A stretch of DNA of 26,358 bases. Origin: a virus. The position numbers and the translations under genes are program-made. The stretch is from positions 1-26,358 of IMG/VR virus record IMGVR_UViG_3300042392_000347; one strand, written 5' to 3'. Shown piece after piece: positions 1 through 26,358 of the stretch. The notes under the pieces are model-generated. The model searched no databases and had not been told where the DNA came from. It was given only the letters and a program-made list of their open reading frames with translations. The stretch's first letter is position 1; each line of letters begins with the position of its first letter.

Positions 1-77
1 CCAACAAACGCTACACTGGTTATCCTTTTTAAGATACCACCACCTCCGTTGAGCATGTTTCCTAGGACATATTGCAT
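1..77 (-). CDS. Start of an unidentified gene, cut by the left window edge
   Basis: Only the first 25 codons are visible. Reading starts at the ATG at 77-75, immediately after the TAA of the connector-like gene (79-81), with one base between them, and stays open to the edge. The visible N-terminus begins MQYVLGNMLNGGGGIL and then becomes mildly hydrophobic. This is too little for family assignment. Its place directly after a connector-like gene and the tight spacing suggest another head-to-tail or tail protein of the same transcription unit. The continuous frame and the coupling are seen; the role is a guess. Confidence 0.55.
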   Translation of the reverse strand, partial: MQYVLGNMLNGGGGILKRITSVAFV

Positions 78-78
78 A

Positions 79-855
79 TTACCAGCGAAGTTGCATGTTA
101 GCGTTTGTGCGGATGCGATTACTCACGAACCCGCTTGTGTGATTCTCGTCGAGGCGGATTAGCTCTTCCGTAAGAAGTGCTTCAGCCTCTTGGTCGGCAA
201 GTGCTGCCTTCTCCTGCTGACCTTCAGCACGGAGGTAGTCGGCGTATGTTCCGTGAGCGAGGTACTGGAACCACTCTGCTGGGACGCTGGATGTCTCACC
301 AGCACCATCACCATAGGTGTCGGAGAGTTGCGCCTTGTAGGTCACAAATACAGTCTGTGGGTTTAGGTCTCCACAGATCGGCGTAGCACCTTCAGAAGTC
401 ACCGTGAAATCAAACTCATTCACAGATGTTGCTATATACGGAGCCTGTTGGAAGATACGCATGAAGCTATCAATTCCGCTTTTCCCAGTCTCCGTGTACG
501 GGACATAGCCAAGGGCTGGGCGAGCCGTGCCAGTGCCAGTTCCTGCACCAGTAGCGACAAAATACTCTCCAACCGTGTTTGCGCTAGAACCAATGGCGGT
601 GAAGTCGGTGTCACCAACGGTTGCGATAAAGTAGCCGCTGTCTGCCACGATAGCAGTTGCGGCAATAGGGTCGCTTGACAGGTAGCGCTCCTCGCCAATC
701 TTGAGGAAGCGTGTCCAGTAGTTGCTGGAGCGGTAAGCCCTCTGCGCCCTGCGGTTAATTAGTGCCTTAATGCGTCCAGTTTCAATGCTGGCGAACACCA
801 CGCCACACAGGGCTTGTATCAGCGCAAATAGGTCAGCGTAGGTTCTGGTCTGCAT
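79..855 (-). CDS. Putative head-tail connector / tail tubular protein A-like (258 aa)
   Basis: Likely a ring protein between portal and tail, comparable in role to T7 gp11 or P22 gp4. The first 70 residues look helical and include an Arg-rich stretch followed by Asn-Tyr-Trp (NRRAQRAYRSSNYW), a pattern I associate with podoviral tail tubular A-type proteins. The middle (about 75-175) is rich in Thr, Gly and Val and looks beta-stranded. The C-terminal third is again helical (YADYLRAEGQQEKAALADQE), as in many adaptors. The ATG at 855 overlaps the TGA of the upstream 92-aa gene (TGATG); a TTG one codon earlier is less likely. Family placement rests on recall and size, without a search. Another capsid-proximal structural role is possible. 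Confidence 0.55.
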   Translation of the reverse strand: MQTRTYADLFALIQALCGVVFASIETGRIKALINRRAQRAYRSSNYWTRFLKIGEERYLSSDPIAATAIVADSGYFIATVGDTDFTAIGSSANTVGEYFVATGAGTGTGTARPALGYVPYTETGKSGIDSFMRIFQQAPYIATSVNEFDFTVTSEGATPICGDLNPQTVFVTYKAQLSDTYGDGAGETSSVPAEWFQYLAHGTYADYLRAEGQQEKAALADQEAEALLTEELIRLDENHTSGFVSNRIRTNANMQLRW

Positions 856-1133
856 CAAATGTCTCCAGCTTTAAGGTGTGATTCTCGTTTGAAGAAGTCT
901 CGGACAAACTCTCGGTCGTCCCAGCACTCCATTCCGTATTTATTCCCAATAAGAAAGTATTCATGCTGTGGAATTGCCCCCACGGGTTTCCCTAGCGTCG
1001 ATTGTGCATCCTTCATTGCGCGAGCTTCGGCGGATGCTGCCTGTTCCCGTACTTTTTGTTTTGCTTCCATCAGCAACCTGCCAGAGCAAAGCTCACGGAC
1101 AAGTGCTGCGTTGAATTCCTCGTCACAGATCAT
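855..1133 (-). CDS. Hypothetical 92-aa protein before the connector-like gene
   Basis: I do not recognise a family. The protein has a charged helical N-terminal half (LLMEAKQKVREQAASAEARA), then a segment with PQHEYFLIGNKYGMECWDD and a basic C-terminus. It has no membrane segment. It begins just downstream of the terminator at 1137-1173, so it depends on read-through or on an unseen promoter. Its stop overlaps the start of the connector-like gene by one base, which suggests coupled translation and a head-completion or assembly role. No Shine-Dalgarno sequence precedes the ATG. Confidence 0.7.
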   Translation of the reverse strand: MICDEEFNAALVRELCSGRLLMEAKQKVREQAASAEARAMKDAQSTLGKPVGAIPQHEYFLIGNKYGMECWDDREFVRDFFKRESHLKAGDI

Positions 1134-1136
1134 TGG

Positions 1137-1173
1137 TAAGAAGAAAAGGGTGGGAGAGTTTCCCCTCCCACCC
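1137..1173 (-). terminator. Rho-independent terminator behind the capsid gene pair
   Basis: On the minus strand GGGTGGGAG pairs perfectly with CTCCCACCC (plus positions 1165-1173 and 1148-1156) across an 8-base loop. The run TTTTCTTCTT follows. The element lies 11 bases after the stop of the 144-aa gene and 4 bases before the next ATG. It would make capsid and decoration mRNA more abundant than the downstream connector genes. Confidence 0.8.
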
Positions 1174-1183
1174 CAGTTGAGGA

Positions 1184-1618
1184 TTAGACTCCAGTCGAGA
1201 TAGCACCCGGATCAAGGATCGTGAGCGCAATCGTGAAGTCACCGCCAGTAAGGCTACCAACAGTTCCACCGAAACGAGCGAACACAGGGATCGCGGCGGT
1301 GGTGTTGTTGATGAGGCCGGGTTCCGTGTCGACTGCCGAACCAGTGTTGTAGGCAACCTTGGTAAGGTTATCGAGGTCGGTGCTTGCAACCAGATTGGTA
1401 GCAGTGCCAGTGATGGTTCCAACGGAGATCGTGATGTCAGCCGCACCAGCAAGTGCGTTATTAACAACTACGGCTGCGTTGGTGATGATGCCACCTGCGG
1501 GGAGGGAAGCGATAAGCTTCTCCGACGAGGTGAGATAACCAGTGGTAGCAAGTTCAGTACCAGTGATGCGGAAGAAATGCGTGAAACCACGCGATTCTTG
1601 GTTAGTGAGTTGAGGCAT
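1184..1618 (-). CDS. Putative capsid decoration or minor structural protein (144 aa)
   Basis: The gene lies 24 bases behind the major capsid gene and directly before a strong terminator, the usual place for a decoration protein made in quantity. The sequence is rich in Ala, Thr, Gly and Val, with alternating hydrophobic stretches such as ADITISVGTITGTATNLV and DFTIALTILDPG, typical of an all-beta protein. There is no Cys, no membrane segment and no enzyme motif. The leader before the ATG is A/T-rich (AGACATAATAAT) and has no Shine-Dalgarno sequence. The role comes from position and composition only; no homologue is recognised. A head fibre or stabilising protein is the main alternative. Confidence 0.65.
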   Translation of the reverse strand: MPQLTNQESRGFTHFFRITGTELATTGYLTSSEKLIASLPAGGIITNAAVVVNNALAGAADITISVGTITGTATNLVASTDLDNLTKVAYNTGSAVDTEPGLINNTTAAIPVFARFGGTVGSLTGGDFTIALTILDPGAISTGV

Positions 1619-1642
1619 ATTATTATGTCTTTCTAGTTAGGA

Positions 1643-2644
1643 TTAGGATGCAGCGTTGGCGATCTTGCCGTGGGCTTGCGGGTGCTTGCAGACGAGCGTG
1701 CCAGTCATGTCCACATAACCGCGCTCACCACCACCTTGATTCTCAAGGCGAGTAGCACCCATCGGGATCAACGAATCGAAGCCAAGGTATTTCGGGTTGA
1801 GGATATAACCAACATTGGTCGTAGCGGTCGGCATACAAGCAGGGTTGGCGTTGACGATCTTGACCATACCGAAGTCGGAGTCATAGACATTGACAGCGAG
1901 AGTGATTGCCTTGCTGGTCGCGTCTTGATTGACATGGTAGGTAACGCCTGCACTCGACGGAGTGGCGCGGGTGAAGCCGCTGATAAGCTGACGAAGGGCA
2001 ACATTGGCAACAAGCGTGAGCGAGTTCATCTCACCATTACGCGAGAAGATCGAACCGATAAGGCTGTTGAATTGCGATTCGCTGAGACCAGCACTGGTGC
2101 GGATCGAGTCAGCAGGGGTGCGGTAGGCAGCAGGAACATCGGATGGGCCTGCGGAGTCAAGCCAGTCACCAAGGCCACGGAGGGCGTAGGGAGTGCCAGC
2201 ACCGTTCTCGACCGAACGATCTTCGTTCGACGCGATACGAGCTTCCACATCACGCTTGAGTTCGCGCATCGACTTGGCTTCGGCTTGGGCGATATTGGCA
2301 GGGCCAACGCTCGTCACGGCTTGTTGCAGGTTCGATACGAGGTAGTCGCGGCGGAAGGTTTGGACATAGTTACCAAGGCGAGCGCGATCAGCGAACTTGT
2401 CGCTGAAGGTGTTCACATCGGAACCTTCGGCAACACCAACGATGGAGGGAGCAGCGAGGCTGTCCACAGTCCACTCTTTGAAGGTGCTGTTGGCCTTGCC
2501 TTTCGAGCAAAGCGAAAGGATCGGGGTTTCTTCTGGGGCGAGGATGGTCAACTCATTGCTGAGGTCTTCGCGGTTGCTGATTGCGGAACCTTGGCCAAGT
2601 TTGGCTTGGGGCGCATTCGGGTTATATGAGGTTGAGATGGGCAT
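1643..2644 (-). CDS. Major capsid protein, SU10-like (333 aa)
   Basis: Forms the icosahedral shell. The N-terminal part carries the pattern I associate with the SU10-type capsid family: an Asn/Asp/Glu segment with APEETPILSL at about 35-44, then KGKANSTFKEWTVDSLAAP. Next come an acidic EGSDV and an aromatic NYVQTFRRDY that resemble the family's 'EGaD... n.tQif' block. A helical stretch with KSMRELKRDVEARI matches the region that pairs with the scaffold or a neighbouring subunit. The length of 333 aa is usual. Upstream is an acidic scaffold gene and downstream a decoration candidate, giving a classic head module. No Shine-Dalgarno sequence is seen; the leader is A/T-rich. The family call is by recall but the context is strong. 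Confidence 0.88.
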   Translation of the reverse strand: MPISTSYNPNAPQAKLGQGSAISNREDLSNELTILAPEETPILSLCSKGKANSTFKEWTVDSLAAPSIVGVAEGSDVNTFSDKFADRARLGNYVQTFRRDYLVSNLQQAVTSVGPANIAQAEAKSMRELKRDVEARIASNEDRSVENGAGTPYALRGLGDWLDSAGPSDVPAAYRTPADSIRTSAGLSESQFNSLIGSIFSRNGEMNSLTLVANVALRQLISGFTRATPSSAGVTYHVNQDATSKAITLAVNVYDSDFGMVKIVNANPACMPTATTNVGYILNPKYLGFDSLIPMGATRLENQGGGERGYVDMTGTLVCKHPQAHGKIANAAS

Positions 2645-2661
2645 GATATTAGTTAGTTAGA

Positions 2662-3708
2662 TTATTTAGTCATCCGGGCAACTCTGGCGGCAACCCAGTC
2701 CTCAACAGATTGTGAGGATTGAAACCTTTGGTAGGCTTGATCAGCACCCTTCTTCGCGGTCTTCGCACCTGCTTTCGCCGCTCCAGCACCATACGGGGTT
2801 CCAGCTACTTTTGGCTTGGAAATAGTTCCCGCTGCTTTTGCCGCGCTCTTGGTCTTCTGACTGCGATGGATGGATCGTACTGCGTGTGCCAAAATATACG
2901 GGAGTTGCGGCCCGAGGTCTGGAACATGCAGGTTAACCAGTTCAACTAGTGGGTCAGCTAGGAGTGCCTTGTATTGTTTACCGATGTCGGATTCCTCGTC
3001 GGCAACCTCTGGGACTTCCTGCGGGATCAACCCGGTGAAGTGTTCCCGTGCCTGCTCGCGTTGTCCTCGCTTGGCGATTTCTGCATGCTGGGCTGGGAGG
3101 TATTTTGCCATGGCTTCCCGCGCATTGCGGTTAGCCCGACGAATCTCTTTCTTCGTAAACTCCTTGTCACCTAGGACGATGATGTCTTCAGCACCATAGT
3201 CTTCGTGTTCTTCAAGGATTGTGTCGGTTTCCTCCGCGACCTTCTCCAGTTCCGCATATTTAGCTTGTAGCCCCTCGACACTGTCGATGTCACGGAAGGG
3301 GTTTTGCTCTGCTGGAATTACTGGTAGTGGTTTCGTTTCGGCCTGCGAGTTCAGCTTTTCCTCAAGTGCCTTCTTTTGCGCTGTAAGCTCACCCACTCGG
3401 TGTAGCAAACGGCTGCGGCTCTTTTTGGCCAATGCTTGGATCTCTTCAGGGTTTAGCGACAACAAGTCTACTTCCTGTTCCTCTTCGCCTTCTTCCTCGG
3501 CTTCTTCTTCTTCGGGTTCTTCCTGTTCGTCGGAAACTGCCTCTGGCTCCAGAGTCTCTTCCTCTTCCCAAGAATCATCCTCAGTTTCAGTAGCTTCGGC
3601 TTCTGGTTCTGAGTACTTCTGACTCCTTTGGTTGATTAAATCTTCAAAGGATATGTTATTAGACAAGGGGTTTTCGGCTCCCTCGATAGCCTCGGATTGC
3701 ACATTCAT
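2662..3708 (-). CDS. Capsid scaffolding protein (348 aa)
   Basis: Internal scaffold that directs shell assembly and then leaves. Residues about 30-80 are extremely acidic, with long runs of Glu, followed by a predicted coiled coil (LLHRVGELTAQKKALEEKL). A helical middle follows, and the tail is Lys/Ala-rich and basic (TAKKGADQAYQRFQ, then VAARVARMTK), a usual coat-binding arrangement. The gene sits directly upstream of the capsid gene. I chose the ATG at 3708; an in-frame TTG at 3753 would add 15 residues including an Arg run and cannot be excluded. No Shine-Dalgarno sequence precedes either. The upstream region holds the repeats and inverted repeats described separately. Confidence 0.82.
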   Translation of the reverse strand: MNVQSEAIEGAENPLSNNISFEDLINQRSQKYSEPEAEATETEDDSWEEEETLEPEAVSDEQEEPEEEEAEEEGEEEQEVDLLSLNPEEIQALAKKSRSRLLHRVGELTAQKKALEEKLNSQAETKPLPVIPAEQNPFRDIDSVEGLQAKYAELEKVAEETDTILEEHEDYGAEDIIVLGDKEFTKKEIRRANRNAREAMAKYLPAQHAEIAKRGQREQAREHFTGLIPQEVPEVADEESDIGKQYKALLADPLVELVNLHVPDLGPQLPYILAHAVRSIHRSQKTKSAAKAAGTISKPKVAGTPYGAGAAKAGAKTAKKGADQAYQRFQSSQSVEDWVAARVARMTK

Positions 3709-3795
3709 GTTTTTGACACCAGTTAACGCCCGGCGGCGGCGATGACCTAGCAATGTGGAGGGAGTTAATATAAGTCAACAATGGGGGCATATGGG

Positions 3796-3814
3796 TGTGG
3801 ATAGGTGTGGATAA
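3796..3814 (-). promoter_or_regulatory. Two DnaA-box-like 9-mers in tandem
   Basis: On the minus strand TTATCCACA (3806-3814) is an exact match to the E. coli DnaA-box consensus. It is followed by CTATCCACA (3796-3804), one mismatch away. A third one-mismatch copy, TTATCCACG, lies on the plus strand at 4094-4102. The pair is about 60 bases from the three tandem 12-mers. DnaA recruitment and origin function are inferences from motif and arrangement. Confidence 0.45.
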
Positions 3815-3820
3815 CTATAT

Positions 3821-3848
3821 GTCAGAAATAATGTGTAGTTTTTCTGAC
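3821..3848. repeat. Inverted repeat GTCAGAAA / TTTCTGAC
   Basis: Two perfect 8-base arms at 3821-3828 and 3841-3848 are separated by 12 bases. The repeat lies between the DnaA-like boxes and the tandem 12-mers, upstream of the scaffold gene. It could be an operator or an mRNA leader hairpin. It has no run of T after it, so it is not a convincing terminator. Confidence 0.5.
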
Positions 3849-3875
3849 GAAAATCGTGTGGTCTTATTGCGTTAT

Positions 3876-3911
3876 CGTCGGAGAAAATGTCGGAGTAAAT
3901 GTCGGAGTAAA
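3876..3911. repeat. Three tandem 12-bp repeats
   Basis: CGTCGGAGAAAA (3876-3887) is followed by two identical copies of TGTCGGAGTAAA (3888-3899 and 3900-3911) without gaps. The region has no convincing gene. Directly repeated short elements beside DnaA-like boxes resemble an iteron or origin-unwinding array; an activator site for the capsid operon is the alternative. Because 12 is a multiple of three, the repeat keeps overlapping reading frames open and makes false ORFs. Confidence 0.85.
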
Positions 3912-3967
3912 TCCACGCCACCAATATGGATATTTTGACGGGTAATTTGTGGGTTGACAGGCGTGGA
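3912..3967. repeat. Inverted repeat TCCACGCC / GGCGTGGA around the control region
   Basis: Perfect 8-base arms at 3912-3919 and 3960-3967 are 40 bases apart. The left arm touches the tandem 12-mers. The right arm lies in the spacer of the plus-strand promoter candidate, so a protein bound to both arms could loop the DNA and control both directions of transcription. That function is inferred. Confidence 0.55.
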
Positions 3968-3982
3968 AACCCAGAGTAGGAT
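3954..3982 (+). promoter_or_regulatory. Sigma70-like promoter facing the structured noncoding region
   Basis: TTGACA (3954-3959), a 17-base spacer and TAGGAT (3977-3982) give a consensus -35 box and a four-of-six -10 box at ideal spacing. The predicted start near 3989 lies just before the first element of the hairpin-rich stretch. The direction is opposite to the neighbouring virion genes. The tRNA promoter candidate at 23820-23848 has the same design (TTGACA, 17, TACCAT). Confidence 0.5.
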
Positions 3983-3988
3983 TCGCCT

Positions 3989-4498
3989 TGACGGGAAGTG
4001 AGGCTTGTCGTTACCATTCACCCCTCCAGTTCGTAAAGGTCTGGACGCAAGGGCTGGCACGGGTTCCTCACTTCCCCGTGCTAGCCCTTTGCCTTATCCA
4101 CGGGGTTGGTGACATATTCAAGGAATCGAGGAACGCTCAAACGACCGCACGAAACCTAGGTAAGAGTCTCACAGGGTACTGCGCTTGATGAATTTGCGGC
4201 GCAGTTAAACAGAGTGTGACGACCAAGGAGCTTGACGCAGACCTATAGCCTCAGCCCTCTGCTATCCTTGGTTCCAGCCTTGCTGGTATGTAAATCGACC
4301 TTTCCGACGATATACGGGAGTTAGAAGCATAGTACTCGCCACATAAGGCGAACTATGCCTACGAGCCTTCCTCCTCAGCCGGGAGTTGGGGTATGTGCTA
4401 ATGTATGAGAAACTGGACGAAAACCGTCCTAATTGTCGCATATTTCCACATATTAAGTCCTGCTTAACCGCTCAACTTGTAAGTATTGCTTACAGGTT
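3989..4498 (+). ncRNA. Candidate large structured noncoding RNA
   Basis: About 500 bases without a credible gene hold an unusual density of hairpins. In plus order: TCCAG/CTGGA (4025-4045); a 15-bp stem (4049-4063 with 4075-4089); GTCTCAC/GTGTGAC (4166-4220, one mismatch) enclosing ACTGCGC/GCGCAGT (4178-4205); ACCAAGGA/TCCTTGGT (4222-4272); CCAGC/GCTGG (4274-4286); GCATAGT plus TCGCC with their complements (4327-4358); GGACG/CGTCC (4415-4429); TTAAG/CTTAA (4453-4467); and a 10-bp stem (4474-4498). The imperfect pairs of the 15-bp and 10-bp stems are G-U wobbles on the plus strand but A-C mismatches on the minus strand, which favours a plus-strand RNA. A promoter candidate precedes it. I see no match to tRNA, tmRNA, RNase P or group I intron cores. 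The boundaries, especially the 3' end, are uncertain. Confidence 0.45.
3993..4089 (+). other. 15-bp hairpin with a loop complementary to an upstream 11-mer (pseudoknot)
   Basis: AAGGGCTGGCACGGG (4049-4063) pairs with CCCGTGCTAGCCCTT (4075-4089) with a single G-U. The loop sequence CCTCACTTCCC (4066-4076) is the exact complement of GGGAAGTGAGG (3993-4003). Nine of those 11 bases lie in the loop and two overlap the stem. A pseudoknot or a switch between two structures would explain both pairings. Confidence 0.65.
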
Positions 4499-4536
4499 CA
4501 AAAAGAAAGGCCACGGGGATGAAACCCGTGACCTTC
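4499..4536 (-). terminator. Rho-independent terminator at the end of the long virion operon
   Basis: On the minus strand AAGGTCACGGG pairs with CCCGTGGCCTT around a 7-base loop with one G-U, followed by TCTTTTTG. It lies about 70 bases behind the stop of the last small gene (4607). The wobble is a G-U only on the minus strand, which agrees with this direction. It separates the terminase-portal unit from the scaffold-capsid unit. Confidence 0.8.
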
Positions 4537-4606
4537 CCAAACCAATGAAACAATGAAACACACGCTAGGCGTGATGGGTAATGTTTACATTGTTACGGGC
4601 AAATTG

Positions 4607-4909
4607 TCAAGCAATCCGTTTTGGCCCAACTCCACCAGAGTATCCACCAGATTGCGGTTGAGGGATTCCCATGCCAGCTTGGCTACCTTGCGCTGCCATA
4701 CCCGACTGACCCATTCCACTCATGGAGTTTGGAATTGGAGAATATGTAGCGGACGACATTGTTCCACGCGCCTTGTTCGCAATTACGGGTGGTCGGTAGA
4801 ACATGCTTGTAGGCATTGCTTTTGCGGCTTGGGCTTTCATGGCATTCATGCCACCCATTGACTGCATCTTGTTGGAGATTGCCTTGTTGAGGCCTTGTCG
4901 ATTCATCAT
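4607..4909 (-). CDS. Hypothetical Met/Gly/Ser-rich 100-aa protein
   Basis: No family is recognised. The protein starts with two Met codons (ATG at 4909 and 4906; either could be used). It is very rich in Met, Gly, Ser, Gln and Ala, for example SMSGMGQSGMAAQGSQAGMG, ends in a Pro/Gly-rich tail (GGVGPKRIA), and is basic. Such low-complexity composition suggests a disordered protein. It is the last gene of the long operon before the terminator, 20 bases behind the 67-aa gene. A minor virion or assembly factor is possible but not shown. Confidence 0.65.
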   Translation of the reverse strand: MMNRQGLNKAISNKMQSMGGMNAMKAQAAKAMPTSMFYRPPVIANKARGTMSSATYSPIPNSMSGMGQSGMAAQGSQAGMGIPQPQSGGYSGGVGPKRIA

Positions 4910-4929
4910 AATAGTGTTTTAGTGTTGGG

Positions 4930-5133
4930 TTAATTTAGTACGGAGAGTAGTTCATCAAGAGCAGCGATAGACCCCGCGACCTTCATCACATCATTGCTGG
5001 ACTCGCACAGGCGGAGATCACCGAAGAACTTCTCGCGTTCATCTCGGATGAACTGGACGATGGCGTGATATTCCTCGCGGTCGGAGAGTGCTTCTACGGA
5101 TTGTTGTATCGTTGGTTTTGGTAGTGGTGTCAT
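4930..5133 (-). CDS. Hypothetical 67-aa helical protein
   Basis: A short, mostly helical, acidic protein. The core REEYHAIVQFIRDEREKFFG is followed by SNDVMKVAGSIAALDELL, a pattern I have seen in small phage proteins encoded near the portal, though no function is known. It is the only acidic member of an otherwise basic cluster. It starts at an ATG three bases behind the stop of the 50-aa gene (TAAACCATG), so translation is probably coupled. It may act as a head-assembly helper; this is inference from position. Confidence 0.7.
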   Translation of the reverse strand: MTPLPKPTIQQSVEALSDREEYHAIVQFIRDEREKFFGDLRLCESSNDVMKVAGSIAALDELLSVLN

Positions 5134-5136
5134 GGT

Positions 5137-5289
5137 TTACTTGCGTTTCTCGGCGCGTTTGATCTTTCGCTCCTGCTTGAGCATGTCTTTGGTTGGCTTC
5201 TTGCCAGAACCTTTAGCGGCACGGATGTTGTCCCACATTCCACGCTTGGACATGGAACCATCCGCTCGTTTGATCATCTTGGCTTTCAT
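5137..5289 (-). CDS. Very small basic protein (50 aa)
   Basis: A 50-codon frame exactly fills the gap between the 62-aa and 67-aa genes, three bases from each. It starts MKAKMIKRADGSMSKRGMWD and ends in KIKRAEKRK. Roughly one residue in three is Lys or Arg, so it is strongly basic; it has no Cys and no membrane segment. The regular TAA-three bases-ATG spacing on both sides supports a real gene. Binding to nucleic acid is plausible from charge only. No family is recognised. Confidence 0.72.
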   Translation of the reverse strand: MKAKMIKRADGSMSKRGMWDNIRAAKGSGKKPTKDMLKQERKIKRAEKRK

Positions 5290-5292
5290 GGC

Positions 5293-5481
5293 TTACTTGC
5301 GCTTCTTGGACATCCCAGCCTGCGACATGGCAATTGCCACGGCTTGTTTGCGGCTCTTCACCACAGGTGCTTTGCGCGGCCCCTTTGGGTCTCGGCCCGC
5401 ATGGAGCGTTCCAGACTTATATTCACCCATTGTCTTTGCTATTTTGGCTTGTTTGGCGGATTTGGTCTTTGGTGTCTTCAT
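5293..5481 (-). CDS. Small basic protein, DUF6496-like (62 aa)
   Basis: The C-terminal half reads KGPRKAPVVKSRKQAVAIAM followed by SQAGMSKKRK. This resembles small phage and bacterial proteins grouped as DUF6496 (pattern: short Lys-rich N-terminus, 'G.L..G', then 'V..rkQAiAIAlseAg'). No biochemical role is known to me. The central SRKQAVAIAMSQAG should be a helix, and the rest is Lys-rich. It sits in the basic mini-gene cluster with three bases to the next ATG and seven to the preceding stop. The family label is by recall. Confidence 0.72.
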   Translation of the reverse strand: MKTPKTKSAKQAKIAKTMGEYKSGTLHAGRDPKGPRKAPVVKSRKQAVAIAMSQAGMSKKRK

Positions 5482-5488
5482 GGTAGTA

Positions 5489-5731
5489 TCATCTCATGCT
5501 TTTACTGCCTTTGCAACGCCACTTTTTGCGGGACAATGCATTGGGTGAGTTGGGGTCACTCTTCCAGTCACCCTTGATTTTAGCAGATCTGGCGCAATAG
5601 GAATCGCCCTTCTTCGTACCGGGTCGGATGCGATCCTTGCCGTCAGCAGCCTTACCTGCCTGCCCGAAGCGTACGGTCTTCTTGCGACCAGTTTCGGGGT
5701 TGGTGACTACTTTTGAGAAACGCTTTTCCAC
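5489..5731 (-). CDS. Small basic protein, DUF6321-like (80 aa), GTG start
   Basis: The sequence contains TNPETGRKKTVRFGQAGKA, then PGTKKGDSYCARSAKIKGDW, and ends SPNALSRKKWRCKGSKSMR. I associate the 'GTKKGDSYCARSA... NALSRKKWRCKGSKS' block with a family of short phage proteins (DUF6321) of unknown function. Two Cys flank a basic segment; whether they bind metal or form a disulphide cannot be said. The start is GTG at 5731, four bases behind the upstream TAA; no ATG is available. It is strongly basic, like its neighbours. Confidence 0.72.
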   Translation of the reverse strand: MEKRFSKVVTNPETGRKKTVRFGQAGKAADGKDRIRPGTKKGDSYCARSAKIKGDWKSDPNSPNALSRKKWRCKGSKSMR

Positions 5732-5735
5732 GATG

Positions 5736-5993
5736 TTACTTTACGGTCTTGCGCTGTGCTGAACTTTCAGTTCCGCGAGCCTTGTTCTTGTCGCGAATAT
5801 AAGCCGTGACATCGGCACTAATTTCGTCTGCTAGCTTTTTGGTGGAAGCGGTTAGAAATCTAGGATTGCTTTGCATGTGTTTCATTTGCTTGGTCTGCAA
5901 TTCACCTTCAGCAATGTTGTAACCACGAAAGTCTCTTGTTTTCTTGGCAATTTGATGTTTAAGATACTCGGTTTTAGGTTTGTAGTTGGGCAT
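5736..5993 (-). CDS. Hypothetical basic protein (85 aa)
   Basis: It starts at the ATG at 5993 (MPNYKPKTEYLKHQIAKKTR), 22 bases behind the portal stop. The same frame is open further upstream but overlaps the portal gene, so the longer version is rejected. The protein is basic and helical, with QTKQMKHMQSNPRF and KKLADEISADVTAYIRDKNK and a basic tail. No family is recognised. It is first in the row of six mini-genes between portal and terminator. Confidence 0.7.
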   Translation of the reverse strand: MPNYKPKTEYLKHQIAKKTRDFRGYNIAEGELQTKQMKHMQSNPRFLTASTKKLADEISADVTAYIRDKNKARGTESSAQRKTVK

Positions 5994-6015
5994 ATGTTTA
6001 GTTGTGGTGTAATGG

Positions 6016-8091
6016 TTACTGCTGCATGCCTTGGGTTTGCATGCCACCCATCTCCGCAGGAGCCGTGCCGATGCGACCGATCTCTGCGTTCTGGGCCTGC
6101 TGGAGTTGGAACTGGTACTGCTCGGCGTATTTCTGGAGTCGCGTTGCGAATGCCTCGTCCGATTGTGCGCGTTGTGCGACATCTGGTTGTTGAACATACG
6201 CTTGCACAAGCTGCATTGCGATCTGTGCGCCATTGGGCTGGGCAGGAACCTCGATGCCTGCGAAGATTTTGGCGAGGTCGTCCGTGACATTCTTCATGAC
6301 CTTCTGCTGCGCTTCCTCTGCTGGTTGCAGGACATAGTCGGCAAAGATCGGATTGATGCTAGAAGCCGTGAATTCAAGTAGCTTATTGACATCCATGATG
6401 CCGTTGCGGTCGAGTTGTACCAGAGACACCATGTTTTTCAACTGCGTCTCGGCAGTCTCTGGGTCATTGCTCTGGGAGTCGAAGTTGACCACGATGGAGA
6501 AGTTCTCGTCAGCAGAACCCTTGGTCATCACCTGCGGGTTGGGGTTGCCAGTAACTTGGAAGAACACCTCATCAGGCCCCATGCGTTGATACAGCTTCCA
6601 AGCAAGGTTCAGGACATCACGCACATGGTCTAGGAACTTGGACACGAAGTATTGCTGCCTCATGGACGAGAGCGGATTGTTAAGGTCGAGACCAACGCTA
6701 CGGTCTGCCTGTCCGATCATCGAAACCTCAACCTCTACGGAGCCAGAGTCCATAGGTGGTGTCGGCCCCCACTGGATCTCACCCAGACGACGATATGGGA
6801 TGCGCCTGCCCGGCCCCCAGTCGGAGGGAGGCTTGCCAGCAGGGTGCATGAGCGGAGGAAGGGTTGCCAGAGATGCGCGGTCAACACGCGAGTCACGCTC
6901 GGTTTTGATCTGGAGTTGTGCGCCACGGAGGATGTCCCCGAAGGTCTGCACCTCGTACATGCGCTTCTGGTTGTTAGACAAACGAGTTACCACAAACGGA
7001 TAGTCGTCATAGCCATTAAGAAGTTCGTGCTTGGCGTAGCCCTCTGCGGACGGGTGGAAAACGGTACAATAGATGCCCTCGCTGCCATCCTCTTCGTCAA
7101 TCAGACGCTGGTAGCCGTAGACCACCATGACGAGGTCGTTGTCGTCGGTAATTGGCAACCTTGTGATGTTCTTCTGCTTCTCCCCGTCGAGGTACATGCT
7201 GTCCTTGCCGCGAAGGTTTTCGATAGCGTAGTCAACCCAATCCTCGTCCCATCCCTCGTTCGTGACCTTCTTCTCCAACTCTTGAGCCGTGAGGAAGGTG
7301 CGCCAGAAAATGTAGGGTGACCGCTGCGGGTCAGAGACATAGGGCGGTAGGATGACCTCCCCGTCCGGGGCACAGGAATGGACGACCGGGCGATCCACGG
7401 TTACCCTCGGAATGGGCATTTGCGCCTCTCCCTTCGTTCTGAGGTCTTTGAGGGCCTTTCTGGCTCTCTTCCCCGAAAGTGCAGGGAAAGCCTGAGAAAT
7501 CAATCCTAGGGCCATTTCCGTGGCATTCTCGTCCATGAGCAGATCCACCATCTCTGGAGCGGCCTGCGCCACCTCGTCCAGAGTCATGGTTTGGAGGTAG
7601 GTACGGGACTCTCGCTGCCAGCCGACATAGGAGATCATCAATCCTTTTTCCAACAGATAGTTAGCCCCCAGTTCCATGTGTTCTCGGAAGTTGGGAATAT
7701 AGCTTGACCGCATCCACTTCAGGAATCCGCTGACCATCGCCGCCCGTGGCATGGATGCCATCGAAGTCGGGAATGCCTTGATGTGGGAGCGTTGGAGGGC
7801 TTGGTCGAAAAGTGCTACATAGGTATCGATCCGCTCACCAATGACATTTACCTCTTGGTCGGAGGCTCCCTCCCACGGGAATGCGTTAGCACCGTGCTTG
7901 CGGAGGTCGTCAGACTTACCTTCCCAGATATTGCGCCTCTCGTCATACGAACGCAGGCAGGACTGGAAATACTCATCGAGGTCTAGCAAAGCGGTCTCGT
8001 AGGCATAGGAAAGAGAACCAACATCTGGCTCCTTCTCCACATAGATCAACGCTTCACCCTCTAGGGCTTCTGATTCATATTCAGTTTCCAT
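6016..8091 (-). CDS. Portal protein, P22/podovirus-like (691 aa)
   Basis: Forms the dodecameric vertex ring through which DNA is packaged and ejected, and docks the terminase. The length (691 aa) fits the large P22-type portal class. The N-terminus is acidic and aromatic. Around residues 35-75 is a helical segment with RNIWEGKSDDLRKHGANAFP followed by WEGASDQEVN, a pattern I know from such portals. A long alpha/beta body follows, and the C-terminal 100 residues are Gln-rich and helical (ATRLQKYAEQYQFQLQQAQN), as expected for a barrel-like tail inside the head. Its start overlaps the 93-aa gene by 11 bases. It follows TerL in the packaging module. Assigned from sequence pattern, size and context. 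Confidence 0.9.
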   Translation of the reverse strand: METEYESEALEGEALIYVEKEPDVGSLSYAYETALLDLDEYFQSCLRSYDERRNIWEGKSDDLRKHGANAFPWEGASDQEVNVIGERIDTYVALFDQALQRSHIKAFPTSMASMPRAAMVSGFLKWMRSSYIPNFREHMELGANYLLEKGLMISYVGWQRESRTYLQTMTLDEVAQAAPEMVDLLMDENATEMALGLISQAFPALSGKRARKALKDLRTKGEAQMPIPRVTVDRPVVHSCAPDGEVILPPYVSDPQRSPYIFWRTFLTAQELEKKVTNEGWDEDWVDYAIENLRGKDSMYLDGEKQKNITRLPITDDNDLVMVVYGYQRLIDEEDGSEGIYCTVFHPSAEGYAKHELLNGYDDYPFVVTRLSNNQKRMYEVQTFGDILRGAQLQIKTERDSRVDRASLATLPPLMHPAGKPPSDWGPGRRIPYRRLGEIQWGPTPPMDSGSVEVEVSMIGQADRSVGLDLNNPLSSMRQQYFVSKFLDHVRDVLNLAWKLYQRMGPDEVFFQVTGNPNPQVMTKGSADENFSIVVNFDSQSNDPETAETQLKNMVSLVQLDRNGIMDVNKLLEFTASSINPIFADYVLQPAEEAQQKVMKNVTDDLAKIFAGIEVPAQPNGAQIAMQLVQAYVQQPDVAQRAQSDEAFATRLQKYAEQYQFQLQQAQNAEIGRIGTAPAEMGGMQTQGMQQ

Positions 8092-8362
8092 GTAATTCGT
8101 AATGCTCGGAGTCTAATTTCTTGTGAACTTTAATGGGTTTGCGAACTAGGCGAGGTGACATCCATGCGGGAACCTCGACGGCAATACGCTCCCCATCTAA
8201 CGATGCATACACATATCTGGGGTTGTTGGCGAGGCCAATCACCGTGACCTCCAGTGGCTCAGGTGCTGGTTCTGGGGCGGGAATGGCCGCTTCCGCCTGT
8301 GGTTCTACCTTTGGCGCAACCTTCTTGGCCACCTTCTTTGCTGCTTTTTTCTTTGTTTTCAT
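8081..8362 (-). CDS. Hypothetical Lys/Ala- and Pro/Glu-rich protein (93 aa)
   Basis: The N-terminus is a Lys/Ala run (MKTKKKAAKKVAKKVAPKVE) resembling histone H1-like tails. A Pro/Ala/Glu linker (PAPEPAPEPLEV) follows, then a compact beta-like domain with YVYASLDGERIAVEVPAWMS. It starts two bases behind the TerL stop. The string AGGAGG lies nine bases upstream of the ATG, the only good Shine-Dalgarno match I found, though it also encodes the last TerL codons. It overlaps the portal start by 11 bases. A small DNA- or RNA-binding role is possible from charge only; no family is recognised. Confidence 0.75.
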   Translation of the reverse strand: MKTKKKAAKKVAKKVAPKVEPQAEAAIPAPEPAPEPLEVTVIGLANNPRYVYASLDGERIAVEVPAWMSPRLVRKPIKVHKKLDSEHYELHGN

Positions 8363-8364
8363 GG

Positions 8365-9963
8365 TTAGTATCCTCCTGTGCCTTGTCTAGTTACAGCTAT
8401 ATGTGACCCGTCCACATGGTCAATACCAGAGATAGCGGCGTAGCGCAGGACATCTATGGGGTCTTTCCACGCCTCCTTCAGCCCACCGTCACCCGTGTAT
8501 TCACTCAGGGCTTGGATGATGTTCTCACACTCCTCGCTGACATAGAAATGCGGTCGGTTGACCGAATCTGACGGTATAGTTACATTAAATGACATTTTCC
8601 CGATCAAAGCTTGCAACCCATCGTCGATTTCCAAGCCGGGGGCGGGTATGCACACGATGCCCTCGTCGTTCAAATCCTCGATAATGCTACTAGCCCCATC
8701 TGCTGACTGGTACTTTGCCGCCCCAAGTCGGGGGTCAATGAGACGCTCTAGAATCTCCTCGTCACCCTCTAGGTCTTTTATGAGTTCCACATAGTCGCGG
8801 ATGCCGTATCCCTGCCCCTTTGCACCATCCCCAGCAACCCACTTGCCTCCTCGCCACTCTGCCCAGTCACCGACATCCACGCCCGGCCATTCCCTGTAGA
8901 CCCAGAATGTTCCAGTCGCGTCAACGGCAATCCAGCACATAAACCAATTTTTGGCTCCCGCAGGATCGACAATATGGTAGCGAGTCACATTTTTCGTTGG
9001 AATAGTGTCGGGGGATACCACATTTACCTCCTTGTTGAACCGGGGAAATTTGGTGGCGTGGGACTTGACTGGAACCCCGTACGCACGAATTAGGATCTCC
9101 TCCCTAGGCCTACCAACCAAAGTCTCCTTAATCCGCTCGTAGCCACCGAAAGGGTTGTCCTGTGAATGGAAATAATGGACGCTGGCATTGCGCTTCTTAC
9201 TCCGCTGGACATAGGGGACAAGCTCGCCATTTAGCAGTTCAGCCTCGCGGCTCTCTATGCTGGTGGCTCCATCCAAATACTCCTTGATCACCTCCGTGTA
9301 CCCGTCAATTGGGGTGAAGGTGAGCAGTAGCTTTGCGTTGCGGGTTGCCAGTCGGAACCGCAGGGTGTTGATCAACTCAGGCCCAAGCAAATACTCATCC
9401 AGCCAAACGCCCACATTATGCCAATTAGGAGAGCGAGAACCCAACTCCGCTCCCTCCAAGATGGTCGGGTTGTTCTGGTACTGGGAGTAGGTCTTAAATA
9501 TGATCTGAGAGCCGTTGGGTAGGATGAGCGATGAGTCGGTAAATCCATTCTTCTTCGTGTAGCTAATGTATGTCCCGGATGAAGTCTGCTTCGTGCGTAG
9601 CTCCGCTGGAAGCCAATCCCACACGGCACTCTGCTGCTGGCGAATACTGACCTCGGAAGTCTGTGCGAAGCACATGATCTCGGCGTTGGGGTTCTCTATA
9701 GCAGCACGCACCACGGAGAATGCGCCCCACTGCGTCTTGCCGCTGCGGTTGCCGCCTAGTGCCACGATCTCGTTTACCTCCTGCAACTGATCCTCTGCCT
9801 TCGCCCAGTGGGGGAGTCGGAAGCCAAAGCGGTACGGGTCGCGTTCTGCGTTGTCTACGGCTTCGTGATAGACCCTGTGAAGCTCGATAAGCTCCTCTGG
9901 CTCCATGAGGGAGATTTCCTCATCGGTCGGCGGGGAAAGGATCTGGTGGGTGCGCCACTTCAT
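8365..9963 (-). CDS. terL: Terminase large subunit (532 aa)
   Basis: ATPase and nuclease that pumps DNA into the head and cuts it. Walker A is GGNRSGKT at residues 70-77. Walker B is NVGVWLDEY near 183-191, with Asp189-Glu190. A coupling motif follows in LLLTFTPIDGY. The nuclease half begins around YHIVDPAGAKNW (first acidic residue in VDP), with later acidic candidates in RLIDPRLGA and DPIDVLRYA. The length is normal. I chose the ATG at 9963, whose ATGA overlaps the stop of the zinc-ribbon gene; the same frame is open upstream to 10026 but would overlap that gene by 67 bases. TerS, TerL and portal lie in one run. Confidence 0.95.
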   Translation of the reverse strand: MKWRTHQILSPPTDEEISLMEPEELIELHRVYHEAVDNAERDPYRFGFRLPHWAKAEDQLQEVNEIVALGGNRSGKTQWGAFSVVRAAIENPNAEIMCFAQTSEVSIRQQQSAVWDWLPAELRTKQTSSGTYISYTKKNGFTDSSLILPNGSQIIFKTYSQYQNNPTILEGAELGSRSPNWHNVGVWLDEYLLGPELINTLRFRLATRNAKLLLTFTPIDGYTEVIKEYLDGATSIESREAELLNGELVPYVQRSKKRNASVHYFHSQDNPFGGYERIKETLVGRPREEILIRAYGVPVKSHATKFPRFNKEVNVVSPDTIPTKNVTRYHIVDPAGAKNWFMCWIAVDATGTFWVYREWPGVDVGDWAEWRGGKWVAGDGAKGQGYGIRDYVELIKDLEGDEEILERLIDPRLGAAKYQSADGASSIIEDLNDEGIVCIPAPGLEIDDGLQALIGKMSFNVTIPSDSVNRPHFYVSEECENIIQALSEYTGDGGLKEAWKDPIDVLRYAAISGIDHVDGSHIAVTRQGTGGY

Positions 9964-10298
9964 AAGTTGGTCTTGTATGCGTCCGTTTCCGTGAGGATGT
10001 CGATTATCCGATAAACACTTCCGCATTTATCACATCCAAACGAATCATCCTCTGGAGGAAGTGATCCTCGGTTGCCATCCACAAAGTGAAGCTTGCTGTA
10101 TTTCTCACAGTGTCCGCAAAGACCAATGTGGGGAGTGATGAACTTCTCCAGCACCACATTCCAAACCTTAGCGTTGAACTTCTCGGCCAAATACGAGGCG
10201 TAGGCTAGGGTGTTGCACTTGTGATGGATGCCGTCCTGCTCCACCACATAGTGGTGAAATATCGGCCCATCAAATCTCGACTCTGGTTCTGGGATCAT
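9960..10298 (-). CDS. Small zinc-ribbon protein between the terminase genes (112 aa)
   Basis: Two Cys pairs, CGHC at residues 61-64 and CDKC at 89-92, are 24 residues apart and should bind one zinc ion as a ribbon. The N-terminal half contains several His (FHHYVVEQDGIHHKC) and a helix with ASYLAEKFNAKVWNVV. I see no nuclease signature such as HNH. The gene overlaps TerS and TerL by ATGA at both ends, so it is translated in step with the packaging machine. It may help recognise the packaging site or regulate terminase. The function is not known. Confidence 0.78.
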   Translation of the reverse strand: MIPEPESRFDGPIFHHYVVEQDGIHHKCNTLAYASYLAEKFNAKVWNVVLEKFITPHIGLCGHCEKYSKLHFVDGNRGSLPPEDDSFGCDKCGSVYRIIDILTETDAYKTNL

Positions 10299-10834
10299 GC
10301 GACAATTTCAGCCTCGACTGCCTTCGCCTTTACCTTGCTGGCAATGCGGCTTTTAGCCTCTGCGATCATCTTGGCGGCATCGTCGATAGATGCACCCTGC
10401 CTATGCTCCACAACCGCAGTAGCCATGCCAGAGAGTTGCATGGACTTGTCCGTTAAAACACCCACGGTGATCGCCAGTCGGTCTGGTGAGATGTTCTTGA
10501 GTTGGTCAGGGTCGTCAGCAAGTTGGTCTGCCTTCGCAAATAGCAGGTCGGTGTAGGTTTCAGCCGCCATCGCGTACTTCTGGCTAAACTCCTTCCGCTT
10601 CGTCTCCAGAGTGTCGCTGTGCCGCCACATGAGCGACCTCACGGTGTCACGGGCAAGCCCTGTGATCTCGGAGGTGGACTTGATGCTCTTGCCCTGTGCG
10701 AGCAGCCAGAGACACTTTGCCGCCGCCTGCGGGTTCCAGAACTCCACACGCTGCCTGTTACCGTGTTCCTCGGCTCGACGCATGACCTCTGCAAACCATT
10801 CTTGATCTGGTTCTGCGGTTAGTTTCTCGCTCAT
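10295..10834 (-). CDS. terS: Putative terminase small subunit (179 aa)
   Basis: Likely recognises phage DNA for packaging and stimulates TerL. Residues about 42-72 form a helix-turn-helix (LLAQGKSIKSTSEITGLARD, then TVRSLMWRH). A charged central helical part (KRKEFSQKYAMAAETYTDLL) fits the oligomerisation domain. The C-terminus is Ala/Lys-rich. Length and position, one gene before TerL, fit the role. The leader is A/T-rich without a Shine-Dalgarno sequence. TerS proteins diverge quickly, so the call rests on fold signature and synteny; another DNA-binding protein is the alternative. Confidence 0.75.
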   Translation of the reverse strand: MSEKLTAEPDQEWFAEVMRRAEEHGNRQRVEFWNPQAAAKCLWLLAQGKSIKSTSEITGLARDTVRSLMWRHSDTLETKRKEFSQKYAMAAETYTDLLFAKADQLADDPDQLKNISPDRLAITVGVLTDKSMQLSGMATAVVEHRQGASIDDAAKMIAEAKSRIASKVKAKAVEAEIVA

Positions 10835-10844
10835 TGGCTTAATT

Positions 10845-11051
10845 TTAATAATTCAAAATAGCCTTTTCCGCATCTGAGTCTCCTTGTGCGGCAGAACTTG
10901 CAAGGAAGTCAGCTTCCTCTGGGGCCGTTGGGTCAACATAGTAAAATGATCCATGTCCAGTATCGTAGATTCTAAATCCCCTTTCCTCAAGCAATTCGGT
11001 CGATGTGTCCTCGTTTCTGGAATAACTGATGTATTTTGCTATATTGCTCAT
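10845..11051 (-). CDS. Hypothetical acidic protein (68 aa)
   Basis: A small acidic protein with TELLEERGFRIYDTGHGSFY in the middle and EEADFLASSAAQGDSDAEKA towards the end. It is probably a small alpha/beta fold; there is no membrane segment and no family I recognise. Its ATG overlaps the TGA of the 1847-aa gene (ATGA), so it is probably translated by the same ribosomes. Its place between the internal-virion genes and TerS gives no clear function. Confidence 0.7.
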   Translation of the reverse strand: MSNIAKYISYSRNEDTSTELLEERGFRIYDTGHGSFYYVDPTAPEEADFLASSAAQGDSDAEKAILNY

Positions 11052-14000
11052 TGCTCTTGTTTTGGTAGTTCAAGGATTACAGCACCACTGTCGCGCATTG
11101 CGCCCATGATGGATGTTTCTTGTGGAACACCCTGCAACTTTCCTGTTTTTTCTTTGTATTGTCTAGCAAAATCTGGGAAATATTCAACAGCTTTTTTAGG
11201 TTTGGAATTCAAGAAATTATTGCCATTTTTCGGCCCAAGCATCACCCATTCGTAAGACTCATGAGCCACGAAGTTAGGATCAGATTTAAGTTGCTGCGCC
11301 GCTTTCGCTTCCTGAGCGGTCATGAACTTGGCTTGTTTTGGATCATCACCAAGATAAACCGCAAACAATTCTGGGTTCTTGGATAGTTCCACACTAGCCA
11401 CAATCTGATTGATATCAGCCCCATCGAAATCCGCAAGTTCCTTCATGACGGACTCTGTGTCAAACCCGTTGGCATCAATTCCGTAGGTAGCATTTACGGC
11501 AGCTTTTCTCTCATCGAAAGAATTTCCCAAATTGATCATCTGCTTACCATGAATTTCTTTTTTGATTTTTTTGAATGCTGCAGATTTGATGAACTTGTCT
11601 AATGCGCTTTTGTGTGTTTTAACACCTTTTTCCGTGCCAGTGTTGTTTTTGAGCCTAGTAGTTGCCGATTTGTAGTTTTTTAATATTGCGGCCAGCTTGA
11701 TTTCTTCTTCTGAAAATTTATACGATTGAAGTTTTTTGTCAGCAGCATCAATCTCTTTTGAGATTTTGACCTCTTGTTTTTTTAACTTATCAATCTCATT
11801 TTGATCTTTTGATTTTTGAATATCAGATTTAACTTCAGATCGTATTTTATTTTTCTTTGCAATTTCAGCTGTGTAGTATGACGTGTTAAATCTTTTCACC
11901 CCATAATTAGCTGCGTATAGCAACACATCTTTATAATCTTGCGATATATTTGCATGGTCAATCTCGTTTGAAACAGTCCTGACGGTGCGAAGATTTGAGC
12001 CATGTGCGTCCGGCCCCATGATGTATACTGCCAAATCAAATATTCCTTGATCAAAAGCCTTTTTCCTCATGCTCAATACAGGCTTCCAAGCATTGTTTGC
12101 CCATACAGCTTTATACTCAATGCCATCATCACCAATAATTGTCACCTGATTGGATTTTAGCCAAGGGTACAAAACCCCGCCCATATCGCCACCAGTTGCC
12201 GTGTGTCGATCAGCCATTGCAAGTTGAATTCGCTTTCCAGCATGTTCTTTTGCAAAGTCTTTTGTTTCTGGTTTTTCAAGCAATGTAGGATCAAATTTAA
12301 ACCTTACTTTTTTTCCATTGTTCAAATAAAAACTAACATTTGCTGGATCGGTAAATTGAAATGACTCAATATCTGCTTCGTTAATAATTTTTGGCCTTTC
12401 AGATATCAATGGCAATGCTTCTTTTTTCCCAATTGGTCTTGTGAACTGAACTGCGTTGGTATTCGGATCTCTAGACAAGCCATCCAAGTATCCGTAGTCA
12501 TATCCTTTTTGAACTCTGTCGTTTGGTGTTGTAAATTCACCTTCTGGCATGAAGCGGTTTTGCGCCTGTGGCTCTATCCACCCGATAGCATCTGCTGAAT
12601 ACGAGTCCAGCATCGCCTTGGATGTGATCGGGGTCAGCTTCTCATCCATCTCGTTGAGAGCAAACATCCGCTTGCCGTCTGCCCACAGACCTTGAGCCTC
12701 CTGCTTGTTAGCTACTGGGTTGAGGTCTTCTGGGGAGACCACCTCTGGCATCGCTCGCTGGGCTTCTGGCATGCGGACTTGGCTATCCTCGTAGCTTGGA
12801 GTGTAGCGTAGATCCTTTGGCTCGCCGTTCTCGTCTAGTATTGGCTCACCCTCTGGGAGGTAGTTGATCTTCACCAGATTGTTCTGGTAGGGCAGATTGG
12901 TAGATCCAACCATCTGAGTCGCCTTGTTGATCCGATCAAGCCTGTAGGTCTTAACCACTGCGTCAACTTTATCTGACGCAACTAGCGGGTTAATGTCCTT
13001 GTGTCCTGCACCGACATTGCCGAACACGGAGTTGATGAACGCCTTGTGAGACTCCCATGCAGCACCATACTTCTCCTTGAAGTGTGCGTCAGTAGGCTTG
13101 CCATCGGCTTCCCCGTGTAACTCAATCACCCTGTTTACATCGCGCAGGATAGCTTCAATGTTGCCCTCGTACAATTGAATACCCTTTTTGCTTGCCGCCT
13201 TCTTTGATATGTTGGCATGCATCTGGTTCGTACTCATGATACGAATCAAGATGTTACCCTTCTTGGTGATTTCAACACCATACGGAACCACATCGCGCAG
13301 GCTTGGCTCAATCTGGTCGTATCTCCATTTGCCTTTTTTGTTACGCTTGAGTGCGGCTTGGTAGATGATCGAAAAACGATTACCCCTAGTCTCTGGTGCG
13401 GCATTTGGATCTAGTGTCGCCTTGGCTGCTTCGTTAAGCATCTCAAGTTGTCGAATTTGCGGGTTGTTGAACCTCCCAGATAGACGAAGTATCCGAATTT
13501 GATCTTCGGTCAAATACTTTCCGCTCCAAGTTTGAGTGTCTGGGTTATAAACAAGTTGACCTTCAGCAATGGTCTCACCATTCGCTTGTCGTTTGTTCTG
13601 ATCGTCAATCAAGAGAAGACCTGCGGTTGCTCGCATCTCTTCGGTCTCCTTCTTGAGCGGGATAAAATCACCATCCTTATCAAGGAACGGAACGCCATCA
13701 GCGTCCCCCTCCCAGAATGACACCATTGACTTGAGAATAGGATCTGTCTTTCCGTTGATCTTGAGCTTAACACCTTCCTTGGCCTTTACTCGCGCTTGAT
13801 CAAATCCACCCTTTCGGCCAACGGAATCGCTGACCATTTTCTTGAACATCCTGCGGATCTCTGGACTCTGGTACATTTGACCACCTAGGAATCCATTTCC
13901 TGATACCATCTTACCATTCTTGTCCATCACGCCACCCAACTTGAAGTGCAGGTCGCGCAAAATGGATGACTTATTTAGGATGGAATCGCCTAGCGCACGA

Positions 14001-16591
14001 ACCTTGTCGTTGATGACCATGCGTCCTGCCATCTTCCCAAGCTTTCCGCTTTCGACAAGACCTAGCATGTCTTCAACATTGCTCTCGATGAAGTATTCCT
14101 CGGCTAGGTATTTTTCGCTCGGTGCTTGAAACTCTCTTTCATTGGCGGGGATCTTGTCTCCAATTGCCTCACGCATCTTAATCATTTGAGCGTGTTGCTG
14201 GCGCAGGCGATCTACATACTCTTCCTTGAATGCCTCGTATTGTGGCTCGTACTTGCCATCAGCAGTACGAAGAATCCCACCAGTCTGGTATCCATCTCCA
14301 ACAAGCTGCGCGACAATTCCCTCACCAATCCCGTTGTTCATCATGTGGTGCATGAACTCATGCGTCACCAATGGCTTAATTGGGTTGCTTGAGTTTGGGT
14401 TAATGTAAATGGTGTTCGTGTTTGGGTCAATTCCACCACCGCCAATGGTTGTGAACATCACCCTTGCGCCGGGGTTTGTGGCAGAGAATGTCCCAATAGC
14501 TCTCCTATAGTCCTCTGGCATGCCGTTGAACATCACCCGCTGCTGCGGGTCTTCTAGCGTCCTGTAGAAGTTGAGCGCATTTCCGTTCTGGAGGGAGCGA
14601 ATCTTCTGCTTGCTTCCCATTGTGATAGCACCAAGCCCACCACCAGCACCTCCGAAAAACACAGATTCAGACAATGCTTCTCCAATTGAACCAGCGTCCA
14701 TCTTCCCACCCTCTCCGACATATTGGAATGCAAGGTCTGCTGGGACTGCGGCTAGTACACCTTTGGTTGTTCTTACGCCCAAGTCAGTCACACGACCACC
14801 AAGAGTAGCGGTGTCCATGAACCCGGCAATAGCACGGTTGACAGGGCCTTGATTTGGCATTGCGTATATACGCTTCCAGAAACCAATATCCGCGCGGGAC
14901 TTCATGGCTTCCTTGCCTACCAAGTTAATGAATTTTCCAGCACCCTCAATAAACGGAGCAGTAGACCATGCGGTCTTGATTGCCGCAGGAATAAATGCCG
15001 CTGGGCCTAGCCCCGCTGCTGCTCCAACTGTTCCCAGACCAGAGAGCGATGAAATCTTGTTCATTGCGTTGTAAGCCTTATCAACGCCAATCTTGGAGGC
15101 TAATTTCGACAATCCCTTGTCGATCCCGATCATGTTGCGACCAACATACTCAAGAGTTGACCCAACCATAGTAATCGGCATGTAAGGAACCTCCTTGGCC
15201 TTCTGCATCATCTGGTTGAACTTGTCAGCAACGGTTGCGTCCTTTGTCATCGTTGCGATGTCATCGCTGACGCGGGTGATCTCGTCCTGTAGACCTCCTA
15301 GCTTCACCCCAGTCTCTTGAGCTTGACGACGAATCGCATTTGCGGCGGTGATTTGACTGTTTGCTCGATCCACAAACCCACGCTTGGAAAGTCTCGCAGC
15401 GGTCTCCTCTGCTCGCGCTGCTTGTTGCTCAACTGTTTTAATTGCAAACTGGTAGTCTGCGGCTTGCTTTTGAAGTGCCGTTAACTCTTTGGTTTTAGCA
15501 AGAACCTGTTGCGCTTTTTGTTCTGATCTCAAAAGCGATCCACTAATTGGCGCGGTAATTCCACGGGCAGCTTTAAATCCAACTGCAAATGCCGCTGCCT
15601 CTGGAGCCGCTGGATTTAAGATTGATCCCGCCAATCCTATTGCCTTACCCTGCTCCACCACTTCTTTGGTTCTTTCTGGGCCAAGCACATCGGCTGCTTG
15701 TTGGTATGACTTAACGAATTCTGTAACTCCAGTAAGTTGGTCTACAGCCTCAGAAACGCTAACATTAGCTGCATCATTTAACACTCGCTCTCTAGCTTGA
15801 CGGGTTGCTAGAATGTTTGCGTCCTTTTGAGCTTGGTTAATAATGTCAACCTCTGATCCACCAGCAATTCCAGTTGGAGTTGACATTGCGCCACGCATCA
15901 TTAGCTCGCCAGCACCCAAAAGCGTGTAAGTGCCTTGATCGGAAAATTCCTTAATGGCTTCCTCAGTTCGTATGCGAGTAGCTGCGCGTTGTTCTGGAGT
16001 ATAGTCTGTTTCAAGTTGTTTCTTAACTCCAGAGACAACATCAATAACCCCTGCTGGGCCTTTGGCTATTCCACCTATTGCCTGAATTGCCCCCATTGCT
16101 GGTTCCGCTTCTTCGTAAAGTGCCGCGCCAAGGTTTTGAGTTGCTTTCCATAGCTCCTTTGCCCCATCCGAAAACCTAGCCATAGCACCTCTGCCATCAT
16201 CGTCAAGATTTAGCTCCTCGGCCTTCCCATAAAGACTCAAATTATCTAGCTCAAGCAAGTCCTCACGCTTGGAAAGCACTGCTCTCCCGGTATCGTTTAG
16301 CGTGTAGTCTTCTTTAAGCGCACCAACCCTTCTCAAGGAAAGTGCCATCTGACCTCTCTCTGTAACCTGCCCATCCGGGGTAGCATACCCACGCGCAACT
16401 AGATCCTCAACAGAGTTTACAGCTGGGAACAACTGGTTGTCATACAATGGTTGATTGTTCGCATTGTAAGTTGGTACGGCAAAGTCTTGAGGAAGTGCCG
16501 CAACATCCTCTGGAGCGGCATCCTTTACAGCCATGCTCAGGCTGTGTTGTTCAAGGGCTTGTTTTAGTGCGTCCCGTTGTTGTGGGGTCAT
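11048..16591 (-). CDS. Giant internal-virion/ejection protein with a zincin motif (1847 aa)
   Basis: Probably carried in the head and ejected with the DNA, like T7 gp16, which has the same place as last gene of the internal-protein set. Seen directly: helical, Ala-rich N-terminal third with coiled-coil stretches near 380-450; hydrophobic Gly/Ala segments near 500-560 and 640-670 that could insert in membranes; a zinc-protease motif HEFMHH with His744, Glu745 and His748, and a possible third ligand in YLAEEYFIE (Glu831 or Glu832). Near 1460 is the block MADRHTATGGDMGGVLYPWL, which reminds me of large polyvalent phage proteins. A Lys/Glu-rich coiled coil near 1580-1650 follows. No lysozyme motif is seen. 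It starts five bases behind the 718-aa gene. The codons for roughly residues 1340-1700 look much more A/T-rich than the rest. Confidence 0.75.
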   Translation of the reverse strand: MTPQQRDALKQALEQHSLSMAVKDAAPEDVAALPQDFAVPTYNANNQPLYDNQLFPAVNSVEDLVARGYATPDGQVTERGQMALSLRRVGALKEDYTLNDTGRAVLSKREDLLELDNLSLYGKAEELNLDDDGRGAMARFSDGAKELWKATQNLGAALYEEAEPAMGAIQAIGGIAKGPAGVIDVVSGVKKQLETDYTPEQRAATRIRTEEAIKEFSDQGTYTLLGAGELMMRGAMSTPTGIAGGSEVDIINQAQKDANILATRQARERVLNDAANVSVSEAVDQLTGVTEFVKSYQQAADVLGPERTKEVVEQGKAIGLAGSILNPAAPEAAAFAVGFKAARGITAPISGSLLRSEQKAQQVLAKTKELTALQKQAADYQFAIKTVEQQAARAEETAARLSKRGFVDRANSQITAANAIRRQAQETGVKLGGLQDEITRVSDDIATMTKDATVADKFNQMMQKAKEVPYMPITMVGSTLEYVGRNMIGIDKGLSKLASKIGVDKAYNAMNKISSLSGLGTVGAAAGLGPAAFIPAAIKTAWSTAPFIEGAGKFINLVGKEAMKSRADIGFWKRIYAMPNQGPVNRAIAGFMDTATLGGRVTDLGVRTTKGVLAAVPADLAFQYVGEGGKMDAGSIGEALSESVFFGGAGGGLGAITMGSKQKIRSLQNGNALNFYRTLEDPQQRVMFNGMPEDYRRAIGTFSATNPGARVMFTTIGGGGIDPNTNTIYINPNSSNPIKPLVTHEFMHHMMNNGIGEGIVAQLVGDGYQTGGILRTADGKYEPQYEAFKEEYVDRLRQQHAQMIKMREAIGDKIPANEREFQAPSEKYLAEEYFIESNVEDMLGLVESGKLGKMAGRMVINDKVRALGDSILNKSSILRDLHFKLGGVMDKNGKMVSGNGFLGGQMYQSPEIRRMFKKMVSDSVGRKGGFDQARVKAKEGVKLKINGKTDPILKSMVSFWEGDADGVPFLDKDGDFIPLKKETEEMRATAGLLLIDDQNKRQANGETIAEGQLVYNPDTQTWSGKYLTEDQIRILRLSGRFNNPQIRQLEMLNEAAKATLDPNAAPETRGNRFSIIYQAALKRNKKGKWRYDQIEPSLRDVVPYGVEITKKGNILIRIMSTNQMHANISKKAASKKGIQLYEGNIEAILRDVNRVIELHGEADGKPTDAHFKEKYGAAWESHKAFINSVFGNVGAGHKDINPLVASDKVDAVVKTYRLDRINKATQMVGSTNLPYQNNLVKINYLPEGEPILDENGEPKDLRYTPSYEDSQVRMPEAQRAMPEVVSPEDLNPVANKQEAQGLWADGKRMFALNEMDEKLTPITSKAMLDSYSADAIGWIEPQAQNRFMPEGEFTTPNDRVQKGYDYGYLDGLSRDPNTNAVQFTRPIGKKEALPLISERPKIINEADIESFQFTDPANVSFYLNNGKKVRFKFDPTLLEKPETKDFAKEHAGKRIQLAMADRHTATGGDMGGVLYPWLKSNQVTIIGDDGIEYKAVWANNAWKPVLSMRKKAFDQGIFDLAVYIMGPDAHGSNLRTVRTVSNEIDHANISQDYKDVLLYAANYGVKRFNTSYYTAEIAKKNKIRSEVKSDIQKSKDQNEIDKLKKQEVKISKEIDAADKKLQSYKFSEEEIKLAAILKNYKSATTRLKNNTGTEKGVKTHKSALDKFIKSAAFKKIKKEIHGKQMINLGNSFDERKAAVNATYGIDANGFDTESVMKELADFDGADINQIVASVELSKNPELFAVYLGDDPKQAKFMTAQEAKAAQQLKSDPNFVAHESYEWVMLGPKNGNNFLNSKPKKAVEYFPDFARQYKEKTGKLQGVPQETSIMGAMRDSGAVILELPKQEQ

Positions 16592-16596
16592 TGTGG

Positions 16597-18753
16597 TTAT
16601 CGTGTTGGAAAGAATATAGATTCAAGTCCCATTGGAGTAACCGCAGATGGTTGTGATTGCGGTTGGGCTTGTGGTGCTGGTTGAGTTGTACCAGCACCCT
16701 GTCCGCCTTGCAATCTGCTTTTTAGGCTATTAACCCTGTTGAAGTATTCAACCTCGTCCTCAAAGATCGGATCAAACTCGTTTGTAGACCTAAGAAGTTC
16801 TTGAGCTTTAAAACCTTTGGACTTGTCGTTTGGATCGACATACGAGAATACGCCTGTAAGACCCAGTTTCTTTCCAGATCGAATGGTATCTGACGCTAGT
16901 TGCGTCAGAGTTTTTTTCGCAGAGTTCCAATCTTGAGTTGAGTTCAACGGGTTTGCAGCCTCTTGCAATGCCTTAGTTTCTGACGCAGCCATACCAGCAG
17001 CAGTTCCAGACTTCTCTTTAATGTCGGCCAATGCGCCAACAAGGTCTTGGCCTTTGAGGTTGGCATATAGAGCATAAATACCGCCTTGGTCTCTTGCTAG
17101 TTTCTTGACTTCCTCTTCTGGAATTGACTGCCCGAAGAATTCATTAGCTTGCGGGTGATTAAGGATCTGTTGAATCGTATCAAAGCGGTTCATTAGCTCA
17201 TAAGCCATAACTCGGTCAACGGTTCTGGTCTTGGCCTGCGCTAACAATGCGTTGCTTTCACGCTTTTTATCCTCTGCCGTCACAATTCTAACCCCTTGTT
17301 TTGGAAGTGAAGTAGGAACAAATGCACGGTTGAAAAGGATGTTCCGTTCCAATTCTGTAGCTACTGCTTTGTTTGGAGCCGATCCAGATTGAGATGCCTC
17401 AACCATAGTCGAGTTAATCAAATCATTTTGATATGGGTCAAGCGTGGTGAGTTTATTGTACTCTTGAACCAAATCATCATTGGTTGATTGTGCTTTTGTT
17501 GGGGAAGCAAAAGTTACTTGACGCTCAACAGGCGATAGGCTTTGTACTGGAGTTGATTGAGAAACTCGACTTTGAGGTGCTTGTGGGCTAGTCGCCCCAT
17601 ATGTTATTGACGGGTCGGTCGGCATCGCACCTTGTGGCGTATTTTGAACCATTGCCCGTCCTTGGTTTTCAGCTACCATTCCTTGAACCCTAGCACGCTC
17701 CGCTGGTGTTCCAATCGAGGATTGTGGATCGAGGTTGTCAGGTAGTAGAGGCGGAAGAACTTCACCACCCATAGAAGCATCATAAATCTCTTGAGCCTTG
17801 TTTAGGTCGTCTTGGTTCAACAATCGCACTCCACCAAATTTCTTGGGGGAACCAGTTTTGGAATCAATAATCTCCCCGGTTTCTTGATTTACATAATCCC
17901 CACCAACAGTGCGTACTGCACTAAATGAACCAGATGGAGTTTGAATCGTAACTGCTGGTTGACCCTCTTTTACCTTATGCCCCTCGCGAGCCTTGTTCAA
18001 CTCAGTCGTTATCTGACTTAGGACTTGTGTTGCACCTTGTTCGTTTTGAGCTACCACAGCATCAGCAAAGTTTGTAACATATTGTTTATTTTCTTCTGGT
18101 GAAACTGGTCGCAGTTTAGCTAACTGCTGGATCATGGAATTGAGATTTCCAGCATCAAGATTTACGCTTGCTCCGGGTGGAGACCCTTGCACTACTGTTG
18201 CACCTAACCCCGGAGGAATCATGCCTTGATTTGGTTGCCCGGCTAATGCCGCATCACCTTGTGACATATCCACTCCGCGACCTGTACTGGCTGCTTGTGA
18301 TATGGCACTTGTGCTGTAAGTTGGCCTAGTAGCTGCCTGCCTTCCACCACCGAAGTACGCAGGACGCATTCCCATCTGGGCTTCCTGTACCGCAACCGCA
18401 CGGCTACTCACATTCTGCTTCAGCAAGTCCTGCACACTAGCACCCAACGCCCCACGAACCTGAACGGGGGTGTTCTCGTCCTTCATGGAGAAGATGAGGT
18501 TGTCGTAGTATGGGGCTTGGTTTGGATCCATGAGCTTCGCGGCTTCCGCGATCTTGATCCCAAGTTGTGCTGATTTTTTAGCCTCTCCCTGCTGCTTGAA
18601 GTAGTCGCCTACTTGAGTTGCAGCCCTCCCGATACCTTCACCCAAATTCTGTATCCCCTGTGCTTGGATCTCCGCAGCCCTTGTGAAGCCAGAGTAATCT
18701 TGCACAAACATCCGTGGGTCTATGCCCTCGCCAAGTCGTTGTCCTAATTGCAT
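16597..18753 (-). CDS. Putative internal-virion protein, T7 gp15-like by position (718 aa)
   Basis: No domain is recognised. The protein is rich in Gln, Ala, Ser and Pro, with a helical N-terminus (EIQAQGIQNLGEGIGRAATQ) and a Gly/Pro/Gln-rich middle (about 130-200) that looks disordered. A helical C-terminal half contains KSGTAAGMAASETKALQEAA, and the tail is Gln/Pro-rich. The size and place between a gp14-like and a gp16-like gene match the core protein gp15 of T7 (about 750 aa). It starts five bases behind the preceding stop. The role as part of the ejection channel is inferred from synteny and composition. Confidence 0.6.
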   Translation of the reverse strand: MQLGQRLGEGIDPRMFVQDYSGFTRAAEIQAQGIQNLGEGIGRAATQVGDYFKQQGEAKKSAQLGIKIAEAAKLMDPNQAPYYDNLIFSMKDENTPVQVRGALGASVQDLLKQNVSSRAVAVQEAQMGMRPAYFGGGRQAATRPTYSTSAISQAASTGRGVDMSQGDAALAGQPNQGMIPPGLGATVVQGSPPGASVNLDAGNLNSMIQQLAKLRPVSPEENKQYVTNFADAVVAQNEQGATQVLSQITTELNKAREGHKVKEGQPAVTIQTPSGSFSAVRTVGGDYVNQETGEIIDSKTGSPKKFGGVRLLNQDDLNKAQEIYDASMGGEVLPPLLPDNLDPQSSIGTPAERARVQGMVAENQGRAMVQNTPQGAMPTDPSITYGATSPQAPQSRVSQSTPVQSLSPVERQVTFASPTKAQSTNDDLVQEYNKLTTLDPYQNDLINSTMVEASQSGSAPNKAVATELERNILFNRAFVPTSLPKQGVRIVTAEDKKRESNALLAQAKTRTVDRVMAYELMNRFDTIQQILNHPQANEFFGQSIPEEEVKKLARDQGGIYALYANLKGQDLVGALADIKEKSGTAAGMAASETKALQEAANPLNSTQDWNSAKKTLTQLASDTIRSGKKLGLTGVFSYVDPNDKSKGFKAQELLRSTNEFDPIFEDEVEYFNRVNSLKSRLQGGQGAGTTQPAPQAQPQSQPSAVTPMGLESIFFPTR

Positions 18754-18758
18754 GTTGT

Positions 18759-19793
18759 TTAAGCCTTTTTACCAAATCCAAGTCCAGACATACCAAGACC
18801 AAATAAAGATGTTCCACCTGTCATGGGAGCTGCGGCTATAGATGCAGCCGCACCAAGTCCTTGACCAATCATGCTCATCATTCCAGATGAGTAGGTCGCT
18901 TGATTTTGTGCGGTTGCTGCATTAGCGTTCAAAATATTTTGCCTATTAGCCGCACCAAGGTTGAGGAACGCATCTGGCGAGAATAGCTGTGGCCCAACTT
19001 GTTGAGCGGATACTGGAGTCCCACCAAGCAACCCAAGTCCGGGGCTATAGAAATTCTGCCCAAGGTTGTATGCTTGAGTGCCAAGTGAGGACGCTTGACT
19101 AAGCAATCCAGACTGACGGGCTAGGCGTTGGTTTTCGATATCCTGTGCAAGACCAGCGGTTCCAGTCTCCAGACCAGCAAGACCAGCCATTCCTTGTTGA
19201 GCAATACCACCATATTGGGCAGCCTCGGCTCGGCGTTGAGCTAGTGCTTGCTCTCTGTTCATCACCTCTGCCGAGATGGCGGCATTGCCACCAATCCTGC
19301 CAGACGCTGCTGAGGCTTCTCTAGCTGCTTGCTGTGACGAACGGAGTTGCTCTGGGGTCAGTCTTCCAGACCTGCCATAAGCCTCTTGTGCTGCTTGAGT
19401 TTGCAAGGCGGACAATCCACCATATTGCTGGGTAGCCTGCTTCTGCCGAGCAAGTGCTGCTTGGGCTTCTGGTGTAGCAAAATCTTGATACCCAGCCTGC
19501 ATCTCACGGGCGCGTTGAGCAAGTCCACCTGCCGCCTCAACCTCACGGGCTTGTTCTGGGGAAAGCGATTGGAGCAGCCCACGAACTGTTCCTACATTGC
19601 GACCCATGCCAGCAAGCTCAAGCGAGCGAGCAAGATCAATCTGTTGCTGGTTTAGTCGGGTAAATTGAGGGCGATATTTCTTCTCAAATTCAAGGATACC
19701 GGGCAGCGATTGCTGATAGGCCTTCAGCCCAGACATGATGTCTTTGCCGTAATCAACCTTCGGTGCTTCTACTTTTTTGGGTTTCTTTCCCAT
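18759..19793 (-). CDS. Putative internal-virion protein, T7 gp14-like by position (344 aa)
   Basis: The N-terminus is short and basic (MGKKPKKVEAPKVDYGKD). A long helical Gln/Ala/Arg-rich body follows, and the C-terminus is hydrophobic and Gly/Ala/Met-rich (GQGLGAAASIAAAPMTGG, then LFGLGMSGLGFGKKA). That ending could insert in a membrane, as expected for the ejection protein that meets the outer membrane. T7 gp14 is about 196 aa, so this is longer. It is first of three internal-protein genes in order of increasing size, as in T7. No enzymatic motif is visible. The family call is by place and composition. Confidence 0.6.
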   Translation of the reverse strand: MGKKPKKVEAPKVDYGKDIMSGLKAYQQSLPGILEFEKKYRPQFTRLNQQQIDLARSLELAGMGRNVGTVRGLLQSLSPEQAREVEAAGGLAQRAREMQAGYQDFATPEAQAALARQKQATQQYGGLSALQTQAAQEAYGRSGRLTPEQLRSSQQAAREASAASGRIGGNAAISAEVMNREQALAQRRAEAAQYGGIAQQGMAGLAGLETGTAGLAQDIENQRLARQSGLLSQASSLGTQAYNLGQNFYSPGLGLLGGTPVSAQQVGPQLFSPDAFLNLGAANRQNILNANAATAQNQATYSSGMMSMIGQGLGAAASIAAAPMTGGTSLFGLGMSGLGFGKKA

Positions 19794-19800
19794 ATGCGTG

Positions 19801-20130
19801 TTATTTAAGTTTGTTGTAAAATTCGTGCATGTCGTAGCACCTTAACCTATGGGAGTTCTTGAAGTCCCGCTGAAATGAAATGTATTGGAAGTCGTCCACA
19901 AACTTGCGTAGTGCCTTTTCCATGTTTCCCGTGCAGATTGTGACAAACAATGTGTCAGAATGTTCAAACAAGCAGGGTGTTTCTGGTGACTCAGAATCAG
20001 AGAAGTAACACATGGAGAAAGAATCGTGATCACAAACAACAATACCATGACACAAGTGCCATGTGAGAAGTTGTTGGAAATCAATATCATTTTCTTCATA
20101 AAGTGCTATCGTTGATTCTAGTGGGGTCAT
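19801..20130 (-). CDS. Hypothetical 109-aa protein between fibre and internal-virion genes
   Basis: I do not recognise the family. The sequence is rich in aromatic, His and Cys residues (LLTWHLCHGIVVCDHDSF, TLFVTICTGNMEKALRKF) and ends in a basic conserved-looking block (RDFKNSHRLRCYDMHEFYNK). It is probably a small globular alpha/beta protein. The five Cys are not arranged as a clear zinc site. The ATG overlaps the fibre stop (TAATG). The place corresponds loosely to T7 gene 13, which encodes a small assembly factor; that parallel is only positional. Confidence 0.7.
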   Translation of the reverse strand: MTPLESTIALYEENDIDFQQLLTWHLCHGIVVCDHDSFSMCYFSDSESPETPCLFEHSDTLFVTICTGNMEKALRKFVDDFQYISFQRDFKNSHRLRCYDMHEFYNKLK

Positions 20131-20900
20131 TAAATCTTAATGCAGTAGAGCATTGCGATGTTTGCAGGGCGAGTTTCACTTCCGCCTCCAGTGGATGGAT
20201 TCCCTGTCGTGAAACTGTGAGTATGATCTACCGACATGGCGCCTGTTTGCACGTTAGTCGTATTCTGCCAAACACCATCAGCACCACTGCTAGCAGTAAA
20301 TACATTATTAAGTAGTGTATTGTATCTAGTATAACCATGAGTGTGGTTTGCTGAGGCATTACTAGTGGTTCCTGAGTGTGTATGGTTAAGTAATGATGCG
20401 GTTTGTTTTGCCCCAAATGTACCAGATGCCGTGCCATCGCTATTCGTTCCGCTTCCGCGAACGAAGTAACCACGCAGATCTGGCAACGCAAATGTCGTAC
20501 TACCATCACCTGCTCCATATGTGGTTCCAATTGCAGCAAAAAGAGCAGCATAAAGAGTTCTGCTTACCGCTGACCCATTAGCAGCCAACCAGCCACTCGG
20601 TGCCGAGTTCATAGCGAATGCCATAATACCACCAGATGGTACAAAGATTACCGCTGCGTTTAATTTATCTGAGGTTACTGCGCCATCAAGTATTTTTGAT
20701 GTAACAACTGAGTCAGTTGCCAATTCATTAGAGGTAATACCAAGAGCATTTACGGATAGCTTTCCCGGAGACACAACCTGCAAGGTGTTTCCTTGGATCG
20801 CGTCACCAGTAAATGTAGTCTGGTCAATAATGTTATTCAGCTTAGAACTGGTAATTGTGTCAGTTGCTTGAAAGGTATAGGTTGTATCTAGGACTCCCAT
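20130..20900 (-). CDS. Short tail fibre with phage collar domain (256 aa)
   Basis: A receptor-binding fibre candidate. Residues 1-85 carry fibre-type repeats (ITSNELATDSVVTSKILDGA, then VTSDKL) that usually form a trimeric shaft. Residues about 88-149 match the phage tail collar domain: PSGGIMAFAMNSAPSGWLAA, then GTTYGAGDGSTTFALPDLRG. The C-terminal part has three His-Thr-His motifs (residues 173-175, 186-188 and 226-228), as in T4 gp12-type fibres where such His residues bind metal. It ends ETRPANIAMLYCIKI, a common fibre ending. It overlaps the next gene by TAATG. It is short and may need a partner fibre encoded elsewhere. Confidence 0.88.
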   Translation of the reverse strand: MGVLDTTYTFQATDTITSSKLNNIIDQTTFTGDAIQGNTLQVVSPGKLSVNALGITSNELATDSVVTSKILDGAVTSDKLNAAVIFVPSGGIMAFAMNSAPSGWLAANGSAVSRTLYAALFAAIGTTYGAGDGSTTFALPDLRGYFVRGSGTNSDGTASGTFGAKQTASLLNHTHSGTTSNASANHTHGYTRYNTLLNNVFTASSGADGVWQNTTNVQTGAMSVDHTHSFTTGNPSTGGGSETRPANIAMLYCIKI

Positions 20901-20901
20901 A

Positions 20902-23364
20902 TTATTTTTGTGATAGAATTTGTCTGTTAGTGATAGAACCCGCCACTTGAATAGAGTGGATCTTAGGTGAACCGATAGTCCTTGTCAATGTGATAGTCCC
21001 AGTATAACCGCGTTGACCACCAAGTCTGCATCGGATGCTTGCGGTTTCAGCCTCGTTCGGGCTGCTAGGTGATAGGATCTGCCCACCAAGGAATGTGGTG
21101 GTGGTTCCAATGCTTTCGGCGGAGTCGGGGTCTTCGGTGGCAAACGCGATGTCGTACTCGCCAGTTTCCCCAGACAAATTCTGCATTTGCACTTGGGCAT
21201 CAGTAAACCTCTTGCGCTCAAGGGTCTTAAAGTCGTACCCACGGCTAGTCACATACGAGTTGATCGTTGGGGTAACCACGCCAGTATCCTCATTCGTAAC
21301 GCTCAAGCGGTCTACGGACGAGTCGGAGGCATCAATTTGGTGTAATCCGCCATTGGAACTAACAGCATACAGGTTATTACGAACCCCAGCACTTGCCGTG
21401 ATGAAGTTCTTGATCAAAAACCTAGAATCTCCATAGGTATCAAGCGACTCCCATCCTTTATTCAAGAAGTTGTAGATCAGAACCGCGTTATTTCCACTGG
21501 CATCATTTCCTCCAGCTACAGAATCCAACGGGACTGCGATGTAATAGCGGTTGTTAAAGTAAACCGCCACCGAATTACCCGCAAGATTTTTGTTAATGCG
21601 GTCAATGTACGGCTGAATGTTCTTGGAAAGCGGTTCCTCCGTGCCGCGAAGGTTGTAATCATTGAGGAAGGTCAGCCCGTAAATGCCCTCGTCGGCCAAG
21701 AATAGCATGTTGTTAGCCTGCATAACCACGGACTTGCGAGCTAAGCACCCAACCTCGCCAGTAAGCTCCTTAACCACGGTATCAGACAGGCTTCCTTGGG
21801 TCTGGGCCACAAGGTGGATGCTATTGCGGTTCAATACCACCAAAGAATCGTCGTAGAACCCGTGCATCGCTACCACATAATCAGCAGTGCCACCAGTGAT
21901 ACGAAATTGATTCTCGATTTGGTCGAAGGTCGTAGTGTCCAGCAGGTCGGAAACCGCGATCTCGTCAGAAATCTTTCTACTAGTGTAGACTGGTGCGCTA
22001 AAAGTGCCAGACTGGGAGTAGTAGAACGGAACGAACAACCTGCGCTGGAAGTAGGTAGCCCAAGGCGCACCGGGTTGGTGCATAAACCCACCGCCTTCTG
22101 TGAACCTACCGCCAAACTCAACCTGACCAGTGCTTCCGCTAGCCGATATGTTGGCGATTGGCGCGAGGAACTGAATGTTTGTTGTGCTCGCTGATGTTAC
22201 TTGGAATTGTTTACCAACAATTGCGGTAAACTCTGGGATGGTTGTCTCATAAATCACAACTACATCACCAGCAAAAACTGTGGTATTTCCTGTGATGTTT
22301 AACGAAACCAAACCATTCGCTACGGAAACATTGTTACCGCTAGAGTTAAAAGTCTGTGGCTGGGTGTAAGCACCACCGGGGGACAGGGTGAACCCATCAG
22401 TCATAATGGCGGCAGTTACCCCAAATGTTTGGGTCTGACTTGTAGTAAAAGTGTATTGAAATTGGTCTTGAGTTAGTCCAGAAGACAAGACGGTGAATGT
22501 TCCATTCGCTGGAGTACCACCAGTTAGTCCTGCAATAACCACGGATGTGCCAGCAGTAAGCCCATGTTCACGAACCCGCATTGTGACAGTGGTTCCGCTC
22601 TGTGATGCAGAAAGAATAGCCCTGCCATTAGGATACCACTCAAGAGCTTGTTGCCCATCCCGCATGATCATTACCTTGTCGAAGCACTGCAACATATCGC
22701 AGTTACCACCAACGGTGGCTCCCACAGGATACGGGATAGTCGTTGCCGTGTAGGGTGTCGTAGAAAGGTCGATCTTCTTCGCCAGAGTCTCCAGCGCAAC
22801 AATGATATATTCCTTGTTGGACTCGTTAGGGTCAGAGAACATGCAGGATGCCAACACATCGCTGGCGGCAGCATCGTTAATGTCGATCTGGGTAATCCTT
22901 GGCGAGCTTGTACCAGTAATGCCAGTCACCCCAGTAACGGGAAAGGTCAATGTGTCCACGGTAGCCGCAGTCACAGCCTTGACCCCATTGTTATTCGTGC
23001 CAGTAAAGGTAATGCCGCTAACCGTAAGGTTGCCAGCCTCCCCAATAGTCAATCCGTGTCCAGCCACGGTAATCGTTACCACATTTGCGGCATACGAAAC
23101 AGCCGTAATCGCCAAGTAGAATGGGCTTGGAAGGATGTGAAACGGAAGGTTCAACGGAGTGCCTCCAGTAGTCAGTACAGGGCTAACAGATACCACGCTC
23201 TTGCGCGGCCTCCAGAAACCCTCCATGCGACCATTAAGACTTTCCCTTACCTCACCCGGTTCCAACTGGTTAAGCTGCAATCTCTGGTTTACACCAAAGA
23301 ATCCACGATCACCATCGGCGGCAATCGCGTCATCTAACCCACCAGTGGATCGGAACTGCGACAT
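20902..23364 (-). CDS. Putative tail nozzle protein with three inserted beta domains (820 aa)
   Basis: Likely the large tail protein below the connector, similar in role to T7 gp12 or P22 gp10. The N-terminal pattern FFGVNQRLQLNQLEPGEVRE, then SLNGRMEGFWRP, is typical of these proteins (ligand-free 'G.N....L.pGe... N....g.. .R.G'). The C-terminal half has propeller-like blocks (YNFLNKGWESLDTYGDSRF, NNLYAVSSNGGLHQIDAS). Three related beta modules are inserted at about 86-150, 249-315 and 350-405, each with a 'HGLT.G..V.I.G.. NG.f.V' type pattern that weakens in the third. The ATG overlaps the stop of the 85-aa gene (TAATG). The family is by pattern and the modules are seen directly. Confidence 0.75.
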   Translation of the reverse strand: MSQFRSTGGLDDAIAADGDRGFFGVNQRLQLNQLEPGEVRESLNGRMEGFWRPRKSVVSVSPVLTTGGTPLNLPFHILPSPFYLAITAVSYAANVVTITVAGHGLTIGEAGNLTVSGITFTGTNNNGVKAVTAATVDTLTFPVTGVTGITGTSSPRITQIDINDAAASDVLASCMFSDPNESNKEYIIVALETLAKKIDLSTTPYTATTIPYPVGATVGGNCDMLQCFDKVMIMRDGQQALEWYPNGRAILSASQSGTTVTMRVREHGLTAGTSVVIAGLTGGTPANGTFTVLSSGLTQDQFQYTFTTSQTQTFGVTAAIMTDGFTLSPGGAYTQPQTFNSSGNNVSVANGLVSLNITGNTTVFAGDVVVIYETTIPEFTAIVGKQFQVTSASTTNIQFLAPIANISASGSTGQVEFGGRFTEGGGFMHQPGAPWATYFQRRLFVPFYYSQSGTFSAPVYTSRKISDEIAVSDLLDTTTFDQIENQFRITGGTADYVVAMHGFYDDSLVVLNRNSIHLVAQTQGSLSDTVVKELTGEVGCLARKSVVMQANNMLFLADEGIYGLTFLNDYNLRGTEEPLSKNIQPYIDRINKNLAGNSVAVYFNNRYYIAVPLDSVAGGNDASGNNAVLIYNFLNKGWESLDTYGDSRFLIKNFITASAGVRNNLYAVSSNGGLHQIDASDSSVDRLSVTNEDTGVVTPTINSYVTSRGYDFKTLERKRFTDAQVQMQNLSGETGEYDIAFATEDPDSAESIGTTTTFLGGQILSPSSPNEAETASIRCRLGGQRGYTGTITLTRTIGSPKIHSIQVAGSITNRQILSQK

Positions 23365-23621
23365 TAAACGCGGTAGGCGATAACCAAACCAGTAGTCACG
23401 GTGAAACCAGTGATCAACCCACCAATCCCCACGCCAGCAGGAATCGAAACCCCAGCCATACGAGCGCTGGAGTTGGTAAGGTTTGCTGCGGTGAACGCGC
23501 TAAATGTGGTGTCGTTGATCAGTTGAACCCAACGGAACTGCCCGATCACAGCACCATCCGTTGAGCTATAGACCTGACCACCACCTTGACCCTGAAGGTC
23601 GTATGCATTGGAACTAGCCAT
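23364..23621 (-). CDS. Small beta-rich structural-type protein (85 aa), first gene of the virion operon
   Basis: It starts at the ATG at 23621 (MASSNAYDLQGQGGGQVYSS). The same frame is open up to 23729, but those codons read through the palindrome and repeats and look noncoding. The pattern 'G..yss.dGAviG.FrwvQlI.DttFs... nltn' with a final PAGVGIGGLITGFTVTTGLV is one I recall from tiny proteins near phage structural genes; no function is known to me. The protein is beta-rich, with no Cys or membrane segment. It is coupled to the nozzle gene by TAATG. No Shine-Dalgarno sequence is seen. Confidence 0.75.
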   Translation of the reverse strand: MASSNAYDLQGQGGGQVYSSTDGAVIGQFRWVQLINDTTFSAFTAANLTNSSARMAGVSIPAGVGIGGLITGFTVTTGLVIAYRV

Positions 23622-23639
23622 AGTAGTAAATAGTAAAAG

Positions 23640-23654
23640 CCGACACTGTGTCGG
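23640..23654. promoter_or_regulatory. 15-base palindrome before the virion operon
   Basis: CCGACACTGTGTCGG is perfectly symmetric about its central base. It lies 18 bases before the first ATG of the long operon and is followed on the minus strand by CTTTTACTATTT. It may be an operator, or an mRNA leader hairpin acting as attenuator. The T run is too broken for a confident terminator. Confidence 0.5.
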
Positions 23655-23737
23655 GCATGCTTCCCAAATGCGGAGGGAATCCCCATGCGTCAAGGGGGAA
23701 CTTGTGGGTGTCATTGCCACCCCATTCACCCCACCCT

Positions 23738-23773
23738 AGTATATAGAGGATACAGAGGATACAGAGGATACAG
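23738..23773 (-). promoter_or_regulatory. Three tandem 9-mers next to a TATACT box
   Basis: AGGATACAG occurs three times without gaps (23747-23755, 23756-23764, 23765-23773). On the minus strand the array ends three bases before TATACT (23738-23743), a five-of-six -10 box. No -35 consensus is present; the repeats fill that position. This could be an activator-dependent late promoter for the virion operon. The repeats are certain and the promoter is inferred. Confidence 0.5.
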
Positions 23774-23819
23774 AAGAAGGTGTGATAGAGAAGACAAAGA
23801 AGATTGAGACGAAGTGGAA

Positions 23820-23848
23820 TTGACACGCAGGGGATGAACCACTACCAT
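23820..23848 (+). promoter_or_regulatory. Sigma70-like promoter for the tRNA
   Basis: TTGACA (23820-23825), a 17-base spacer and TACCAT (23843-23848) precede the tRNA by 59 bases. The -35 box is consensus and the -10 box matches at four of six positions. Transcription would start near 23855 and run through the tRNA towards the endonuclease gene, as no terminator is visible between them. Confidence 0.5.
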
Positions 23849-23907
23849 CCAGCCAACAACACCTCCCACGCCTCTCTACGATGCGCACCAAGGGAGGTTG
23901 CTTTTTA

Positions 23908-23982
23908 TCCTGTGTAGCTCAGAGGCAGAGCGGGTGACTGTTAATCACTAGGTCGTTGGTTCGATCCCAACCGCAGGAGCCA
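23908..23982 (+). tRNA. tRNA-Asn (anticodon GTT) with encoded CCA
   Basis: All cloverleaf parts can be drawn. The acceptor TCCTGTG pairs with CGCAGGA with one wobble. The D arm is GCTC/GAGC. The anticodon stem GGTGA/TCACT encloses the loop CTGTTAA with anticodon GTT. The variable loop is five bases, and the T arm GTTGG/CCAAC carries TTCGATC. The discriminator is G and the terminal CCA is in the DNA. There is no intron. It probably supplies Asn tRNA during late expression; it stands alone and points against the virion operon. Confidence 0.95.
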
Positions 23983-24222
23983 TAAGTCAAGCGTAAGTAA
24001 AGTGCCACCCACAGGTTCGCATGCCGAGGACTAATTGCTCTTGCAGAGGCGCGGGGTGGTAGCGTCAAATTGCAGGGGGAACGCTAACTTGGCAAGTTCC
24101 CATTCGGGAACATCGAGATAGGATTGGGTGCTTGTGAGCGAAAATGCGCTAGTACGGGAATGTCGGCTTCGTGCGGCGTTAGGGTGGATAGTGGGTTAGA
24201 TGTGAGACAATGAATTTTACTT
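23983..24222 (+). other. Noncoding stretch with several hairpins between tRNA and endonuclease
   Basis: No gene is seen here. Paired segments are GCCACCC with GGGTGGT (around 24003 and 24054, one wobble) enclosing CTCT/AGAG, TAGCGT with ACGCTA (24060-24065 and 24081-24086), and GTTCCC/GGGAAC (24096-24111). They could be leader or attenuator structures in a transcript from the tRNA promoter. No T-rich tail follows any of them. Confidence 0.4.
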
Positions 24223-24246
24223 TTGACAATAGGATATAATTTGTCA
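24221..24246 (+). promoter_or_regulatory. -10 box inside an operator-like inverted repeat
   Basis: TATAAT (24235-24240) lies 16 bases before the endonuclease ATG. The half-sites TGACAA (24224-24229) and TTGTCA (24241-24246) are perfect inverted copies on either side. TTGACA at 24223 is too close to act as its -35 box, and no other -35 is evident. The resulting mRNA would have a leader of about ten bases or less. Repressor binding is inferred from symmetry. Confidence 0.5.
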
Positions 24247-24256
24247 CAATCACCAC

Positions 24257-24913
24257 ATGTCCAACAACTGTGGAACCTACATCGTCAAATGCGGCAACAC
24301 CGCTTACATCGGATCAAGCTCAAATTTCCAGCAAAGGAAGTCCGCTCACAAGCGTGACCTTGAGCGGGGAATCCACCCGAACCAAAACCTTCAGCAGGCT
24401 TTTGACGGGTCACAGGACTTCTCGTTCATCCCTCACCAGTACATCACCCCAGTAGACTGCCCAAACGAGCTACGCACCATCCTGCGCAACGCAGAGCAAG
24501 CCCTGCTGGACGAGGCCGCGAAGTCAAACCTGTGGGTCATCGCAAACATCTCACAGAACGCATTCGGCCCACACGCAAGACCAGACATGGTGGCAAGGTG
24601 GCAAGACCCAGAGTTCCGTGCGTCCATGTCGAAAATGATCAAATCCAGAGTCATTAGCGACGATACCAAGCGCAAGATGTCGCTGGCAAAGCAGGGCGCA
24701 AACAACGCAAAGGCTCGCAAGGTCATCGTCACAAACCCAGACGGGTCAGAAACGACCTTTAGCACAACCACCGAGGCCGCGCAGTTCTTCCGAATCTCGC
24801 AGCAACTCCTGCACCTCATGCTCAAGGGCAAGACCGCTTGGCCGGGCAAGGGGAAGTTCATCCGCAACAAGGAAAACGAGTGGATGAGGGAATACGAGGC
24901 TAGACTAGTGTAA
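24257..24913 (+). CDS. GIY-YIG homing-type endonuclease with NUMOD domains (218 aa)
   Basis: A DNA-cutting selfish gene. The N-terminal nuclease has GTY (residues 6-8, variant of GIY), YIG (17-19), the catalytic-type Arg27 with His31, and Glu80 in NAEQALLDE. A NUMOD3-like DNA-binding motif, ISDDTKRKMSLAKQG, lies at 133-147. A NUMOD1-like helix-turn-helix module spans about 155-192 (TTTEAAQFFRISQQLL in its centre). The order nuclease, NUMOD3, NUMOD1 is usual for I-TevI relatives and bacterial group I or free-standing homing enzymes. It is on the plus strand against the virion operon and convergent with the helicase, with its own promoter candidate and terminator. No intron around it is visible, so it is probably free-standing. 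Confidence 0.88.
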   Translation: MSNNCGTYIVKCGNTAYIGSSSNFQQRKSAHKRDLERGIHPNQNLQQAFDGSQDFSFIPHQYITPVDCPNELRTILRNAEQALLDEAAKSNLWVIANISQNAFGPHARPDMVARWQDPEFRASMSKMIKSRVISDDTKRKMSLAKQGANNAKARKVIVTNPDGSETTFSTTTEAAQFFRISQQLLHLMLKGKTAWPGKGKFIRNKENEWMREYEARLV

Positions 24914-24964
24914 GGGGCCAATTGGAAAATTTTCGAAATTGGGGTTAATCGGCCCCGCTTTTTC
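24914..24964 (+). terminator. Terminator behind the endonuclease gene
   Basis: GGGGCC directly after the stop pairs with GGCCCC (24951-24956), followed by GCTTTTTCCC. The intervening 31 bases contain their own pairing (CCAATT with AATTGG; GAAAATTTTC). It closes the plus-strand transcript and protects the convergent helicase from antisense reading. Confidence 0.65.
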
Positions 24965-25040
24965 CCGCCCCGGCAAATGCGACTCCCCCCGCCCCATCCT
25001 ATTGTTACAAGCGGTGACAAGGTTAGTAATCCGTAGTCCT

Positions 25041-25083
25041 GTTCCACGGGATTCCCCAGCATCTATCGGTGTTCCACGGGATT
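25041..25083. repeat. Two direct copies of GTTCCACGGGATT
   Basis: The 13-mer occurs exactly at 25041-25053 and 25071-25083, thirty bases apart from start to start, which is close to three helical turns. It lies in the noncoding region between endonuclease and helicase. Spacing on one face of the DNA suggests a protein-binding pair; no known site is recognised. Confidence 0.75.
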
Positions 25084-25166
25084 GGGTGGTCACCAACATG
25101 CAATCAACCCGTTAGTTAATGGTCGCAACACTAGATATGGTGGTGGTGACCCAGCCTCGCGTGCGT

Positions 25167-25196
25167 GTTTGCGATTCTCTGCGAGAAAGTGCGAAC
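25167..25196 (+). repeat. Two-part hairpin in the noncoding region
   Basis: GTTTGC (25167-25172) pairs with GCGAAC (25191-25196) with one G-U on the plus strand, and TTCTC (25175-25179) pairs with GAGAA (25183-25187) inside it. The rest of 24965-25320 shows no convincing gene. The structure may be part of an RNA leader or a replication element; there is no T run. Confidence 0.5.
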
Positions 25197-25314
25197 GATT
25201 CCAAGTCCCTATTTCCCTCCAATCCACTTGTGATCAGAATAAATTCTAGTCCCAACTCCTACTTCGCGCCAGAATGCCCTACAATCGCTTTGACCCCCAA
25301 TATGGGATCAACAC

Positions 25315-25355
25315 CCACAAGAAAGCCCCAGACGCTGTGTGAGCGATTCTGGGGC
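25315..25355 (-). terminator. Hairpin terminator candidate behind the helicase
   Basis: On the minus strand GCCCCAGA...TCTGGGGC (arms 25348-25355 and 25325-25332) encloses CGCT/AGCG with a two-base bulge, followed by TTTCTTG. The stem is strong but the T tract is short. It lies about 95 bases past the helicase stop, so it may be the end of that transcript. Confidence 0.5.
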
Positions 25356-25410
25356 AATCTAGGGGGTATCTGGCGCGGTTTGGTGGAGGATGTTGGCTGG
25401 GTGGCTAACT

Positions 25411-25435
25411 ACTAATTGAGAACAAATTAGTTTTT
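25411..25435 (+). terminator. A/T-rich plus-strand terminator facing the helicase
   Basis: ACTAATT (25411-25417) pairs with AATTAGT (25425-25431) across a 7-base loop and continues into TTTTC. It would stop plus-strand transcripts that pass the endonuclease terminator before they run antisense through the helicase gene. The stem is weak because it is mostly A-T. Confidence 0.4.
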
Positions 25436-25448
25436 CGCTAGTAATTGG

Positions 25449-26358
25449 TCAGACGAACTCTTGATACTGTCCGTTCAATCGCAGTGGCAGCACCACATCC
25501 CTGCGTCCGTTGCGTAGCTTGCCAACCTTGAGTCCATCGTCAGCAATAAACAGCAGGGCATCCGCATCCTGCTCGATAGCGCGTGACTCTCGAACCTGAT
25601 TGTTGTCGTTGAGTTGCGATGCTGAAATGACTGGGCATTGCAGGTGCTTGGCCAACTGTTTGAGTCCACCAGATACCCGTGCGACTTCCTCTTCCCGTGA
25701 TTCCCTGCTGGATCTCGCGCCACGGATCAGTTGCAGGTAATCGACCACCACAAGGTCGAGGGAGCCATGCAGGTCGCGGATGCGTTCAGCTTCAGCCGCG
25801 ATGCTGTCAATGCTCTGGTTGGAGCTAGAGTCAATCCAGAGTGGGGCAGATGAAATCTGCTCAACACCTGTCTGGATCTTCTGTAGCTCATGTTTGGCTG
25901 CTGACCTTGGCTGGGTAATTGACCCGTAGTTGGTGTGGGTCATGACTGAAATGAGCCTGCCGATTACCTCGTGGGTCATCATTTCCAAGCTGTGGATTGC
26001 GACTGGTCGCTGGTCGCTGATAAACTTGCTGGCGATCTGAAGCATCAACACGGACTTGCCTCTGCTTGGCTTTCCAGCGATCACCCAGAATTCGCCCGGT
26101 CTCATGCCGCCGCAAATCTCGTCTAGCTCTGCGATGCCTGTGGACATGCCGGGGAGGTCGCCTGAGTTGTAGTCCCGCAGGAGGTTCTCGATGAATTGTT
26201 TGGACGCCTTGTCTGCGTCTATGCTGCGTTGCTTGCCAGATACTACCTGCTGGAGACTCTGGAGGGTTGTACGGAATGAGGCAATGGCACTGGTGGCATC
26301 ATCGGCTGTGGCTATCTCACGGGCGGCAGATTGTGCCAAGCGTCTGGCTTGGTACTCC
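25449..26358 (-). CDS. DnaB-type replicative helicase, C-terminal part (5' end outside window)
   Basis: Unwinds the fork as a hexamer. Visible are about 302 residues of the linker and RecA-like domain. The frame continues to the window edge (EYQARRLAQSAAREIATAD), so the start and most of the primase-interacting N-terminal domain are missing; a TTG at 26339 is not the true start. Walker A is GKPSRGKS within FWVIAGKPSRGKSVLMLQIA. An acidic residue for catalysis lies in IHSLEMM, Walker B is LDLVVVDYLQLI, and motif H4 is ISASQLN. The C-terminal KVGKLRNGRRDVVLPL fits the arginine-finger region. It is the only replication gene in view, so a DnaA- or DnaC-like loader may be host-supplied or outside the window. 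Confidence 0.93.
   Translation of the reverse strand, partial: EYQARRLAQSAAREIATADDATSAIASFRTTLQSLQQVVSGKQRSIDADKASKQFIENLLRDYNSGDLPGMSTGIAELDEICGGMRPGEFWVIAGKPSRGKSVLMLQIASKFISDQRPVAIHSLEMMTHEVIGRLISVMTHTNYGSITQPRSAAKHELQKIQTGVEQISSAPLWIDSSSNQSIDSIAAEAERIRDLHGSLDLVVVDYLQLIRGARSSRESREEEVARVSGGLKQLAKHLQCPVISASQLNDNNQVRESRAIEQDADALLFIADDGLKVGKLRNGRRDVVLPLRLNGQYQEFV

Follow-up and report, generated by a model that had tools for sequence, protein, structure and literature searches.

A putative new class of large structured phage RNA with cognate complementary loops in an exchangeable 5' domain

What, if anything, is encoded in a gene-free gap amid the virion genes of a phage? The window analysed here, a stretch of 26,358 nt from the IMG/VR record IMGVR_UViG_3300042392_000347, is a contig of a freshwater-type phage with its virion genes on the minus strand, i.e., the capsid (1643-2644) and terminase (8365-10026) genes recognized by PHROG matches and the scaffold (2662-3708) and portal (6016-8091) genes assigned by position and size. 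No gene is found at positions 3709-4606 between the flanking minus-strand genes at 2662-3708 and 4607-4909. For this gap, an initial annotation made from the sequence had proposed a conserved structured RNA of about 500 nt, antisense to the virion operon and representing either a further class or a distant member of the GOLLD or ROOL type.

Comparison with homologues places a structured noncoding RNA on the plus strand from 3989 to ca. 4391, with the 5' end predicted from a promoter and the 3' end set at the limit of conservation. Since conservation ends just past GCCGGGAGTT, the conserved RNA spans only ca. 400 nt and is thus shorter than first annotated; no obvious intrinsic terminator sets its 3' end in the window. 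The locus sits between the scaffold-gene operon and a terminator-like hairpin with a T run on the minus strand (about 4498-4535), recognized from the sequence, which marks the end of the upstream minus-strand operon, lies in the flank outside the RNA, and has comparable counterparts in relatives without the RNA. The annotated antisense orientation therefore holds in that the RNA runs in reverse within the intergenic gap, but it overlaps no gene. The sigma-70-type promoter predicted upstream (TTGACA-17-TAGGAT; 3954-3982, plus strand) had already been recognized in the initial annotation and recurs among homologues: type A copies almost without exception and the majority of type B copies (see below) have TTGAC, a spacer of 16-17 nt and a -10-like box at a near-constant distance to the RNA start, while no clear equivalent is apparent in types C and D and in contig L161. 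Immediately 5' of this promoter, the motif GTCGGAG(T)AAAT is present in three near-tandem copies (3878-3912). A coding explanation for 3989-4391 was rejected because no long open frame is kept through the RNA across homologues, in agreement with the annotation of the stretch as gene-free.

The distribution of this RNA was followed from 80 related contigs gathered via the capsid protein, of which 20 hold the RNA region at the same place. A pattern derived from its invariant core (GAGGAACGCTNNAACGACC) retrieved further copies, and a gapped pattern added contig L129 and one bacterial MAG contig (L161). Profile or model searches exposed the pattern matches in L107, L127, L128, L130-L140 and L195-L197 as well as 10 of 11 matches in bacterial genomes as chance; the unrelated viral contig L127 carries a Type II hammerhead ribozyme (RF02276, 52.5 bits) at 1127-1199 on the plus strand. 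This leaves 47 other viral contigs besides the window and L161. The latter belongs to an Akkermansiaceae MAG in genome_contigs (cmsearch E about 1e-17) and has two terminase small subunit genes downstream of the RNA on the same strand. L161 is hence of phage origin, and an antiparallel orientation of the RNA to the genes around it is not universal. Across the phylum of this MAG, the core model matched one of 388 genomes.

These copies fall into several types as judged from sequence-based alignments in which many contigs are fragments. Type A comprises the window and most copies and has its core in common with type D (L095 and L125), L161 and type B (L098, L111, L112, L123, L124 and L129), which is found in the same kind of phage at another genome position. 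Around 12 more contigs (type C; about 12-13 including L198 and L200) carry the same 5' domain, the only part common by sequence, ahead of a different body in the same slot as type A, which brings the total to ca. 60 related virus contigs. In L200 (3380-3764), a hairpin loop of the type C body is enlarged by an insertion of ca. 70 nt, which a tolerant RNA loop would be expected to accommodate. Several close relatives lack the RNA region and have a short intergenic stretch in the same slot, and six relatives with viral records of 36-40 kb lack the RNA over the full length of the record, which indicates an accessory gene. Absence from close relatives had been named beforehand as evidence against a conserved RNA and is indeed observed in several of them, but about 49 conserved, covarying copies remain, so that we read it as a sign of an accessory gene and not of a chance fold. 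No convincing partner protein emerged when the genes of phages that have the RNA were compared with those of phages that lack it.

How well is the fold of the RNA body supported? The folding energy of the window copy is -190.4 kcal/mol on the plus strand (z = -5.6, compared with z = -2.95 on the minus strand), but z-scores in 16 relatives were weaker (mean -2.4 for the plus and -1.8 for the minus strand) and so modest that folding energy alone is no proof. Stronger evidence comes from the alignment. Although built on the same sequences as those tested and hence favoured over slid versions, a 92-pair structure across 28 type A sequences shows 89.8% standard pairs compared with 34-42% for slid partners, and a covariation of 0.201 compared with at most 0.080. 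For the core alignment of types A and B, to which the same bias applies, 352 of 352 cells are paired with 73 double changes (slid partners, 23-46% paired) at a covariation of 0.615 compared with at most 0.145 in slid controls. The weight of the argument is the size of these gaps together with the double changes. In well-aligned helices, about 116 G-U cells greatly outnumber 14 A-C cells, in favour of the plus strand. Covariation in homologous regions, which the initial annotation had asked for as a check, is present, and its conserved fold, plus-strand bias in G-U pairs and "ten or more" hairpins are all borne out, with 15 helices counted on the alignment.

From 5' to 3' on the plus strand, the body begins with core hairpin H2 (4121-4157), which surrounds the invariant GGAACGCUNNAACGACCG and is supported by conservation and covariation. 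It is followed by stem P4 (GTC.CAC/GTG.GAC; 4166-4220) around hairpin P5 (4179-4204), seen as pairing on the alignment, and by the 9-bp stem H3 (4221-4273) with an inner H4 (4237-4262), where covariation is strongest. Hairpin H5 (4274-4286) is paired in all sequences and nearly invariant, H5b (TCCG/CGGG; 4303-4318) is invariant and hence outside the covariation test, H6 (4327-4358) covaries in its outer stem, and the 3' hairpin H7 (CTTCC/GGGAG; 4367-4385) is again seen as alignment pairing. For H5, H5b and parts of H2 and H7, near-invariance means that covariation speaks neither for nor against them. Taken as a whole, the comparison establishes computationally that the RNA has a conserved plus-strand fold.

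The 5' domain is organized differently. It starts with hairpin P0 (TGACG/CGTTA; 3989-4013), seen in the pairing test and the alignment, whose loop forms kissing strand a (GGGAAGTGAGG; 3993-4003). After a small hairpin P1b (TCCAG/CTGGA; 4025-4045, 70% of alignment cells paired) follows the 13-bp, terminator-like hairpin P2 (4049-4089), supported by pairing tests and a motif scan, and its loop contains kissing strand a' (CCTCACTTCCC; 4066-4076), which is complementary to 3993-4003; all these elements lie on the plus strand, and both kissing strands are supported by complementarity tests and the motif scan. In all types, the P2 hairpin is GC-rich and has a U-rich tract on its 3' side, which is interrupted in the window copy (TTTGCCTTAT). 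The 5' domain escaped RNAalifold when the full A1 alignment was used, and P1b and the kissing helix appear only 70-75% paired on the MAFFT alignment, in both cases because the changing loops are misaligned, and we therefore assessed this domain with per-sequence pairing tests instead.

Complementarity between the P0 and P2 loops extends over 7-12 bp while the letters vary from phage to phage. The loop helix is present in all 36 of 36 testable sequences, and none of 5000 partner permutations reached the real mean. Of the 28 distinct cognate loop pairs, all form at least 7 Watson-Crick pairs and 26 form 8 or more, compared with 2.6% of the 756 non-cognate combinations that reach 8 pairs. A motif scan that disregarded sequence and covered 4.2 Mb of strand gave matches almost exclusively at these RNA loci, with a few unrelated windows, and its reversed control gave 6 raw matches. 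We found no consistent further site in the genome complementary to the loop sequence, i.e., the partner lies within the RNA itself. In L198, the 5' domain of type A is fused to the body of type C with the junction right after the U tract, so that this domain is exchanged as a unit. Both cognate loop complementarity and module swapping are thus demonstrated at the computational level. Such strict cognate pairing between loops of changing sequence is compatible with an internal tertiary lock, with contacts among copies of one RNA and with a type-specific switch, without distinguishing among them.

What, then, does this locus produce? The next gene lies on the opposite strand about 150-480 nt away in 35 of 37 type A copies, and up to that gene the RNA strand is free of ORFs of 80 codons; together with the lack of a conserved frame, this makes the RNA itself the likely product. 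We therefore favour, with a probability of roughly 0.68, a stand-alone and accessory (moron-like) phage gene whose product would be a structured RNA of ca. 400 nt with a structural role in trans, because the copies are usually solitary and show strong conservation of the body. A host-type RNA polymerase would start at about 3989, and the emerging 5' end would fold at once into P0, whose loop would pair with that of P2 over 7-12 bp into a compact 5' domain, leaving the 5' end base-paired from its first nucleotides. Given a 5' end that is paired and locked by the kissing pair, we infer that the RNA is stable. The body would then fold around its nearly invariant core (H2, P4/P5, H3/H4 and H6), and the RNA, much like GOLLD or ROOL, may have a stable structural role in trans, either by itself or together with a host protein. 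The kissing pair would serve as a cognate lock that acts inside a single molecule or links copies of one RNA to each other. It is possible rather than probable that the interchangeable 5' module constitutes an orthogonal self-recognition code, in which the RNA of each phage pairs with itself but rarely with that of another, and by which these RNAs assemble with their kin or exclude phages of the same type through RNA-RNA recognition with no need for a protein specificity factor.

The resemblance of P2 and its U-rich tract to an intrinsic terminator, also seen in weak ctRNA-like Rfam matches, speaks against this stand-alone structural RNA, because much transcription could stop at about 105 nt and the body would then be a read-through product. 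For the same reason, an antisense switch stays the main rival, though an unlikely one. In the P4 CI and P1/P7 C4 antisense RNAs, a hairpin loop is complementary to another segment of the transcript and specificity differs between phages. By analogy, transcription would usually end at P2 and free an RNA of ca. 105 nt; its exposed loop would bind in trans to the P0 loop of another nascent transcript of the same type and block read-through there, and differences among the loops would amount to specificities of immunity or incompatibility. The presence of the terminator-like P2 in all types, the orthogonal, fast-changing and always self-complementary loops, and the module exchange at the U tract in L198 fit this view, as does the complementarity of a loop to another segment of the same RNA; noncoding RNA complementarity to leaders has been recorded for P1, P7, N15 and P4 (PMC7567579). 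However, the 35 of 37 type A copies described above lack a downstream gene to control, no third complementary site is consistently found, and a switch has no need of the covarying fold in the ca. 300 nt of conserved body that follow the 5' domain. In addition, the Rfam C4 model matched neither the window copy nor the B and C copies.

A control function in cis, i.e., a structured leader or attenuator of an accessory gene downstream on the same strand, is very unlikely. Some copies do precede an ORF on the RNA strand, e.g., for a DNA methyltransferase (L098), a PAPS reductase (L105) or an endonuclease VII-like protein (L143), but these ORFs are mutually unrelated and passenger-like, and the many type A copies without any ORF refute this as a general function.

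We also consider it highly improbable that the RNA is a distant member of GOLLD, ROOL, OLE or another catalogued large RNA, despite its being large, ornate, phage-borne and accessory and the presence of a tRNA-Asn elsewhere in the window. The Rfam search that had been suggested for this locus gave one chance-level match up to E=5 and none that was significant for the window copy at gathering and relaxed thresholds, and chance-level matches only (including weak ctRNA-like ones) for B and C copies. The GOLLD and ROOL covariance models matched neither the window copy (up to E=5) nor the B and C copies, and no tRNA, tmRNA, RNase P or group I/II intron was recognized in the RNA by covariance models or ARAGORN, as the annotation had anticipated. 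Searches of GenBank phage records yielded chance matches of 27-31 bases for the window copy and no match for copies of types B and C, and a search of openly accessible journal papers gave no description of the RNA. GOLLD and ROOL are frequently, though not universally, found close to tRNAs, whereas the sole tRNA of the window at 23908 is ca. 19.5 kb away from the RNA, and many GOLLD members exceed 800 nt (PMC12286853) compared with about 400 nt here. Alike are the large and elaborate fold in a phage and the pseudoknots or kissing contacts (here predicted from sequence); unlike GOLLD and ROOL, the RNA has variable self-matching loops on a 5' module that is common to other bodies. The best reading is thus that it constitutes a new class within a loose group of large phage RNAs, akin in kind to GOLLD and ROOL yet unrelated to them, as one of the two annotated options had it. 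RNA-only assemblies are known for the GOLLD/ROOL group (PMC12286853), and one GOLLD is dispensable for phage production (PMC7567579). The abundant noncoding RNA of ca. 800 nt in phage ICP1, a highly expressed region without an ORF (PMC7567579), is comparable by description and differs in phage and size.

Little credence can be given to a packaging RNA that forms a loop-loop ring on the portal. The pRNA of phi29 has a pair of complementary loops that stay matched although their letters change, as seen here, and the present RNA is flanked by the portal and capsid genes in group A and precedes terminase small subunit genes in L161. Yet relatives with homologous scaffold, portal and capsid genes lack it, group B copies are located in another part of the genome so that the RNA is not tied to one genome position, and it is larger and pairs over a longer stretch than pRNA. 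A DNA element such as an origin or cis site would account for inverted repeats within an intergenic gap, but is scarcely plausible given the plus-strand preference for G-U over A-C, the upstream promoter at near-constant distance and the conserved unpaired core.

Other elements were observed on the window and its relatives. Immediately 5' of the tRNA-Asn, an abiF RNA (RF03085, 47.5 bits) at 23862-23898 on the plus strand has similar copies in L166, L176/L095 and L188; no AbiF/Abi_2 gene was recognized nearby, and it is possibly an orphan antitoxin-like RNA against host AbiF defence. L095 has an abiF-like RNA (10586-10637, minus strand) as divergent neighbour of its type D copy (10712 onward, plus strand). 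On the 3' side of the tRNA, the ORF-free and strongly folding stretch 23985-24210 (plus strand) is a second candidate noncoding RNA with partial copies (77-89% identical) in L192, L168 and L173 and no Rfam match, followed by a homing endonuclease-like gene (24257-24913, plus strand; PHROG matches) on the strand opposite to the virion genes.

To our knowledge, few large phage RNAs are known, and the function of GOLLD and ROOL is not established in the literature covered here. Paired loops, a modular 5' domain and an accessory nature go beyond what had been noticed at this locus before. Because the RNA is accessory in otherwise similar phages, natural pairs with and without it exist, and its compact size, defined start and a strictly kept loop complementarity that can be broken and restored by mutation would allow its function to be tested directly. 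Exchange of the 5' module and the orthogonality of its loops raise the question of whether phages may use RNA-RNA specificity for assembly or exclusion.
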